Assembly: GCA_947628045.1 (NCBI GenBank)
Contig: CANQYP010000002.1
Location: 1 to 61,114, forward strand
DNA from: an uncultured Lachnospiraceae bacterium
GTDB lineage: Bacteria > Bacillota > Clostridia > Lachnospirales > Lachnospiraceae
Length of the DNA: 61,114 bases
Reading direction: 5' to 3'
This document shows, in pieces, positions 1 through 61,114 of this stretch. A program made the position numbers and the translations under genes. Below the pieces are notes generated by a model, which had not been told where the DNA came from, did not search any database, and saw only the letters and a program-made list of their open reading frames with translations. Every line of letters starts with the position of its first letter. Within the stretch, counting starts at the first letter, position 1.

Positions 1-891
1 GTGAAAGCGGTGGACGGCGTCACCTTTAACCTGAAACGCGGAACGACGATGGGGCTCGTGGGCGAGTCCGGCTGTGGCAAGACGACGACGGGGCGGACGA
101 TCCTGCGCCTGTCCGGCGAGAAGACGGGCGGGCAGGTGCTATTCAACGGGAAGGAAGTGTATGATCTGTCCGCGAAGGAGATGCGCGCGATGCGCACGAA
201 AATGCAGATCATCTTTCAGGACCCGTTCTCGAGCCTTTCCCCGCGGCTCCCGGTCGGAGAGATCATCGGCGAGGCGGTGCGCGAGCACAGTCTGGTGCCG
301 AAGGCGGAATTCAATGATTATATTGATCAGGTGATGGACAACTGCGGGCTGCAGCCCTTCCACAAGGAGCGCTATCCGCACGAGTTCTCCGGCGGGCAGA
401 GACAGCGCATCTGTATCGCGCGCGCTCTGGCGCTCAACCCGGAGTTCGTGGTCTGCGACGAGCCGGTGTCGGCGCTCGACGTCTCGATCCAGGCGCAGAT
501 CATCAACCTTCTGAAGGAGCTGCAGGAGCAGTACAAGCTGACCTACCTGTTCATCTCGCACGACCTGTCGGTCGTGGAGCATATCTCCGACACGGTGGGC
601 GTCATGTATCTGGGCAATCTCGTGGAGTATGGCAGGACGGAGGATATCTTCCGAAATCCGCTGCACCCGTACACGAAGGCGCTGTTCTCGGCGATCCCGA
701 TCCCGGATCCGAACGCGAAGATGAACCGGATCGTGCTCGAGGGTTCGATCCCGTCTCCGGCGAATCCGCCGTCAGGCTGCAAGTTCCACACCCGCTGCGC
801 GAACTGCACGCAGCGCTGCAAGGAGGAGGCTCCGGCGCAGCGCGAGGTGGAGCCGGGGCATTATGTGGTCTGCCATCTGTACGACAAGTGA
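1..891 (+). CDS. Oligopeptide/dipeptide ABC transporter ATP-binding protein, OppF-like (5' end cut by window)
   Basis: ATPase subunit that energises uptake of oligopeptides through an Opp/Dpp-type membrane complex. Walker A GESGCGKT (residues 21-28), the signature FSGGQRQR and the Walker B segment VVCDEPVSALD are intact. The C-terminal oligopeptide-transporter extension carries the usual cysteine-rich stretch (CKFHTRC, CTQRC). The first codon visible is GTG at base 1, but family members normally have about 25-35 residues before AVDGVTF, so the true start is probably upstream of the window. Being the F subunit it is probably the last gene of its operon; the permease and D-type ATPase genes would lie to the left. 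Degenerate repeats begin near its stop codon. Confidence 0.93.
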   Translation: MKAVDGVTFNLKRGTTMGLVGESGCGKTTTGRTILRLSGEKTGGQVLFNGKEVYDLSAKEMRAMRTKMQIIFQDPFSSLSPRLPVGEIIGEAVREHSLVPKAEFNDYIDQVMDNCGLQPFHKERYPHEFSGGQRQRICIARALALNPEFVVCDEPVSALDVSIQAQIINLLKELQEQYKLTYLFISHDLSVVEHISDTVGVMYLGNLVEYGRTEDIFRNPLHPYTKALFSAIPIPDPNAKMNRIVLEGSIPSPANPPSGCKFHTRCANCTQRCKEEAPAQREVEPGHYVVCHLYDK

Positions 892-1003
892 GGAAACCGG
901 ACAGCCGGAAAGCCGGAAGGTCTGCGAGGCGGCAGTGGTGAGAAAAGAGAGCTGGATTGTCTGAAAAGCGAAACGTTTGCGAGGTGGCTGTGATGAGGAA
1001 AGC
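867..1003 (+). repeat. Three degenerate copies of a ~52-bp unit across the oppF-like stop codon
   Basis: Segments beginning GGTCTGCC (867), GGTCTGCG (919) and CGTTTGCG (974) each run into a TGAGGAAA- or TGAGAAAA-like stretch. The first lies in the last codons of the upstream gene; the third carries the ribosome binding site and start of the next one. Similarity is weak, so this is tentative. Confidence 0.35.
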
Positions 1004-1349
1004 GGGAGGAAACGGGGATTCGGACGCAAAGCTGCATAGAGAGACCGTGGAGGACGACGGGCGTACGATCGCGGATATGAGCGCGGTCGAGAGTCCGAAT
1101 CTGTTCCGAATCCGCAGACCGGGATCCGCGCAGGGCACATCTTTGGAGCGCAGACAGTCAAAAAATCCGCCCCCGGAGGATCCGGCTGGGAGGGCTGCGG
1201 AGCGTCCGTGGGAGCAGCCGGATCTGCTGACTCCGCGGGAGCGCCGCATGTATATGCTCGGTGCGCTGAAAGCCGCGCTGCTCATCGCTCTGGCGTTTAT
1301 CGCGGGGCTCGGTCTGCTGATCCTGATCCTGCTCCGAATCTGGACGTAA
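993..1349 (+). CDS. Small tail-anchored membrane protein of unknown function
   Basis: 118 residues, not recognised. The N-terminal ~90 residues are hydrophilic, charged and low in order-promoting residues. A single strongly hydrophobic segment at the C-terminus (AALLIALAFIAGLGLLILIL) is followed by RIWT, so the protein is probably C-terminally anchored with most of its mass in the cytoplasm. ATG 993 was chosen because GAGGTG sits 7 bases upstream; an in-frame TTG at 957 is less likely. It stands about 100 bp after the peptide transporter ATPase and ends before a stem-loop, so it may be the distal gene of that operon. Confidence 0.55.
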   Translation: MRKAGGNGDSDAKLHRETVEDDGRTIADMSAVESPNLFRIRRPGSAQGTSLERRQSKNPPPEDPAGRAAERPWEQPDLLTPRERRMYMLGALKAALLIALAFIAGLGLLILILLRIWT

Positions 1350-1381
1350 GGGACGGCTGCCCAAATAAAAGTAGAATTCAG

Positions 1382-1433
1382 AAAAAGCCCGTGTTATAAT
1401 GTTGTGTAAGGCAGCAGGAAACACGGGCTTTTT
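1382..1433. terminator. Perfect 14-bp inverted repeat, bidirectional terminator-like
   Basis: Arms AAAAAGCCCGTGTT (1382-1395) and AACACGGGCTTTTT (1420-1433) are exact complements, giving a T-run on either strand. The distal arm and its left flank recur imperfectly about 45 bp downstream (GGGAAACACGGGTTTTG, ~1460-1477). Confidence 0.6.
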
Positions 1434-1537
1434 CGGAATTTACTGTGTTGTGCAGGACAGCGGGAAACACGGGTTTTGCTGAGCGGAGAAAGAATTTCGA
1501 TGTATTGTGTGGTTTGGGCTGAAGAATGAGGACTTCT

Positions 1538-2902
1538 ATGAATCCAATCTATGAGGAAAACGTACAGGCGCTCGACTTTATCGAGACAGCGACGGATATT
1601 CTGCGCAACGCCAGAAACGAGCTGTATCTGAACATGCGGTTCCTGGACGTGGCGCTGTCGTTGCTTGCTTTTTTGCCGGACGCGCAGATCGCCGGGACGG
1701 GGACGGACGGGAGCATTCTGTACTTTCAGCCGGACGCGCTTGTGGCACTGTTCCGAAAGGGGCGGCAGAGCGTGAACCGGCAGTATCTGCACAGCATCGT
1801 GCACTGTCTGTTTTCCCATCTGTGGAACCGAGGGGAACGGGACGGCGAATACTGGAGCCTTGCGTGTGACATCGCGGCGGAGTATGTGATCGACGGGCTG
1901 TACGTGAAGGCGGTACACCTGCCGAAGTCCGGGCTGCGGCGGGAGCTGTACCGGATGCTGGAGAGCACAGAGGGATTGCAGGAGGCAAAGAAAGACAGAC
2001 GTGCGGTCGTCACCGCCGAGCGCGTCTATCGTTTTCTGTGCAGGATGCATCCGGTGCAGGCGCAGCTCGACGTGTGGAAACGGGAGTTCCTTGTGGACGA
2101 CCACCGATATTGGGAGCAGGAAGACCCGAAGAAGAGCCCGAGTCCGCAGCGGCAGAAGTGGGACGATATCCGCGACCGGATGCAGACGGAGCTGGAGACC
2201 TTCTCGAAGGAGGCGAGCGGCGACACGAGGAGTCTGGAGGAGCAGCTGAGCGCCGCGAACCGCAAGCGTTATGATTATCGGGAGTTTTTGCGGAAGTTTT
2301 CTGTGCTGAAGGAAGAGATGCAGGTCGACCTGGATTCGTTCGATTATATTTTCTACAATTACGGCATGGAGCTGTATGGGAACATGCCGCTGATTGAGCC
2401 GCTGGAGACGAGGGAGGTGCAGAAGGTCGAGGATTTCGTGATCGTCGTGGACACCTCGATGTCCTGCAAGGGCGAGCTGATCCGGCGCTTTCTGGAGGAG
2501 ACCTACAGTGTGCTGAGCGAGTCGGAGGGTTTTTTCCGGAAGATCCATGTGCATATCCTGCAGTGTGACGACCGGGTGCAGGAGGACGTGCTGGTGACGA
2601 GCCGCGAGGAGATGCAGGATTATCTGGAGCATTTCACAGTGCGCGGATTCGGAGGGACGGATTTCCGCCCGGCGTTCGCGCGGGTGCAGGAGCTGCTGCT
2701 GCGGCAGTGCTTTACAAAGCTGCGCGGGCTGATCTATTTCACGGACGGGTACGGGACGTTTCCGGTGAAAAAACCGCCCTATGAGACAGCGTTCGTGTTT
2801 ATGAAAGAAGATTATCGGGACGTGGACGTGCCGCCGTGGGCGATCAAGCTGATCATCGGGGAAGAAGAACTGATGACCGCGGAAAAAATCAAAATGATCT
2901 GA
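1538..2902 (+). CDS. VWA-like domain protein (DUF2201 / putative metallopeptidase family)
   Basis: 454 residues, cytoplasmic. The N-terminal half resembles the predicted metallopeptidase-like part of DUF2201 proteins (SIVHCLFSHLWN, an HxxxxH-like pattern), and the C-terminal half is a von Willebrand A-type fold with a MIDAS-like set: DTSMS (DxSxS), GGTDFRP and YFTDGYG. ATG 1538 has GAGGA 5 bases upstream; an in-frame ATG at 1526 lacks a site. The next gene is a MoxR-type AAA ATPase, and MoxR/VWA pairs act together as chaperone-like modules in protein or metal-centre maturation. The target of this pair is not shown by the sequence. Confidence 0.8.
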   Translation: MNPIYEENVQALDFIETATDILRNARNELYLNMRFLDVALSLLAFLPDAQIAGTGTDGSILYFQPDALVALFRKGRQSVNRQYLHSIVHCLFSHLWNRGERDGEYWSLACDIAAEYVIDGLYVKAVHLPKSGLRRELYRMLESTEGLQEAKKDRRAVVTAERVYRFLCRMHPVQAQLDVWKREFLVDDHRYWEQEDPKKSPSPQRQKWDDIRDRMQTELETFSKEASGDTRSLEEQLSAANRKRYDYREFLRKFSVLKEEMQVDLDSFDYIFYNYGMELYGNMPLIEPLETREVQKVEDFVIVVDTSMSCKGELIRRFLEETYSVLSESEGFFRKIHVHILQCDDRVQEDVLVTSREEMQDYLEHFTVRGFGGTDFRPAFARVQELLLRQCFTKLRGLIYFTDGYGTFPVKKPPYETAFVFMKEDYRDVDVPPWAIKLIIGEEELMTAEKIKMI

Positions 2903-2949
2903 GAGCGAAGAACAGAAAAGCAGATTGAAAAAATCCGGCAACAGAAGGA

Positions 2950-3012
2950 TGTACGGAGGAAAGCCGGGCAGGAGTGCTGGCGAAAAAGGCTGTACAGAGG
3001 AAAGCCGGGCAG
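2950..3012 (+). repeat. Two imperfect tandem copies, 41-bp period
   Basis: TGTACGGAGGAAAGCCGGGC at 2950 recurs as TGTACAGAGGAAAGCCGGGC at 2991, between the VWA gene and its ATPase partner. Nothing else was recognised in this spacer. Confidence 0.6.
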
Positions 3013-3052
3013 AAATGTCGGATTGAAAAAGAGTAGACGGTGGAGAGCAGAG

Positions 3053-4699
3053 ATGAACATTAAGAGGGCGAAACAGGAGATCAAGGATACGATCGAGGCG
3101 TATCTATTGAAGGATGAATACGGGGAATATGTGATCCCGCAGATCCGGCAGCGGCCGGTGCTGCTTTTGGGCGCGCCGGGCATCGGCAAGACGCAGATCA
3201 TGGAGCAGATCGCGAAGGAGTGCGGGATCGCGCTGGTGGCGTACACGATCACGCACCACACGAGGCAGAGCGCGATCGGGCTGCCGTTTGTCTCGAAACA
3301 GAACTTCGGCGGGCGGGAGTACACGGTGACGGAGTACACGATGAGCGAGATCGTGGCGTCGCTCTATGAGAAGATGGAGAAGACCGGGCTCTCGGAGGGC
3401 ATTCTGTTCATCGATGAGATCAACTGCGTGTCGGAGACGCTCGCCCCGGCGATGCTGCAGTTTCTGCAGTGCAAGACCTTCGGGAGCCATGCGATCCCGC
3501 AGGGATGGATCATCGTGGCGGCGGGCAATCCGCCGGAGTACAACAAGTCGGTGCGCGAGTTCGACGTCGTGACGATGGACCGCGTCAAGAAGATCGAGGT
3601 GGAGCCGGATTTCGCGGTCTGGAAGGAATACGCGCAGCTGCAGCAGCTCCACCCGGCGGTGATCTCGTACCTGAACACGCGGACGGCGCATTTCTACAAG
3701 ATGGAGACGACGGTGGACGGCAGGAAGTTCGCGACGCCGCGCGGCTGGGAGGATCTCTCTCAGATGCTCGCGGTCTACGATGCGCTCGGCAAAGAGATGG
3801 ATCGCGAGGTGGTCGTGCAGTACATCCAGCACGAGACGATCGCAAAGGATTTTGCGAACTATCTGGAGCTGTACCGCAAGTACCAGATGGATTATCAGCT
3901 CGAGGAGGTGCTGGAGGGGCGGATCGATCCGCTGCTGCTGAAAAAGGCGGCGCATGCGCCGTTTGACGAGCGGCTGAGTGTGGTTGGTCTTCTGCTCGGG
4001 CGCTGCCGGAATCGTTTTGCGGAGCTGATGCGCGTGGAGCAGGCGACGGAGCTGTTCTACGGAGAGCTGAAAAAACTGAAAATGCACTTACTTTCCGGAG
4101 AAACCGGCGGCGAACCGACGGGAGTGAACCTGCAGACGGACAGTGGAAGAGAGGCAGTTGGCATTGCAGACAGGGTGATTGCAGCAGAGAGAACGGATAA
4201 TGCCGAAAAAGGAAATAGGGGTTCAGAATTTTTGAGCGTAGACGAAATTTTGAGCGCCGTGCTTGCCGATTTTCAGGCGGAGACTGAATGCAGAAAGACG
4301 GCGGAGCTTTTGACGAGACAGGAGGAACAGACTCGCCGCCGGGTGACAGAACTGCTGGAGCAGTATCGGCGGGAACTGCGAAAGGAGGACGTGCCGGACG
4401 GCGAGACCGCGTTCGCCCGGATCCGGGAGTGGTTCGACGGGGAGCAGGACGCGCTGGAGCGGGAGCTTGCCGATGCCGGGGCGATGCTGGAGCACGCGTT
4501 TGACTTTCTGGAGGCGGCGTTCTCCGCGGGACAGGAGATGGTCATCTTCGTCACGGAGCTGAACCGGGATCCCTACAGCGTGCATTTCCTGCAGGAGTAC
4601 GAGTGCGAGCGCTATTACCGCTACAACAGAGAGCTCCTGTTTGAGGAGAGCGGGAGGGCGATCGAGGCGAGGCTGCGGGAGGTTCATTTCTCCGATTGA
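3053..4699 (+). CDS. MoxR-type AAA+ ATPase
   Basis: 548 residues. Walker A GAPGIGKT at 40-47 and Walker B ILFIDE at 117-122 are intact, followed by a typical AAA_5/MoxR sequence (GWIIVAAGNPPEYN, sensor region). The last ~180 residues are an extra charged, probably helical tail not needed for ATPase function. ATG 3053 has GGTGGAG just upstream; the in-frame TTG at 3023 has none. It follows the VWA gene and is expected to work with it: ATP-driven remodelling of a client recruited by the VWA partner. Its stop codon overlaps the -35 hexamer of the next operon. Confidence 0.88.
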   Translation: MNIKRAKQEIKDTIEAYLLKDEYGEYVIPQIRQRPVLLLGAPGIGKTQIMEQIAKECGIALVAYTITHHTRQSAIGLPFVSKQNFGGREYTVTEYTMSEIVASLYEKMEKTGLSEGILFIDEINCVSETLAPAMLQFLQCKTFGSHAIPQGWIIVAAGNPPEYNKSVREFDVVTMDRVKKIEVEPDFAVWKEYAQLQQLHPAVISYLNTRTAHFYKMETTVDGRKFATPRGWEDLSQMLAVYDALGKEMDREVVVQYIQHETIAKDFANYLELYRKYQMDYQLEEVLEGRIDPLLLKKAAHAPFDERLSVVGLLLGRCRNRFAELMRVEQATELFYGELKKLKMHLLSGETGGEPTGVNLQTDSGREAVGIADRVIAAERTDNAEKGNRGSEFLSVDEILSAVLADFQAETECRKTAELLTRQEEQTRRRVTELLEQYRRELRKEDVPDGETAFARIREWFDGEQDALERELADAGAMLEHAFDFLEAAFSAGQEMVIFVTELNRDPYSVHFLQEYECERYYRYNRELLFEESGRAIEARLREVHFSD

Positions 4700-4724
4700 C
4701 AGAATACGTCTAATGTGTTAGACT
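4696..4724 (+). promoter_or_regulatory. Promoter of the BlaI/BlaR1-type operon
   Basis: TTGACA (4696-4701), 17-bp spacer, TAGACT (4719-4724). The first palindromic operator lies across the spacer and -10. Confidence 0.75.
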
Positions 4725-4749
4725 ACACGTGAAGTCTAATGCGTTAGAC
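4708..4749 (+). promoter_or_regulatory. Two 16-bp palindromic operators for the BlaI-type repressor
   Basis: GTCTAATGTGTTAGAC (4708-4723) and GTCTAATGCGTTAGAC (4734-4749) each have perfect 6-bp arms and differ by one base. They are 26 bp apart, and the upstream one overlaps the -10. Position and symmetry fit autorepression by the dimeric winged-helix protein encoded next; binding itself is inferred. Confidence 0.75.
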
Positions 4750-4835
4750 GTAATTTTTTTATGGAAATAATGAGAAATGATCTGCAGCGACAGGGGATGT
4801 TGACAATTATTTTGAAGTTACAAGGAGCGAACTTT

Positions 4836-5186
4836 ATGGACACACCGAAGATCTTTGAGAGCGAATATCGGTTCTGCCTGATCCTGTGGAGGCACGAGCC
4901 GATCAACAGCACGAAACTGGCGAGAATCTGCAAGGAGGAGCTTGGCTGGAGCCGGACGACCACGTACACGGTCATCCGCCGTCTGAGCGATCGCGGGGTC
5001 GTCAAAAATGAAAACGCGGTCGTCACCTCGCTGGTCAGCAAGGAGGAGGTACAGGCTGCGGAGATGGATGAGATGATGGAGAAAACCTTCGAAGGCTCCC
5101 TGCCCGCGTTTATCGCGGCGTTTGCCCGGCGGCAGAAACTGTCTGATTCCGAGATCGAGGAGATCCGGCGCATCATCGAGAAGTGA
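4836..5186 (+). CDS. BlaI/MecI-family winged-helix repressor
   Basis: 116 residues, close to family length. The winged-helix region (residues ~10-60: STKLARICKEELGWSRTTTY, then TVIRRLSDRGVV) matches BlaI/MecI/CopY repressors, with a short helical dimerisation tail. ATG 4836 was chosen for the AAGGAGCG site just upstream; the in-frame ATG at 4761 lacks one. It probably binds the two palindromes at 4708-4749 and is inactivated by the membrane metalloprotease encoded 12 bp downstream. The signal and full regulon are unknown; the adjacent ABC transporter is the obvious candidate target. Confidence 0.88.
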   Translation: MDTPKIFESEYRFCLILWRHEPINSTKLARICKEELGWSRTTTYTVIRRLSDRGVVKNENAVVTSLVSKEEVQAAEMDEMMEKTFEGSLPAFIAAFARRQKLSDSEIEEIRRIIEK

Positions 5187-5198
5187 GGGGATGAGAGG

Positions 5199-6416
5199 AT
5201 GGAAACGGTATTTCTCACCTTGCTGCGCATCAGCGTCAACGCGGGCTGGCTGGTGCTTGCCGTGCTGTTTCTGCGGGTCGTTTTTCGGAGGGCGCCCGGC
5301 TGGCTGCGCTGCGCCTTCTGGGGAATGGTCGCCGCATGTCTGATCTGTCCGGTGACCGTCGCAAGTCCGTGGAGTCTGCGCCCGGATGCCGGAGGAATCT
5401 TTGAGAACTATATCCGCCTGGATTTGGCGCGCTCTTCCGTCGTGCTGGAGGGAGGCAGAACAGGTGTGGGCGGGCTGTCGTTCTGGTCTGTGGCGGCTGT
5501 CGTCTGGCTTGTCGGCATGTGCGCCATGTTTCTTTATCTGTTCGTTTCGTCCGGACGCTTGAACCGCATGCTTGCGGCGGAGAAACTGTTGTCGGAGACG
5601 GATGTGTTTTGCGGGGCGGAAAGAGCAGGGGACTCGGGAAATGCAGAAGGAAGGTTCGGGACTGCTCCGCCGCGGCGGATCGTGCAGAGCGGGCACATCG
5701 ATTCTCCCTTTGTGTTCGGCGTGTTCCGTCCGCTGATCTGCCTGCCGCGCCGGATGGCGACACAGGACAGGAGCTATGCGATCGCCCACGAACAGGCGCA
5801 TATTGACCGGAAGGATCACTGGTGGAAACTGATCGGATTCATGCTCTTGTCGGTCTATTGGTTTCAGCCGCTGCTGTGGGCGGCTTACGGTTTGTTTTGC
5901 AGAGATATCGAGACGGCTTGTGATGAAAAATTGATTCGCGTGATGTCCCCGGAGGAGCGCCGGGCATATGCGGTCGCGCTGCTGCGGTGCAGCACGGGAA
6001 GGCATGAGCTTGCCGCTTTCCCTGCATTTGGAGAGGCGGGTGTAAAGGGCAGGATTCGCCATGTGATGGATTATCGGAAAGCGTCTGCCCGGGTGATCGC
6101 GGCTGCGGCTGCGGCGGGCGTGATCACAGCGCTTGCTTTGCTGACGGATCCGGCGCATGCCACGGAACCGCCGGCGGAAACGGCGAAGACGGCGGCGGAA
6201 AATATCTGGCAGATCGTCGATTTCCTGGATGTGTCGAGACAGAAGAGCCCGGTGTATCTATATGTCGTATGCGAGACGGGAGACCGCTGCTTTCTCGTGT
6301 CGCGGAGCATCGGCGATTTCTGGGACAGGGAGGTTCTTCTGGACAACGGAGATTCCCGCTACGTTCTGGCTGTCCCGTATGATAATGCCCTGTATTATGT
6401 CGGCGAGATCGCGTGA
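5199..6416 (+). CDS. BlaR1-type M56 membrane metalloprotease without a penicillin-sensor domain
   Basis: 405 residues. Two N-terminal membrane segments (~9-29, ~37-56) and two further ones flank the protease core. The zinc motif HEQAH is at 197-201 with the downstream ligand region DIETACDE near 237-244, as in M56 peptidases. Another membrane segment lies near 285-305. After it comes a ~100-residue extracytoplasmic tail that is not a transpeptidase/beta-lactamase-like domain, so beta-lactam sensing is unlikely. It starts 12 bp after the repressor gene (site GGGGATGAGAGG) and should cleave or inactivate that repressor on an unknown signal. Confidence 0.85.
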   Translation: METVFLTLLRISVNAGWLVLAVLFLRVVFRRAPGWLRCAFWGMVAACLICPVTVASPWSLRPDAGGIFENYIRLDLARSSVVLEGGRTGVGGLSFWSVAAVVWLVGMCAMFLYLFVSSGRLNRMLAAEKLLSETDVFCGAERAGDSGNAEGRFGTAPPRRIVQSGHIDSPFVFGVFRPLICLPRRMATQDRSYAIAHEQAHIDRKDHWWKLIGFMLLSVYWFQPLLWAAYGLFCRDIETACDEKLIRVMSPEERRAYAVALLRCSTGRHELAAFPAFGEAGVKGRIRHVMDYRKASARVIAAAAAAGVITALALLTDPAHATEPPAETAKTAAENIWQIVDFLDVSRQKSPVYLYVVCETGDRCFLVSRSIGDFWDREVLLDNGDSRYVLAVPYDNALYYVGEIA

Positions 6417-6539
6417 AACCGGGCGGGAGAGTGATTTTGAAAGAGGTGTGAACCGATAGGATATCTGACATGAAATCCGCAAGAATGCAAAATTATGAGG
6501 ATCGATTTTCGGGATACAGAATGATAGGGAGGGATACAG

Positions 6540-9506
6540 ATGAGAAAGATCGCCGTCTTTGCAAAGCTGTCACTTCGGTACTGGCGCAGGCACTGGAAAC
6601 GTTTTCTGACGCTGGCTCTCGTCTGTATACTGAGCGCGGCGGCGCTTGCCTTCTCGGCGCTCTACATCCGCAGTGAGAAGGCGTTCACGTTGGAGCGGAG
6701 GCTGGACCGGCAGGGGGATTATGACGCGATCTTCTACGGCATGGAAGAGCGGGAGCTGCCGCAGATCGCGGAAAACGACCAGGTGAGCGCCTGCGGGTTC
6801 TACCGTGAGCTGGGCTATGTCCGCACGGACGACGGTGCGCAGTACAAGCTGGCGTCCTTTCCGGATGAGGATTCCGCGCGGATCTATCACATGAGCTGTC
6901 TTAGGGGCGCTTATCCTCAAAAAGAGGGCGAGATCGCGATAGACGCCGGGACGGCAAAGCGGATGGGGATCGTACCGGTCCCGGGAGAGAAGGCGAGCCT
7001 TGCGCTGCGCGGTATGGACGGCGAGGCGCTCGGCGAGCGGGAGTTTACCGTCTCGGGTGTTTTTGAGGCGAGCTCCGAGGAGGTCGTGGGCGGGTATTAC
7101 CGTTATCCGCAGACACAGCTTTCCGAAGAATATGTCGTCCCGGCAATCTTTCTTGACGAGGCGGACGCGGCTGCGTTTGACAGCGCTCTTGTCACCGCCT
7201 TCTTCCAGACAAAGAGCGATTCCGTGGACGTCGCGTTTCAGATCGCGGATGCCGGAGTTTCCGCGCGGATCGGATATGAGGTCTCGCTTGGAAGGACGGA
7301 CGCTCAGTCCGCTCTGCTCGGAATCCTGGACCACATCAGCAGCGGGTACGGGGAGATTACGGCTGCAACGCTGCTCGACGCCGTGAGGGACGGGAACGTG
7401 TGGAAGGACTTCTATTCTTCCGTGCTGATCCCGCTGTTCGCGGCGCTGATCCTTGTGATCGCTGCGGTGTCGGTCTTCGGGCTGGTGCGCAACCTCATTC
7501 TGGAGCGCTCGGCGGAGATCGCCGTTCTGCGCAGCGTCGGAATGACGGGACAGGGCGTGTTTGCATACCTGTTTCTGGAGCTGCTTGCGCTGACCGGGCT
7601 TTTTCTCCTCGCCGGAGTCCTGCTGGGATATGGCTTGCATTTCTGCCTGATCTGCGGCATGAACGTGCTTTTCGGCGCGCGGATGCCGCTCGGCTTTGGC
7701 GTGAGCGCTTATGTTGCCTCGGTCACGCCGAACCCCTGGCGATATGCGCTGTGTGTCGTCGGGCTGGGCAGTCTCGCGGCGGCGTGTCCGGCGCTTTTGC
7801 GGATGGCGAAGAGCACGCCGATCGCGGTGTTCCAGAAACGCTACCTGAAAACGACGGGCAGGAGCAGACGGCATTTCAGCGGGTTCAAAGCGTGCAGCTG
7901 GCGGAAGATCATAGGCAGACAGATCCGTTTTTCGGATCGTTTTGTCCCTGTCATCCTGTGCGTCGTCATGTGCGCGGCGTTCTTTGGGTACAATTATTTC
8001 CGCGCGCTTGCGGACAAGAACAGCGCAGAGTACCGAAACCGTCTGTCCGAGAGCGGACTGGGGGAATGGGATTTCGCCGCAGAGAAGGGCGGCTGGGCGC
8101 AGCTGTCTTCCTTCCAGGCGGAGAACCATCACAACTACGGGATCGCGCAGGAGGCGTACCGGGAGTTTGCCGAAAGCCCGTATATCGGGGATTCCTTCGC
8201 GCGCATGGTGAACCTGTCCACGCGGCTGGCGGTCTCCGGGGAGAGGCGGGAGCGGTTCCGGGAAGTGTTTGCGCCTCTGTCTCTGAGGCAATATAGGGCG
8301 TTCAAGGACTCGGAGGACGACTATGAGCGCACGGAGTATGAGGCGGAGAAGGCGATGACGGAGGCGTACGGCTATGACATGGAGGAGGACGTGTACGCCC
8401 TGCCTTCCATCGGGGTGCCGTGGGAGGAGCTTTCCGAACTCTCTTCCTGTGTGAGAGAAGGGGCGCTCGATCCGGAGAAACTTAAGGACGGGAGCGAGGT
8501 GGCGCTGGTGTTTCCGGCGGAGCTCGCGGCGGATGCCGGGGAGCTGTTCCACGCCGGGGATGTGCTCCCGCTGAGTGATATCCTGCTGTCCGGGGAGGAA
8601 GACCGGTATGATTTCGGAACGCCGTTTGATTACACGGACCCGGTCTATCTGAGGTACGTGAAGGAGCCGGGCGGCGCGACTGTGCGCTACGCGTCCTTCG
8701 CCTATGGGAGCAGAAGAGAGCTCGACCCGAGGATCGGGGCGATCCTTGTCCTGGAGGATGAAGAATTGCTGGAAAAATATACCTTGTCCCGCCTTGAGGC
8801 GGCAAGCTTTTCCGGCGATGCAAATCGGCGCGCGCCCTCTGTCCTGTGCCTGCCGGAGACATTTGCCGCGTGGGGGCTGCCGGATACGCTCTTTACCGAT
8901 GCGCGTTTTTCGCTTGCGAAAGGGGCGGATCTTGAGGACGCCAACGAGCAGTTTTACCGGATGCTCGGCGGCTGCGCGGGCGTCTCGTTTCAGTCCTCTT
9001 ATGAGATACGCGGGCAGATGGAGACCAGCGCGCGCAACACGATGACGGTTTACTATATCATGATCGTCATGCTGATCGGCACAGGGATCCTGGCGGTCGG
9101 CATCAAATTTTACAGCCAGATCCGTCTGAGGACGCAGACCGTCTCCAGACTGCGCGCGATCGGGATGTCCCTGCGGCAGCTGGAGGGGATGATCCTGCGG
9201 CAAAATGCCGTCTGCCCGCTCGTCTGCGGGGGACTCTCTGTGCTGCCGACCGCGCTGTGCCAGCTGTTTTTTCTGTTTATTCGGCGTCAGATCGATACCG
9301 GGGCGTGGGCGGGGATCTCCACGACGGGACTTCCGTGGTACCACAATGTGCCGTTCCGCTACGATCTGTTCGGTTATCATCCGGTGGTCGTCCTGCTTGT
9401 GATCGTGGCGCTGGCGGAGCTGTTGATCGTCCTCGCCACGCTCCCGCAGATCTTCTATTTGAAGAAACAGCGGATCGCGGAGACGATTGATATGGATTCA
9501 TTTTAG
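6540..9506 (+). CDS. FtsX-like ABC transporter permease, large two-domain form
   Basis: 988 residues. An N-terminal membrane helix (~20-42) is followed by a large extracytoplasmic domain, an FtsX core with three membrane segments (~290-415, including LRSVGMTGQGVFAYL), another membrane helix near 465-485, a second large extracytoplasmic domain, and a second FtsX core (~830-980, LRAIGMSLRQLEGM). This fits MacB/LolE-class permeases that work by mechanotransmission rather than classic import. ATG 6540 has AGGGAGGG upstream. The matching ATPase follows 16 bp later, and the BlaI/BlaR1-type pair lies upstream, suggesting an inducible response to envelope-active compounds. Confidence 0.88.
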   Translation: MRKIAVFAKLSLRYWRRHWKRFLTLALVCILSAAALAFSALYIRSEKAFTLERRLDRQGDYDAIFYGMEERELPQIAENDQVSACGFYRELGYVRTDDGAQYKLASFPDEDSARIYHMSCLRGAYPQKEGEIAIDAGTAKRMGIVPVPGEKASLALRGMDGEALGEREFTVSGVFEASSEEVVGGYYRYPQTQLSEEYVVPAIFLDEADAAAFDSALVTAFFQTKSDSVDVAFQIADAGVSARIGYEVSLGRTDAQSALLGILDHISSGYGEITAATLLDAVRDGNVWKDFYSSVLIPLFAALILVIAAVSVFGLVRNLILERSAEIAVLRSVGMTGQGVFAYLFLELLALTGLFLLAGVLLGYGLHFCLICGMNVLFGARMPLGFGVSAYVASVTPNPWRYALCVVGLGSLAAACPALLRMAKSTPIAVFQKRYLKTTGRSRRHFSGFKACSWRKIIGRQIRFSDRFVPVILCVVMCAAFFGYNYFRALADKNSAEYRNRLSESGLGEWDFAAEKGGWAQLSSFQAENHHNYGIAQEAYREFAESPYIGDSFARMVNLSTRLAVSGERRERFREVFAPLSLRQYRAFKDSEDDYERTEYEAEKAMTEAYGYDMEEDVYALPSIGVPWEELSELSSCVREGALDPEKLKDGSEVALVFPAELAADAGELFHAGDVLPLSDILLSGEEDRYDFGTPFDYTDPVYLRYVKEPGGATVRYASFAYGSRRELDPRIGAILVLEDEELLEKYTLSRLEAASFSGDANRRAPSVLCLPETFAAWGLPDTLFTDARFSLAKGADLEDANEQFYRMLGGCAGVSFQSSYEIRGQMETSARNTMTVYYIMIVMLIGTGILAVGIKFYSQIRLRTQTVSRLRAIGMSLRQLEGMILRQNAVCPLVCGGLSVLPTALCQLFFLFIRRQIDTGAWAGISTTGLPWYHNVPFRYDLFGYHPVVVLLVIVALAELLIVLATLPQIFYLKKQRIAETIDMDSF

Positions 9507-9522
9507 GAATGGAGAATGGGCT

Positions 9523-10200
9523 ATGGAGAGAGAAACGATTGCGCTGCGAACGGAGCATCTGTGCAAGACATACGAGGTGGGCGGACAGAAGGTGGAGGCG
9601 CTGAAGGATGTATCGATTTCAATCATCGAAGGGAGTTTTGTCGCGCTGACCGGAACGAGCGGGAGCGGGAAATCAACGCTCATGCACCTGCTGGGCGGGC
9701 TGGATACGCCGACGTCCGGAGCTGTGTATATTTATGACGTCAATCTCGCCGACTGCGGGGAGCGCCGGCTTGCGAAACTTAGAAGAGAGGAGATCGGCTA
9801 TGTGTTCCAGAATTTTTCTCTCATCGACGAACTGAGCGTGAAGGAGAATATTGTGCTCCCGATCCTGCTCTCCTCCGGGCAGGTGGATGAGGCATACGTC
9901 ACCGGGTTGATGGAACAGCTCGGGATCGCGGAGCGTGCCGGGCATACGCCGACGCAGCTGTCCGGCGGGCAGCAGCAGAGGGTGGCGATCGCGCGCGCCC
10001 TCGCCAATGATCCGTCCGTCATACTCTGCGACGAGCCGACCGGAAACCTGGACAAAAAGACCGGGGCGGAGGTGATGGGGCTCCTGCACGAGATCCACCG
10101 CAGCTACCGCAAGACCTGTCTGGTCGTCACGCACGACCCGGCGGTGGCGGCAGGGGCGGATTATATTCTGAACATCGAAGACGGGCGGGTGCTCGGATAG
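9523..10200 (+). CDS. ABC transporter ATP-binding protein, MacB/LolD type
   Basis: 225 residues. Walker A GTSGSGKS, signature LSGGQQQRVAIARAL and Walker B VILCDEPTGNLD are intact; the DEPTGNLD form is typical of ATPases that pair with FtsX-like permeases. ATG 9523 was preferred to an upstream in-frame codon at 9487, which lies inside the permease gene. It is the partner of the 988-residue permease and is followed by a stem-loop shared with convergent ilvE. Confidence 0.93.
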   Translation: MERETIALRTEHLCKTYEVGGQKVEALKDVSISIIEGSFVALTGTSGSGKSTLMHLLGGLDTPTSGAVYIYDVNLADCGERRLAKLRREEIGYVFQNFSLIDELSVKENIVLPILLSSGQVDEAYVTGLMEQLGIAERAGHTPTQLSGGQQQRVAIARALANDPSVILCDEPTGNLDKKTGAEVMGLLHEIHRSYRKTCLVVTHDPAVAAGADYILNIEDGRVLG

Positions 10201-10243
10201 ATCGAGACCTGACTTGGTAAAAAAATGAAATGGGCAGAGAAAA

Positions 10244-10274
10244 ACCCGGAAAGGTTTTGCAAGCCTTCCCGGGT
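10244..10274. terminator. Bidirectional terminator between the ABC operon and ilvE
   Basis: ACCCGGAAAGG pairs with CCTTCCCGGGT. The + strand reads into AATTTTTG. The - strand pairs better (a G-U replaces the mismatch) and reads into GGGTTTTTCTC. Confidence 0.7.
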
Positions 10275-10328
10275 AATTTTTGTCCTGCGCCGCGGCGCAT
10301 AACAAATATTCTGTTGAATCGCAGCGGT

Positions 10329-11354
10329 TTATTTGATCACTTTGATCCAGCCCTTCGGCGCCTCGATGCGTCCCATCTGAATGCCGGTCAGGGTGTCGTA
10401 CAGCTTTTTCGTGGTCGGTCCCATCTCGCTCATGCCGCTCGGCAGGCAGATCTCCTTGCCGTGGTCGACGATCTTGCCGACCGGGGAGATCACAGCCGCT
10501 GTGCCGCACAGACCGCACTCCGCGAAGTCCTTGACCTCGTCGAAGAAGACCTCGCGCTCCTCGACCTCGAGCCCCAGATATTCCTTTGCCACGACGAGCA
10601 GGGAACGGCGGGTGATGGACGGCAGGATGCTGTTCGACTTCGGCGTCACGACCTTGTTGTCCTTCGTCACGAAGAGGAAGTTCGCCCCGCCGGTCTCCTC
10701 GACCTTCGTGCGGGTGGCGGCGTCGAGGTACATGTTCTCATCGTAACCCTGACGGTGCGCGTCCATGATCGCGTAGAGGCTCATCGCGTAGTTCAGACCT
10801 GCCTTGATGTGACCGGTGCCGTGCGGCGCCGCGCGGTCGTAGTCGCAGACGCGGATGGTCAGCGGCTTTACGCCGCCCTTGAAGTACGGTCCGACCGGAG
10901 TCGTGAACACGCGGAACTGGTATTCGCTGGACGGCTTTACGCCGATGACGGCGTCGCTGCCGAACATGTACGGGCGCACATAGAGCGTGGCGCCGGAGCC
11001 GTAGGGCGGCACGTATGCCTCGTTCGCCGCGACCGTCTGCACGACGGCGTCGATAAATTTATCCTGCGGATAGACCGGCATCTCCAGACGCTTGCAGGAG
11101 TTCTCCATGCGCTCCGCGTTGAGGTCCGGGCGGAAGGTCACGATGTGACCGTCCTCGGTCGTGTATGCTTTCATGCCCTCGAAACAGGTTTGCGCATACT
11201 GGAGCACGCCTGCGCACTCGGTGATCGTCACAGTCGCGTCAGAGATGAGACCGCCCTCGTCCCATGCACCGTCTTTATAGTTGGTGACAAATCTCTTGTC
11301 GGTCTGCACATAGCCGAAACCGAGGTTTGCCCAGTCGATGTTTTTCTTTTCCAT
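10329..11354 (-). CDS. ilvE: Branched-chain amino acid aminotransferase
   Basis: 341 residues, the usual length for the longer bacterial BCAT class. It is a fold-type IV PLP enzyme that interconverts leucine, isoleucine and valine with their 2-oxo acids using glutamate/2-oxoglutarate. Visible family blocks: CFEGMKAYTTEDG, RPYMFGSD, the PLP lysine in GHIKAGLNYA, and the phosphate-binding EVFFDEV...CGTAAVISPVG stretch. The start has AGGGAAGGGG upstream on the - strand. It is monocistronic, with its own consensus promoter (11446-11474) and terminator, and no other ilv/leu gene is nearby. Confidence 0.95.
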   Translation of the reverse strand: MEKKNIDWANLGFGYVQTDKRFVTNYKDGAWDEGGLISDATVTITECAGVLQYAQTCFEGMKAYTTEDGHIVTFRPDLNAERMENSCKRLEMPVYPQDKFIDAVVQTVAANEAYVPPYGSGATLYVRPYMFGSDAVIGVKPSSEYQFRVFTTPVGPYFKGGVKPLTIRVCDYDRAAPHGTGHIKAGLNYAMSLYAIMDAHRQGYDENMYLDAATRTKVEETGGANFLFVTKDNKVVTPKSNSILPSITRRSLLVVAKEYLGLEVEEREVFFDEVKDFAECGLCGTAAVISPVGKIVDHGKEICLPSGMSEMGPTTKKLYDTLTGIQMGRIEAPKGWIKVIK

Positions 11355-11445
11355 TGTATTTGCCCCTTCCCTGATTAAAATGTAAAATGCCGCGGCAGCC
11401 GTCGGAACGCCTCCTGGACAGCCGTGACTTGAAACGATTATCTGT

Positions 11446-11474
11446 AGTTTACGCCTGCTTTTTCACTGTGTCAA
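11446..11474 (-). promoter_or_regulatory. ilvE promoter
   Basis: On the - strand: TTGACA (11474-11469), 17-bp spacer, TAAACT (11451-11446). About 90 bp of leader follows before the start codon; no riboswitch was recognised in it. Confidence 0.7.
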
Positions 11475-11499
11475 GTTAAATCGTTGTGGTGCCGCTTTC

Positions 11500-11528
11500 T
11501 TGACAACCAACCTGCGCGACCATATAAT
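11500..11528 (+). promoter_or_regulatory. Perfect consensus promoter of the alkyltransferase-domain gene
   Basis: TTGACA (11500-11505), 17-bp spacer, TATAAT (11523-11528). It is divergent from the ilvE promoter. Confidence 0.85.
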
Positions 11529-11587
11529 GGTAACGAAATCGGAAATAAAAAGATGCATGCGTTTCTTTAGCGTCAGGAGAGATCAGA

Positions 11588-11944
11588 TTGAACTGGGAAG
11601 AATTGGAGAGGGAAAAACCAGGGACAAAGAGCGGAAATACCTTTGAGGCGATTTACGATATGGTAAAACAGATCCCGCGCGGGAAGGTGGCGACCTATGG
11701 GCAGATCGCGGAGCTTGTCGGGAATCGCAGGCTTTCGCGCGTCGTCGGCTACGCACTGCACGTCAACCCGGATCCGGCGCACATTCCCTGCCACCGCGTG
11801 GTGAACCGGTTCGGCGAGGTGTCGCGCGCGTTCGCGTTCGGTGGGGAGAACCGGCAGATCACGCTTTTGGAGGCTGAGGGCGTGGAATTTAAGGACGGAC
11901 ATGTCGACATGGAGCGGTTCCAGTGGAGAAAAATCCGATTCTGA
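11588..11944 (+). CDS. MGMT-family protein, single-domain, catalytic cysteine retained
   Basis: 118 residues corresponding to only the C-terminal DNA-binding/catalytic domain of O6-alkylguanine-DNA alkyltransferase; the N-terminal RNase-H-like half is absent. The helix-turn-helix region (YGQIAELVGNRRLSRVVGYA) is present, and the active-site motif is IPCHRVV with Cys68. Alkyltransferase-like (ATL) proteins of similar size usually replace this cysteine, so this one may still accept an alkyl group; that is inference. TTG 11588 is the start: AGGAGA lies 7 bases upstream and the next in-frame ATG is about 25 codons in. It has its own consensus promoter. Confidence 0.85.
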   Translation: MNWEELEREKPGTKSGNTFEAIYDMVKQIPRGKVATYGQIAELVGNRRLSRVVGYALHVNPDPAHIPCHRVVNRFGEVSRAFAFGGENRQITLLEAEGVEFKDGHVDMERFQWRKIRF

Positions 11945-11961
11945 ATCCGATCTGCCGGGCT

Positions 11962-12056
11962 GAGGAATTACCCGGAGAAGGATAGCCGCTGGCACGGGAC
12001 GTAAGTACGGGTTGTTGCTGTCCTCAGAGGAATTGCCCGGAGAAGGATATGCCGTT
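11962..12056 (+). repeat. Direct repeat, 65-bp period, in the spacer before the MATE gene
   Basis: A ~29-bp segment starting GAGGAATTACCCGGAGAAGG (11962) recurs as GAGGAATTGCCCGGAGAAGG (12027), with few differences. No gene is seen in this spacer. Confidence 0.65.
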
Positions 12057-12117
12057 GGTGTGATATACGGCTGAGGATAAAAACATTTTGCAGTTATGAC
12101 AAGGCGGAGGCGATAGC

Positions 12118-13494
12118 TTGGAACATGATTTTTCAAAGGGAAGTGTGAGCAGACACATCATGATGCAGGCGGTGCCGCTGATGATTGCGCAGATCCTGCA
12201 ACTTCTCTACAATATCGTGGACCGGATCTACATCGGGCACCTGCCTGGTTCGGACGGTCTTGCACTGACCGGGATCGGGCTTGTCTTTCCGATCGTGTCG
12301 CTGATCAACGCGTTCACGAACCTGTACGGAATGGGCGGTGCGCCGCTGTGTTCGATCGCCCGGGGCGCGGGGAAGACGGAGCAGGCGGAGAAGATCATGG
12401 GAAATTCGGCGACGCTTTTGTTCTTCACATCGTTTGTGATCATGGCGCTGTGCTACGCGTTGAAACGCCCGGTCCTGTATCTGCTGGGCGCGAGCGACGC
12501 CACCTACCCCTACGCGAATACCTACCTGATGATCTATTTGCTCGGCACGGTGTTTTTCATGCTGGGCAACGGGATGAACAATTTTATCACGTCGCAGGGC
12601 TTTCCGCGGATCGCGATGGGGACGACGCTTTTGGGTGCGCTGATCAACCTGGTGCTCGACCCGATCCTGATCTTCGGTTTCGGCATGGGAATCGAGGGCG
12701 CGGCGATCGCGACCGTGGTGGCGCAGATCATCTCGGCGGTGTGGGTGCTGCGGTTCCTGACAGGGAAAAAGGCGATATTGAGACTGAAAAAAGAATATTT
12801 CCGGCTGGAACTGCCGCTGGTGCGCGACATCACGACGCTCGGCACGGCTGGTTTTATCATGCAGGCGACCAACTGCGTCTCGCAGATCGCGTGCAACGCG
12901 ATGCTGAGTATCTATGGCGGAGACTTGTACATCGGGATCATGACGGTGCTGAATTCGATCCGCGAGATCCTGAGCATGCCGGTCATGGGGATCACGCAGG
13001 GCTCGCAGCCGGTGCTCGGGTTCAACTACGGGGCGAGGCAGTACGAGAGGATCCGCAAGGGGATCCGTTTCATGTCCGCGACGGGTGCGCTGTACACGGC
13101 GGCGGCGTGGGGGCTGCTCGTGCTTTTCCCGAAACCGTTTCTGTCGCTCTTCACCGGCAACCGCGCGATGATCGAGGCGGGCGTGCGCTCCGTGCACTTG
13201 TATTTCGCGGGCTTTGTCTTCATGCTGTTCCAGTTCTCCGGGCAGTCGGTGTTCACGGCGCTCGGGAAATCGAAACAGGCGATCTTTTTCTCGCTGTTCC
13301 GCAAGGTGGTCATCGTGCTGCCGCTGACAGTCCTGCTGCCGCGCCTGATGACGGATAGCGTGGCGGGCATTTTCCTCGCCGAGCCGATCTCCAACGTGGT
13401 CGGCGGCATTGCGTGCTTTACGACGATGTATTTCACGGTGTACCGGAAACTGGGGAGAGAGCAGAACAATAGGAATCAAATAAGAAAGCTTTGA
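12118..13494 (+). CDS. MATE-family multidrug/sodium antiporter
   Basis: 458 residues with about 12 hydrophobic segments, the expected MATE length and topology. Family-typical stretches are MMQAVPLMIAQILQLLYNIV near the N-terminus, GMGGAPLCSIARG, and the second-half equivalent MPVMGITQGSQPVLGFNYGA. It exports organic cations or drugs using a sodium or proton gradient; the substrate cannot be read from sequence. The start is TTG 12118 with GGCGGAGG upstream. It is convergent with the small export-protein gene and ends before a shared terminator. Confidence 0.93.
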   Translation: MEHDFSKGSVSRHIMMQAVPLMIAQILQLLYNIVDRIYIGHLPGSDGLALTGIGLVFPIVSLINAFTNLYGMGGAPLCSIARGAGKTEQAEKIMGNSATLLFFTSFVIMALCYALKRPVLYLLGASDATYPYANTYLMIYLLGTVFFMLGNGMNNFITSQGFPRIAMGTTLLGALINLVLDPILIFGFGMGIEGAAIATVVAQIISAVWVLRFLTGKKAILRLKKEYFRLELPLVRDITTLGTAGFIMQATNCVSQIACNAMLSIYGGDLYIGIMTVLNSIREILSMPVMGITQGSQPVLGFNYGARQYERIRKGIRFMSATGALYTAAAWGLLVLFPKPFLSLFTGNRAMIEAGVRSVHLYFAGFVFMLFQFSGQSVFTALGKSKQAIFFSLFRKVVIVLPLTVLLPRLMTDSVAGIFLAEPISNVVGGIACFTTMYFTVYRKLGREQNNRNQIRKL

Positions 13495-13568
13495 GAAAAC
13501 AACTGAAATCGCGCTGAAAAACCAGTGGAATAAACGGGCGGCGGCACAGAGAGAATTCAGAGGTCGAA

Positions 13569-13597
13569 AAAGGCAGGGACATCGACACCCTGCCTTT
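13569..13597. terminator. Bidirectional terminator between convergent MATE and small-export genes
   Basis: AAAGGCAGGG (13569-13578) pairs with CCCTGCCTTT (13588-13597). The + strand continues GCGTTTTT, and the - strand has a matching T-run. Confidence 0.8.
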
Positions 13598-13624
13598 GCG
13601 TTTTTCAAAATAATCTGCGCAGGA

Positions 13625-14101
13625 TCAGCTCAGGATCGCTCCGAACGCGCCGAAGAGTCCCGCGCTCGCCGCGCCCATGATCAGCCCCGCGAGCAGCACG
13701 CCGAGCATGACCGCGATGACGCTGGACTTGAAATCCATATTCAGAATGCTTGCCGCGAGCGTGCCGGTCCACGCGCCGGTGCCCGGGAGCGGGATGCCGA
13801 CGAAGAGCAGGAGCGCGACGAAGAGTCCGCGCCCGGCGCTCGCCTGGAGCTTTCGTCCGCCCTTTTCGCCCTTTTCCAGGCAGAACGTGAAGAGCTTTCC
13901 GATGATCGGCTTATCCTTGCCCCAGTTCAGCACGGAACGCGCGAACAGATAGATGAACGGGACCGGGATCATGTTCCCGAGGATCGCGATCACATAGGTC
14001 TGGACCAGCGGAAGACCGCGCAGCACCCCGACCGGGATCGCTCCGCGCAGCTCGACGAGCGGCACCATAGAGATAAAGAACACAAGCAGATAGTTCAGCA
14101 T
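13625..14101 (-). CDS. COG2426 / small multidrug export family membrane protein
   Basis: 158 residues, four to five hydrophobic segments. The N-terminal block SMVPLVELRGAIPVG and the later GIPLPGTGAWTG are characteristic of the Sm_multidrug_ex family. The family name implies drug export, but direct functional evidence for the family is thin, so the role is uncertain. GAAAGGAG precedes the ATG on the - strand. It is transcribed away from cstA, with ~260 bp between the two starts. Confidence 0.85.
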   Translation of the reverse strand: MLNYLLVFFISMVPLVELRGAIPVGVLRGLPLVQTYVIAILGNMIPVPFIYLFARSVLNWGKDKPIIGKLFTFCLEKGEKGGRKLQASAGRGLFVALLLFVGIPLPGTGAWTGTLAASILNMDFKSSVIAVMLGVLLAGLIMGAASAGLFGAFGAILS

Positions 14102-14288
14102 AAAAGGCTCCTTTCTGATCGGCGGATCCCATGCGGATCCGTGTACGCTGCTTATTATACATGAAACCTATGCGCGAGGGCAAGCATAGATTTCAGATTC
14201 GAAAATGGGCTGCGGCTTTCGTATTTTATTTGGCTCATCATCGCTGAGCGAAATTTGACAAATCGCCCGCAATTTTCAAAAATTAGTG

Positions 14289-14316
14289 TTGAATTTTGGG
14301 CAAAATGTAATATAAT
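14289..14316 (+). promoter_or_regulatory. cstA promoter
   Basis: TTGAAT (14289-14294), 16-bp spacer, TATAAT (14311-14316), 45 bp before the start codon. Confidence 0.65.
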
Positions 14317-14361
14317 GAAAGCATAAATATTAAATTTCTCTAAAAAGAGGGAGGGAGCTTT

Positions 14362-15819
14362 ATGATTAGTTTTTTCATCTGTTTGATTCTGCTGATCGGC
14401 GGATACTTTGTCTATGGCAAGGTCGTGGATAACACCTTCGCCCCGGACGACAGGGAGACGCCGGCGGTCAAGATCAATGACGGCGTCGACTATGTGGTGC
14501 TGCCGCAGTGGCGTCTGTTCATGATTCAGCTGCTGAATATTGCTGGTCTTGGACCGATCTTCGGCGCGCTGCAGGGCGCTCTGTGGGGACCGATCGTGTT
14601 CCTGTGGATCACCTTCGGCACGATCTTCGCGGGCGCGGTGCACGACTACTTCTCCGGCATGATGAGCGAGCGCAACGACGGCGCCTCTATCTCTGAGGTC
14701 TGCGGTATCTATCTGGGCGGCATCATGAAGAACGTGATGCGCGTGTTCAACGTGGTCCTGCTGATCATGGTCGGTACCGTGTTCGCGGTGGGTCCGGCAG
14801 GCATCATCGTGAAACTGATCACCGAGAATGGCGGCAGCGGTTTCTTCGCGCAGACGATGTTCTGGCTGATCCTGATCCTGGTTTACTACTTTATCGCGAC
14901 GTTTCTGTCGATCGATAAGATCATCGGCAAGATCTACCCGGTGTTCGGCATCTGCCTGATCATCATGGCGATCGGCGTTGCGGTCGGTATCTTCACGCAC
15001 GGCTACACGATTCCTGAGATCTGGTCCGCGTTTGGCAGCCGGCATCCGGCAGGGACGCCGATCTGGTCGTTCATGTTCATCACGGTGGCATGCGGCGCGA
15101 TCTCCGGTTTCCACGCGACACAGTCTCCGCTGATGGCTCGCTGCATGAAGAACGAGCATCAGGGACACTTCGTATTCTACGGCGCAATGGTGGCTGAGGG
15201 CGTGATCGCCCTGATCTGGGCGGCGGCTGGATGCTCGCTGTACGAGCTGACCGGCGGTCTCTCTACCGGCTTGAATGACATTATCGCGCAGGGACAGCCC
15301 GCGGCGGTCTATGACGTCTGCTCCAAGACGATGGGCGGTATCGGTATCGCGCTTGCGATGCTGGGCGTTGTGGCATGTCCGATCACTTCCGGCGACACGG
15401 CGTTCCGTTCCGCGCGTCTGGTGCTTGCCGACTGGCTGAAGATGGACCAGGCGAGCATGAAGAACCGCCTTATCCTCTGTATCCCGGTACTCGGCGTAGG
15501 CGCGTTCCTCGGCATCGGCAACAGTGTAGGCTGGTTCAGCTATCAGGTGATCTGGCGTTATTTCTCCTGGACGAACCAGACGCTCGCGATGATCGTTCTG
15601 TGGACGGCGAGCATGTATCTGTACAAGGAGAAGAAGAACTACTGGATCACCGCGGTTCCTGCGACCTTCATGAGCGCGGTCTCCATGACCTATTTCGTGG
15701 CGGCGGGCGAGTGCCTGAACCTCGGCACGAAGATCGCTTACCCGGTAGGTCTGATCCTCGCGGTCGTATTCCTCGGCATCTTCGTCATGGCGACAAGAAA
15801 GCAGCCGAAGAGCGCATAG
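14362..15819 (+). CDS. cstA: CstA-family peptide/pyruvate transporter
   Basis: 485 residues, highly hydrophobic, about 13 membrane segments. Family signatures near the N-terminus include NIAGLGPIFGALQGALWGP and the HDYFSGMMSERNDGASISE block; TQSPLMARC and ACPITSGDTAFRSARL appear later. It is shorter than the ~700-residue enterobacterial CstA, as is usual for clostridial members. CstA proteins take up peptides or pyruvate on carbon limitation. A strong AGGGAGGGAG site precedes ATG 14362. It is monocistronic, with its own promoter and terminator. Confidence 0.93.
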   Translation: MISFFICLILLIGGYFVYGKVVDNTFAPDDRETPAVKINDGVDYVVLPQWRLFMIQLLNIAGLGPIFGALQGALWGPIVFLWITFGTIFAGAVHDYFSGMMSERNDGASISEVCGIYLGGIMKNVMRVFNVVLLIMVGTVFAVGPAGIIVKLITENGGSGFFAQTMFWLILILVYYFIATFLSIDKIIGKIYPVFGICLIIMAIGVAVGIFTHGYTIPEIWSAFGSRHPAGTPIWSFMFITVACGAISGFHATQSPLMARCMKNEHQGHFVFYGAMVAEGVIALIWAAAGCSLYELTGGLSTGLNDIIAQGQPAAVYDVCSKTMGGIGIALAMLGVVACPITSGDTAFRSARLVLADWLKMDQASMKNRLILCIPVLGVGAFLGIGNSVGWFSYQVIWRYFSWTNQTLAMIVLWTASMYLYKEKKNYWITAVPATFMSAVSMTYFVAAGECLNLGTKIAYPVGLILAVVFLGIFVMATRKQPKSA

Positions 15820-15881
15820 AGGGACGAAGAGCGATAGCGCAAGGTTTGATATTTGCTTACATATGAATGGAAGACAGGAAG

Positions 15882-15908
15882 GGCGCGGCGGATACGGTCT
15901 GCCGCGCC
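15882..15908 (+). terminator. cstA terminator
   Basis: GGCGCGGC (15882-15889) pairs with GCCGCGCC (15901-15908), followed by GTTCTTAT. Confidence 0.65.
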
Positions 15909-16024
15909 GTTCTTATCTGTCTTTACTTGTAGCAGCTTTACATTTATGATAATATAGGAATGCAAATTTGAAAGATCAGATCATGAAGAGAACTGCGTGT
16001 CCATTTGAGAAAGGAAAGCGAGCA

Positions 16025-17032
16025 ATGATTTTTAAGCCGGTTCAGCTGGGGCAAAAGGCTCTGGGCGAAGACGAGTTGGTCGAGGACAAGAAGAAATGCA
16101 GGAGGTACGGTCCCTGCGGCGTGGGGGAGAAGGCGGTCTACCTGAACAGCTTTTATTTTGACCGCAGGTATTATGTCGTGTTTTCTTCGATCAAGAGAAT
16201 GTTCAAACGGATCGCCATGAGCAAAGGCGGGTTTACGGGGAAAGGGGTATTCGCCTCGATTCCGTACCTGGTGGTCGAATACGACGACGGGAAATACAAG
16301 CAGTGCAATTTCAAGCGTGAGGAGGATGTGGACCTGCTGCTGGAACAGGTCCGCAAAACGCATTCGGACATTCCGCTCCACAGCGAGGAGGCGGAGCGCC
16401 GCCTTGCGGAAAAGCAGAGAATGCTGGAGGCGAGAAAGGCGAAGGAGATCACCGCGCAGGCGGCGCAGAGCATTCAGGAGCTGGAGAAATGCCGCGCGTA
16501 TCTCGAGGAGAGACAGGAGCAGGCGATCGAGCTGAGCGCGGCGGCAAAGCGCAAGCGCGCGTACGACCGCAGCAATCCGGCGTACAAGTGGGTCGCCCTT
16601 GCCATCGTGCTCATGGGCGTGGCGGCGGCGGTCTACGGGGTCTATGCGCTGATGACGCACGCGGGCTTTGCGCTTTATTTCCTGCTGTTCGGGCTGGCGG
16701 CGGTCTTTCTGTTTTCCGGCGCGAACGTGCTGCCGACCTCGCGCAACAACAAGCGCGCCATCGAGGAGCGCTTGCGAAATGCCGTGAAGGCGCAGCAGAC
16801 GTACATCGACAAGTATCCGGGTTTTCCGCTGCCGGCGTACTATGCGCACCCGATCGTGCTGCAGCGCATGATTCGGACGATCGAGGAGGGGCGCGCGCAG
16901 ACGGCGCAGGAGGCGCTCGAGACGGTCAAGAAGGATTTGCAGGCGCTCAACTCCAGTGTGCAGGTGGAGCAGGAGGAGTACGACGAGGTCGTGGCGGTCA
17001 AGCCGATGTTCCTCGTGGCGGAGTACCGCTAG
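16025..17032 (+). CDS. Membrane protein of unknown function with central coiled coil
   Basis: 335 residues, family not recognised. The N-terminal ~120 residues look like a soluble beta-rich domain (YLNSFYFDRRYYVVF, IPYLVVEYDDGKYKQC). A charged helical, probably coiled-coil stretch follows (~120-190), then two adjacent membrane helices (~198-220 and ~225-245) and a helical cytoplasmic tail. ATG 16025 has AAAGGAAAG upstream; in-frame codons from 15968 lack a site. It stands alone between cstA and an OhrR-like regulator, so context gives no function. Confidence 0.7.
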   Translation: MIFKPVQLGQKALGEDELVEDKKKCRRYGPCGVGEKAVYLNSFYFDRRYYVVFSSIKRMFKRIAMSKGGFTGKGVFASIPYLVVEYDDGKYKQCNFKREEDVDLLLEQVRKTHSDIPLHSEEAERRLAEKQRMLEARKAKEITAQAAQSIQELEKCRAYLEERQEQAIELSAAAKRKRAYDRSNPAYKWVALAIVLMGVAAAVYGVYALMTHAGFALYFLLFGLAAVFLFSGANVLPTSRNNKRAIEERLRNAVKAQQTYIDKYPGFPLPAYYAHPIVLQRMIRTIEEGRAQTAQEALETVKKDLQALNSSVQVEQEEYDEVVAVKPMFLVAEYR

Positions 17033-17164
17033 AAAATGACATAAAATTCAGAATTTTGTCTAATAATTGTTTCTTTTGACTTGCGATTTTGCCTGAATTG
17101 TGATAGAATTATGTGACTGGGAAAAGCAGAAGAGGAAGGCGATTGAACAGGCAGGAGGATTAAG

Positions 17165-17608
17165 ATGAATAATTCAAAATATGACGCGCTGAAACTGGAA
17201 AATCAGATCTGTTTTCCGCTCTATGCGTGTTCGAGGGAGATCATCAAGCGGTACAAACCGTTTCTCGACGAACTTGATTTGACTTACACGCAGTACATCA
17301 CCATGATGGTGCTCTGGGAAAAGAAAAAACTGACGTCGAAGGAGCTGGGGAAATACCTGTTTCTGGATTCCGGCACGCTGACTCCGCTCCTCAAGAAGAT
17401 GGAGACGAAGGGGCTGCTTTTGCGCAGACGCTCAGAGGAGGACGAGCGGAATCTTCTGGTGACGATCACGGAGGCGGGCGAGCGGCTCAGGGAGCGCGCG
17501 GTGAAGATACCGGCGCAGATCGCGAAGTGCTCCGGGCTGGAGCGGGAAGACGCGGAGACGCTGTACCGCATTTTGTATAAGATGCTGGACGAAGATTTCC
17601 GGGATTGA
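17165..17608 (+). CDS. MarR-family regulator, OhrR-like (thiol redox sensor)
   Basis: 147 residues with a winged-helix fold. The N-terminal sequence QICFPLYACSREI places a cysteine at residue 16, equivalent to the reactive cysteine of OhrR peroxide sensors, plus a second at 22. The recognition region LDSGTLTPLLKKMETKGLL and the wing RRRSEEDERNLLVTIT also match OhrR. OhrR proteins repress the organic hydroperoxide reductase gene ohrA, but no ohrA is adjacent, so the target must lie elsewhere or be the gene itself. CAGGAGG precedes the ATG. Confidence 0.85.
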   Translation: MNNSKYDALKLENQICFPLYACSREIIKRYKPFLDELDLTYTQYITMMVLWEKKKLTSKELGKYLFLDSGTLTPLLKKMETKGLLLRRRSEEDERNLLVTITEAGERLRERAVKIPAQIAKCSGLEREDAETLYRILYKMLDEDFRD

Positions 17609-17723
17609 GTTTTTCGGGATCGAATTACAATTTTATATGGTAAAATTGCAGGAGATACTTTATAATAGGTTCGTCGGTCAGATTTCCTGAGCGAAAGAGA
17701 AGGGAACGATGAGGAGGACGGAT

Positions 17724-18128
17724 ATGTTAGATCAGATTGCAATTTTTGCCGAGAATCAAAAGGGAGCGATGCACAGGATCACGAATATCCTGGCACAGAA
17801 CGATATCAATATACTTGGCTCCGTCACGAACGACAGCGCCGAGTACGGGATCATACGTATGCTGGTGAGCGACCCCCACAAGACGATGACGGTGCTCACG
17901 GACGCCGGATATATCTGCAAGCTGACAGATGTGCTGGGTGTGGAGTGCGAGGATCGCGTCGGCGCCTTGAACAGCCTTCTGGACGCGCTCGACGAGAGTA
18001 ATATCAGTGTGGATTACCTGTATCTGTCGTTCGACCGCGAGAAGGCGAGCCCGATCATGGTGCTGCACGTCCAGGATGCCGCGGAAGTGGAGGAGTGCCT
18101 GATCGCGAAAGGGTTTTCTGTGCTGTAA
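17724..18128 (+). CDS. Tandem ACT-domain protein
   Basis: 134 residues containing two ACT-like ligand-binding modules (QIAIFAENQKGAMHRITNIL, then GVECEDRVGALNSLLDALDE) and no catalytic domain. Free-standing ACT proteins of this size bind amino acids and regulate partner enzymes; the ligand is not evident. ATG 17724 is the better start because AGGAGG (17712-17717) lies 6 bases upstream; an ATG at 17709 would place that site inside the gene. It is possibly cotranscribed with the MarR-type gene ~115 bp upstream. Confidence 0.82.
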   Translation: MLDQIAIFAENQKGAMHRITNILAQNDINILGSVTNDSAEYGIIRMLVSDPHKTMTVLTDAGYICKLTDVLGVECEDRVGALNSLLDALDESNISVDYLYLSFDREKASPIMVLHVQDAAEVEECLIAKGFSVL

Positions 18129-18347
18129 ACTGTGCGCAGGAAAAGGATTCGCCTGTACGAGGCGGATTCCTTAATTATGTGAATCAGATATATATTGAGG
18201 GATTTTCCGAAGAGGAAATCAAACAGATAAAACAGGAAAAGGGTGATAAGCGCTGTGCACGACCGCATGGCGCTTTTGATTTAGAATTTTTAACTCACGT
18301 AGCCCTGATAAAATAATTTTATATAAAAATATGAGAAAAAATCTCAA
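18129..18347 (+). other. Spacer with a possible gene remnant before the AbiL-like pair
   Basis: An in-frame stretch from about 18158 reads GFLNYVNQIYIEGFSEEEIK and continues with KQIKQEKGDK, which looks protein-like. It has no convincing start or ribosome site and runs into a stem-loop (18248-18275). It may be a remnant of a gene displaced by the defence insertion. Base composition becomes visibly AT-rich from about 18280. Confidence 0.3.
18248..18275 (+). terminator. Hairpin terminator upstream of the AbiL-like pair
   Basis: AAGCGCTGTGC (18248-18258) pairs with GCATGGCGCTT (18265-18275), allowing two G-U pairs, around loop ACGACC; it is followed by TT and a later T-rich stretch. Confidence 0.6.
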
Positions 18348-18354
18348 ATATTGG

Positions 18355-18382
18355 TTTACAAATGCAGAAATGTGATTATAAT
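18355..18382 (+). promoter_or_regulatory. Candidate promoter of the AbiL-like pair
   Basis: TTTACA (18355-18360), 16-bp spacer, TATAAT (18377-18382). A short symmetric element TGAGAAAAAATCTCA lies just upstream (~18332-18346) and could be an operator. Confidence 0.55.
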
Positions 18383-18424
18383 AGAGAACTAGGAAACAAA
18401 ATACAATGCCGGAGGAAAAATGAC

Positions 18425-19651
18425 ATGTTGTGTCAATTTACGGTTAAAAATTTCAAAAGTATAAGAGATGAGGTTACTTTTGATATGCAGGCGGCATCCA
18501 TCTCGGAGCATGAGGATCGGGTGATCAGGGACAGCGACGGTGAGATTTTCCTACCGGTTTCGGCAATTTATGGACCGAATGGCGGCGGAAAGTCGAATGT
18601 ATTGGAGGCTCTGTTTTCAGTGGCGGCGAAGGTGATGCGTCCTCTCTATGTCGCGGAGGATAAGAGAGGGCAGACGCTGTCCCCTTCTAAATTTGTGATC
18701 GAACCGTTTGCCTTCTCAGAGAACAGCAGAGAGAACCCGACAGAGTTTGAAATCTTCTTCCGTACGGAGCAGGCAGAATACAGATATATTTTGCATGTGA
18801 GAAAAGATACGGTGGTCTATGAGAGTCTGGATCGAATCAAGAGGGAGACGGGGAGAAGGTCTGCACTGTTTAAGCGGGATGAACAGGGAATGATTCTAAA
18901 GGGCGCTTTTGCGAGACTGCAGGTGAGCGATGAGCTGTCAAAGACACTTCCGCTTTTGTCTTATCTTGGAATCACATATCGGAAGAATGAAATAGTGAAT
19001 GATGTCCTGAATTGGTTTGATCAGGACATTTATTTCCTGAACTATGGAAATCCTCTTCAGGAGTTGCGAATGGCTGTGACAGGCTCGGAAAATGTAAAAA
19101 AACTGATGCTTGATATGATTAAGGAAATGGATCTGGATATTGTTGATTTTCGGATAGAAGAAAAGGACAATGACTCGATTGAAGTTTACACCAGGCATTC
19201 AGCGGAAGGCTGCGAAACGGAACTGAATCTGACGGATGAGTCCAGCGGCACACAGAAAATATTTGGGTTGCTACCGTTGATTGCGGCGAGCTTGCGCAGA
19301 GGAAATACGCTCGTGATTGATGAATTGGATGCAAAAATCCATCCGTTATTGTTACGCCACATCATTATGATGTTTAATGATATGAGCATTAATCGAAATG
19401 GCGCGCAGCTAATTTTTACCTCGCATGACCTCTCCACAATGAACAGCGAAGTATTCCGCAGGGATGAAATCTGGTTTGTAGCGAAAGGGAAAGCCCAAAA
19501 CTCAAAGCTGTATTCTCTGGTGGAGTTTAAGAATAAAAAAGGAGAATCGGTGCGCAAGGATGCAAAGTTTGACAAGCAGTATCTGGAAGGAAAATATGGG
19601 GCGGACCCGTACCTGATCAGGTTTATAGATTGGGGGAAAGTTGATGGCTAA
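18425..19651 (+). CDS. AAA family ATPase, AbiLi/RloA-like (phage defence)
   Basis: 408 residues of the SMC/ABC-like AAA_15/AAA_21 class. It opens with FTVKNFKSIRDEVTF, has Walker A GPNGGGKS at 50-57, a signature-like DESSGTQKIFGLL and Walker B TLVIDELDAKIHP, then a histidine switch (IFTSHD). ATG 18425 has GGAGG about 8 bases upstream. Its stop overlaps the start of an RloB-type TOPRIM gene by 8 bases. This ATPase + RloB arrangement is that of the abortive-infection system AbiL: the ATPase presumably senses phage and releases the effector. Lower GC than its flanks suggests transfer. Confidence 0.85.
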   Translation: MLCQFTVKNFKSIRDEVTFDMQAASISEHEDRVIRDSDGEIFLPVSAIYGPNGGGKSNVLEALFSVAAKVMRPLYVAEDKRGQTLSPSKFVIEPFAFSENSRENPTEFEIFFRTEQAEYRYILHVRKDTVVYESLDRIKRETGRRSALFKRDEQGMILKGAFARLQVSDELSKTLPLLSYLGITYRKNEIVNDVLNWFDQDIYFLNYGNPLQELRMAVTGSENVKKLMLDMIKEMDLDIVDFRIEEKDNDSIEVYTRHSAEGCETELNLTDESSGTQKIFGLLPLIAASLRRGNTLVIDELDAKIHPLLLRHIIMMFNDMSINRNGAQLIFTSHDLSTMNSEVFRRDEIWFVAKGKAQNSKLYSLVEFKNKKGESVRKDAKFDKQYLEGKYGADPYLIRFIDWGKVDG

Positions 19652-20342
19652 AAAAGCAGGAATGGAGGCGTGGAAGAAAAAACGTCGGCAGGAGCATCTG
19701 GAGCAGAAAAAGTACCGCTATTATATTTTTTGTGAAGGGGAACAGACTGAACCGCAGTACTTTGCAGGATTCAAACGGATGATAGAGGATGATCCAATAT
19801 ACCGAAACATGGTTTTGATAGAGATTGAACCGTGTGCGGCGGAAACAATGCGTGTAATCGGGGCAGCTGAGAAACATATAGAGAAACATGGGATAACAAA
19901 AGGGCAGATTTGGTGCGTGTACGATAAGGACAGTTTTCCACTAAAGGATTTTAACGGAGTAACGGAGAGGGCAGACAGACTCAATAGAGTGAATCCGGAT
20001 TTGCAATATCATTGTGCATGGTCAAACGAATGCATTGAGTTTTGGTTTTTGCTGCACTTTGCGTATTATACGGCAAATAATCATCGAAGTGAGTATATAG
20101 CTTTTTTGAATGATAAATTCAAAGGGTTGGGGATCGGAAAATACCGGAAGAATATGGGGAACATATTTGAAATATTGCTAGAAAAGGGAAATCCGAAATT
20201 GGCGATACGGTATGCAAAACGGATTATAAATGAAGGACGAGGTAAGACACCGGCAGATATAGCACCAGGGACAAAGGTATATGAGCTGGTGGAAGAATTG
20301 GTGAGATATTTGCCGGAGGAATGTAAGAAAAGGTTTAATTGA
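19644..20342 (+). CDS. RloB/AbiLii-like TOPRIM-fold effector
   Basis: 232 residues. A basic N-terminal stretch is followed by the RloB core: YIFCEGEQTEPQYF with the conserved TOPRIM glutamate, and IWCVYDKDSFP with the acidic DxD pair, then SNECIEFWFLLHF, typical of RloB. The TOPRIM fold suggests a metal-dependent nuclease or nucleotidyl activity. The ATG at 19644 overlaps the ATPase gene by 8 bases, with GGGGGAAAG upstream, indicating translational coupling. RloB-type proteins are the likely toxic effector in AbiL-like defence; that role here is inferred from the pairing. Confidence 0.85.
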   Translation: MAKKAGMEAWKKKRRQEHLEQKKYRYYIFCEGEQTEPQYFAGFKRMIEDDPIYRNMVLIEIEPCAAETMRVIGAAEKHIEKHGITKGQIWCVYDKDSFPLKDFNGVTERADRLNRVNPDLQYHCAWSNECIEFWFLLHFAYYTANNHRSEYIAFLNDKFKGLGIGKYRKNMGNIFEILLEKGNPKLAIRYAKRIINEGRGKTPADIAPGTKVYELVEELVRYLPEECKKRFN

Positions 20343-20358
20343 TAACAGGAGTATACAT

Positions 20359-20546
20359 ATGAAGAATATTACTTTTTTGTTGACTATTTGGGAAATCAGG
20401 GACGAATTACCAATAAGGAGGTTCAGGAATTATTGGGGATAAAAGATTCCAGGGCATTGAAAATATTGAAAGAAATGGTAGAGACAGGTATATTGGAGAA
20501 ACAGGGAAAGCTAAAGGGCAGCTATTATATCTTAAAAGATGAATAA
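20359..20546 (+). pseudogene. Small winged-helix ORF broken by a frameshift in a T6 run
   Basis: ATG 20359 follows an excellent site (CAGGAG, 6 bases upstream). After MKNIT the reading frame leaves the coding phase at a run of six Ts (20373-20378). One extra T would restore a ~62-residue protein continuing FVDYLGNQGRITNKEVQELL and ending KGSYYILKDE. That sequence looks like the C-terminal winged helix of AlbA_2/RecG-like proteins or a small regulator. It lies 16 bp after the RloB gene. It could be a decayed gene, a sequencing error, or a gene read by slippage on the T-run. Confidence 0.5.
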
Positions 20547-20600
20547 GTCTCAGAATCCTCCGCATACACTGTAAAAACGGTGTCTTCGGGGGATTTTTCC

Positions 20601-20861
20601 TTGAAAGATTATATAGAAGAGCGGGTGCTCGACATAGCGGGTTACATTATCGAGAGCAATTCGACCGTGCGGGAGGCGGCGAAACGGTTTGGGGTGAGCA
20701 AGAGTACGGTACATAAAGACGTTTCCGAGCGTCTCACGCAGCTTAACCCGGCGCTGGCGCAGGAGGTGCGCAAGGTGCTGGATGTGAATAAGGCGGAGCG
20801 CCACATCAGGGGCGGGCTTGCCACGCGGGAGAAATACCTGCACCACGATCCGGCAGTCTGA
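20601..20861 (+). CDS. spoIIID: Stage III sporulation transcriptional regulator SpoIIID
   Basis: 86 residues, family length. It is a mother-cell DNA-binding regulator that adjusts sigma-E-dependent genes. The helix-turn-helix block REAAKRFGVSKSTVHKDVSE and the later AERHIRGGLATREKY align with Bacillus SpoIIID from its first residues, which places the start at TTG 20601 (GGGGGAT 7 bases upstream) rather than further upstream. The AT-rich defence pair sits immediately before it, and a 91-bp tandem repeat begins at its stop codon. The last residues (HHDPAV) differ from the usual basic tail and may have been changed by that repeat. Confidence 0.92.
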   Translation: MKDYIEERVLDIAGYIIESNSTVREAAKRFGVSKSTVHKDVSERLTQLNPALAQEVRKVLDVNKAERHIRGGLATREKYLHHDPAV

Positions 20862-21110
20862 TGCCGATTGCCGACGGAATTTTCCGCTGCCGATCGCGCT
20901 GCTGCCCGGCGTCGAGGAGTCGCTGTCCGCTGCCGGAGAAACTACGCTCTGATGCCGATTGCCGACGGAACTTTCCGCCGCCGATCGCGCTGTTGCCCGG
21001 CGTCGAGGAGCCGCTGTCCGCTGCCGGAGGAGCTGCGCTCTGGGGCTGATTGGTGACAGAAATTTTCGACCCCGAAACGCGCTGTTTTCCGGCATCGGAG
21101 CGCATCAGAG
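20857..21110 (+). repeat. 91-bp tandem repeat, three copies, starting at the spoIIID stop codon
   Basis: Units begin at TCTGATGCCGATTGCCGACG (20857), the same at 20948, and a diverged TCTGGGGCTGATTGGTGACA (21039); spacing is exactly 91 bp each time. Copies one and two are nearly identical; copy three keeps only blocks (for example ACGCGCTGTTTTCCGG). The stop codon TGA of spoIIID is part of unit one. Minus- and plus-strand ORFs across it appear to be by-products of the repeat. Confidence 0.9.
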
Positions 21111-21155
21111 CAGCCCCGCGCGGGAAGAATGTCGAAGAATGAGGAGCGCCTGGAT

Positions 21156-21184
21156 TTGACAAAAAGTCACTTATAGGGTATAGT
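21156..21184 (+). promoter_or_regulatory. Promoter of the SGNH-hydrolase gene
   Basis: TTGACA (21156-21161), 17-bp spacer, TATAGT (21179-21184). Confidence 0.75.
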
Positions 21185-21229
21185 GGTAATGCTTGGAAAC
21201 AAGCGATACACATTAGACACTATGAAGGG

Positions 21230-22294
21230 GTGAGTCTTATCAGCAGCAAATCCATCAGGCGATTGGTCGGGGCGTTTCTGCTCTGCCTCCTGTGTTTTGC
21301 GGGCGCGGCGCGTCCGGCGCGGGCGGCTGTGAACGTAGTCAGCGCGGCGAAGACGGTCACGGGAGGGACGTGGAGCAGCACCGCGAAGGGCAGGAAGTAC
21401 CGCTACGCGAACGGGAAATACGCGAAAAAGGTATGGTGCAACATAAACGGCGGAATCTACCGCTTTGACAAGAACGGGTATGCCTTGACCGGCTGGATCA
21501 AGTTCAAGAACAAGATGTATTATGCAGGTTCCAACGGCAAACTGTATGTCGGCAGCTGGGTAAAGAGCGGCGGCAAGAAATACTATATGGACAAAACAGG
21601 CGCGCGTTTGCAGAACGTCTGGATCCGGGACAACGGCAAGTTTTATTATCTGGGACCGACGGGCGCGATGGCGACGAAACAGTGGATCGACGGCGAGTAT
21701 TACGTCGGGGCGAACGGAGTCCGGAAGAAGAACTGTGTGGTAGACGGCTATCAGCTGGACGCGAACGGCAGGAAGGTCGTCAAGACCTTTGACGGAGATT
21801 ATATCTTTGTCGGGGATTCCAGGACGGTCGGCATGCAGATGGCGGCGTCGCCGGCGGACACGAAGTACATTGCGAAGGTGTCGATGGGGTATGCCTGGCT
21901 GGAGTCGACGGCAGGTCCCGAGCTCATGACCTATCTGAACCAGAACCCGGATGTGAGCGTTGTGCTGGCGTTCGGCGTGAACGACCTTGGGAATATCCAG
22001 AAGTATATTTCCTACTACACGAAACTGATCAAGAAATATCCGAAGACAAGGTTTTACATAGACTCGGTGAATCCGGTCGACGAGAAGACGGAGGCGTCTC
22101 ACGGGTATTCCGTCAGGAACGCGCAGATCGTTTCCTTCAACAAAAAGATGCGCGCCGGAGTTGGGAAAAACCGGTTCCTGAACACGTACTCGTACCTGAC
22201 AGAGAACGGGTTCGAGACCTCCGACGGGGTGCACTACACGCTGGAGGATTACAGCGGTCTGTACAGCTACATCATAGGGCTGATCAAGAAGTGA
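21230..22294 (+). CDS. Secreted SGNH/GDSL hydrolase with N-terminal cell-wall-binding repeats
   Basis: 354 residues. A basic start and hydrophobic core (LVGAFLLCLLCFAGAARPARA) form a signal peptide. Residues ~45-185 hold about six ~20-residue choline/glucan-binding-like repeats (GGIYRFDKNGYALTGW, KYYMDKTGARLQNVW, KFYYLGPTGAMATKQW). The catalytic domain follows: FVGDSRTVGM (serine block), FGVNDLGN (Asn block) and SDGVHYT (Asp/His block). It probably removes acyl or acetyl groups from a cell-wall or extracellular polymer. The GTG start at 21230 is uncertain, since the nearest purine-rich site (GAAGGGG) abuts it. It ends at a strong terminator. Confidence 0.88.
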   Translation: MSLISSKSIRRLVGAFLLCLLCFAGAARPARAAVNVVSAAKTVTGGTWSSTAKGRKYRYANGKYAKKVWCNINGGIYRFDKNGYALTGWIKFKNKMYYAGSNGKLYVGSWVKSGGKKYYMDKTGARLQNVWIRDNGKFYYLGPTGAMATKQWIDGEYYVGANGVRKKNCVVDGYQLDANGRKVVKTFDGDYIFVGDSRTVGMQMAASPADTKYIAKVSMGYAWLESTAGPELMTYLNQNPDVSVVLAFGVNDLGNIQKYISYYTKLIKKYPKTRFYIDSVNPVDEKTEASHGYSVRNAQIVSFNKKMRAGVGKNRFLNTYSYLTENGFETSDGVHYTLEDYSGLYSYIIGLIKK

Positions 22295-22313
22295 AAACAG
22301 AATACCGAAAACA

Positions 22314-22357
22314 AGAGGGCGTCACGGAGTCAGAGTCGGACTCACGGGACGCCCTCT
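22314..22357. terminator. Bidirectional terminator after the SGNH-hydrolase gene
   Basis: AGAGGGCGTC (22314-22323) pairs with GACGCCCTCT (22348-22357), with an inner GAGTC/GACTC stem. It separates convergent genes. Confidence 0.85.
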
Positions 22358-22374
22358 TTAACATGGCTGTGAAA

Positions 22375-22608
22375 TTATTCCTTGAATTCAAAAAATCTGC
22401 CGATCGGGACCTCCAGGACATCCGCGATATCGAAAAGCTTTTCCAACGAGATCGAGGTGGGCATGTTGGGTGCCTCTAAGTTGCTGATATGTGTTCGGCT
22501 CAAATCGACGCCCTCGGCGAGTTGGAGTTGTGTGAGACCGCGGAGTTTCCGATAATATGCGATGGTAAGCCCGAGCTGGCGATATTGGTCTGCACGTTTT
22601 GTTGTCAT
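22375..22608 (-). CDS. Small XRE-family DNA-binding protein
   Basis: 77 residues, essentially a lone helix-turn-helix domain: LGLTIAYYRKLRGLTQLQLA, EGVDLSRTHISNLEAPN, then LFDIADVLEVPIGRFF. The upstream in-frame start would add 25 residues without family support, while the ATG at 22608 has AAAGGAGG upstream. Its operator and targets are unknown. A second XRE gene lies 155 bp further on the same strand. Confidence 0.87.
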   Translation of the reverse strand: MTTKRADQYRQLGLTIAYYRKLRGLTQLQLAEGVDLSRTHISNLEAPNMPTSISLEKLFDIADVLEVPIGRFFEFKE

Positions 22609-22762
22609 GTCGTCTCCTCCTTTATCTACTAGTTTAGTATTTCCAGAAGAAAAACGAAACAAAACGTGTCGTTGTGTTTGCAAAGCATAATCTTGCCTGC
22701 GAAAAACATAACTGATATAATGCTATTGACAGATGAGCAGACGCATGCTCGCGCGCGGGGCG

Positions 22763-23101
22763 TTATTCCCCCTGAAGGAGCTTTTTGAACCGGATAAAAT
22801 CAAGCACCTCTTTTTGCGTATTCTTCGACAAAGAGGAAAATTCATCAAACAGCTTATCCTTCAAAATAGCCTTCGGAGATTTCGCCTCGGCGGCATCCGC
22901 CCCGAGCACGAGGTAGTCGACAGACACCTGGTACAGGTCCGCGAGCGCGATGATGATCTCAAGCGGCGGGGTGCGGCACGCGTTCTCATAGTTGCAGTAG
23001 GTCTGTCTCTGGATATTCAGTTTGTTGCTGACGTCTTCCTGCGTGTAGCCTGCTTTTTTCCTGAGCTGGCGAATTGTAGAAGAAAAAATAGTCTGTTTCA
23101 T
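22763..23101 (-). CDS. XRE-family transcriptional regulator
   Basis: 112 residues. An N-terminal helix-turn-helix (IRQLRKKAGYTQEDVSNKLN, QRQTYCNYENACRTPP) is followed by a short C-terminal helical region (KNTQKEVLDFIRFKKLLQGE), presumably for dimerisation. The ATG at 23101 was preferred because TGGAGG lies 8 bases upstream; an ATG five codons earlier lacks a site. It reads in the same direction as the other small XRE gene, and both may be remnants of an accessory element, although no integrase or phage gene is present. Confidence 0.87.
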   Translation of the reverse strand: MKQTIFSSTIRQLRKKAGYTQEDVSNKLNIQRQTYCNYENACRTPPLEIIIALADLYQVSVDYLVLGADAAEAKSPKAILKDKLFDEFSSLSKNTQKEVLDFIRFKKLLQGE

Positions 23102-23120
23102 TTGCTTAACCTCCATAATT

Positions 23121-23453
23121 ATGACTTATTATAGCAATATCTGGCAGGAAATTCCTCAAATGCAACAATATGAATACATCAACCACAATAAAGCAACAAA
23201 ATGTTACAAAATTAAAACGCATGATTGGAATGATTTGATGAATTTCCTGGAATACGGGTTGCAACATAAAAACAGCGTTTCAAAAATGCAACGAATGGTT
23301 GCAAAATGTCTGTTGAAAATTGAAATATGGAAGGCGGACCGATATGAGGACCGCCTGAACAAAAAGCACATTTCGGTTCCGAATGACCCGGACGGGACAG
23401 ACGCCCTGCTGCGCGCGATCAGAGATCAGATAGAGAGACAGGGGTTGGGATAA
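23121..23453 (+). CDS. Hypothetical small ORF, doubtful
   Basis: 110 codons, divergent from the XRE gene and overlapping the end of the CYTH gene on the other strand by 28 bp. No ribosome binding site precedes the ATG, and no family is recognised. The amino-acid composition is protein-like (HDWNDLMNFLEYGLQHKNS). The DNA is AT-rich and contains several TGCAAC/GTTGCAA words, which could equally be noncoding signals for the neighbouring regulator. Confidence 0.3.
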   Translation: MTYYSNIWQEIPQMQQYEYINHNKATKCYKIKTHDWNDLMNFLEYGLQHKNSVSKMQRMVAKCLLKIEIWKADRYEDRLNKKHISVPNDPDGTDALLRAIRDQIERQGLG

Positions 23454-23914
23454 GCTGCCGGGTCAAACCGGTCGAGGCTGCTGAGCACGGAGTTGTGGTA
23501 TGCGCCCGAGTAGGTGACTTCCTCACCGAACCAGTCAGGCGCGGCAAAGCCGTTTGCGGCGTCCTCGTCCGGGAATTCCACTTCCACGAGCCGCAGACCG
23601 TCAAATTTTCCTTCAAAGATATCGAGTTCCGCCTTCCAGCCGGAAGAGAGCGGGATGACATATCTTTTTTTTGTGATGACGTTCCCGTCCGCTTTGCCCA
23701 GCAGGTGGAGATAGCCTGTCTGCGTGAGCGGGAGATTGTACTCCTCGCGGGACAGCATTCCCCGTCCCTTGTAGGTCAGAATGTAATCGCCGTCCTGTCT
23801 GCGGACGCGGACGACCGGATCGGTGCACAGGTATGCCTGCTCGATTTGATGGCACGGGTACTCCGCCAAAGGACCGGGCAGATGCTTGATCAGAAATTTG
23901 CGTTCGATTTCCAT
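23426..23914 (-). CDS. CYTH-domain protein (triphosphate tunnel metalloenzyme family)
   Basis: 162 residues. It starts with the diagnostic MEIERKFL (ExExK motif), followed by alternating basic/acidic strands that build the tunnel: VVRVRRQDGDYILTYKGRG, ITKKRYVIPL, KAELDIFEG, LRLVEVEFPDEDAA. These enzymes hydrolyse inorganic triphosphate or related substrates with a divalent metal; bacterial stand-alone members are often tripolyphosphatases, but the exact substrate is not fixed by sequence. AAAGGAGG lies 8 bases before the ATG. It is divergent from the DJ-1/PfpI gene. Confidence 0.9.
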   Translation of the reverse strand: MEIERKFLIKHLPGPLAEYPCHQIEQAYLCTDPVVRVRRQDGDYILTYKGRGMLSREEYNLPLTQTGYLHLLGKADGNVITKKRYVIPLSSGWKAELDIFEGKFDGLRLVEVEFPDEDAANGFAAPDWFGEEVTYSGAYHNSVLSSLDRFDPAAYPNPCLSI

Positions 23915-23993
23915 AGGAAAGACCTCCTTTCAGATAATAAAAATCATATCACAATCCGGGACGCCGCGAAAGAGGAAATGCGGGAAGAAAAGA

Positions 23994-24022
23994 TTGATTT
24001 TCGGGAAAGTCTCTGGTAAACT
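23994..24022 (+). promoter_or_regulatory. Promoter of the DJ-1/PfpI gene
   Basis: TTGATT (23994-23999), 17-bp spacer, TAAACT (24017-24022), about 40 bp before the start. Confidence 0.6.
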
Positions 24023-24064
24023 GTAGGCGATTGAAAGAATTCATTGGGCAGGGAGGCAGGGACT

Positions 24065-24613
24065 ATGAGTAGAGCGATGGTATTTCTGGCGGACGGATTT
24101 GAAGAGATTGAGGGGCTGACCGTGGTGGATCTTCTGCGGCGGGCGGGGATCGAGACGCAGATGGTATCGGTCATGGGCTACCTGGATATCACGGGGAGCC
24201 ACGGGATCCGGGTGCAGGCGGACGTGCTGTTCGAAGAGATGGACGACACGGCGACGGAGCTGTACGTGCTGCCGGGCGGAATGCCGGGGACGAAACGGCT
24301 GGCGGCGCACGAGGCGCTCGGGAAACTGCTCCGGGATGCGGCGGATTCCGGGAAGAAGGTGGCGGCGATCTGCGCGGCGCCCAGCGTGCTCGGCGAGCTT
24401 GGGATCCTGAAAGGAAGGCGCGCGGCATGTTATCCGGGCTTTGAGGATCAGCTTGTCGGGGCGGAGGTGTCCATGGAGCAGGTCGTGGTGGCGGGGAATG
24501 TCACGACGAGCCGCGGCATGGGGACGGCGATCCCCTTCGGGCTTGCGCTGGTCGCTCAGCTTGCCGGTCAGACGGCGGCGGACGAACTTGCGAAAAAGAT
24601 CGTTTTCAAATAA
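24065..24613 (+). CDS. DJ-1/PfpI family protein
   Basis: 182 residues, family length. It has the N-terminal FLADGFEEIEGLTVVDLLRR with the conserved glutamate, and the nucleophile elbow VAAICAAPSVLG with Cys103, equivalent to the oxidisable cysteine of DJ-1. Members act in protein or metabolite repair (glyoxalase or deglycase activities are reported for some) or redox protection; which applies here is open. ATG 24065 has GGGAGGCAGGG upstream, while the in-frame TTG at 24044 is inferior. It lies just upstream of the trigger factor promoter. Confidence 0.92.
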   Translation: MSRAMVFLADGFEEIEGLTVVDLLRRAGIETQMVSVMGYLDITGSHGIRVQADVLFEEMDDTATELYVLPGGMPGTKRLAAHEALGKLLRDAADSGKKVAAICAAPSVLGELGILKGRRAACYPGFEDQLVGAEVSMEQVVVAGNVTTSRGMGTAIPFGLALVAQLAGQTAADELAKKIVFK

Positions 24614-24637
24614 ATACTAGCCTTTTTATACGCACTG

Positions 24638-24646
24638 TGCTATACT
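24638..24646 (+). promoter_or_regulatory. Extended -10 promoter element before tig
   Basis: TGCTATACT gives a TGn extended -10 with hexamer TATACT (24641-24646); no good -35 is visible. Confidence 0.45.
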
Positions 24647-24697
24647 ATTCTAATGACTGCGAAAAGAGAAGATGAATTTAAGGAGGAGTTCAGTACA

Positions 24698-25984
24698 ATG
24701 AGTGTACAGGTAGAGAAACTGGAAAAGAACATGGCTAAGCTCACGATCGAGGTTTCCGCGGAAGAGTTTGACGCGGCGATGGAGAAAGCGTATCAGAAGA
24801 ACAAGGGCAAGATCACGCTCCCGGGATTCCGCAGGGGCAAGGCGCCGCGCAAGATGATCGAGAAGATGTACGGCGCGGGTATTTTCTATGAAGACGCGGC
24901 GAACGAGCTGATCCCGGGGGCATACTCCAGGGCGGCGGACGAGTGCGGGGAAGAGGTCGTATCCCAGCCGCAGATCGACGTGGTGCAGATCGAGGAAGGC
25001 AAGCCGTTTATCTTTACGGCGGAAGTCGCGCTGAAACCGGAGGTCACGCTTGGCGAGTACAAGGGACTCGAGGTGGAGAAGGCGGAGGTGTCCGTTTCCG
25101 AGGAGGAAGTGGACAAAGAGATCGAGAGAGAGCGCGAGAACAATTCCCGCATGATCGACATCGACGACCGCGCGGTGCAGGACGGCGATATGATCAAGCT
25201 TGACTTTGAGGGATTCGTGGACGGCGAGGCATTTGCAGGCGGCAAGGGCGACGATTATCCGCTGACGATCGGCTCCGGCAGTTTCATTCCGGGCTTTGAG
25301 GAGCAGCTTGTCGGCGCGAAGATCGGCGAGGACGTGGAGGTCAACGTGACGTTCCCGGAGAACTATCAGGCGGAGGAGCTCCAGGGCAAGGCTGCAGTGT
25401 TCAAGTGTAAGGTGAAGGAGATCCGCGTGAAGGAACTCCCGGAGCTTGACGACGAGTTTGCGCAGGATGTGTCTGAGTTTGACACGCTCGCGGAGTACAA
25501 GGACGACGTCCGCGCGAAGATCCTGGAGAGAAAGACGGACGAGGCGAAGAACCAGAAACAGAGCAAGGTCGTGGAGAAGGCGGTCGCGAACGCGACGATG
25601 GATATCCCGGACGCGATGATCGACGAGCAGGTGCGCCGCATGGCGGACGACTTTACGAGACGCATCGAGTCCCAGGGACTTACCGTGGAGCAGTATATGC
25701 AGTTCTCGGGGCAGACGGCGGATCAGATGCTCGAGCAGATGCGGCCGGAGGCGCTGAAACGCATTCAGAACAGCCTTGTGCTCGAGGCGATCGCGAAGGC
25801 GGAGAACATTGAGATCAGCGACGAGCGTCTGGACGAGGAGATAGCGAAGATGGCGGAGTCCTACAAGATGGAGACAGATAAGCTCAAGGAGATCATGGGG
25901 GACTACGAGAAGGAGCAGATGAAGAGCGATCTGGCGATCCAGGCTGCGGTCGAGCTGATTGCGGACGCGGCGAAGGAAGTATAA
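24698..25984 (+). CDS. tig: Trigger factor (ribosome-associated chaperone/prolyl isomerase)
   Basis: 428 residues. The N-terminal ribosome-binding domain has the signature [19 protein letters not shown]. The FKBP-type isomerase domain (~150-245: [39 protein letters not shown]) and the helical C-terminal chaperone domain follow. It binds nascent chains at the ribosome exit tunnel. ATG 24698 has AAGGAGG upstream; an in-frame ATG at 24653 would put that site inside the gene. It is first in the tig-clpP-clpX-lon-engB cluster, a conserved Firmicutes arrangement of folding and degradation functions. Confidence 0.97.
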
Positions 25985-26006
25985 ATTTTTCAGGGAGGCA
26001 GAAAGC

Positions 26007-26591
26007 ATGAGCTTAGTACCATATGTCATTCAACAGACAGGCAGGGGAGAGCGCTCCTACGACATCTTTTCACGGCTGCTGAATGACCGTATCATATTTC
26101 TGGGCGAAGAGGTGACGGATATCAGCGCGAATCTGGTCGTCGCGCAGCTTTTGTTCCTGGAGTCGGAGGACCCGAACAAGGACATTCAGCTCTACATCAA
26201 CAGCCCGGGCGGTTCCGTGACGGCAGGTATGGCGATCTATGACACGATGCACTATGTGAAATGCGACGTGTCCACGATCTGCATGGGCATGGCGGCGAGC
26301 ATGGGCGCGTTCCTGCTCGCGGGCGGCGCGAAGGGCAAGCGTTTCGCGCTCCCGAACGCCGAGGTGATGATCCATCAGCCGTCCGGCGGCGCGCAGGGAC
26401 AGGCGACGGATATCAAGATCGTCGCGGATCAGATCCTTCGGACAAAAAAGAAATTAAACGAAATGCTGGCGGCGAACACCGGGCAGCCGCTCGAGGTGAT
26501 CACGGCGGACACGGAGCGTGACCGCTGGATGACGGCGGACGAGGCGAAGGCGTACGGACTGATCGACGAGATCGTCCTGCCCAGAGATTAA
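26007..26591 (+). CDS. clpP: ATP-dependent Clp protease proteolytic subunit
   Basis: 194 residues, standard ClpP length. The catalytic triad is visible: Ser98 in AASMGAF, His123 in VMIHQPSGG and Asp172 in DTERDRWM. It forms the tetradecameric serine protease chamber that degrades substrates unfolded by ClpX or ClpC. GGGAGG precedes ATG 26007, 22 bp after tig. ClpX follows after 18 bp, so the two subunits are cotranscribed. Confidence 0.98.
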
Positions 26592-26609
26592 TCATTAAGG
26601 AGTGTAAAT

Positions 26610-27896
26610 ATGCCGGGGAAAAACGGGGAAAAGATCAGATGTTCCTTCTGCAACAAGACAGAGGATCAGGTCCGCAAGCTGATCGCGGGACCAAGCGGAG
26701 TCTACATTTGTGATGAGTGCATCGATATCTGCTCGGAGATCATCGAAGAGGAATTCGAGGAAGAGGACGTTGCGGAGGAGCTCTCCGCGATCAACCTGCT
26801 GAAACCGATGGAGATCAAGGAGTTTCTGGACGAGTATGTGATCGGGCAGGACGAGGCGAAAAAGGTGCTGTCCGTCGCGGTCTACAACCACTACAAGAGG
26901 CTGCTGGGCGGGAAATACCTCGATGTGGAGCTGCAGAAGAGCAATATCCTGATGCTGGGGCCGACCGGCTCCGGCAAGACGATGCTGGCGCAGACGCTGG
27001 CGCGCCTTCTGAATGTTCCGTTTGCGATCGCGGACGCGACCGCGCTTACGGAGGCAGGCTACGTCGGCGAGGACGTCGAGAATATCCTCCTGAAGATCAT
27101 TCAGGCGGCGGATTACGACATCAAGAAGGCGGAGTACGGGATCATCTACATCGACGAGATCGACAAGATCACGCGCAAGTCGGAGAACGCGTCCATCACG
27201 CGCGACGTCTCCGGGGAGGGCGTGCAGCAGGCATTGCTTAAGATATTGGAAGGGACGGTTGCCTCCGTTCCGCCGCAGGGCGGCAGAAAGCACCCGCATC
27301 AGGAGCTGCTGCAGATCGACACGACGAATATCCTGTTCATTTGCGGCGGCGCGTTCGAGGGGATCGACAAGATCATCGAGACCCGTCTGGACCGGAAGGG
27401 GATCGGTTTCAATTCCGAGATCGCCGACAAGGAGAAACGCAATGTGGGCGAGACGCTGCGGCATGTGCTCCCGCAGGATTTCATCAAATACGGCATGATC
27501 CCGGAGTTCATCGGGCGCGTCCCGGTGGTGGTCTCCCTGAACGAGCTGGATAAGGATGCGCTGATCCGCATTCTGACCGAGCCCAGGAACGCGATGGTGA
27601 AACAGTACCAGGGGCTGTTCGGGCTGGACGACGTGGAGCTCGCCTTTACCGATGAGGCGATCGAGGCGATCGCGGACAAGACGATCATGAGAAAGACCGG
27701 AGCCAGAGGCTTGCGGGCGATCATGGAGGACACGATGATGGACCTGATGTTCCGGATCCCCTCTGACGAGAACGTTACCTCCTGCCTCGTGACCAAGGAG
27801 GCGGTCGAGGGCACCGCGGAGCCGGAGCTCACCTTCCGCGACGATCTCAGGAGCCGGAGGAAACGCAGGCTCGGCATGATCGAGGAGACAGCATAG
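26610..27896 (+). CDS. clpX: ATP-dependent Clp protease ATP-binding subunit ClpX
   Basis: 428 residues. The N-terminal zinc-binding domain has Cys11, Cys14, Cys34 and Cys37 (CSFC, CDEC). The AAA+ module has Walker A GPTGSGKT, Walker [11 protein letters not shown], the [20 protein letters not shown] pore/sensor region and sensor-2 GARGLRAI. The IGF-type ClpP-docking loop is represented by GIGFNSEI. It unfolds tagged proteins and feeds them to ClpP. AAGGAGTG lies before the start. Confidence 0.98.
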
Positions 27897-27942
27897 TTGA
27901 GGGCATTCGACAGGTGCCGGTACAGAGGTGAATGAGGGCAAA

Positions 27943-30273
27943 ATGAAAAGAACGATACCAGTGATACCGATGCGGGGACTGACCGTCCTGCCGACGATGG
28001 TGCTGCATTTCGATATCAGCAGGGAAAAGTCCATCAAGGCAGTCGAGGCGGCGATGGCAGAGGATCAGACGATATTTTTGGTGACGCAGCAAAACCCGGA
28101 TGACAACAATCCGGGTTTGCGAAGTTTATACAACATTGGCGTGTCTGCAAGGATCCGCAATGTGGCGAAACTGCCCAAGAGCATTGTGCGCGTGATGGTG
28201 GAAGGAGTCGCGCGCGGCAGGCTGCTCGGCGTCGAGGATTACGGCGGGTACCTGCACGCAAACGTGGATTTTGCAGACGAGCAGGAGATCGAATATGACG
28301 AGATAACCAGGCTTGCGATGACGCGGGGGCTGGAGGAGCTGTTGAAACGCTACGGTCAGCTCAACCAGAAATTCGGCAAGGAGATGCTGCGCCAGCTCCT
28401 GGAGATCCGGGACTTTGAGAAACTGACAATGGCGGCGTGCGTGCATCTGCCGCTGCGCTATGAACAGCGGCAGGCGCTGCTGGAGGCGGAGGATATGGTC
28501 GAGCGCTATGAGCGGCTCTGCACGATGCTCGTCCAGGAGATGGAGGTTATCCAGATCCAGAGCGACATCCAGCAGAAGGTCCGGGAGCGCGTCGACAAGA
28601 ACCAGCGCGAATATGTGCTGCGCGAGCAGATGAAACTGATCCGGGAAGAGCTCGGGGAGGATACGCTGCTTGAGGATGCAGACAACTATATCAAGAAGAC
28701 AGGGCGGCTGTGCGCGTCAGCTGAGGTCAGGGAAAAGATCTGCAAAGAGGCGCAGAGGCTGAAGGGGCTCGGCGGCAGCTCGGCGGAGAGCGCGGTGCTG
28801 CGCACCTATATCGAGACCTTGCTCGAGCTGCCCTGGGACAGGATGTCGGAGGACAACCATGACCTGAAACGCGCCGCGAAGATCCTTGACGAGGATCACT
28901 ACGGGCTGGAGAAGGTGAAGGAGCGCGTGCTGGAATTTCTCGCGGTCCGCAGCCTCACGAAAAAGGGCGACAGCCCGATCCTCTGTCTGGTCGGACCGCC
29001 CGGCACCGGCAAGACGTCGATCGCGCGCTCGATCGCGCGGGCGCTGGACAAGAAATATGTCCGCATCAGTCTGGGTGGCGTGCGCGACGAGGCGGAGATC
29101 CGCGGACACAGGAGGACCTATGTCGGGGCGATGCCGGGGAGGATCGCCTCCGGGCTGCGTCAGGCTGGCGTGAAGAACCCGCTGATGCTGATCGACGAGG
29201 TGGACAAGGTCAGCAGCGATTACAAGGGGGATACCGCCTCCGCGCTGCTCGAGGTGTTTGACTCCGAGCAGAACTGCCGTTTCCGTGATCACTATGTGGA
29301 GCTGCCGATCGACCTGTCGGAGGTGCTGTTCATCGCGACGGCGAACGACACGCAGACGATCCCGCGCCCGCTGCTCGACCGCATGGAAGTGATCGAGATC
29401 AGCAGCTATACGGCGAACGAAAAGCTCCATATCGCGAAGAAATACCTTCTCAGGAAACAGATCGAGCGCCACGGGCTGAAGAAGAGCCAGCTAACGGTCA
29501 CGAAGACGGCGCTTGAGGAGATGATCGGCGGCTACACCAAAGAGGCGGGCGTGCGCCAGCTGGAGCGGCGGATCGGGCAGATCTGCCGGAAGGCGGCGCG
29601 GGAGATCCTCGAGGACGGGGCGAAGAACGTCCGCGTGTCCGCGAAGAACCTGGAAGATTATCTCGGGCGGAAACGCTATACCATTCAGAAGAAAAATACG
29701 CGGAACGAGGTCGGGATCGTGCGCGGTCTTGCATGGACCAGCGTCGGCGGCGATACGCTGGAGGTCGAGGTGAACACGATGCCCGGCAAGGGCGAGCTTG
29801 TGCTGACCGGGCAGCTGGGCGATGTGATGAAGGAGTCGGCGCAGGCGGCGGTCAGCTACGTCCGTTCGCTGGGAGAGCAGTACGACATAGACGCGGAGTT
29901 TTTCGCGAAGAATGACATTCATATCCACATACCGGAGGGCGCGGTCCCGAAGGACGGTCCCTCGGCGGGCATCACGATGGCGACCGCGATCCTGTCTGCG
30001 CTCGCGCGGATCCCGGCGCGCGCGGACGTCGCGATGACCGGTGAGATCACGCTGCGGGGCAGAGTGCTGGCGATCGGCGGGCTCAAGGAAAAACTGCTTG
30101 CGGCGAAACAGGCGGGGATCACGACGGTGATCGTGCCGGAGGAGAACCGGGCGGATATCGCGGAGATCGATCAGGAGATCACGGAAGGCATGGAGCTTGT
30201 GTATGTGAGCGCAATGCCGGAGGTGCTGGATGCGGCGCTTGCGCCGGACGGAGGGCGTCGCGATGGTGATTAA
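27943..30273 (+). CDS. lon: ATP-dependent protease Lon
   Basis: 776 residues. The N-terminal substrate-binding domain ([19 protein letters not shown]) is followed by the AAA+ module with Walker A GPPGTGKT (351-358) and the protease domain with the Ser674/Lys717 dyad ([10 protein letters not shown] and [10 protein letters not shown], spaced 43 residues as in other Lon enzymes). ATG 27943 follows TGAGGG; a GTG at 27928 is an alternative start adding five residues. The 3' end overlaps engB by 11 bases. Confidence 0.97.
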
Positions 30274-30892
30274 GCAGGTGAGCCTTGAGACAGTCTGCGG
30301 GATCACGAGCGTGCTGCCGAAAAACGAGCGGGCGGAGGTGGCGTTTGCCGGCAAGTCCAACGTCGGCAAATCCTCGCTGATCAACGGGCTGATGAACCGC
30401 AAGGCGCTGGCGCGCACGAGCGCGCAGCCGGGCAAGACGCAGACGATCAATTTTTATAATGTCAACGACGCGCTGTACCTGGTGGATCTGCCGGGCTACG
30501 GCTACGCGAAGGTCTCGCAGAGCGAGAAGGAGAAGTGGGGCAGGCTGGTCGAGCGCTATCTGCACGGCTCAAAGCAGCTGCGCGCCGTGTTTTTGCTGGT
30601 GGATATTCGCCACGAGCCGGGCGCAAATGACCGCACGATGTATGAGTGGATCTGCCAAAACGGCTACGAGCCGTTCATCATTGCGACGAAACTGGACAAG
30701 ATCAACCGCAGCCAGATCCAGAAACAACTGAAATTGGTCCGTGAGGGGCTGCACGCGCGCCCCGGGACGAAGATCCTGCCGTACTCCGCGGTCACGAAAC
30801 AGGGACGGGACGAGATATGGCTTGCGATCGAAGAGCTGTGCGGGCTTGCCTCCGACCCGATTTCCGGGGAGGCAGGGCAGCGCCCGGAGTGA
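30263..30892 (+). CDS. engB: Ribosome biogenesis GTPase YsxC/EngB
   Basis: 209 residues. G1 GKSNVGKSS, the G2 region with TSAQPGKTQTINFY, G3 DLPGYGYA, and G4 in the ATKLDKI stretch (TKLD) are all present. It is an essential GTPase of large-subunit assembly, commonly found next to lon. ATG 30263 overlaps the lon stop by 11 bases with GGAGGG upstream, so translation is coupled. It is the last gene of the cluster, before a terminator. Confidence 0.95.
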   Translation: MVIKQVSLETVCGITSVLPKNERAEVAFAGKSNVGKSSLINGLMNRKALARTSAQPGKTQTINFYNVNDALYLVDLPGYGYAKVSQSEKEKWGRLVERYLHGSKQLRAVFLLVDIRHEPGANDRTMYEWICQNGYEPFIIATKLDKINRSQIQKQLKLVREGLHARPGTKILPYSAVTKQGRDEIWLAIEELCGLASDPISGEAGQRPE

Positions 30893-30930
30893 ATGGGCAG
30901 AAGGCGCGCAGCGGGATCTCAGGCACAAAA

Positions 30931-30962
30931 AAAGCAGCCGGCATGACGGTACCGACTGCTTT
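30931..30962. terminator. Bidirectional terminator between engB and rpsT
   Basis: AAAGCAG (30931-30937) pairs with CTGCTTT (30956-30962), with an inner CCGG-type stem. An A-run on the left and T-rich sequence on the right allow use on either strand. Confidence 0.75.
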
Positions 30963-30973
30963 CTTTATTTATC

Positions 30974-31234
30974 TTATGCCAGTGTGTTGACTGCCTTAGC
31001 CAGACGCGAAACCTTTCTCGCCGCGTTGTTCTTGTGGTACACACCCTTCTTCGCAGCCTTGTCGATCGTGGATGTGGCAGCCAGCAGAGCTGCCTCGGCA
31101 GCCGCCTTGTCCTTAGCGGCGACAGCCGCCTCCACCTTCTTGATCGCAGTCTTGACAGCGGACTTGATAGACTTATTACGCTCGTTCCTGGTCTTGGATA
31201 CCAGAATTCTCTTCTTTGCGGATTTGATATTTGC
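30974..31234 (-). CDS. rpsT: 30S ribosomal protein S20
   Basis: 86 residues. Sequence ANIKSAKKRILVSKTRNERN and the lysine/alanine-rich helices match S20, which binds 16S rRNA early in 30S assembly. The start is TTG at 31234, aligned with the universal MANIKSAKKR beginning and preceded by GGAGG 7 bases upstream; a longer ORF from 31252 would bury that site. It is transcribed opposite to engB and gpr from its own promoter. Confidence 0.96.
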   Translation of the reverse strand, partial: ANIKSAKKRILVSKTRNERNKSIKSAVKTAIKKVEAAVAAKDKAAAEAALLAATSTIDKAAKKGVYHKNNAARKVSRLAKAVNTLA

Positions 31235-31319
31235 CAACGTATACACCTCCAAACCTTATCGAGTTATGTTCTGTTTCATCAAAAACGGACACGGTCGTTT
31301 CTTCTAAACATACTCATAT

Positions 31320-31348
31320 ATCTTATTCCAATCTAAGTTTCCTGTCAA
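31320..31348 (-). promoter_or_regulatory. rpsT promoter
   Basis: On the - strand: TTGACA (31348-31343), 17-bp spacer, TAAGAT (31325-31320). An ~80-nt leader follows. Confidence 0.7.
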
Positions 31349-31406
31349 TACATATTTCCGAAAAACTTGCAAAAAATAAGGCAATAAGATACTAAGGAGA
31401 GCAGCT

Positions 31407-32357
31407 ATGATGGGGAATTTTCAGATACGGACAGACCTTGCGCTCGAGGCGAGGGAGAGCTATGAGGCGGACGACGCGCGGATCCGGGGCGTCAAGGTGG
31501 AGGAGGAGAAGGACACGCAGCGCGAGATCTACACGACGACCGTGCGGATCGAGACGGAAAACGGGGCAAAGGCGATGGGGAAACCGGTGGGGACGTACAT
31601 CACGATCGAGGCGCCCAACATGTCGACGCCGGACGAGGACTATCACAGGGAAATCTCAGAGGAGCTTGCAAAACATCTGTGCCGGATCCTGGGAGAGCGC
31701 CGGAGGTCGGTGCTCGTGGTCGGGCTGGGCAACCGCGACGTGACGCCGGACGCGCTCGGACCGGACGTGGTCGGCAACCTGCACATCACGCGCCACATGA
31801 TCAGGGAGTACGGGCGCATGCCGGGCGATCTGGAAAAATCCGGCGAGATCAGCGCGATCGTGCCGGGCGTTATGGCGCAGACCGGCATGGAGACGCTCGA
31901 GATCATACGGGGCGTCGTGGAAGAGACAGCACCGGAGGCGGTGATCGCGATCGACGCGCTCGCGGCGCGCAGCACGAAACGCCTGAACCGCACGATCCAG
32001 ATCACGGACACCGGGATCAACCCGGGATCGGGCGTCGGCAACCACCGTAACGCGATCAACGAGGACACACTCGGCGTGCCGGTGATCGCGGTCGGGGTGC
32101 CGACGGTCGTGGACGCCGCCACGATTGTGAACGACACGATGGAAGAGCTGGTCACGGAGATGGACCGCAGCGCGAGTATGCAGCGGCTCGGAGGGACGCT
32201 CGGAACACTCAACCAGGCGGAGAAACAGCAGATGATCCACGAGCTGATCTCCCCGCATCTGAATACGATGTTCGTGACTCCGAAAGACATCGACGAGACC
32301 GTGAAATATCTGAGCTTTACGATCTCAGAGGGACTGAATATCGCGCTGTCGGAATAG
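31407..32357 (+). CDS. gpr: Spore germination endopeptidase GPR
   Basis: 316 residues. It degrades small acid-soluble spore proteins at germination (peptidase family A25). Family blocks: FQIRTDLALEARE with the pro-sequence cleavage region near the N-terminus, LVVGLGNRDVTPDALGP, AIVPGVMAQTGMETLEI, and IAIDALAARSTKRLNRTIQI followed by TDTGINPGSGVGNHR. AAGGAGAG precedes the start; ATG 31410 is an equal alternative. rpsT next to gpr is a common Firmicutes order. With spoIIID it shows the organism forms spores. Confidence 0.96.
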   Translation: MMGNFQIRTDLALEARESYEADDARIRGVKVEEEKDTQREIYTTTVRIETENGAKAMGKPVGTYITIEAPNMSTPDEDYHREISEELAKHLCRILGERRRSVLVVGLGNRDVTPDALGPDVVGNLHITRHMIREYGRMPGDLEKSGEISAIVPGVMAQTGMETLEIIRGVVEETAPEAVIAIDALAARSTKRLNRTIQITDTGINPGSGVGNHRNAINEDTLGVPVIAVGVPTVVDAATIVNDTMEELVTEMDRSASMQRLGGTLGTLNQAEKQQMIHELISPHLNTMFVTPKDIDETVKYLSFTISEGLNIALSE

Positions 32358-32391
32358 GGTATGCCGGTTTCTTGTCCGACAGCAAAAAAGA

Positions 32392-32420
32392 ATCCCCGGA
32401 AACACGATGTCTCCGGGGAT
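32392..32420 (-). terminator. Terminator of the minus-strand tRNA-Leu
   Basis: ATCCCCGGA/TCCGGGGAT stem. Read on the - strand it is followed by TTCTTTTTT; on the + strand there is no T-run. Confidence 0.8.
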
Positions 32421-32427
32421 CTCTCCG

Positions 32428-32511
32428 TGCGGAAGATGGGACTTGAACCCACACGGTGTGACCACCACAAGATCCTTAGTCTTGCTCGTCTGCCAATTCC
32501 GACACTTCCGC
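32428..32511 (-). tRNA. tRNA-Leu (anticodon AAG)
   Basis: 84 nt, class II. Acceptor arms GCGGAAG and CTTCCGC close with discriminator A; the T-arm GGGTTCAAGTCCC and a long variable arm are present. The anticodon stem is CAAGA/TCTTG around loop CTAAGGA, giving anticodon AAG (codon CUU, probably modified to inosine). CCA is not encoded. Confidence 0.93.
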
Positions 32512-32522
32512 GAACAAATGAG

Positions 32523-32551
32523 ATTATAACAAAGAATATAGGAGAAGTCAA
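32523..32551 (-). promoter_or_regulatory. Promoter of tRNA-Leu(AAG)
   Basis: On the - strand: TTGACT (32551-32546), 17-bp spacer, TATAAT (32528-32523). Confidence 0.8.
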
Positions 32552-32661
32552 CACCAAATTTGAAATAACGGGAAAGCTGAAAACGATGCTGAATCAGCGG
32601 GAAATCGGCAGAAAACGCAAAATACCCGGAGCGGCGGGACGAAAAAAAGCGGAAAAATGTA

Positions 32662-32690
32662 TTGACATTTGGGGTGGGTTATAGTATCAT
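32662..32690 (+). promoter_or_regulatory. Promoter of tRNA-Leu(CAG)
   Basis: TTGACA (32662-32667), 17-bp spacer, TATCAT (32685-32690). Confidence 0.75.
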
Positions 32691-32721
32691 TATCGTCGTG
32701 AGTTGCGAGACTTACTAATCT

Positions 32722-32805
32722 GCGGAGATGGCGGAATTGGCAGACGCGCAGGCTTCAGGTGCCTGTGGTAGCAATATCGTGAGGGTTCAAGTCCCTTTCT
32801 CCGCA
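32722..32805 (+). tRNA. tRNA-Leu (anticodon CAG)
   Basis: 84 nt, class II. Acceptor arms GCGGAGA/TCTCCGC, discriminator A, T-arm GGGTTCAAGTCCC. The anticodon stem is CAGGC/GCCTG around loop TTCAGGT, giving CAG (codon CUG). CCA is not encoded. It is followed at once by a terminator. Confidence 0.95.
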
Positions 32806-32808
32806 CTG

Positions 32809-32843
32809 AGCTTTCCAAGTCAAGTTGCTTGGAAAGCTTTTTT
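32809..32843 (+). terminator. Terminator of tRNA-Leu(CAG)
   Basis: AGCTTTCCAAG (32809-32819) pairs exactly with CTTGGAAAGCT (32828-32838), followed by TTTTT. Confidence 0.92.
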
Positions 32844-32941
32844 CATCTTGATGGAAAAATTAGCCTGGCAATTCTGGTAATAATGATGTGGGATTGGGCA
32901 ATCATAGAAATAGAGTTACAGAGATCAGGAGGGATTACGAA

Positions 32942-34117
32942 ATGGCAGAGAACAGAAGAAACCAACCAAACCCGTACCGAAACGACAGGGGACGTCACGG
33001 CGGTGAGCCGAAACGTAAGACCGGCATGAATATGAAGAAGGTATTCGGGATCAGCCTCTGCGTCGTGCTGGCGATCGTTGGCGTGAGCGGCGGCGTGATC
33101 TATAAGCTGGGGCATGACCTTTACAGCAATATCAACTATGTGGCGGACGAGGAAGTGAATACGGTGGAGGCGCTCCCGGAGCATGTGGTGGAGCAGATGG
33201 AGGAGGAGACGCTGACGCCGGATGAGCTTGCGGGCACGAAGAAGGTGAGCGCCGACGAGCTCAACAGCATTCACGATCTCATGAGCAGCCTCGCGGATCA
33301 CAAGACGGTGTCCGACGAGGACGTCTACAATGTGCTCCTGGTAGGCGTAGACAGGCAGGATCAGACCTGGAACGGCAACTCGGACAGCATGATCCTCGTG
33401 TCGATCGACAAGGAGAACGACAGGGTCTCGATGGTGTCCCTGATGCGCGACACGTACGTGGACATCCCGGAGGTTGGTTATTGGAAACTGAACCACGCCT
33501 ATGCGATGGGCGCCGGTCCGCTGCTCTGCCAGACAGTGACGGATACCTATAAGGTCGAGGTGGATCGCTATGTGGCGGTGGACTACTGGAATCTGGTAGA
33601 CATTATCGACCTGATCGGCGGCGTCTCGCTTGAAGTCAGCCCCGAGGAGGCGGAGGTCATGAATGGCTACATTGACGACATGTGCAAGCGCCAGCTGGAG
33701 ATCGACCCGGAGCCGCACTTTGTTCCGGCGAGCGGCGGAAATCTCTACTGCGACGGCGTGCAGGCGGTGGCTTACTGCCGCAACCGCTGGGTGGGCAATT
33801 CCGACTACCAGCGCACGGAGCGCCAGCGCTACCTGCTGCAGCAGCTGCTTGCGGAAGTGAAACAGATGTCGGCGGTGCAGATGACCGAGAAGATGAGAGG
33901 CATCCTGGGGTACGTGACGACCAATATCCCGGAGACGGAGATCTGGGGCATGTTCTCCGAGCTGCCGGATATGCTGCAGTACAAGATCGAGACGGACCGC
34001 ATTCCGTACGACAATATGTACGAGACGATCAATGTGAACGGGCAGGGCATGCTTGTGCCTGACTGGGAGCCGACCATCGAGAGACTGCACGAATTCATTT
34101 ACGGGGAAAACGAGTAA
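32942..34117 (+). CDS. LytR-CpsA-Psr (LCP) family glycopolymer transferase
   Basis: 391 residues. A short basic cytoplasmic N-terminus and one membrane helix (~33-55) are followed by an extracellular LCP domain: VLLVGVDRQDQTWNGNSDSM, SLMRDTYVDIP, KLNHAYAMGAG and the later YCRNRWVGNSDYQRTERQR. LCP enzymes transfer polyprenyl-phosphate-linked teichoic acids or capsule to peptidoglycan. ATG 32942 has AGGAGGG upstream. It opens a cell-envelope block that continues with the two-component system, VanY-type peptidase and MurE-like ligase. Confidence 0.92.
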   Translation: MAENRRNQPNPYRNDRGRHGGEPKRKTGMNMKKVFGISLCVVLAIVGVSGGVIYKLGHDLYSNINYVADEEVNTVEALPEHVVEQMEEETLTPDELAGTKKVSADELNSIHDLMSSLADHKTVSDEDVYNVLLVGVDRQDQTWNGNSDSMILVSIDKENDRVSMVSLMRDTYVDIPEVGYWKLNHAYAMGAGPLLCQTVTDTYKVEVDRYVAVDYWNLVDIIDLIGGVSLEVSPEEAEVMNGYIDDMCKRQLEIDPEPHFVPASGGNLYCDGVQAVAYCRNRWVGNSDYQRTERQRYLLQQLLAEVKQMSAVQMTEKMRGILGYVTTNIPETEIWGMFSELPDMLQYKIETDRIPYDNMYETINVNGQGMLVPDWEPTIERLHEFIYGENE

Positions 34118-34182
34118 AGTTTCTTAAGAAAAACGTAAGCTTTTCCGATGCGCTTGTGGGCGCCGGAAATCTATGATACGAT

Positions 34183-34213
34183 AAAGCGACGGTTTGAATG
34201 AGCCGTCGCTTTT
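34183..34213 (+). terminator. Terminator after the LCP gene
   Basis: AAAGCGACGG (34183-34192) pairs with CCGTCGCTTT (34203-34212), ending TTTTA. Confidence 0.75.
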
Positions 34214-34264
34214 ATCATGCCGACGCTAAGGGCAGTCCGGGCATAGAAATGGAGAAATTTTGAT

Positions 34265-34921
34265 ATGATAAAGATACTGATCGTAGACGACGAGGAGGCG
34301 ATCGCCAACCTGATCCGCATGAATCTGGTGAAGGCGGGATATCAGTGCGAGGTTGCCTCAGACGGGGAGGAGGCAGCCGACGCGATCGAGAACCGTCCGT
34401 TCGACCTGATCCTGCTGGACATCATGCTCCCGAAACTGAACGGCTACGAGGTGCTGGAGTATGCCAAGTCGGTGGACATCCCGGTCATCTTTCTGACGGC
34501 GATGGGCGAGACGCAGCAGAAGGTGAAGGGGCTGAAACTGGGCGCGGAGGATTACATCGCGAAACCGTTCGAGATCGCGGAGCTTTTGGCGCGGGTGGAG
34601 ACGGTGCTGCGCAGATACAGGAAGACCGAGCGGAGGATTCGGATCCTGGACATCGAGATCGACACGGATTCGCGGACGGTCCTGCAGGGCGGACACCCGG
34701 TCGACCTGACGACGAAGGAGTACGAGCTGCTCCTGCTCTTTGTGCGCAACAAGAACCGCGCGCTGTACCGCGAGACGATCTACGAGAACGTCTGGGGCGG
34801 CGAGTACAGCGGGACGGGCAGGACGGTTGACCTGCACGTGCAGAGGCTGAAGAAGAAACTCAGCCTGGACGAGCACATCACGGCGATCTACAAGGTGGGC
34901 TATCGCTTTTCGGACGAATGA
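34265..34921 (+). CDS. OmpR-family response regulator (VanR/PhoP-like)
   Basis: 218 residues. The receiver domain has the acidic pocket VDDEE (8-12), phosphoacceptor Asp52 in LILLDIMLP and the KPF lysine. The C-terminal winged helix (TTKEYELLLLFVRNKNRALY, RTVDLHVQRLKKKL, IYKVGYRF) binds direct repeats as in all OmpR-type regulators. The cognate kinase follows 108 bp later. Two 11-bp near-repeats (CTTAAGAAAAA, CGTAAGCTTTT; 34123-34144) lie upstream, and four 11-bp repeats lie before the VanY-type gene, which makes that gene a plausible target. Confidence 0.93.
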   Translation: MIKILIVDDEEAIANLIRMNLVKAGYQCEVASDGEEAADAIENRPFDLILLDIMLPKLNGYEVLEYAKSVDIPVIFLTAMGETQQKVKGLKLGAEDYIAKPFEIAELLARVETVLRRYRKTERRIRILDIEIDTDSRTVLQGGHPVDLTTKEYELLLLFVRNKNRALYRETIYENVWGGEYSGTGRTVDLHVQRLKKKLSLDEHITAIYKVGYRFSDE

Positions 34922-35029
34922 TAACAGTATTTCGACCGTGCGAAACGGTGTTAAGCCGCGGCGGACTGTGCACATACCGGCGCAAGTGTGAAAGAAAGCC
35001 GGAACGGCGGGATTGAAAGGAGGAGCGCG

Positions 35030-36517
35030 ATGCGGTTATCATGGAAAATATTTTTTATCACGACGCCGATCTTCGTGCTCTTTTTGACCTTTTTCGGGCT
35101 GTGGATGATTCAGGACAGTTTCAACAGCAGCCTTGACCGCGAGGTGGAGCGCTGCATGATCGAGAATCAGATGTTCCAGAACTCCTATGAGCTGACGCTG
35201 CACAGCCTGTCGGAGGAGCAGCGGGAGCAGGCGTCGATCAGCCGTCTGGTGGAGAGCTTTCATCAGAGGCGCGAGGAGGCGAGCGGGAACGCGCGCATCT
35301 ACGGCGGGGACGGGGAGCTCCTGTACCAGGACAACGGTCTGCGCGTGGAGCACGGGATCGCGGACGAGCTCGACGAGGAGCACAACGCCGGATACGAGAT
35401 CGTGCGGCAGGGCGATGAGACCTACCTTGTCGTACAGGCGAGGAGCGATTCCGGCGTCCGGATCGAGACGACGAAAAATATCTCGGAGATATACGAGGAG
35501 CGCTCGTCAATGTACGCGCGCTACCAGATTGGCGCGCTCCTCGTATCGGTGCTGGTGGGCGGGCTGATCCTGCTGGTGCTCTTCCTTGTGATGCGCAATA
35601 TGCAGACGCTTTCCAGCGCGACGCGGCGGTTCGCGACGGGGCGCTACGACACGCGCGTGAAGATCGGGAGCACCGACGAGATCGGGCGGCTCGCGGAGGA
35701 TTTCAACTGGATGGCGAACACGATGAACACGCAGATGGAACAGCTGCAGAGCGAGGTGACGCGCCAGGAGGAGTTTACGGCAGCGTTTGCGCACGAGCTG
35801 AAGACGCCGCTGACCTCGATCATCGGGTACGCGGACACGATCCGGCAGATGGAGCTGTCGCCGGAGGAGACGGACATGTGCGCGGACTATATTTTCCGGC
35901 AGGGGAAACGGCTGCAGTCGCTGTCCTACAAGCTGCTGGATCTGACGCTGGCTGGGCGCGAGGATATTCTGCTGCGGGAGATCCGCGCCGGGGATCTGCT
36001 GCATGAGGTGGAGCGGACGGTGCTGCCGTCGCTGCTTGAAAAGCAGCTCGTGATCCAGACGGAGGCGGAGGACGGATACATTTACGGAGATCGGGATCTG
36101 CTGATCTCGCTGTTTGTCAATCTGATCGACAATGCGCGCAAGGCGTCCGACGCGGGCAAGCGGATCCGGGTCGTCGGCGTGCGCCAGCCCGACGGCTATT
36201 CAGTCAGCGTGGAGGACGAGGGCAGGGGCATCCCGCCGGAGGAGCTCGCGCGGATTACAGAGGCGTTCTATATGGTGGATAAATCCCGCGCGCGCAAGGA
36301 GGGCGGCGCGGGGCTCGGGCTTGCGCTCTGCCAGAAGATCGTGGAGCTGCACCAGGCAGCCTGGCAGATGGAGAGCGAGCCGGGCGCCGGACTGAAGGTG
36401 ACGGTGCGTTTCACCGTCCCGGAAGAAGAGCGCGGCAGGAGGCGGAACCGGGAGAGGAGAAGACCGCGTCCGCCGAAGAAGACGCGGCAGGAGAAGGCGG
36501 CTGACACCGAACGCTGA
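35030..36517 (+). CDS. Sensor histidine kinase
   Basis: 495 residues. Membrane helix ~7-27, an extracytoplasmic sensor of ~130 residues, second helix ~160-185, HAMP linker, HisKA dimerisation domain with His255 in FAHELKTPLTSI, and a HATPase domain with the N-box NLIDNARKA, DEGRGIPPEE and GAGLGLALC. The tail is an unusual arginine/proline-rich segment after GLKVTVRFTVPEEE. ATG 35030 has AAGGAGGAG upstream; the in-frame GTG at 34988 has none. It is paired with the response regulator; the stimulus is probably envelope-related from the neighbours. Confidence 0.93.
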   Translation: MRLSWKIFFITTPIFVLFLTFFGLWMIQDSFNSSLDREVERCMIENQMFQNSYELTLHSLSEEQREQASISRLVESFHQRREEASGNARIYGGDGELLYQDNGLRVEHGIADELDEEHNAGYEIVRQGDETYLVVQARSDSGVRIETTKNISEIYEERSSMYARYQIGALLVSVLVGGLILLVLFLVMRNMQTLSSATRRFATGRYDTRVKIGSTDEIGRLAEDFNWMANTMNTQMEQLQSEVTRQEEFTAAFAHELKTPLTSIIGYADTIRQMELSPEETDMCADYIFRQGKRLQSLSYKLLDLTLAGREDILLREIRAGDLLHEVERTVLPSLLEKQLVIQTEAEDGYIYGDRDLLISLFVNLIDNARKASDAGKRIRVVGVRQPDGYSVSVEDEGRGIPPEELARITEAFYMVDKSRARKEGGAGLGLALCQKIVELHQAAWQMESEPGAGLKVTVRFTVPEEERGRRRNRERRRPRPPKKTRQEKAADTER

Positions 36518-36565
36518 GCGGGACGGAAAAGCGCGGATATCGGGTTGAGGAAAGGAGGTGGGCAC

Positions 36566-37780
36566 ATGAAGAGACGCGGGGGCTGGAAGACGGTTTTGCG
36601 CTATGCGGCGGGGATCCTGGCGCTCGCTGTGTCCGTGGCGGCGGCGTGGTTCCTGCCGGGGCTGTACGCCGGGTGGCAGGACGCGCGCACGGAGGGGCGT
36701 GTGGTGCTCTCCAAACGGGATAATATCCAGTTCCTCGACACGGCGTCGCTCGACCTTGCAGGGCGGCTGAAGATGTTTGAGGAGGCAGAGAACTTTTCCT
36801 GGGAATGGAGCCTCAACAGCGATTACGGAGGACTGAAATCTGCTACCGAGGAGACGATCGACCGATTCCGCGGCGTGATGGGGGACTGGTGTGAGGCAGG
36901 GTTGTTTCCGGAAGATTGTCTTGCCGTGATTACCGCGGAGAACCTCATGTTCTCCGACACGGCGCTCGTCTATCTGGACAGCGCGGTCCTGCAGGTGTAC
37001 GGTTTCCATTTTCGGGAGGCGGACGGCTATGCGGTCACGCTTTTGACGGACACGGATATGGACGTGATCTATTACGCCTCTGTGAGCGGACCGTCGATGC
37101 TGGACGTGATCGCGGAGGATCGCGGCTTTGCGTCCTTTGAGGCGATGGCGCAATATAACCTGCGGCTTTTGGAGAATCAGGGGATCGCCCCGGACGACAT
37201 GGAAAAGCTGCGGGAATCCGGCGCGTACGAGGACTTGGAGGATATTTATTCTTATGTCATCGACATGCATGAGCAGGAGATTCGTCCGGCGGAGGAATCG
37301 CGCTATGATTTCGCCGCGGTCTGCGGGGCGCAGGGAATGGAGGCGGAGCGGCGGTACGGGAACCTGGAGATGGATGTGAGGCTTACGTTTGAGTCCTTTA
37401 CAGGACATGCGTACCGCACGGTCGTCGGTGTGAGCTATTTCGCGGATATATGGGAAAGTGTGGGCGTCGGTTTTGCCGTGATGTACGGGACGGACAAGTG
37501 GCGGGATCTTGTCGCCGATTTTGCGTCGACCTATGGAGGAAATGAGGTAATAATGGTGAATGGCATGGACGGCATCATGGAATGGTATGACATGGAGATC
37601 GCGTACGCGGTCAGAGATCCGGAGATCCTTGGACAGCTGCGTTATCCGCTGGACGTGCAGGAGGCGGGCGAGGCGCGCGACGCGGCGCAGAAGTCGCCCG
37701 GGAGCGAGGCGTATGACGGGGAGCTGTCCGGGAGCGAGACGTACAGCGTGGAGGCGTCCGGGAACGAAATTTTTTCATGA
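36566..37780 (+). CDS. Membrane-anchored extracytoplasmic protein of unknown function, accessory to the two-component system
   Basis: 404 residues, family not recognised. A basic N-terminus and one hydrophobic segment (~11-33) suggest a signal anchor. The remainder is an acidic extracytoplasmic region with alternating alpha/beta pattern and no catalytic motif I can name. It follows the kinase by 48 bp with a strong AAGGAGGTGG site at 36551-36560, so it belongs to the same operon and may sense or modulate the kinase. The C-terminus carries three in-frame 10-residue repeats (PGSEAYDGEL, SGSETYSVEA, SGNEIFS) encoded by a 30-bp tandem repeat ending at the stop. Confidence 0.72.
   Translation: MKRRGGWKTVLRYAAGILALAVSVAAAWFLPGLYAGWQDARTEGRVVLSKRDNIQFLDTASLDLAGRLKMFEEAENFSWEWSLNSDYGGLKSATEETIDRFRGVMGDWCEAGLFPEDCLAVITAENLMFSDTALVYLDSAVLQVYGFHFREADGYAVTLLTDTDMDVIYYASVSGPSMLDVIAEDRGFASFEAMAQYNLRLLENQGIAPDDMEKLRESGAYEDLEDIYSYVIDMHEQEIRPAEESRYDFAAVCGAQGMEAERRYGNLEMDVRLTFESFTGHAYRTVVGVSYFADIWESVGVGFAVMYGTDKWRDLVADFASTYGGNEVIMVNGMDGIMEWYDMEIAYAVRDPEILGQLRYPLDVQEAGEARDAAQKSPGSEAYDGELSGSETYSVEASGNEIFS
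37698..37768 (+). repeat. 30-bp tandem repeat at the 3' end of the accessory membrane protein gene
   Basis: CCGGGAGCGAG at 37698 and 37728, and CCGGGAACGAA at 37758: exact 30-bp period, in frame, ending 20 bp before the stop codon. Confidence 0.8.
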
Positions 37781-37821
37781 TACAACTTTGATACAATTTT
37801 GAGAAAAATCTGATACATGTA
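37778..37821 (+). promoter_or_regulatory. Four 11-bp direct repeats upstream of the VanY-type gene (OmpR-type operator array)
   Basis: TGATACAACTT (37778), TGATACAATTT (37789), TGAGAAAAATC (37800), TGATACATGTA (37811). Each begins TGA and the spacing is exactly one helical turn. This is the layout bound by PhoB/OmpR/VanR-type dimers. The first copy overlaps the TGA stop of the preceding gene. No canonical -10 is obvious; TTATCC lies at 37826. Confidence 0.65.
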
Positions 37822-37919
37822 CGTTTTATCCTCTCTGCAGATGGACGGAAAACGACAGAGGAAACGGGCGGGTCCCGGCGGTTGTTTTTCGGAAATACAG
37901 ATGCAGAGGGGATATTTTT

Positions 37920-38849
37920 ATGTATGCATATGAGAGAGCGCAGGGAAACGTGAACCACAGGGTCGTGAAAGCATACAGCTCCACCGACCGCAGCGCGGAG
38001 GACGCCTGGAACTATTTTGCGGCGGGAGACCGCGCGCAGAAGAAGAGGGAGCGGAGGCGGGAGCTGAGCGAGAACCGGCTGCGCCTGACCGAGAGCGAGA
38101 AGAAGGAAGGGCGCGCGCAGCGGCGCAGGAAGAGGCGGCGCGTGGCGCTGGGGACTGCGGCGGCGCTGATCGCGGTAGCGGCGGTCGGGGCGACGCGCTA
38201 CAGGCGGGCAGGGGAGACGAGTTCAGGACGTTTCTGGATCTGGGAGGACCGGGGAGACGGCGGCGTCAATATAGCCGGGCAGGAGGCGGATCTGCTGATG
38301 CTCGTCAACAAGGATCATGCGCTCCCGGACGGCTATCTGCCGCGGCTGCACTGGTTGGAAAACAAGTCCTGCGCGGTCGCGGAGGAAATGTATCCGGCGC
38401 TGAAGATGATGCTGACAGACGGCGCGAAGGAAGGGCTGCAGTTTGTCGTCGCCTCCGGCTACCGGGATTCCGAGTATCAGCAGAGGTTGCTGGACGAGGA
38501 CATCGCGGCGTCGATGGAGAGCGAGGGGCTGAGCTGGCAGGAGGCTTACGACAAGGAGACGCGCGAGACGATGCCGCCGGGGCACAGTGAGCATGAGACG
38601 GGGTTGGCGGCGGACATTGTCTCGCTCGATTACCAGATGCTGGACGCGCAGCAGGAAAATACGCCGGAGTGCAGGTGGCTGCAGGAAAACTGCAGCAAAT
38701 ACGGCTTTATCCTGCGTTATCCGCGGGGCAAGGAGGATATCACGAAGGTGGACTATGAGTCCTGGCATTTCCGCTATGTGGGCGCGGAGGCGGCGCAGGA
38801 GATCACGAGCCGGGGAATCACGCTGGAGGAATATCTGGAGGAGGCATGA
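37920..38849 (+). CDS. VanY-type D-alanyl-D-alanine carboxypeptidase
   Basis: 309 residues. A long, highly basic N-terminal cytoplasmic segment (~75 residues, coiled-coil-like) precedes one membrane helix (~76-92). The extracytoplasmic peptidase M15B/VanY domain follows, with FVVASGYRDSEYQQ, the zinc motif region PPGHSEHETGLAADIV and the ESWHFRYVG zinc/catalytic block. It trims the terminal D-Ala from peptidoglycan stem peptides. GAGGGGAT precedes the ATG. The 11-bp repeat array upstream and the OmpR-type regulator nearby suggest regulated expression, as in van-type circuits, but no vanH/A/X is present. Confidence 0.92.
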   Translation: MYAYERAQGNVNHRVVKAYSSTDRSAEDAWNYFAAGDRAQKKRERRRELSENRLRLTESEKKEGRAQRRRKRRRVALGTAAALIAVAAVGATRYRRAGETSSGRFWIWEDRGDGGVNIAGQEADLLMLVNKDHALPDGYLPRLHWLENKSCAVAEEMYPALKMMLTDGAKEGLQFVVASGYRDSEYQQRLLDEDIAASMESEGLSWQEAYDKETRETMPPGHSEHETGLAADIVSLDYQMLDAQQENTPECRWLQENCSKYGFILRYPRGKEDITKVDYESWHFRYVGAEAAQEITSRGITLEEYLEEA

Positions 38850-38883
38850 GGCGGAATCCGGCATTGGAGAATGAGGAAAAGAT

Positions 38884-40467
38884 ATGGTTACGATCGGGGA
38901 AATAGAGGAGACCCTGCGGGAGCGCGGGCTGATGCGGCAGGACGAAGAGGCTGCCGCGCATGAAACGGCAGGGCGGCAGTCGGACGTGGCGGAGCGGCAG
39001 TCGGACGCGAAGATTTGCTGGCTTACCTGCGATTCGCGCGCCGCAAGACCGGGGACGTTATTCATCTGCAAGGGAGCGGCGTTTCGCGAGGAATATCTGC
39101 GGGAGGCGGCGGAAAAAGGGAGTATTGCATATATCAGCGAGCGGGAATATGCGGCAGGTCGGGGGCTGACCGCATTTCTTGTGAGCGACGTGCGGCGCGC
39201 GATGGCGGCGGCGTCCGCATTGTTTTTCGGGTACGCGCCGGGAGAGCCGCGTCTGACCGGGATCACGGGGACGAAAGGAAAGACGACGACGGCGTGGTAC
39301 TTGAAGGCGATGCTGGACGCGTGGGAGGCGCGGCAGGGAGAGCCGGAGACCGGGCTGATCTCGACGGTGAGCAACTATGACGGAAAGCACAGGCAGGACG
39401 CGGTGATGACGACGCCGGAGGCGCCGGCGCTCCATGAGCTGCTGGCGAATGCGCGGCAGGAGGGGCTGCGCTATATGACAATGGAGGTGTCGAGCCAGGC
39501 GCTCAAGTACAAACGTGTGCGGGAGCTGCAGTTTGACGTGGGGATCTTCCTGAACATTTCCGAGGATCACATCAGCCCGCAGGAACACCGCGATTTCGGA
39601 GATTATTTCAGCTCGAAACTGTCGATTTTCCGGCAGACGAAGACCGCATGCGTCAACCTGGACGCGGACCATGCGCAGAAGATCCTCGACGCGGCGCGGA
39701 AGGCGGAGCGTGTCGTCACCTTCGGCAGACATCCGCGCGCGGATTATCGGTACAGTGAGGTGGACAGAGCGGGGAGCCGCATTTCGTTCCGCGTGACCTG
39801 CGCGAGCTTCAGCGAGCGCTTTGAGCTCGCGATGAGGGGGAGTTTTAATGTAGAGAATGCTGTGGCGGCGATCGCGGCGGCTGACGTGTACGGCGTGCCG
39901 CTTTCCTGCATGCGGCAGGCGCTTGCGCAGACCACGGTGCCGGGACGCATGGAGACGTTTACGAGCGGCGACGGGAGGATCTGCGGGATCGTCGATTTCG
40001 CGCACAATCGGCTGAGTTTTGAGAAACTGTTTGACGCGGTATACCAGGAGTACAGCCAGTACCGGCGGATCATCACGATCTTCGGCTGCCCGGGCGGCAA
40101 GGCGCTGAACCGCAGGCGGGAGCTCGGGATCATCGCGGGGCTGTTTTCAGACTGCGTCTGCGTGACCTCGGACGATCCCGGCGCGGAATGTCAGGAGGAG
40201 ATCGCGGCGGAGGTGCGCGGCTATGTGGAGATGACCGGCTGCGCCTGCAGCTGTATCTCGGAGCGCGCCGAGGCGCTCCGCGCGATGATCGCGCACGCGG
40301 GCGCGCAGCCGGGGAAGAGCCTGATCCTCCTGCTCGGGCGCGGGAGTGAGAAGTACCAGCGGCTCGGGGAAGGACTGCGCGAATATCCGACCGACTCCCG
40401 GCTGATGCGCGAGGCGCTGGAGGAATATGACGCAGATAAAGAGAAAATCACGGACGTGGCAGGATGA
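38884..40467 (+). CDS. MurE-like Mur ligase (UDP-MurNAc-tripeptide synthetase family)
   Basis: 527 residues. The N-terminal UDP-binding domain (TCDSRAARPGTLFICKGAAF) is followed by the central ATPase domain with GTKGKTTT (129-136), MTTPEAPALHELLA, MTMEVSSQALKYKRV and FLNISEDHISPQEH, then the C-terminal domain with PGRMETF and VDFAHNRLSFEKL. The position of the DAP-specificity motif (DNPR in DAP-type MurE) reads DDPG (430-433), and the family's usual VDYAHT is VDFAHN. It may therefore use another amino acid, or be a second, specialised ligase beside the housekeeping MurE. It starts 34 bp after vanY. Confidence 0.83.
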   Translation: MVTIGEIEETLRERGLMRQDEEAAAHETAGRQSDVAERQSDAKICWLTCDSRAARPGTLFICKGAAFREEYLREAAEKGSIAYISEREYAAGRGLTAFLVSDVRRAMAAASALFFGYAPGEPRLTGITGTKGKTTTAWYLKAMLDAWEARQGEPETGLISTVSNYDGKHRQDAVMTTPEAPALHELLANARQEGLRYMTMEVSSQALKYKRVRELQFDVGIFLNISEDHISPQEHRDFGDYFSSKLSIFRQTKTACVNLDADHAQKILDAARKAERVVTFGRHPRADYRYSEVDRAGSRISFRVTCASFSERFELAMRGSFNVENAVAAIAAADVYGVPLSCMRQALAQTTVPGRMETFTSGDGRICGIVDFAHNRLSFEKLFDAVYQEYSQYRRIITIFGCPGGKALNRRRELGIIAGLFSDCVCVTSDDPGAECQEEIAAEVRGYVEMTGCACSCISERAEALRAMIAHAGAQPGKSLILLLGRGSEKYQRLGEGLREYPTDSRLMREALEEYDADKEKITDVAG

Positions 40468-40495
40468 AAAAAGACGAAATATCCGTCTGAAATGA

Positions 40496-40524
40496 TTGAT
40501 ATTATCCGGCGGATAAGATATACT
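40496..40524 (+). promoter_or_regulatory. Promoter with palindromic operator for the MNT/HEPN pair
   Basis: TTGATA (40496-40501), 17-bp spacer, TATACT (40519-40524). The spacer contains TTATCCGGCGGATAA (40502-40516), a perfect 6-bp-arm palindrome positioned to block RNA polymerase, as expected for autoregulation. Confidence 0.65.
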
Positions 40525-40569
40525 TTCTGTAAGAAGATATGAAAAATGATATATTAGAGGAAGAGCGTT

Positions 40570-40956
40570 ATGTGCAAGCTGGTTGAAGTAATGACAAATG
40601 ACGGAAGAGTTTGCAGGGTTGCCGACATAAAAAAGGATTATATCGTGAACATCATTCGTAATGCGAATGTATGCCCTGCAATAGACGAGATTATTCTCTT
40701 TGGCTCTGCAATCGAGGAACGGTGTACAGAGGAGTCAGATATCGATCTTGCGATTATGGGTAAGAAATCCAGAACACAGATCCTTACATCGAAGTCATAC
40801 AGAGATTTTGCCAGAAAGATATATCAATTTGGGAAATTTCAAAATTATGATCTGCTTTATTTTAGAAATGATAGGAAGATAAAGGACCATATTTTTGGTG
40901 ATATCAGCCGGGGAGAGGTTATCTATCGCAAGGAAGGGGAAGAGAATGGCAAATAG
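40570..40956 (+). CDS. MNT-type minimal nucleotidyltransferase (antitoxin)
   Basis: 128 residues. The nucleotidyltransferase core GSAIEERCTEESDIDLAI fits the GSx10DxD pattern exactly, as in MntA antitoxins that AMPylate their HEPN partner. A basic C-terminal half follows (FARKIYQFGKFQNYDLLYFR). GAGGAAGAG precedes the ATG. The 3' end overlaps the HEPN gene by 11 bases. The region is AT-rich compared with the MurE-like gene before it, suggesting transfer. Function as an antitoxin is inferred from the pairing. Confidence 0.87.
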   Translation: MCKLVEVMTNDGRVCRVADIKKDYIVNIIRNANVCPAIDEIILFGSAIEERCTEESDIDLAIMGKKSRTQILTSKSYRDFARKIYQFGKFQNYDLLYFRNDRKIKDHIFGDISRGEVIYRKEGEENGK

Positions 40957-41350
40957 CATATCGAAGGGATTGATTTATGCAGACATTTTGACAGCCAGTC
41001 AGGCGTTGAACACATACAAAGAGAATCCAAAATGGAAAGATATAAAAAATATATGTGCGTATCACTTGCAGCAAGCGGCAGAAAAATTGATTAAGTCGCA
41101 GATATACAACTCGGGTTTTGAATACGATAATCGAGAGCTATATACGCACGATATAGCTGCCCTGCTTTCCTACATAGAAATAAATCAAATATCGGTTGAA
41201 ATTCCAAAGTTGATCGTGCAAAATAGTCATGTCATTACTTCGTGGGAAGCCGGCAGCAGATATGATATGCATTTTTCAATTCGTGTAGATACGCTGGAAA
41301 AACATTTGCAGATTATCAATCAATGGTACGAGTCTGTTTACAAAATTTAA
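40946..41350 (+). CDS. HEPN-domain protein (toxin partner of the MNT protein)
   Basis: 134 residues, all-helical. The HEPN hallmark ICAYHLQQAAEKLIKSQIY is clear. The C-terminal RNase motif region reads SWEAGSRYDMHFSI, which gives R-x3-H rather than the usual R-x4-6-H and lacks the tyrosine of the RX4HXY motif that MntA modifies in HepT. The protein may be a divergent or inactive RNase, or be controlled differently. ATG 40946 overlaps the MNT gene by 11 bases, with GGGAAGAGA upstream; an ATG/GTG further upstream lies deep inside the MNT gene. Confidence 0.83.
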   Translation: MANSISKGLIYADILTASQALNTYKENPKWKDIKNICAYHLQQAAEKLIKSQIYNSGFEYDNRELYTHDIAALLSYIEINQISVEIPKLIVQNSHVITSWEAGSRYDMHFSIRVDTLEKHLQIINQWYESVYKI

Positions 41351-41386
41351 GGAAGGAAACATGTAGATAAGAAAGAGGTAGGACAT

Positions 41387-41968
41387 ATGATCAAGGATCT
41401 GGTTAGACAAAACAGAAGTTACCGCGGCTATGATGAGAGCCGCCGGGTGACGGAGGAGGAGCTGCGCGAGTTGGTGGATTGCGCGAGACTCACCGCGTCG
41501 AGCGTGAACATGCAGCCGCTGAAATATTATCTGGCGTGGGAGAAGAAAGAGGTGGATCGAATCCAGGCGTTGACCGCATGGGCGAGAGGGCTGCCGGAAA
41601 TGACGCTGCCGCACGAGGGCATGCGTCCGACGGCGTTCATCGTGATCTGCCAGGACAAAAACATTCAGGAGTCGCTGGCGCGTTTCCAGAAGGACGTCGG
41701 GATCGCGGCACAGACAATGCTGCTTGCGGCGGTCGAGATGGGGCTTGGCGGCTGCATGATCGGGAATTTCCGAGCGGAGTCTGTGCAGCAGGAGTTGGGG
41801 CTTGCGGAAAATCTGGCTCCGCTTTTGATCGTCGCGATCGGCAAACCGGCGGAAAAGATCGTACTGACGGAGGTGGGCGAGGGCGAGTCTGTCGCCTACT
41901 ACCGGGACGAGAACGACGTCCACTATGTGCCGAAACGTAGGCTGGAGGATGTTATCCTGGAGCATTGA
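41387..41968 (+). CDS. Nitroreductase-family FMN oxidoreductase
   Basis: 193 residues. The FMN-binding opening VRQNRSYRGYDESR, ARLTASSVNMQPLKYY, the AAQTMLLAAVEMGLGGCMIG block and the C-terminal IVAIGKPAEK are typical. It reduces nitro- or quinone-type compounds with NAD(P)H; the physiological substrate is unknown. It starts 36 bp after the HEPN gene but is GC-rich like the core, so it is probably an old neighbour rather than part of the MNT/HEPN unit. AAAGAGGTAGG precedes the ATG. Confidence 0.9.
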   Translation: MIKDLVRQNRSYRGYDESRRVTEEELRELVDCARLTASSVNMQPLKYYLAWEKKEVDRIQALTAWARGLPEMTLPHEGMRPTAFIVICQDKNIQESLARFQKDVGIAAQTMLLAAVEMGLGGCMIGNFRAESVQQELGLAENLAPLLIVAIGKPAEKIVLTEVGEGESVAYYRDENDVHYVPKRRLEDVILEH

Positions 41969-41993
41969 GAGATAGAGAGCAGGAAAGGATTGA

Positions 41994-42022
41994 TTGACAA
42001 GCCCCCAAGGCGTTGTTACAAT
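41994..42022 (+). promoter_or_regulatory. Rightward consensus promoter of the small-peptide locus
   Basis: TTGACA (41994-41999), 17-bp spacer, TACAAT (42017-42022). The predicted RNA begins near the hairpin GCCCTTAAAAGGGC (42029-42042), which would protect its 5' end. Confidence 0.85.
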
Positions 42023-42075
42023 AAAGGTGCCCTTAAAAGGGCGGAGGCACTGTAAAGCGGCAGGCGGTTGGCTAA

Positions 42076-42097
42076 TATCTCCCGAAAGGGGGTGAGG
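42076..42097 (+). promoter_or_regulatory. Hairpin sequestering the Shine-Dalgarno of the small ORF
   Basis: CTCCC, GAAA, GGGGG: a 5-bp stem (one U-G) closed by a GNRA-type tetraloop. The GGGGGTGAGG ribosome site (42088-42097) forms its 3' arm, 3 bases before ATG 42101. Confidence 0.6.
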
Positions 42098-42100
42098 CTT

Positions 42101-42175
42101 ATGCGAATTACATTACATATCGGTAGATTTACCGTTACGATAATTGTAAAGAGCAACGACCGCCAGTGCAAGTGA
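42101..42175 (+). CDS. 24-residue hydrophobic/basic peptide, candidate type I toxin or signal peptide
   Basis: ATG 42101 to TGA 42173-42175. The peptide begins MRITLHIGRFTVTIIVKS and ends with a short polar, basic tail. The centre is hydrophobic and beta-branched, with arginine, histidine and lysine at the edges, as in small membrane-active peptides. The ribosome site is strong but folded into a hairpin. Convergent consensus promoters flank the ORF, and a hairpin terminator begins inside its last codons. No family is recognised. Toxin function is inference from architecture; a leader or regulatory peptide is possible. Confidence 0.6.
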   Translation: MRITLHIGRFTVTIIVKSNDRQCK

Positions 42176-42185
42176 CGGTCGTTTT
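42155..42185. terminator. Terminator overlapping the end of the small ORF, usable from both strands
   Basis: AACGACCG (42155-42162) pairs with CGGTCGTT (42176-42183), ending TTTTA on the + strand. On the - strand the stem is followed by GCTCTTTAC. Confidence 0.75.
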
Positions 42186-42240
42186 AGCATATAAAATGAT
42201 CTGATCGAGTCAACCGTTTGTCACAGTGCCTCTTTCTGTC
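42186..42240 (-). ncRNA. Putative antisense RNA from the leftward promoter
   Basis: A transcript starting near 42237 on the - strand would run to the shared terminator (about 42150) and overlap the 3' end of the small-ORF mRNA by roughly 35 nt. It begins with GAGGCACTGT (42232-42223), a word also present in the 5' leader of the sense RNA (42044-42053). No ORF is seen in it. Confidence 0.5.
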
Positions 42241-42243
42241 TTT

Positions 42244-42272
42244 ATTATATGCATAAGGGTGAGAAATGTCAA
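42244..42272 (-). promoter_or_regulatory. Leftward perfect consensus promoter
   Basis: On the - strand: TTGACA (42272-42267), 17-bp spacer, TATAAT (42249-42244). No protein gene is served by it before the small-peptide locus. Confidence 0.85.
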
Positions 42273-42333
42273 CTAAAGAAAAATGGTTGATGGAGTATGT
42301 GCCTTCCGATGAAGACCAGAAATTATAAGAAAT

Positions 42334-42359
42334 ACGACCGCCGTTTCACCGGCGGTCGT
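42334..42359. terminator. Hairpin downstream of the RCC1-repeat gene
   Basis: ACGACCGCC (42334-42342) pairs exactly with GGCGGTCGT (42351-42359). On the - strand it is followed by ATTTCTT, so it most likely ends the RCC1-repeat transcript. Its arms resemble those of the small-ORF terminator (ACGACCG). Confidence 0.65.
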
Positions 42360-42386
42360 GTTGACAAATCTCGCTTGATTATTTGA

Positions 42387-44315
42387 TTATTTGATCCGTA
42401 TGCGCAGTACGGATTTCTTTTTACTTCCGTCCGTTGCCATAGCGGTAATCTTGACGGTCTTTCCTTTTCCGGCTTTCAGCGCTTTTACCTTTCCGCTCTT
42501 ACTCACGGTCGCGTAGTCGGGGTTGCTGCTGGTGTATACGAGCGACTTGTTGGCGCCGCCGGTAGCCGCCACCTTTGTTTTCAGTTTCATCGACTTTCCT
42601 GCTTTCAGGCTGCCTTTGCCGCTCAGGGAGACCTTCTTCACCACGCCCTTCATGATACGGATCTGGTATACCGCCGATTTCCCGCTGCCGTCGTTCGCGG
42701 TTGCCGTGATGGTGACCGTTTTGCCCGCGCCCGCCGCCTTCGTTGTGACGACGCCATTGGCGTTTACGGTCGCATAGCGTTTGTTGCTGCTCGACCAGGA
42801 CAGGCTCTTGTCGCTGGCATTTTCCGGAAGTACGGTCGCCTCCAGGGCAACCTTTTTCCCTTTGGCAATCTTCGCGGATACGGCAGAGAGCTTGATGGAA
42901 GAGACCGAAACCGCTTGCGCGGTGCCTGATCCAACGTTTCCGCCTGTCTGCCCTTGCGCTGTCTGCCCCTGGGTGGTCTGCTCCTGTGACGTTTGCCCCT
43001 GCGACGTCTGTCCCTGGTTCCCGCTGCTGTCAGAACTACCTCCCGATGATGAGTCTGGTTCCTGGGCGGACGGCTCCGGTATTTTTTCCCATACCGCGGA
43101 CACGGTCAGGTCCTTTGTGACACGGTCAAAAGCTCCGTTCCAGGACAGCGTATAACCGGTCTTTGTCAATGACGGCGCTGTGGCTGCCCCGCCGTCCGGC
43201 ACTTCTTCTATACTTACAGTCTTCGCCCCGTCGACAAAGGTCACGAGCCAGAAGGTCTTGAACTCCTTCTTTTCGGGGACGTTATGACCGTATTCTCCCC
43301 AGGAATACACGGCCTTATCCTTCTTCAGGATTACGCCACTCCACCCGTCCAGATCGACCTGCAGGACGCTGTCCATAAGCTTTACCGGTTTATATTCTCC
43401 TATGCCGAAAGAACCCGTGCCGAGCTGTCCCGAATCGTTCCTGCCCCAGATATACAGGGTTCCGTCCGCTGTGACCGCTGCGCCGTTGGAGTGTCCCATG
43501 TCTGCCTGTACAACATTCGACATGATCTGCACCGGTTTTGTCTGGTTATCTATACTACCGTTTCCCAACTCTCCGTAATAACCTGCTCCCCAGGTCCATA
43601 AAGTGCCGTCATTTTTCAGTGCCATCGAACTTCTCCAGCCCATGGAGATCTGCTTGACGCCCTCCATGATTTGAACCGGTTTTGGCTGATCGGTCGTATT
43701 GCCGTTTCCAATCTGCCCGTATTCATTTTGTCCCCAGGTCCACAGGGTGCCGTCCGTTTTCAGCGCCGCTCCGTGGAAACAGCCGAGCGATACTGACGCC
43801 ACATCAGTCATGATCTCGGTCGGTATCGGCTGATCGGACGAAAACAGGCAGCTGTCGTTGCAGCCCCATACCAGCAGTTTTCCGTCCGTTGTCACCACGG
43901 CGGACTGGTCGTAGCCGAGACTGACCTGTTTCACGTGGTCGAGCACCTTCTTTGGGGTACTGCATTCTGATCCCACAGCGCAGGCGCTGGCGATCTGCCC
44001 GTACTCATTGCTGCCCCACATCCACAGGCTGCCGTCCTGTTTCAGCGCGGCGCTGTGTAACAGACCAAGGCTCACCTGTGCCACCCCGTCAAGGATCTTG
44101 ACCGGATTGTCCCGCCTTTCGACGGAATCATTTCCCAGCTCCCCGCTGACGTTCTTTCCCCAGCTCCAAAGAGAGCCGTTCTCATCTACCGCCGCGTAGT
44201 GTTGATTTCCCGTGGCGACCTGCATCTGCACGCCCGCCGCATGGACGATACAGCCGCTCATCGCCAGCAGAAACAGCGCGCTGATCGACGCAGCCATTTT
44301 CTTGTAAAACTTCAT
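42387..44315 (-). CDS. Secreted RCC1-repeat / bacterial Ig-like (Big_2) protein
   Basis: 642 residues. The signal sequence SISALFLLAMSGCIVHAAG contains a lipobox-like SGC, so it may be a lipoprotein. Seven or so RCC1 repeats follow (LKTDGTLWTWGQNEYGQIGN and similar, ~35-345), forming a beta-propeller. Next come an InlB-type beta-grasp repeat (VTFVDGAKTVSIEEV, TKTGYTLSWNG), a Gln/Thr/Ser linker with TSQGQ/TTQGQ/TAQGQ repeats, and two Big_2 domains (~470-640) ending in basic, lysine-rich sequence. The ATG at 44315 has GGGAGG upstream on the - strand. It is likely a surface-exposed interaction protein; the ligand is unknown. Confidence 0.88.
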   Translation of the reverse strand: MKFYKKMAASISALFLLAMSGCIVHAAGVQMQVATGNQHYAAVDENGSLWSWGKNVSGELGNDSVERRDNPVKILDGVAQVSLGLLHSAALKQDGSLWMWGSNEYGQIASACAVGSECSTPKKVLDHVKQVSLGYDQSAVVTTDGKLLVWGCNDSCLFSSDQPIPTEIMTDVASVSLGCFHGAALKTDGTLWTWGQNEYGQIGNGNTTDQPKPVQIMEGVKQISMGWRSSMALKNDGTLWTWGAGYYGELGNGSIDNQTKPVQIMSNVVQADMGHSNGAAVTADGTLYIWGRNDSGQLGTGSFGIGEYKPVKLMDSVLQVDLDGWSGVILKKDKAVYSWGEYGHNVPEKKEFKTFWLVTFVDGAKTVSIEEVPDGGAATAPSLTKTGYTLSWNGAFDRVTKDLTVSAVWEKIPEPSAQEPDSSSGGSSDSSGNQGQTSQGQTSQEQTTQGQTAQGQTGGNVGSGTAQAVSVSSIKLSAVSAKIAKGKKVALEATVLPENASDKSLSWSSSNKRYATVNANGVVTTKAAGAGKTVTITATANDGSGKSAVYQIRIMKGVVKKVSLSGKGSLKAGKSMKLKTKVAATGGANKSLVYTSSNPDYATVSKSGKVKALKAGKGKTVKITAMATDGSKKKSVLRIRIK

Positions 44316-44493
44316 AATCCTGTGACCTCCCTGCATTTCGCGCCGCGAACCGGGCGCTTTTTATTGATTAAGTTTAATATACCTGATTGCCCTGATCTGC
44401 GCAAGGTTTCTTTTATTTTTTTCCAGCCCGCACACATTTCCGTTCGCCGTAATAGGATAATACAGACGATATTCTGCGAGGGTGACAGGAGAG

Positions 44494-45339
44494 ATGAAGG
44501 AGATCCTTGCGGGGCTGCTGCTCCCGTTTCTGGGGACATCGCTCGGCGCGGCGTGTGTGTTTTTTCTGAAAAGAGAGCTGGGGCAGAAACTGCAAAAGGC
44601 GCTGCTCGGCTTTGCCGCGGGCGTCATGGTCGCGTCTTCCGTGTGGTCGCTGCTGATCCCGGCGCTCGAGCTGTCCGGGGGTATGGGACGGCTGGCGTTC
44701 CTGCCGGCGATCGGCGGGCTGGCATTCAGCTTTCTGTTTTTGCTGGCGCTGGATCGATATTTTCCGCAGCTGTATCACGGGGACATTCAAGAAGAAACAT
44801 GCTGTGTGATAAAAGATGGAGACGCTGCGCAGTTATGCCCGGAGCGCGGCGGAGATGAAAAAACACAGAGCGGGCGGAAACGGACGAATCTTCTCATGCT
44901 CGCTGTGACGCTGCACAATATCCCCGAGGGCATGGCGGTCGGCGCCGTCTTCTCCGGGCTGCTTGCGGCGCGCGCGGGGATCACGGTTGCCGGAGCGTTT
45001 GCGCTGTCGCTGGGCATCGCGATCCAGAATTTTCCGGAGGGTGCGATCATCAGCCTGCCGCTGGCGGGAGAGGGACGCATGAACCGCTGGGGCGCGTTTG
45101 GCATGGGAGTCGTCTCTGGCGTGGTGGAGCCGGTCGCCGGTGCGGCTATGATCGTGCTGTCGCATTATATTCAGCCGTTTTTGCCCGGTTTCCTTGCGTT
45201 TGCGGCGGGGGCGATGTTGTATGTGGTCGTGGAGGAGCTGATCCCGGAGATCGCGCAGGGGAGTTCCGATAAGCTGGGGACGATCGGGTTTGCGCTCGGT
45301 TTCATGGTGATGATGGCGCTGGACGTCGCGTTTGGCTGA
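44494..45339 (+). CDS. ZIP-family divalent metal transporter
   Basis: 281 residues, about eight membrane segments. The two metal-binding helices carry TLHNIPEGMAVG (TM4) and IQNFPEGAIISLPL (TM5), the ZIP/GufA signatures. A hydrophilic loop (~95-130) contains CC and acidic residues. It takes up zinc or related metals into the cytoplasm. The start is not certain: ATG 44494 has AGGAGAG very close upstream, and GTG 44482 is in frame four codons earlier. It is divergent from the RCC1-repeat gene, with ~180 bp between. Confidence 0.9.
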   Translation: MKEILAGLLLPFLGTSLGAACVFFLKRELGQKLQKALLGFAAGVMVASSVWSLLIPALELSGGMGRLAFLPAIGGLAFSFLFLLALDRYFPQLYHGDIQEETCCVIKDGDAAQLCPERGGDEKTQSGRKRTNLLMLAVTLHNIPEGMAVGAVFSGLLAARAGITVAGAFALSLGIAIQNFPEGAIISLPLAGEGRMNRWGAFGMGVVSGVVEPVAGAAMIVLSHYIQPFLPGFLAFAAGAMLYVVVEELIPEIAQGSSDKLGTIGFALGFMVMMALDVAFG

Positions 45340-45455
45340 AATGAAAAAATTAATATAGATTTTGTTGTAAACACAAGTGTTTTTCGGTATAATTAAAACA
45401 TAACAGAAACGTATAACATGGTTTTAGCTGTAATTGATTAGGAAATTGAGGTGAA

Positions 45456-46346
45456 ATGTTGTTGTCCGAGACTCCAAAGCCGACACGAGAGGTCAAGGCG
45501 AAACGTACTGCAAAGAATAGCGTATTTCTGGATCTCTTCCAGGACAAAAAGAACCTACTAAAATTATACCAGACACTGCACCCGGAAGAGGTGCATGTGA
45601 CGGAAGATACGCTGGATATTGTAACGATTGATAATGTTTTGACAGATAATTTGTACAATGACTTGGGAATCATGTCCGGCGGGAATCGCTTGCTTTTGCT
45701 TTTAGAGGCGCAGTCCAGCTGGACGGTAAATATTCTGGTTCGGATGCTGCTGTATCTGGCGCAGACTTATCACGAGTATTTTGAACGGACAGAGCAGAGC
45801 TTATATAAAAGCAAAAAAGTAAAACTGCCGGAGCCGGAACTCTACGTGATATATACCGGGAACAGAGGAAGAAAACCGGATGTTCTGTCCCTGTCAAAAG
45901 AATTTTTTAACGGCGCGTGTATTGATGTTGAGATCAAAGCTAAAGTTATGTATGAGAGCGATGAGGACAATATCATCAACGAATACATTGTGTTCTGTAG
46001 GGTTTTCAATGAGCAGATAGAAAAGCATGGAATGACTCAGAAAGCAGTTACAGAAACTATCCGAATCTGCAAGGACAGAAATATCCTGAAACAGTATTTA
46101 AGCAGCAAAGAAGTGGAGGTAGTTACGATTATGATGAGTTTGTTTGATGATGAACAGATTATGAGGACTTATGCAAAAGATATTGCGAATGCAGCGGCGG
46201 AACAGGCAGAGGAGAATAAGGCAAAAAAGATGGCTGCCCGCATGATAAAGGCGGGAAAAATGTCCTTGGAGGATATAGCCGATTATACAGAGCTATCTCT
46301 TGATATGGTGAAGGAATTAGAACGGCAGATAATGCAGCCCGTATGA
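45456..46346 (+). CDS. Rpn/PD-(D/E)XK nuclease-family protein
   Basis: 296 residues. The N-terminal nuclease domain resembles the Rpn/transposase_31 group: KNSVFLDLFQDKKNLLKLY, then the catalytic-type YNDLGIM with aspartate and LLLLLEAQSS (ExQ). The C-terminal helical part ends in AAEQAEENKAKKMAARMIKA followed by a SLEDIADYTELSLDMV helix-turn-helix-like motif typical of this family. Rpn proteins are RecA-independent recombination-promoting nucleases. AT-rich relative to its neighbours, and with no terminal repeats visible, it is probably a horizontally acquired single gene. GAGGTGAA precedes the ATG. Confidence 0.82.
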   Translation: MLLSETPKPTREVKAKRTAKNSVFLDLFQDKKNLLKLYQTLHPEEVHVTEDTLDIVTIDNVLTDNLYNDLGIMSGGNRLLLLLEAQSSWTVNILVRMLLYLAQTYHEYFERTEQSLYKSKKVKLPEPELYVIYTGNRGRKPDVLSLSKEFFNGACIDVEIKAKVMYESDEDNIINEYIVFCRVFNEQIEKHGMTQKAVTETIRICKDRNILKQYLSSKEVEVVTIMMSLFDDEQIMRTYAKDIANAAAEQAEENKAKKMAARMIKAGKMSLEDIADYTELSLDMVKELERQIMQPV

Positions 46347-46362
46347 TGATAAAGAAGGGGTG

Positions 46363-46390
46363 TTGACAAAAATGCCGAAGATGTTATACT
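46363..46390 (+). promoter_or_regulatory. thrS promoter
   Basis: TTGACA (46363-46368), 16-bp spacer, TATACT (46385-46390). Confidence 0.75.
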
Positions 46391-46395
46391 GTTAA

Positions 46396-46648
46396 AAGCA
46401 ATTGAACCAAGGCGAACACGCTGAAGAGAAGAGTAAAATGCGAAAGCATCCAGAGAGAGGGCGGCTGCTGGAAAGCCCTTATGCGGAACCATTTGAAAAC
46501 GAACTCTGAGTGGCCCCAATCCGGTCCGGTGACTCCGTTATCGTCAAATGAGTGGTTTTGCTGTATAAAACAAGCAGGGTGGAACCGCGAGTAACGAACG
46601 TTGCCCGTCCCTCGCAGTCTTTTTTGGATTGCGGGAGGCGGGTTTTTG
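46396..46648 (+). promoter_or_regulatory. T-box leader of thrS
   Basis: The conserved T-box AGGGTGGAACCGCG is at 46576-46589. The terminator helix pairs CCCGTCCCTCGCAGTC (46604-46619) with GATTGCGGGAGGCGGG (46627-46642), followed by TTTTT. Upstream sequence can form the long stem I. Uncharged tRNA-Thr should stabilise the antiterminator and let thrS be transcribed. I could not fix the specifier triplet by eye; ACC and ACT both occur in the 3' part of stem I. Confidence 0.9.
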
Positions 46649-46728
46649 GTTCGCGTCAGGTGGCTCTTCAGGTTCGGTTCGGTACATGAAAATCGGCACA
46701 TGAAAAACAGAAAAAGGAGTGGAAGACA

Positions 46729-48666
46729 ATGATTATCACATTGAAAGACGGTTCAAAGAGAGAGTACGCGCAGCCGATGTCGGTGATTGACATTGCGGCG
46801 GACATCAGCGAAGGGCTGGCGCGCGTGGCGACGGCGGGCGAGGTGAACGGCGAGGTGCAGGATCTGCGCACGGTGCTCTCTGAGGATTGTGAGTTGAATA
46901 TCCTGACCTTTGACAGCCCGGAGGGCGCGGGCGCGTTCCGCCACACGACTTCGCACATCATGGCGCAGGCGATCAAGCGCCTGTACCCGGAGGTGAAACT
47001 GGCGATCGGTCCGTCGATCGCGGACGGATTTTATTACGATGTGGACAGCGACACGCCGATCACGAACGAGGACCTCGAGAAGATCGAGGCGGAAATGAAG
47101 AAGATCGTCAAGGAGGCGCTGCCGATCACACGTTTCACGAAACCGAGGGCGGAGGCGATCGCCTATTTCAAGGAGAAAAACGAGCCGTACAAGGTGGAGC
47201 TGATCGAGGATCTGCCGGAGGACGCGGAGATCAGCTTTTATCAGCAGGGCGAGTTTGTCGATCTGTGCGCGGGGCCGCATCTGATGTCGACGAAACCGGT
47301 CAAGGCGTTCAAGCTGACCAGCCTTGCGGGCGCGTACTGGAGAGGCAGCGAGAAGAACAAGATGCTCACCAGAATTTACGGCACTTCTTATACCAAGAAA
47401 GCCGATCTGGACGAGTATCTGCGCCTGCTCGAGGAGGCGAAGAAGCGCGACCACAGAAAGCTCGGCAAACAGCTCGGGCTGTTCATGATGCGCGACGAGG
47501 GACCAGGTTTCCCGTTCTTCCTGCCGAAGGGCATGGTGCTCAAGAATACGCTGCTCGACTACTGGAGAGAGATCCACAGGAAGGCGGGCTACGTGGAGAT
47601 CTCTACGCCGATCATGCTGAACCGCCAGCTCTGGGAGACTTCCGGGCACTGGGATCATTACAAGGAGAACATGTATACGACGGTCATCGACGAGACCGAT
47701 TTCGCGATCAAGCCGATGAATTGCCCGGGCGGCATTCTGGTCTATCAGTCGGAGCCGCGTTCCTACCGCGACCTGCCGCTGCGCATGGGTGAGCTCGGTC
47801 TGGTGCACCGCCACGAGAAGTCCGGACAGCTCCACGGTCTGATGCGTGTGCGCTGTTTCACGCAGGACGATGCGCATATTTTCATGACGCCGGAGCAGAT
47901 CCGCGATGAGATCAAGGGCGTCGCGAAACTGATCGACGAAGTCTATCAGCTCTTTGGCTTTAAGTATCATGTAGAGCTGTCGACCCGCCCGGAGAATTCG
48001 ATGGGCAGCGACGAGGACTGGGAGATGGCGACGGAAGGACTGCGCAGCGCGCTCGACGATCTGGGACTCGACTATGTGGTCAACGAGGGCGACGGCGCGT
48101 TCTACGGACCGAAGATAGACTTCCACCTTGAGGACTCGATCGGCAGGACCTGGCAGTGCGGCACGATCCAGCTCGACTTCCAGCTGCCGCTGCGTTTCAA
48201 CTGTGAGTACACCGGGGCGGACGGCGAAAAGCATCGCCCGATCATGATCCACCGCGTGGCGTTCGGCTCCATCGAGCGTTTCATCGGCATTCTGATCGAG
48301 CACTTCGCGGGCGCGTTCCCGACCTGGCTGGCGCCGGAGCAGGTGCGTGTGCTCCCGATCTCGGATAAATACATGGACTACGCGGAGAAGGTGAACAAGC
48401 AGCTCTTTGACGCGGGCATCCGCACCAGCATCGATACGAAGGCGGAGAAGATCGGCTACAAGATTCGCGAGGCGCAGCTTGCGAAGGTGCCGTACATGCT
48501 TGTGGTCGGCGCGAAGGAAGAGGAAGAAGGGCTTGTGTCCGTCCGCAGCCGTTTCGCAGGCGACGAGGGGCAGAAGACGGTTGCAGACTTCCTGACCGAT
48601 ATTAAGGAAGAGATCGCGACCCGCACCGCGCGTGAGACGACCGTGAAGGAAGAAGAGAAGAAGTGA
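46729..48666 (+). CDS. thrS: Threonyl-tRNA synthetase
   Basis: 645 residues, full length. The TGS domain (IITLKDGSKREYAQPMS) is followed by the editing/SAD domain with HTTSHIMAQAIKRLYP (HxxxH) and FVDLCAGPHL, the class II catalytic core with motif 2 (HRHEKSGQLHGLMRVR) and motif 3 (IHRVAFGSIERFIGIL), and the anticodon-binding domain. It charges tRNA-Thr and edits mis-acylated serine. AAAAGGAGTGG precedes the ATG. Expression is set by the T-box leader; a terminator follows directly. Confidence 0.98.
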   Translation: MIITLKDGSKREYAQPMSVIDIAADISEGLARVATAGEVNGEVQDLRTVLSEDCELNILTFDSPEGAGAFRHTTSHIMAQAIKRLYPEVKLAIGPSIADGFYYDVDSDTPITNEDLEKIEAEMKKIVKEALPITRFTKPRAEAIAYFKEKNEPYKVELIEDLPEDAEISFYQQGEFVDLCAGPHLMSTKPVKAFKLTSLAGAYWRGSEKNKMLTRIYGTSYTKKADLDEYLRLLEEAKKRDHRKLGKQLGLFMMRDEGPGFPFFLPKGMVLKNTLLDYWREIHRKAGYVEISTPIMLNRQLWETSGHWDHYKENMYTTVIDETDFAIKPMNCPGGILVYQSEPRSYRDLPLRMGELGLVHRHEKSGQLHGLMRVRCFTQDDAHIFMTPEQIRDEIKGVAKLIDEVYQLFGFKYHVELSTRPENSMGSDEDWEMATEGLRSALDDLGLDYVVNEGDGAFYGPKIDFHLEDSIGRTWQCGTIQLDFQLPLRFNCEYTGADGEKHRPIMIHRVAFGSIERFIGILIEHFAGAFPTWLAPEQVRVLPISDKYMDYAEKVNKQLFDAGIRTSIDTKAEKIGYKIREAQLAKVPYMLVVGAKEEEEGLVSVRSRFAGDEGQKTVADFLTDIKEEIATRTARETTVKEEEKK

Positions 48667-48717
48667 AAACAGAAGTAAGAATAGAAGTAAAACAGTACAA
48701 AATATAATTCGAAAAAG

Positions 48718-48752
48718 TACTTTCTCATGCAAATGTGAGGAAGTATTTTTTC
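48718..48752 (+). terminator. thrS terminator
   Basis: TACTTTCTCA pairs with TGAGGAAGTA (one G-U), followed by TTTTTTC. Confidence 0.85.
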
Positions 48753-48762
48753 TTTACGCCAT

Positions 48763-48790
48763 CTTAATATCGTCTTAACGCCATCTTAAC
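48763..48790 (+). promoter_or_regulatory. Three 11-bp-spaced CTTAAC repeats upstream of ktrB (candidate KdpE-type sites)
   Basis: CTTAAT (48763), CTTAAC (48774), CTTAAC (48785), each preceded by T, at exactly 11-bp spacing. A TATAAA lies 30 bp downstream (48820-48825), suiting activation by an OmpR-type regulator. A KdpE-like regulator is encoded 5 kb downstream in the same potassium cluster. Confidence 0.6.
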
Positions 48791-48902
48791 GCGAGGGCGC
48801 GCTTTCCTAACACCAATTTTATAAATTTTGTGCGATACTGACCTCAGAGAGAAGAGATGGCTGCTGCCTGGGAACAGGCGGCAGTCAAAGAGGTGAGTGC
48901 GC

Positions 48903-50237
48903 ATGAAGACATTATTGAAGACAAAACATTTTTCCTCATTTCAAATCATTATATTGGGCTTTATGGCGGTGATCCTGCTGGGGAGTCTGCTGCTGATGCT
49001 CCCGTTTTCCACCAGGCAGGCGGGCGGGGCGTCTTTCCAGGACGCGCTTTTTACGGCGACGTCCTCGGTCTGTGTGACCGGGCTGGTCGTGCGGGACACA
49101 GCGACCTACTGGTCCGGGTTCGGACAGGCGGTGATCCTGTTGCTGATTCAGGTCGGCGGCATGGGAGTGATCACGGTTGCGGTGCTGTTTTCAATCGCCT
49201 CGGGACGCAAGATCGGACTGATGCAGCGGCAGACGATGCAGGAGGCGATCTCCGCGCCGCAGGTGGGCGGGATCGTGCGGCTGACCGGTTTTATCCTGAA
49301 GGCGGTCGCCGTGATCGAGGGCGTCGGGTTTCTGGCGCTGCTGCCCGGGTTCGCGCGGGAGTTCGGTTTCGGAAAGGGCTGCTGGTACGCGCTGTTCCAC
49401 TCCGTCTCCGCGTTCTGCAACGCCGGTTTTGACCTGATGGGGACGAAGGAGCCGTTCTCCTCGCTGACCGCCTACCACGGCAGCGCGGTCGTGAACCTGA
49501 CGATCATGGCGCTGATCGTCGTGGGCGGGCTCGGGTTCCTGACCTGGGACGATATTCGGCGCAACGGATACCACTTTCGGAAATATCGCATGCAGAGCAA
49601 GGTGATCGTCTGCACCACGCTCGTTCTGATCGCGCTCCCCGCCGTCTATTTTTTCTTCTGCGAGTATGCCGGGGCAGGGCTTAAGGACCGGCTGTGGATG
49701 TCCCTCTTCCAGTCCGTGACGACGCGCACGGCAGGGTTCAACACGGCGGACCTCGCGGGAATGCATGACTCGGGGAAACTCCTGATGATTCTGCTGATGC
49801 TGATCGGCGGTTCCCCGGGATCGACGGCGGGCGGCATGAAGACGACGACCGCTGCCGTGCTGGCGGCTACAGCGATCGCGGTGTTCAAGCGGCAGGAATC
49901 GGCGCATTTCTTTGGGCGCAGGATCCCGACAGAGAGCATTCGCAACGCGGCGGCGATCCTGCTGATGTACCTGACGCTGTTCCTCACGGGCGCGGCGGTC
50001 ATCAGCTACATCGAAGGTCTTCCTCTTCTGACGACGCTCTTCGAGACGGCGTCGGCGATTGGGACGGTCGGGCTGACGCTCGGTATCACGACGCAGCTGT
50101 GCGCGGCGTCCAGGCTGATTCTGGTTCTCCTGATGTTTTTCGGGCGGGTCGGGGGACTGACGCTGATCTTCGCGGCAGTGTCGGAGACACAGAAGGCGGC
50201 GCTGCATTTCCCGAAGGAGAAGATCACGGTCGGGTGA
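48903..50237 (+). CDS. ktrB: KtrB/TrkH-type potassium transporter membrane subunit
   Basis: 444 residues. Four membrane-pore-membrane repeats are recognisable, with filter-like segments such as TATSSVCVTGLVV, FHSVSAFCNAGFD, QSVTTRTAGFNT and ETASAIGTVGLTLG. It conducts K+ uptake, gated by the cytoplasmic RCK protein encoded next. ATG 48903 has AGAGGTGAG upstream, better than GTG 48897. A ~51-bp tandem repeat starts within its last codons and fills the spacer to ktrA. KdpDE-like regulators follow, implying control by potassium or turgor. Confidence 0.92.
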   Translation: MKTLLKTKHFSSFQIIILGFMAVILLGSLLLMLPFSTRQAGGASFQDALFTATSSVCVTGLVVRDTATYWSGFGQAVILLLIQVGGMGVITVAVLFSIASGRKIGLMQRQTMQEAISAPQVGGIVRLTGFILKAVAVIEGVGFLALLPGFAREFGFGKGCWYALFHSVSAFCNAGFDLMGTKEPFSSLTAYHGSAVVNLTIMALIVVGGLGFLTWDDIRRNGYHFRKYRMQSKVIVCTTLVLIALPAVYFFFCEYAGAGLKDRLWMSLFQSVTTRTAGFNTADLAGMHDSGKLLMILLMLIGGSPGSTAGGMKTTTAAVLAATAIAVFKRQESAHFFGRRIPTESIRNAAAILLMYLTLFLTGAAVISYIEGLPLLTTLFETASAIGTVGLTLGITTQLCAASRLILVLLMFFGRVGGLTLIFAAVSETQKAALHFPKEKITVG

Positions 50238-50341
50238 ACTGGGCTGGCAGCGTTGTATTTTCCGCTAAGAGAAGATCGCGATTGATTGAAACAGGCTGGC
50301 GGCGCTGCATTTCCCGAAGGAGAAAATCACGGTCGGGTGAA
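50195..50341 (+). repeat. ~51-bp tandem repeat, three copies, spanning the ktrB stop codon
   Basis: Units start at 50195 (GGCGGCGCTGCATTTCCCGA), 50246 (GGCAGCGTTGTATTTTCCGC, diverged) and 50298 (GGCGGCGCTGCATTTCCCGA). Copies one and three are nearly identical over ~43 bp, including the codons for EKITVG and the TGA stop. Confidence 0.85.
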
Positions 50342-50412
50342 ACTAGAAACATATCCGGTGCGAAGGACGGCAGGTTGGCGCCCGGATCGGCATCGGAGGA
50401 AAGGATATTGAT

Positions 50413-51066
50413 ATGAAAACGGTATTACTGATCGGACTTGGAAGATTCGGAAGGCACATCGCGCAAAAACTTGGGGAGCTGCGGCACCAGGTGATGGCGG
50501 TGGATAAATCGGAGGAGCGCGTGAACCAGGTGCTCCCGTACGTGACAAACGCGCAGATCGGGGACAGTACAGACCGGGCGTTTCTGGAGACGCTGGGAGT
50601 GCGGGATTTTGACGTCTGTATCGTGGCGATCGGGGACGATTTTCAGAGCTCGCTGGAGACGACCTCTCTTGTGAAGGAGCTTGGCGCGAAATTCGTGGTT
50701 TCCCGGGCGGCGCGCGACGTCCACGCGAAATTCCTCCTGCGCAACGGAGCGGACGAGGTCGTCTACCCGGAGAAACAGCTCGCGTCCTGGACGGCGATCC
50801 GGTACAGCTCGGATCATCTCCTGGACTATATCGAGCTGAGCGAGGAGTACGCGGTGTATGAGGTCGAGGTGCCGAAGGCGTGGTTCGGCAAGACGATCGG
50901 CGAACTCGAGATCCGGAAAAAATACGGCATGAATGTCATGGGCGTCCGCAGGGAAAAGGGCGGAAAGCTGGATCTGAACATCACGCCTCAGATCTGTTTT
51001 GAGGAAGGAATGACGGTGCTGATCCTGGGGAACCGCCGGGAGGTACAGAAGTATTTTCGCATCTGA
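50413..51066 (+). CDS. ktrA: KtrA/TrkA-type RCK gating subunit
   Basis: 217 residues, standard KtrA length. The N-terminal Rossmann fold has GLGRFGRHIA (GxGxxG) and the acidic end of strand 2 (VMAVDKSEER), with GDSTDRAFLETLGV; the C-terminal RCK_C domain (VYEVEVPKAWFGKTIGELEI...GMTVLILG) follows. It binds ATP/ADP or NAD(H) and gates the KtrB pore. GGAGGAAAGG precedes the ATG. It is separated from ktrB only by the tandem repeat spacer. Confidence 0.94.
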   Translation: MKTVLLIGLGRFGRHIAQKLGELRHQVMAVDKSEERVNQVLPYVTNAQIGDSTDRAFLETLGVRDFDVCIVAIGDDFQSSLETTSLVKELGAKFVVSRAARDVHAKFLLRNGADEVVYPEKQLASWTAIRYSSDHLLDYIELSEEYAVYEVEVPKAWFGKTIGELEIRKKYGMNVMGVRREKGGKLDLNITPQICFEEGMTVLILGNRREVQKYFRI

Positions 51067-51149
51067 GTCGGCGGCATGGCTGCGAAGGTTAGTGTCAGGC
51101 GGTATATGAAAATCCGAAGACAAAAAAGCGCGAAGAGAGGGGCATAAGT

Positions 51150-51593
51150 ATGACGGATCTGTTCTTGATGGGGATATTTGTTCTCTGTATCGTGATCGGA
51201 TATTTTGTGGTAAAAAGGAGTGGAGGAATTCTGGAACATATGCTGTTCCGAAATTCCAATTCGTGGTATAATCTGCGCGAAAGCAATGAGCCGTGCAGAG
51301 ACGCTGGAGCGGGAAATGCCTGCTCGCAGGCAATTTCACGGGACAGCGGATCTATAGGGCGAATGCCCGCGAGCCCGGAAAAGCAAAGCTTTTTCGGGCT
51401 TGGCACGGCTCAAAAGCGAGAGCAGACGGAGACAGGCGCGGACGCTGGAGTTAGCTCCCGAGAGGACGCGGCTAGTCGACGGAAGATAGGGCGAACGCCC
51501 GCGAGCCCGGAAAAGCAAAGTTTTTTCGGACCGGGCACGGCTCGGTTAAAGAATTACAAGGCAGGAATCAGGCATGAGTGGAAGACCAACTGA
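51150..51593 (+). CDS. Small membrane protein whose C-terminal part is built from a repetitive palindromic element
   Basis: 147 codons. The N-terminal ~35 residues form one clear membrane helix (MTDLFLMGIFVLCIVIGYFV), reminiscent in size of KdpF-like small subunits. The remainder is low-complexity and contains the duplicated peptide GRxPASPEKQSFFGxGTA, encoded by two copies of a GC-rich palindromic DNA element. It overlaps the kdpD-like start by 20 bases. GAGAGGGG lies before the ATG. The real conserved gene may be just the N-terminal membrane segment, with the tail added by insertion of the element. Confidence 0.5.
   Translation: MTDLFLMGIFVLCIVIGYFVVKRSGGILEHMLFRNSNSWYNLRESNEPCRDAGAGNACSQAISRDSGSIGRMPASPEKQSFFGLGTAQKREQTETGADAGVSSREDAASRRKIGRTPASPEKQSFFGPGTARLKNYKAGIRHEWKTN
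51300..51544 (+). repeat. Two copies of a ~105-110-bp element with internal palindrome
   Basis: Both copies start GACGCTGGAG (51300, 51441) and end in AGGGCGAAYGCCCGCGAGCC plus GGAAAAGCAAAG and a T-run. In copy one AGCCCGGAAAAGC (51372-51384) pairs with GCTTTTTCGGGCT (51388-51400). The second copy has a decayed right arm. It looks like a REP/MITE-type repetitive element rather than a terminator, because it is read through in frame. Confidence 0.7.
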
Positions 51594-53448
51594 GGGGGAT
51601 CAGACCAGAGAACATATACTGGCTTGTCTGTCGCCCGCGCCGTCGAACGCGAAGATCATACGGACGGCGGCGCGGATGGCGGAGGCGTATCAGGGGACTC
51701 TGACGGCTCTTTTTGTGGAGACGCCGGAGTTCGCGTCGTCCGGGGCGGAGGAACGCAGCCGCCTGCAGGCAAACACGCGGCTCGCGCAGGAGCTGGGCGC
51801 GGTCACGGAGCATGTGGCGGGGGAGGATATTTCCTTCCAGATCGCCGAGTTTGCGCGCCTCAACGGCGTGACGAAGATCGTGGTCGGCAGGAGCAACGCG
51901 GCGAGTCGGCGTTTCCCGGGGAGGCGGTCGCTGACCGACCGGCTGATCGAGAGCGCGCCGAACATGGAGATCTACATTATCCCGGACAGCCTGACGGACT
52001 CCGACTACCGTGTGCGCGAAAAACGCGTCGGGAAACCGGTGTTTACCGTGCTTGATACGGTGAAATTCCTGCTTTCCCTGGTGATGGCGACCAGCCTGAG
52101 CCTGTTATTTTACCGCTGGGGGCTCTCGGACGCCAATATCATTACGGTATATATCCTGGGCGTCCTGATCACCTCCGTCGTGACGGAGCACATGGTCTAC
52201 GGCGTCCTCGCCTCGGTGGCAAGCGTGTTTATTTTCAATTATCTGTTCACGGACCCGCGCTATACGCTGTTCGCCTACGACATCGGCTATCCGATGACCT
52301 TTCTTGTCATGCTGCTCGCCTCGCTCCTGACCGGGACGCTGGCGGCGCGGATGAAGAACCTCGCGTACCAGTCGGCGATCAGCGCGTACCGCACGAAGAT
52401 CCTGCTCGACACGAACCAGTCTTTGCAGCACGCCTCGGGCAGGGAGGCGATCGTCCGCGCGACGGCGGATCAGCTCTCCAAGCTGACCGGAAGAGACGTG
52501 GCGATCTATCTCCCGGAGGACTGCGACCTGGAGGCGCTCTTGTCGAGAGGGAACACGGACGCGCGGCTCTACGGACCGATCCGGCTCGGCGGCGTGCTCT
52601 ACGGTGTCGCCGGAATCGACGTGAAGGATAAGCCGGTGGACGCGTTCGAGAACGGGATCCTGATGTCGATCCTGGGCGAGTGCGCGCTCGCGATGCAGAA
52701 TGAGAAGAACGCGCGGGAAAAGGAGGACGCCGCGGTGCTCGCGCGAAACGAGCAGCTCCGCGCGAACCTTCTGCGCACGATCTCGCACGACCTGCGCACG
52801 CCTCTGACCTCGATCTCCGGCAACGCGAGCAACCTGCTGTCGAACGGGGAGGAGTTTGACGAGGCGACGAAACAGCGCCTTTACACGGATATCTACGACG
52901 ATTCCATGTGGCTGATCAATCTGGTTGAGAACCTGCTCTCGGTCACCCGCATGGAGGGCGGCGGGGTGGAGCTCCACCGCACCGCGGAGCTGATGGACGA
53001 GGTCATCGCGGAGGCGCTGCGGCACGTCGACCGAAGGAAGGCGGAGCATACGATCACGGTGCAGAATACGGACGAGCTGCTGCTTGTCCAGATGGACGCG
53101 CGCCTGATCGTGCAGGTGATCATCAATCTGGTGAACAACGCCGTCAAATATACGCCGCGGGGTTCTGAGATCATCATCTCCGCCTGTGAGAAGGATCACA
53201 TGGCGGTGGTGAGCGTCGCGGACAACGGCGCGGGGATCCCGGACGAGATGAAACCGCAGATCTTCGAGCTGTTCTACACGGGGGAGCACCCGGTGACGGA
53301 CGGCAGACGCAGCATGGGGCTCGGGCTCGCGCTGTGCAAGTCGATCGTGACGGCGCACGGCGGGGAGATCCGCGTATCGGACGCGGCGCCGCATGGGGCG
53401 GTCTTTACATTTACATTGCCGGTCAAGGAGGTACAGCTGCATGAATAA
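51574..53448 (+). CDS. kdpD: Shortened KdpD-like sensor histidine kinase
   Basis: 624 residues versus about 900 for full KdpD. The N-terminal KdpD nucleotide-binding domain is missing; the protein begins with the USP-like domain (EHILACLSPAPSNAKIIRTA, VGRSNAASRRFPGRRSLTDR). Next come the DUF4118 four-helix membrane domain (~165-265), a GAF-like domain (~285-390), HisKA with His405 in ISHDLRTPLTSISG, and HATPase (NLVNNAVKYTP, DNGAGIPDE, GLGLALCKS). In complete systems KdpDE controls kdpFABC; none is present here, and ktrBA lie directly upstream. The 3' end overlaps the KdpE-like gene by 8 bases. Confidence 0.9.
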   Translation: MSGRPTEGDQTREHILACLSPAPSNAKIIRTAARMAEAYQGTLTALFVETPEFASSGAEERSRLQANTRLAQELGAVTEHVAGEDISFQIAEFARLNGVTKIVVGRSNAASRRFPGRRSLTDRLIESAPNMEIYIIPDSLTDSDYRVREKRVGKPVFTVLDTVKFLLSLVMATSLSLLFYRWGLSDANIITVYILGVLITSVVTEHMVYGVLASVASVFIFNYLFTDPRYTLFAYDIGYPMTFLVMLLASLLTGTLAARMKNLAYQSAISAYRTKILLDTNQSLQHASGREAIVRATADQLSKLTGRDVAIYLPEDCDLEALLSRGNTDARLYGPIRLGGVLYGVAGIDVKDKPVDAFENGILMSILGECALAMQNEKNAREKEDAAVLARNEQLRANLLRTISHDLRTPLTSISGNASNLLSNGEEFDEATKQRLYTDIYDDSMWLINLVENLLSVTRMEGGGVELHRTAELMDEVIAEALRHVDRRKAEHTITVQNTDELLLVQMDARLIVQVIINLVNNAVKYTPRGSEIIISACEKDHMAVVSVADNGAGIPDEMKPQIFELFYTGEHPVTDGRRSMGLGLALCKSIVTAHGGEIRVSDAAPHGAVFTFTLPVKEVQLHE

Positions 53449-54139
53449 ATTTCTGGTGCTTGTGATCGAGGACGACGCGCCGGTCCGCAACCTGATCACG
53501 ACGACGCTGAAGACACATGATTACCGCTATCTGACGGCGGAGAACGGGGAGAACGCGATCCTGCAGGTGACGTCCCACAATCCCGACGTGATCCTCCTGG
53601 ATCTCGGGCTGCCCGATATGGACGGCGTGGAGGTCATAAAGCGGATCCGCACCTGGTCGAACACGCCGATCATCGTGATCAGCGCGAGGAGCGAGGATTC
53701 CGACAAGATCGACGCGCTGGACGCGGGGGCGGACGACTACCTGACCAAGCCGTTTTCCGTGGAGGAGCTGCTGGCGCGTCTGCGGGTGACCCAGCGCCAT
53801 TTCGCGCTCATGAACCAGGAGAAGGAGAACGACGCGGTCTTTGAGAACGGGGATCTGAAGATCGACTACGCGGCGGGCTGCGCCTGGCTTTCCGGCACAG
53901 AGCTGCACCTGACGCCGATCGAGTACAAGCTGCTCTGTCTGCTCTCGCGCAATATGGGCAAGGTGCTGACGCACACCTACATCACGCAGCAGATCTGGGG
54001 GAGCAGCTGGGAGAACGACGTCGCCTCCCTGCGCGTGTTCATGGCGACGCTGCGCAAAAAGCTGGAGAGCGGACCGGAGGCGAAACAATATATCCAGACG
54101 CACATCGGCATCGGTTACCGCATGCTGCGGGTGGAGTGA
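53441..54139 (+). CDS. kdpE: KdpE-like OmpR-family response regulator
   Basis: 232 residues. The receiver domain has the acidic pair EDD (10-12), phosphoacceptor Asp54 in ILLDLGLPDMDG and the KPFS lysine. The winged-helix domain carries LTPIEYKLLCLLSRNMGKVL, then the ASLRVFMATLRKKLE recognition helix and HIGIGYRM. ATG 53441 overlaps the kinase gene and has AAGGAGG upstream; the longer frame from 53393 lies inside the kinase. It is a candidate to bind the 11-bp repeats before ktrB. The last codons (YRMLRVE and stop) are the first unit of a 67-bp tandem repeat. Confidence 0.93.
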   Translation: MNKFLVLVIEDDAPVRNLITTTLKTHDYRYLTAENGENAILQVTSHNPDVILLDLGLPDMDGVEVIKRIRTWSNTPIIVISARSEDSDKIDALDAGADDYLTKPFSVEELLARLRVTQRHFALMNQEKENDAVFENGDLKIDYAAGCAWLSGTELHLTPIEYKLLCLLSRNMGKVLTHTYITQQIWGSSWENDVASLRVFMATLRKKLESGPEAKQYIQTHIGIGYRMLRVE

Positions 54140-54275
54140 ACCGGATCAGCCCTTCAAGCCGCCCGGATCCGCATAGATCGATTATCGTATGCTGCGGGTG
54201 GAGTGAACCGGATCAGCCCGCCAAGCCGCCCGGCTCCATATGGATCGATTATCGCATGCTGCGGGCAAAGTGAAT
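54116..54275 (+). repeat. 67-bp tandem repeat, 2.3 copies, spanning the kdpE stop codon
   Basis: Units start at 54116 (TACCGCATGCTGCGGGTGGA), 54183 (TATCGTATGCTGCGGGTGGA) and 54250 (TATCGCATGCTGCGGGCAAA): exact 67-bp period. Unit one holds the last codons and stop of kdpE; unit two repeats the same codons and stop in noncoding DNA. Confidence 0.9.
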
Positions 54276-54296
54276 CAGAAAAACGCAAGATTGCTG

Positions 54297-54325
54297 GTGA
54301 CATCTCTGACAGAAAATGGTATAAT
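54297..54325 (+). promoter_or_regulatory. Promoter of the ABC exporter pair
   Basis: GTGACA (54297-54302), 17-bp spacer, TATAAT (54320-54325), 33 bp before the start codon. Confidence 0.65.
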
Positions 54326-54357
54326 CGCAGTGATTCAGTCAGAGATGGGGCATTGTT

Positions 54358-56166
54358 ATGAAACTGTTTTTCGATTATCTGAAACCATATCGCAGATCGA
54401 TCGCCATCGTTGTATTTCTGAAACTTCTCGCGACGATGACGGAACTTCTGCTCCCATACATTCTTGAGCATATCATTGACGTCACGGTTCCCACGGGAGT
54501 TCTGCACGAGATCTTCCTGTGGGGATTTCTGATGATCGCCACGGCGTTCGTGACGCGCGCGCTGAACATCGCGGGCAACCGAAGAGCCGTGGAGAATGCC
54601 CACAACATTTCCTACAATATTCGACAGGATCTGTTTGCCCGGACGGCGAATCTGTCGGGGAATCAGTTTGACACGCTCGGGCTCCCCAGCCTGATCAGCC
54701 GCATGACAAGCGATAGCTACAACGTGCAGTCCTGCGCGCAGATGCTGCAGACGCTCTGTGTGCGCGCGCCGATCATGCTGCTCGGAGGGATCATCGTCAC
54801 GCTGCTGATGGACCGGGTGCTTGCCTCGATCCTCTGCGTGATGCTGCCGATTTTGCTGCTCGTGATCTTCGGCGTCTCCCGCTACGGCATTCCGCTCTAC
54901 AACAAGGTGCAGCAGAGGCTGGACGACGTTGTCCGCGTCATGCGCGAGAACATCAGCGGGATCCGCGTCGTCAAGGCGCTCTCGAAGACGGAGTACGAGA
55001 AACGGCGTTTCGCCGGGTACAACGACGCGATGGCGGACAGCGACATCATGGCGGGGACAGTCATGGCGCTGCCGGGGCCCATCATGCAGCTCTGCCTGAA
55101 CGTCGGGCTGACGCTCGTGGTGTTTCTCGGGGCGGCACGCGTGAACAGCGGGGCGGCGCAGCCCGGCGTGATCCTTGCCTTCCTCACCTATTTCAACATG
55201 GTGCTGCAGGGAGTCATGGGGCTGAACCGCATCTTCACAATGCTGAGCAAGGCGACGGCGTCCGCCGACCGCATCGCGCAGGTACTCGCGACGCCGGAGG
55301 ATCTGAAGACGGTCGGGGAGGAAGAGGCAAGGCAGCCGTCCGGGGACGGGTTTATCCGCTTTGAGCATGTCAGTTTCCGCTATGGGACGGACGTGAATAT
55401 CGCCGCGCAGGGCTCGGAGCCTTTGCGGCATGAAGACAGAGAAGACCGTGCGGTCAAGGACGGGACAGACGGCGGCGGCAGGGAGAAATGTCTGGACGAC
55501 ATCAGCTTTGCGATCCGGCGCGGCGAGAGCCTGGGGATTATCGGTCCGACCGGCTGCGGGAAGACGACGGTCATCAATCTGCTGATGCGTTTCTACGACG
55601 CGCAGGAGGGCGGCATTTTCGTGGACGGGCGCGATGTGCGCAGCTATCCGAAGGACGAGCTGCACCGGAAGTTCGGCGTGGTGTTCCAGAACGATATGGT
55701 GTTCAACGACACGCTGCGGCAGAACATTTCATTCGGCAGGGAAGTGACGGAGACGGCGCTGCGGGACGCGGTGCAGGACGCGATGGCGGCGGAGTACATC
55801 GACGGGCTGGAGAAGGGGCTGGACTATGTTGCGGACATCAAGGGCGCGAACCTGTCCGGCGGACAGAAACAGAGGCTGCTGATCGCGCGCGCATTGGCGG
55901 CGGACCCTGAGATCCTGATCCTGGACGATTCCTCGTCCGCGCTGGACTACAAGACGGACGCGGCGCTGCGAAAGGCGGTTTTGGAGCGGCACAAAAATAC
56001 GACGACGATCCTGATCGCCCAGCGTGTCAGCTCCGTCATGGGCATGACGAATATCCTGGTGATGGACGACGGGCGCTGTATCGGTTACGGGAGCCATGAG
56101 CATCTGCTGGAGAGCTGTCCGGAATACCGGGAGATCTTCCATACGCAGATGGGCGCGCTCGCGTGA
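54358..56166 (+). CDS. ABC exporter half-transporter (type I, subunit A)
   Basis: 602 residues: a six-helix exporter membrane domain (~1-300) fused to an ATPase domain. Walker A GPTGCGKT (396-403), signature LSGGQKQRLLIARAL, Walker B ILILDDSSSALD and the switch region IAQRVSS are seen; the usual post-Walker-B glutamate is replaced by aspartate (LDDSS), so this is likely the degenerate-site subunit of a heterodimer. An unusual ~35-residue polar insert (NIAAQGSEPLRHEDREDRAV and following) lies between the first strand (FRYGTD) and CLDDISF. The partner gene follows after 140 bp. The exported substrate is unknown. Confidence 0.92.
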   Translation: MKLFFDYLKPYRRSIAIVVFLKLLATMTELLLPYILEHIIDVTVPTGVLHEIFLWGFLMIATAFVTRALNIAGNRRAVENAHNISYNIRQDLFARTANLSGNQFDTLGLPSLISRMTSDSYNVQSCAQMLQTLCVRAPIMLLGGIIVTLLMDRVLASILCVMLPILLLVIFGVSRYGIPLYNKVQQRLDDVVRVMRENISGIRVVKALSKTEYEKRRFAGYNDAMADSDIMAGTVMALPGPIMQLCLNVGLTLVVFLGAARVNSGAAQPGVILAFLTYFNMVLQGVMGLNRIFTMLSKATASADRIAQVLATPEDLKTVGEEEARQPSGDGFIRFEHVSFRYGTDVNIAAQGSEPLRHEDREDRAVKDGTDGGGREKCLDDISFAIRRGESLGIIGPTGCGKTTVINLLMRFYDAQEGGIFVDGRDVRSYPKDELHRKFGVVFQNDMVFNDTLRQNISFGREVTETALRDAVQDAMAAEYIDGLEKGLDYVADIKGANLSGGQKQRLLIARALAADPEILILDDSSSALDYKTDAALRKAVLERHKNTTTILIAQRVSSVMGMTNILVMDDGRCIGYGSHEHLLESCPEYREIFHTQMGALA

Positions 56167-56306
56167 AGAGAGCCGAAAGCGGCAGCTGTCCCACGCTGCC
56201 GCGGAAGAGCGCGAATCTGACGGAATAAGCGTCTGCAGCGAAGGATTCGTGCAAGAGAAAGAGCAGATCGTTATTAAGAAAAGACGAAGGAAAGGAGGCG
56301 CGGACG

Positions 56307-58085
56307 ATGCCGGGACCGGGAGACCGCGGAGGGAAAAAAGAACGTCCGAAGGACACAAAGGGCACCCTGCTGCGCATTCTGTCCTATCTGAAGGAGTACC
56401 GCTGGGCGGTGGCGGGGCTGACTGCATGCGCCTTCCTGAGCAATTTCGGCAACCTGTTGGGTCCCGGTTTTGCCGGACACGCGATCCACGCTGCCGGGGC
56501 GGGCGCGGGGAAGGTGGATTTTGACGTCGTATTCTTTTACGGGCGCTGCATGCTGATCGCTTATGTGGCGAGCGGGCTGCTGACCTTCCTCGTCAATGTG
56601 GGGATGATGCGCGTCAGCCGGCGCGTGGCGCAGAAGATGCGCGGAGACGTCTTCGACAAGCTCATGACGCTGCCGGTCGGATACTTTGACCGCAATCAGG
56701 CGGGCGACATCATCAGCCGCGTCAGCTATGACGTCGATGTGCTCGGCACCAGCCTGTCGACAGACGTGGTGCAGATCATCACGAGCGTCGTGACAGTGGT
56801 CGGCTCCTTCCTGATGATGTGCGTGATCTCGCTGCCGCTGGTGGTGTGCATGCTGGTGACGATCCCGATGGCGGTCCTGTACACGTCGCGGATGGGGCGC
56901 AGGACGCGCCCGCTGTACGCGAAACGCAGCGCAGCCTACGGGCGCATGAACGGGTTCGTGGAGGAGATGTTTACCGGGCAAAAGACGATCCTCGCCTACG
57001 CCTACGAGGACGGAGTCTGTGAGGAATTCAGCGCGATCAACCACGCCGCCGCGGACGCGTACCGCGACGCGGACACGCTCGGCATGACGATGGGTCCGAC
57101 GGTTGGTTTTATCAATAATCTGGGGCTTGCGCTGATCGGGCTGGTAGGCGCGGTGCTTTACCTGTGGAAGATCGTGGATCTCGGACCGATCTCCTCATTC
57201 GTGCTGTACTCCCGCAAGTTCTCCGGACCGATCAACGAGATCGCGAACATCGTCAATGAGATCTACTCGGCGCTTGCCGCGGCGGAGCGGGTGTTCCGTC
57301 TGCTGGACGAGCCGGAGGAGGTGAAGGACATCTACGGCGCGAAGACGCTCACGGATGTGCAGGGCGACGTCGAGATGCGGGACGTCTCGTTCGGCTATGT
57401 GCCGGGCAGGACGATCCTGCACAGCCTGGACCTGAAAGCGGACGCCGGGAAGACGATCGCGATCGTCGGTCCGACCGGCGCGGGCAAGAGCACGATCATC
57501 AACCTGCTGATGCGTTTTTACGACGTCGACGCGGGCGAGATCCTGGTGGACGGGCACGAGATCCGCGCGCTCACGCGGGACAGCCTGCGCCGCGCGTACG
57601 CGATGGTCCTGCAGGAGACCTGGGTGTTCCGCGGCACGATCTACGACAACATCGCCTACGGGAAGGAGAACGCCACGATGGAGGAGGTGGTCGCCGCGGC
57701 GAAGGCGGCGCGGATCCACAGCTACATCATGCGGCTGCCGGAGGGTTATCAGACCGTGATCAGCGAGGACGGCACAAACATCAGCAAGGGACAGAAACAG
57801 CTGCTGACGATCGCGCGGGCGATGCTCTACAACACGCAGATGCTGATTCTCGACGAGGCGACCAGCAACGTGGATACGAGCACCGAGCGGCAGGTGCAGC
57901 AGGCGATGCGTTCCCTCATGGCGGGGCGTACCTGTTTCGTGATCGCGCATAGGCTCTCGACGATCCAGAATGCGGATCGCATCCTGGTACTCGACCACGG
58001 CGATGTGGTGGAGCAGGGCACGCACGACGAGCTGATGGCGCAGAAGGGGTTCTACTACCGGCTCTACGCGTCTCAGTTTGAGTGA
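56307..58085 (+). CDS. ABC exporter half-transporter (type I, subunit B)
   Basis: 592 residues with a six-helix membrane domain and an ATPase domain. Walker A GPTGAGKS, a signature replaced by ISKGQKQLLTIARAM, Walker B LILDEATSNVD with a proper catalytic glutamate, and the H-loop IAHRLSTI. With the preceding gene this forms a heterodimeric exporter in which one subunit supplies the catalytic glutamate. AAAGGAGG lies 9 bases before ATG 56307. Such pairs commonly export drugs, lipids or peptides; no dedicated precursor gene is adjacent. Confidence 0.93.
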   Translation: MPGPGDRGGKKERPKDTKGTLLRILSYLKEYRWAVAGLTACAFLSNFGNLLGPGFAGHAIHAAGAGAGKVDFDVVFFYGRCMLIAYVASGLLTFLVNVGMMRVSRRVAQKMRGDVFDKLMTLPVGYFDRNQAGDIISRVSYDVDVLGTSLSTDVVQIITSVVTVVGSFLMMCVISLPLVVCMLVTIPMAVLYTSRMGRRTRPLYAKRSAAYGRMNGFVEEMFTGQKTILAYAYEDGVCEEFSAINHAAADAYRDADTLGMTMGPTVGFINNLGLALIGLVGAVLYLWKIVDLGPISSFVLYSRKFSGPINEIANIVNEIYSALAAAERVFRLLDEPEEVKDIYGAKTLTDVQGDVEMRDVSFGYVPGRTILHSLDLKADAGKTIAIVGPTGAGKSTIINLLMRFYDVDAGEILVDGHEIRALTRDSLRRAYAMVLQETWVFRGTIYDNIAYGKENATMEEVVAAAKAARIHSYIMRLPEGYQTVISEDGTNISKGQKQLLTIARAMLYNTQMLILDEATSNVDTSTERQVQQAMRSLMAGRTCFVIAHRLSTIQNADRILVLDHGDVVEQGTHDELMAQKGFYYRLYASQFE

Positions 58086-58185
58086 GGAGGCGTCAGACGC
58101 GAACGGCAATGTGTCTGTGATCATTTATATTCTTATGACGAAAAAATACCTGGTGAAAAGATCATAATTTTGTTCAAAACTTCCT

Positions 58186-58214
58186 TTGATTCTGAATCGC
58201 CGATTTGCTAAAAT
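58186..58214 (+). promoter_or_regulatory. Promoter of the CarD-family gene
   Basis: TTGATT (58186-58191), 17-bp spacer, TAAAAT (58209-58214). Confidence 0.65.
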
Positions 58215-58246
58215 AACGGTAGAGAATCGGAAGGAGGTGTGGGACG

Positions 58247-58747
58247 ATGTATCAGGTAGGAGAACAGATTGTCTATGGAATGACGGGCGTGTGCCGTGTC
58301 GAGGCGGTCGGACCTCTGGATATGCAGGGCGCCAAGGCGGGAGTCGACTATTACACGCTGACTCCGGTCTACCAGGGCGGCAGACTTTTCATTCCGGTCG
58401 ATACGACGGTCTATAACCGCCCGGTGATGACGAAGGAGGAGGCGTTGGACTTCATCGAGCACATTCCGGAGGTGGATGCGGTCGTGTGCGAGAATCGGAA
58501 TCCGCGTCTGCTCAACGAGCAGTATCAGGTCTATCTGAAGAGCGGCGACTGCACGGATCTGGTTCGTCTGATCCGCGCCGTGTACCTGAAGGAGAAACGC
58601 GCCGCGCGTATGGGACGCCGCCTGAGTCAGGTAGACGAGCACAGCATGAGGCGCGCGGAGGAGATGCTGCACAACGAACTGGCGTCCGCGCTGGGGATCG
58701 CGCCCGGAGAGGTGAAGGAGTTCATCACGAAGACGCTGGAGAAGTAA
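58247..58747 (+). CDS. CarD/CdnL-family transcriptional regulator
   Basis: 166 residues, family length. The N-terminal RNA-polymerase-interacting domain (residues ~1-65) begins MYQVGEQIVYGMTGVCRVEA and includes YYTLTPVYQGGRLFIPVDT. The helical C-terminal domain (VRLIRAVYLKEKRAARMGRR, RRAEEMLHNELASALGI) contacts promoter DNA in CarD proteins. It stabilises open complexes or modulates rRNA and stress transcription. AAGGAGGTGTG precedes the ATG. It is monocistronic, with its own promoter and terminator. Confidence 0.93.
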   Translation: MYQVGEQIVYGMTGVCRVEAVGPLDMQGAKAGVDYYTLTPVYQGGRLFIPVDTTVYNRPVMTKEEALDFIEHIPEVDAVVCENRNPRLLNEQYQVYLKSGDCTDLVRLIRAVYLKEKRAARMGRRLSQVDEHSMRRAEEMLHNELASALGIAPGEVKEFITKTLEK

Positions 58748-58760
58748 AGAGAAGAATCGG

Positions 58761-58788
58761 GCTGCCGGGTCATGTCGGCAGCTCTTTT
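58761..58788 (+). terminator. Terminator of the CarD-family gene
   Basis: GCTGCCG (58761-58767) pairs with CGGCAGC (58776-58782), followed by TCTTTTTG. Confidence 0.85.
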
Positions 58789-58907
58789 TGTGCGCAATTT
58801 TTTTCTTTTCTTCCTGCCGAACTTGCATTATAATAAAGAGCAGTTTTAATGATCCACGCTCATATTACGGCGGAGGGAACCGCCGATGAAAACAAGGAGG
58901 AAGAGAG

Positions 58908-60272
58908 ATGGCATTTGCGAAGGATTTTCTGTGGGGAGCCGCGTCCGCCGCACATCAGGTCGAGGGCGCGTGGGACGCGGACGGGAAGGGACCGGGCATC
59001 TGGGATACGTTTACCCGGACGCCGGGACGCATCGCCTACGGGGAGAACGGGGACGTCGCGTGCGACCACTACCACCGTTTTAAGGGAGACGTGGCGCTGA
59101 TGAAGGAGATCGGGCTGAAGAGCTATCGGTTCTCCGTCAGCTGGCCGCGGGTGATCCCGGACGGCGTGGGCGCGGTGAACGAGAAAGGGCTGCAGTTTTA
59201 CCGGGAGCTGGTCGACGAGCTGCTCGCGGCGGGCATCGTTCCGATGGTGACGCTCTACCACTGGAACCTGCCGACGGCGCTGTACGAGAGGGGCGGCTGG
59301 AAGAACCCGGAGAGCGTCGAGTGGTTCGCGCGGTACGCGGAGGTCGTCACGAAGGCGCTCGGGGACAAGGTGAGGTACTGGATGACGTTCAACGAGCCCC
59401 AGCTGTTTGTCGGCGGAGGGCTGACGGCGGGGTTCCACGCGCCGTTTGAGCAGAACCCGACGGACGTCCTGATGCAGGTCACGAAACATGTGCTCCTCGC
59501 GCACGGCAGGGCGGTGGAGGTGATCCGCCGGAACTGCCCGGACGGGGTGAAGGTCGGGCTGGCGCCGACCGGCGGCTGCGTGATCCCGTCGGAGCTTACG
59601 GAGGAAGGGATCGAGAAGGCGCGGCAGGAGAGCTTTTCCATGGACGAGAAGGGCTATATGTTCAGCAATGTCTGGTGGGCGGATCCGATCTTTAAGGGAG
59701 ATTTTGCCGACCAGGCGAAGGAAGTGTTCGGGGACCGGCTGCCGGCGCTCACGCCGGAAGAGTGGAGACTGATCGCGCAGCCGCTGGACTTCTACGGGTT
59801 CAATGTCTACGAGGCGAGCGGGGTCCCGCAGCCGCACGATCTGTACGCGTATGACCGGTACTCCTACCAGGGCAGCCCGAAGACGGCGCTCGGGTGGAAC
59901 ATCACGCCGGACGTGCTGTACTGGTGCTGCCGTTTCCTGTATGAGCGCTACGGGAAACCGCTGATGATCACGGAGAACGGGGCGGCGTTCCCGGATCTGG
60001 TCTCGCTCGACGGGAAGGTACATGACCCGGGTAGGCAGGATTTCGTGCACCGCTATCTGCTGTCGCTTGCGAAGGCGGTGGACGAGGGGATCCCGGTGCT
60101 CGGCTATCAGTACTGGTCGATCATGGACAACTATGAGTGGACCGCCGGGTACGAGAAACGGTTCGGGCTCATCTATGTGGACTACCGCACGCAGGAGCGG
60201 ATCCTGAAGGACAGCGCGTACTGGTACCGCGAGGTGATCCAAAGCAACGGGGAGAATCTCGGGTCTGTATGA
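58908..60272 (+). CDS. Beta-glucosidase, glycoside hydrolase family 1
   Basis: 454 residues, a single TIM-barrel GH1 enzyme. The N-terminal signature FLWGAASAAHQVEGAWDADG, acid/base Glu163 in TFNEP and nucleophile Glu356 in ITENG are all present. It hydrolyses beta-glucosides with retention; the absence of phospho-binding context and of any PTS gene nearby favours free beta-glucosides over 6-phospho forms, although this is not decisive. It is cytoplasmic, with no signal peptide. AAGGAGGAAGAG precedes ATG 58908. A weak TATAAT lies at 58829-58834. Confidence 0.95.
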   Translation: MAFAKDFLWGAASAAHQVEGAWDADGKGPGIWDTFTRTPGRIAYGENGDVACDHYHRFKGDVALMKEIGLKSYRFSVSWPRVIPDGVGAVNEKGLQFYRELVDELLAAGIVPMVTLYHWNLPTALYERGGWKNPESVEWFARYAEVVTKALGDKVRYWMTFNEPQLFVGGGLTAGFHAPFEQNPTDVLMQVTKHVLLAHGRAVEVIRRNCPDGVKVGLAPTGGCVIPSELTEEGIEKARQESFSMDEKGYMFSNVWWADPIFKGDFADQAKEVFGDRLPALTPEEWRLIAQPLDFYGFNVYEASGVPQPHDLYAYDRYSYQGSPKTALGWNITPDVLYWCCRFLYERYGKPLMITENGAAFPDLVSLDGKVHDPGRQDFVHRYLLSLAKAVDEGIPVLGYQYWSIMDNYEWTAGYEKRFGLIYVDYRTQERILKDSAYWYREVIQSNGENLGSV

Positions 60273-60290
60273 AAATCATCATGTTTTAGT

Positions 60291-60306
60291 TCCCAAACGC
60301 GGGAAT
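60291..60306. promoter_or_regulatory. Short inverted repeat between the GH1 gene and the DUF975-type gene
   Basis: TTCCCAAACGCGGGAA has perfect 5-bp arms and no following T-run, so an operator is more likely than a terminator. TAGAAT lies 7 bases downstream (~60313-60318) and may be the -10 of the next gene. Confidence 0.35.
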
Positions 60307-60353
60307 ATGTGATAGAATAAAAAAAGCTTTACGAGCGGGAGGAAAGAAAAGAG

Positions 60354-61114
60354 ATGTACAACAGGAGAGAGATCAAACAAAAAGCGAGGCAGTCGCTGAA
60401 GAAACACTACTTTATCTTCGTGCTGATCTGCCTGATTGCCTGGTTCCTGGGCTCGTCGGGAGGAGGCTCCACCAATCTGGAGAGCACAGCCGACCCGTCC
60501 GCCCAGACCGCAAACGGAGAGCTGGCGGCGAGCGGCACGAGCGCGGTCAACAGCGGTTTCCAGGCGGTCATGGAAGGCAAATCCATGGAAAAGCTCTTAG
60601 ACGGGCTGATGGAGACCGGGCTTAAGACGGTGGGCTCCAGCAAGGAGGAGTTCATGGGACGCAGCAGAGGCGTCTTCGCCTCGGCGATCAACACGGTCAC
60701 CTCCGGGACGCTGGTCGAGACCATCGTGTCCGGTATCGTGTCCATGCAGGGAGCGGGCAGCATTCTGCTGTTGTTCGTCATCTTCCTCAGCCTGGTGCTC
60801 TTGCTGCTGGTGTGGTTCTACGTGTCGAACGTCTACACGGCGATCTCCGCCAGGATGTTCCTGGAGGGGCGCACCTATGAGGAAGTGCCGGTTCAGAGGT
60901 TCCTGTTCTTCCTGCGCATCCGCAAGTGGACGAGAGTAGCGCTCGTGATGCTGCGCTGCACGATCTACCAGGTGCTGTGGGCGCTGACGATCGTGGGAGG
61001 ATTCATAAAATCCTACTCTTACCGCATGGTGCCGTATATCGTGGCGGAGAACCCGGACATCGCCCCGGGCGAGGCGATCACGCTCTCGCGGAAGATGATG
61101 AACGGGCACAAGTG
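60354..61114 (+). CDS. DUF975-type membrane protein (3' end cut by window)
   Basis: About 253 codons are visible, open at the right edge. The start MYNRREIKQKARQSLKKHYF is characteristic of DUF975 proteins, followed by a membrane helix (~20-36), a ~90-residue polar extracytoplasmic segment rich in Ser/Gly, and a second strong helix (~128-150, LLLFVIFLSLVLLLLVWFYV). Later conserved-looking parts are RMFLEGRTYEEVPVQRFLF and the partial YSYRMVPYIVAENPDIAPGE with EAITLSRKMMNGHK, the classic DUF975 end block. Function unknown. GGGAGGAAAG precedes ATG 60354. Confidence 0.85.
   Translation, partial: MYNRREIKQKARQSLKKHYFIFVLICLIAWFLGSSGGGSTNLESTADPSAQTANGELAASGTSAVNSGFQAVMEGKSMEKLLDGLMETGLKTVGSSKEEFMGRSRGVFASAINTVTSGTLVETIVSGIVSMQGAGSILLLFVIFLSLVLLLLVWFYVSNVYTAISARMFLEGRTYEEVPVQRFLFFLRIRKWTRVALVMLRCTIYQVLWALTIVGGFIKSYSYRMVPYIVAENPDIAPGEAITLSRKMMNGHK

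Follow-up and report, generated by a model that had tools for sequence, protein, structure and literature searches.

A compact two-promoter locus of a Lachnospiraceae bacterium as a probable type I toxin-antitoxin cassette with a Hol_Tox-like RNA design and an undescribed peptide

What is the role of a short DNA segment in which a 24-codon open reading frame (ORF) lies between two promoters that face each other? Such a locus was examined in a 61,114-nucleotide stretch of DNA from an uncultured Lachnospiraceae bacterium, the whole of which is termed the window. The sense promoter, TTGACA-17-TACAAT (41994-42022, plus strand), scores 11/12, has TG ahead of its -10 element and predicts a transcription start at about 42029. 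The antisense promoter, TTGACA-17-TATAAT (42272-42244, minus strand), scores 12/12, with a start predicted at about 42237. In the region 40500-43500, 12 promoter-like sites were detected, compared to 2.9 ± 1.9 in 50 shuffles, while exact TTGACA-N16-18-TATAAT sites number only two in the whole window and none in 100 shuffles. Besides the one belonging to the element, the second exact site of the window is located at 11500-11528 (plus strand), and there are no others.

The predicted sense mRNA starts with a short hairpin, GCCCTTAAAAGGGC (42029-42042, plus strand), which is missing from some relatives. It is followed by the 5' arm of a proposed fold-back (42043-42072, plus strand), comprised of the inverted repeat elements A1, GAGGCACTGT (42044-42053), and B1, GGCGGTTGGC (42063-42072). 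Next to it is the hairpin CTCCC-GAAA-GGGGGTGAGG (42079-42097, plus strand), within which the stem CCCGAAAGGGGG masks the Shine-Dalgarno (SD) sequence; this leader is common to unrelated peptides. The 3' arm (42209-42232, plus strand) contains B2', GTCAACCG, and A2', ACAGTGCCTC; read on the minus strand, it corresponds to the 5' portion of the predicted antisense RNA. As GAGGCACTGT and ACAGTGCCTC make up a perfect 10-bp inverted repeat, both predicted RNAs carry GAGGCACUGU near their 5' ends. Inverted pairs of at least 9 nt within 41990-42280 are four: A (GAGGCACTGT), B (CGGTTGGCT), the two -10 regions, and the hairpin at the ORF end. The first-pass annotation had described the facing promoters, the 24-codon ORF, the hairpin opening the sense leader, the SD sequence hidden in a GAAA-loop stem, and the sequence common to both 5' ends, all of which were recovered at the positions given here.

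The ORF, MRITLHIGRFTVTIIVKSNDRQCK (42101-42175, plus strand; 24 codons plus stop), encodes the proposed toxin peptide. Its coding nature was assessed on 77 related loci of the class termed here beta, using codons ahead of the hairpin (59 distinct peptides and 72 distinct core sequences; 1500 random pairs for each frame, 1071-1146 of them usable). The dN/dS ratio is 0.17 in frame, as opposed to 1.44 and 1.85 in the shifted frames, the in-frame value being somewhat low because the beta class is defined by text rules applied to the peptide. Another estimate, 0.086, comes from a set chosen still more by peptide. By this measure, the ORF peptide of about 24-30 residues is under purifying selection and truly coding. 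Residues T4, H6, I7, T13, and R21 are invariant in an alignment of 39 peptides. In addition, codons 5-7 (TTA CAT ATC) of beta ORFs vary less in their third positions than most other codons do, a hint of one more RNA-level constraint near the ORF start.

The maximum 15-residue Kyte-Doolittle value is on average 1.36 in beta peptides (65 loci) compared to 3.02 in Hol_Tox-like and 2.85 in KAC peptides, two other classes introduced below, and no membrane segment is predicted in beta-class peptides by this scale. Alternation of polar and apolar residues, together with a glycine turn, suggests two beta strands. The beta hydrophobic moment clearly favours beta structure in two of five variants (p 0.012 and 0.014; 0.11-0.33 in the others), so this structure is one that we infer. 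Database searches disclosed no Pfam or NCBIfam match for the window peptide and no PDB match for a consensus relative. PADLOC and PHROGs gave no match of note with the window peptide or beta relatives; among beta peptides, the best match in PHROGs is that of one variant to an entry of unknown function, at 0.011. Two Rfam matches of the locus are both far below the cut-off, and the phage collection yielded one match each at E 3 and 9. The searches of Pfam, NCBIfam, and PHROGs are thus in agreement with the earlier remark that the peptide falls outside recognised families. Among the open-licence PubMed Central papers listed by literature searches, none was recognised as describing the peptide or the shared RNA chassis; the element may be present as an unnamed entry in the supplements of a catalogue of candidate gut RNAs (PMC8040213).

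The leader pattern GGCGGTTRGCYN{4,20}GGGGGTGAGGY matched 112 genome-contig and 18 viral-contig stretches, some of them by chance, as for example in Streptomyces. Combined with the window and relatives found earlier, 132 distinct leader matches were sorted by our own text rules into 70 beta, 16 Hol_Tox-like, 16 KAC-type, and 30 other loci, the last including chance matches (Streptomyces, proteobacteria) and truncated copies. The KAC class comprises membrane peptides that terminate in KAC or a similar sequence. The best sense promoter score is 10-12/12 in 51 of 67 beta-class loci having at least 110 nt upstream (window included). The antisense promoter scores 12/12 in 56 of 67 beta (window included), 11 of 14 Hol_Tox-like, and 13 of 16 KAC loci scored, bearing in mind that the 101 pattern-found loci were pre-filtered for an antisense promoter score of at least 10. 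Ten typed peptides were scanned against Pfam: two, both of class 2, pass the Hol_Tox cut-off (2.9e-8 and 3e-5), a third is below it (0.032), and seven, including two beta and one KAC peptide, have no match. In NCBIfam, all matches of these peptides are below cut-off and come from class 2; they concern ComI, discussed below, and the type I toxin PepG1, to which another class-2 peptide shows weak similarity (0.00047). When the leader was searched for with a covariance model, the loci found extended the collection by divergent beta peptides (MRLTFHVGIFTITVIVRRTKMNRHSGK is one example) and by further membrane peptides (for instance, MEYVYIMIFIIALIALIVSIKK). In seven of them (L201, L202, L204, L205, and L222-L224), the leader is longer: as judged by eye, an additional region resembling a hairpin separates the B element from the start codon of the membrane peptide.

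Orientation of the RNA structures was addressed through imperfect pairs: a G.U pair in one strand is an A.C mismatch in the other, so that such pairs reveal which RNA is selected. The hairpin at the ORF end, designated T (42155-42183), is proposed as an intrinsic terminator of the antisense RNA. On the minus strand, the sequence after T is GCTCTTTACAATT, complementary to the Lys-Ser codons and to those preceding them. The antisense version of T is the more stable one in 64/65 beta, 12/14 Hol_Tox-like, 16/16 KAC, and 5/6 other loci. The antisense:sense ratio of G.U pairs is 126:8 in beta, 31:9 in Hol_Tox-like, 21:7 in KAC, and 7:6 in other loci, these counts being alignment cells and not independent events (in beta, they come from about two inherited columns, one of which is the stop codon). 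Among the 10 nt after T, U residues number 4.55 (beta), 4.50 (Hol_Tox-like), and 4.19 (KAC) on the antisense strand, against 3.37, 2.57, and 4.00 on the sense strand, nearly equal in KAC loci. In beta and Hol_Tox-like loci, the antisense U-tract is read from lysine codons near the peptide C-terminus (by eye). Since stability, G.U bias, and U-tract all favour the antisense strand, T looks like an antisense terminator, least clearly in the KAC class. A terminator usable from both strands had been proposed previously; the hairpin is indeed present, but its use in two directions is doubtful because of this preference.

The antisense RNA predicted from its promoter and T is about 90 nt long (42148-42237, minus strand), carries a 5' hairpin and the terminator hairpin, and is the proposed antitoxin. 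Its predicted gene, with a promoter and a terminator of its own, is placed so that it overlaps the putative toxin gene. The first-pass annotation regarded this transcript as free of ORFs, which holds in so far as none ends before the predicted terminator, but a 25-codon frame (42190-42113, minus strand) starts inside the RNA and runs past it.

Pairing between the two arms was studied in the sense mRNA. In the window, the duplex of the 5' arm with the 3' arm has a predicted energy of -46.7 kcal/mol. The fold of the full-length sense RNA has an energy of -81.7, compared to -56.6 ± 4.6 in 100 approximately dinucleotide-preserving shuffles. Because earlier scorings covered 23/40 and 15/18 model-found loci picked by hand for a clear ORF, 56 of all 58 model-found loci fetched were scored instead (L221 and L245 are too short). 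In 47 of the 56, the leader pairs with the 3' region by more than 2.5 sd over shuffled 3' regions. The fold-back energy is better in the sense strand in 54/56 loci, but 8 of the 9 loci whose fold-back does not exceed 2.5 sd show the same preference, and controls favour sense too (base-shuffled segments 60:39, non-cognate same-class pairs 81:19); energy compared by strand is therefore a biased measure. This bias is removed when the arms are aligned in a strand-neutral way, as they were for 49 of the 58 loci (left out were L198, L220, L221, L224-L227, L245, and L261). Transitions that give G.U pairs in sense number 193, and those that do so in antisense 76, with G+T accounting for 51.6% of identical positions. 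By locus, the G.U bias is towards sense in 43, towards antisense in 3, and tied in 3, although these loci are related and do not make up 49 independent tests. Furthermore, both arms co-vary in the divergent loci L195, L199, L203, L206, L208, L212, L213, L215, and L216.

Pattern-found loci were folded as a separate set, which includes 101 of the 132 distinct leader matches (peptide of 15-40 aa, enough 3' sequence, antisense promoter score of at least 10), 96 of them being used for A-element matching. Matching of A elements between the two RNAs reaches a score of at least 9 in 72/96 loci versus 0/96 when shuffled, and in 9/96 with a partner from another class. In the A element of this set alone, the strand bias is 28:15 (p 0.066); that of the B element is mostly forced by the search pattern. 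Taken as predicted structures, the A/B inverted repeats appear to suit the sense mRNA, the two ends of which they would bring together by 5'-3' pairing, on the assumption that sense transcription reads through T. In predicted folds, the SD hairpin is mostly paired in full-length and truncated RNA alike, and its openness in the window is 0.41 with the 3' arm versus 0.22 without it. As the hairpin is no more open without the 3' arm, the folds do not support a release of the SD on 3' truncation. Pairing of the sense leader with the T arm, seen in single folds, found no support either: the full-length RNA pairs its leader with the 3' arm, and L213 and L214 break the T-arm pairing (by eye).

The fold-back was also sought in Hol_Tox loci chosen by the Pfam model alone, without reference to the leader; 149 genomes of the phylum gave 19 matches in 12 genomes, 17 of them over the cut-off. 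A fold-back of more than 2.4 sd beyond mononucleotide shuffles was detected in 10 of the 19 and was not in 9. The energy is better in sense in 12 and in antisense in 7, sense being favoured in 9 of the 10 fold-back loci. The predicted fold-back is thus common to many, although not all, Hol_Tox matches, so the cassette is best seen as an RNA module of Hol_Tox type that carries a different peptide. In predicted RNA layout, Hol_Tox (PF16935), a putative holin-like toxin, is the nearest known relative, with which the element shares the SD-hairpin leader, the opposing antisense promoter, and the 5'-3' fold-back. It differs in that the window peptide and two beta variants have no Hol_Tox match and that no membrane segment is predicted in peptides of the beta class.

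Our preferred reading, to which we assign a probability of roughly 0.7, is that the element would be a small dispersing type I toxin-antitoxin cassette of Hol_Tox-like RNA design, in which an undescribed family of peptides, possibly of beta structure, has taken the place of the toxin. Toxicity of the peptide is deduced from the shared chassis, and Hol_Tox itself is only a 'putative' toxin name. A point against it is the lack of a membrane segment in the peptide, in which it departs from membrane type I toxins. This lack, and that of a toxin family match for beta peptides, would also suit a non-toxic peptide that serves as a small regulator or signal and whose mRNA is under antisense control, a new ORF having entered a Hol_Tox chassis. 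A resemblance of two class-2 peptides to ComI, which NCBIfam names after competence inhibition, points the same way (0.0042 and 0.0077, both below cut-off). We consider a regulator unlikely, since the chassis otherwise holds Hol_Tox and other toxin-like membrane peptides, and since tandem, sporadic, and flank-independent spread is typical of toxin-antitoxin cassettes.

The arrangement also recalls par of pAD1, which encodes Fst. According to the description in PMC7472228, par has convergent promoters, a small ORF, an SD stem-loop, and a hairpin at the shared 3' end, all of which have counterparts in the element. A par/Fst-type module would have one bidirectional terminator for both of its convergent RNAs, and these would pair by way of direct repeats that cover the beginning of the toxin gene, such as DRa and DRb in the same source. 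The element has inverted repeats in their place. Within 41990-42280, the number of direct-repeat families of at least 9 nt is zero, and the direct-repeat reading was rejected for this reason; inverted repeats make the two 5' ends alike and not complementary. In addition, T is strand-biased towards antisense, and the peptide has no hydrophobic helix, unlike Fst. A module of this type is accordingly quite improbable, and the logic shared with Fst/par that the first-pass annotation had assumed does not apply, the inverted repeats acting, as predicted, in a sense 5'-3' fold-back.

Other known systems resemble parts of the Hol_Tox-like cassette. Predicted pairing of the toxin-mRNA leader with the 3' end likens it to hok/Sok and aapA/IsoA, by their descriptions (for aapA, PMC6733600). 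In aapA, as described there, the 3' end traps the SD sequence, whereas the element has a hairpin of its own for the SD and its fold-back arm lies upstream. As in txpA/RatA and bsrG/SR4 of Bacillus subtilis, the predicted antisense RNA would overlap the toxin mRNA at its 3' end; the overlaps in those two systems are given as about 75 and 120 nt in PMC4147584. TxpA is set apart by its length, described in this source as 59 residues and thus greater than that of the element's peptide. Convergent, overlapping toxin and antisense genes are described in Clostridia for type I modules of C. difficile (CD2517.1-RCd8 and others; PMC6563280), but these modules encode longer membrane toxins (PMC6563280; PMC7699646), described in the first of these sources as having 34-53 residues and a predicted membrane segment. 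One holin-like toxin gene of C. acetobutylicum is mentioned in PMC9045289.

A DNA search of 98 related genomes, own genome included, revealed strong matches (E 1e-14 or better) in seven other genomes of the same genus. Two of these genomes have tandem pairs 350 bp apart, and two further pairs appeared in the leader search of family genomes. One same-genus copy (L040, 26-421, minus strand; L098, near 350, minus strand) has its peptide ORF broken by an insert of about 120-130 bp in which inverted repeats abound. In a BLASTN comparison of 17 loci, one of which (L183) is the window's own, the core was found in all 16 other-genome loci and the 3-kb flanks of the window in none of them. The covariance model detected the leader in 30/299 family genomes at E 1e-3 and in 9/391 class and 16/398 phylum genomes at 1e-4; all three counts include the own genome. 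Positive family genomes have 1-3 leader matches, while one genome outside the class, G973, has 11, seven of which (L245-L251) were fetched and carry divergent beta-like peptides or traces of them. Leaders with beta peptides occur in Anaerotruncus colihominis DSM 17241, Gemmiger formicilis, and Clostridium porci. At the site examined in the plasmid collection (Vescimonas fastidiosa), no gene is annotated, in a gene table that is incomplete.

By these comparisons, the leader, the two facing promoters, and the small ORF form a unit of about 280-290 bp that is real and sporadically spread in gut Clostridia. The homologues named at the outset as support, with conserved ORF and promoters and with variable flanks, are present across relatives, where tandem copies occur as well; the relatives lie in other genomes, and the own genome has one copy. 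A MITE-like mobile repeat with inward promoters in inverted ends, its ORF and RNAs being by-products, could be suspected from unit ends near TTGACA and TGTCAA, inverted repeats, variable flanks, and the 11 leader matches in G973, but is highly improbable and was rejected on coding and promoter conservation, given purifying selection at the codon level, strand-polarised pairing, only 1-3 leader matches in each positive family genome, and no target-site duplication seen by eye in the window locus and relatives.

Under the toxin-antitoxin reading, a possible course of events can be outlined. The antisense RNA of about 90 nt would end at T, while the toxin mRNA would read through T, fold its 5' end onto its 3' end, and stay silent and stable, for which a parallel is described in aapA (PMC6733600). 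Being complementary to the last nine or so codons and the 3' UTR, the antisense RNA could pair with the toxin mRNA and lead to its decay or silencing; destabilisation or silencing by antisense is described for txpA/RatA (PMC4147584). Upon loss of the cassette or a drop in antisense supply, surviving mRNA might be trimmed or opened, and the peptide would be made. Having taken the place of a Hol_Tox-type peptide, it would then inhibit growth and represent a new kind of inhibitor, perhaps with beta structure.

More tentatively, and with somewhat less than an even chance, a single antisense-controlled fold-back chassis would hold interchangeable small toxins across Clostridia and beyond, the peptide family of the element being a type I toxin of a non-helical, amphipathic beta-strand or hairpin type. 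RalR and SymE, two cytosolic type I toxins, are set apart in a review as a group of their own, and a peptide of about 25 residues that is under coding selection, non-helical, and housed in a Hol_Tox chassis would belong to neither of the toxin groups of that review. Its presence in this chassis shows that the RNA control part can be retained when the peptide is exchanged.

Genomic surroundings of the element were inspected using the nitroreductase gene on its left, present in 22 of 28 other same-genus genomes. In the ten loci taken from these 22, the element does not follow this gene (blastn of the core at 1e-3), and the leader search at those sites gave only one weak 16-bit match, about 0.9 kb downstream in L238. 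In L235, L238, L239, and L241, the nitroreductase gene is followed, within about 160 bp, by a gene resembling the ZIP transporter gene of the window (by eye). In the window, the ZIP transporter gene is at 44482-45339, and the element and an RCC1-repeat gene (42387-44336, minus strand) are interposed between the two. Adjacency of nitroreductase and ZIP genes elsewhere thus indicates that this segment was either gained in the window or lost in the other genomes.

Two further observations concern the vicinity of the element. A nucleotidyltransferase gene (Polbeta, PF18765) and a HEPN gene (PF05168) form a pair at 40570-41350 (plus strand) with the make-up of an MNT-HEPN toxin-antitoxin pair. About 640 bp, a stretch that includes the nitroreductase gene, separate the end of this pair from the element downstream. 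On the other side, a hairpin, ACGACCGCCG...CGGCGGTCGT (42334-42359), has a U-rich tail on the minus strand and is probably the terminator of the RCC1/Big_2 gene at 42387-44336; its stem resembles the ORF-end hairpin of the element (AACGACCGCC).
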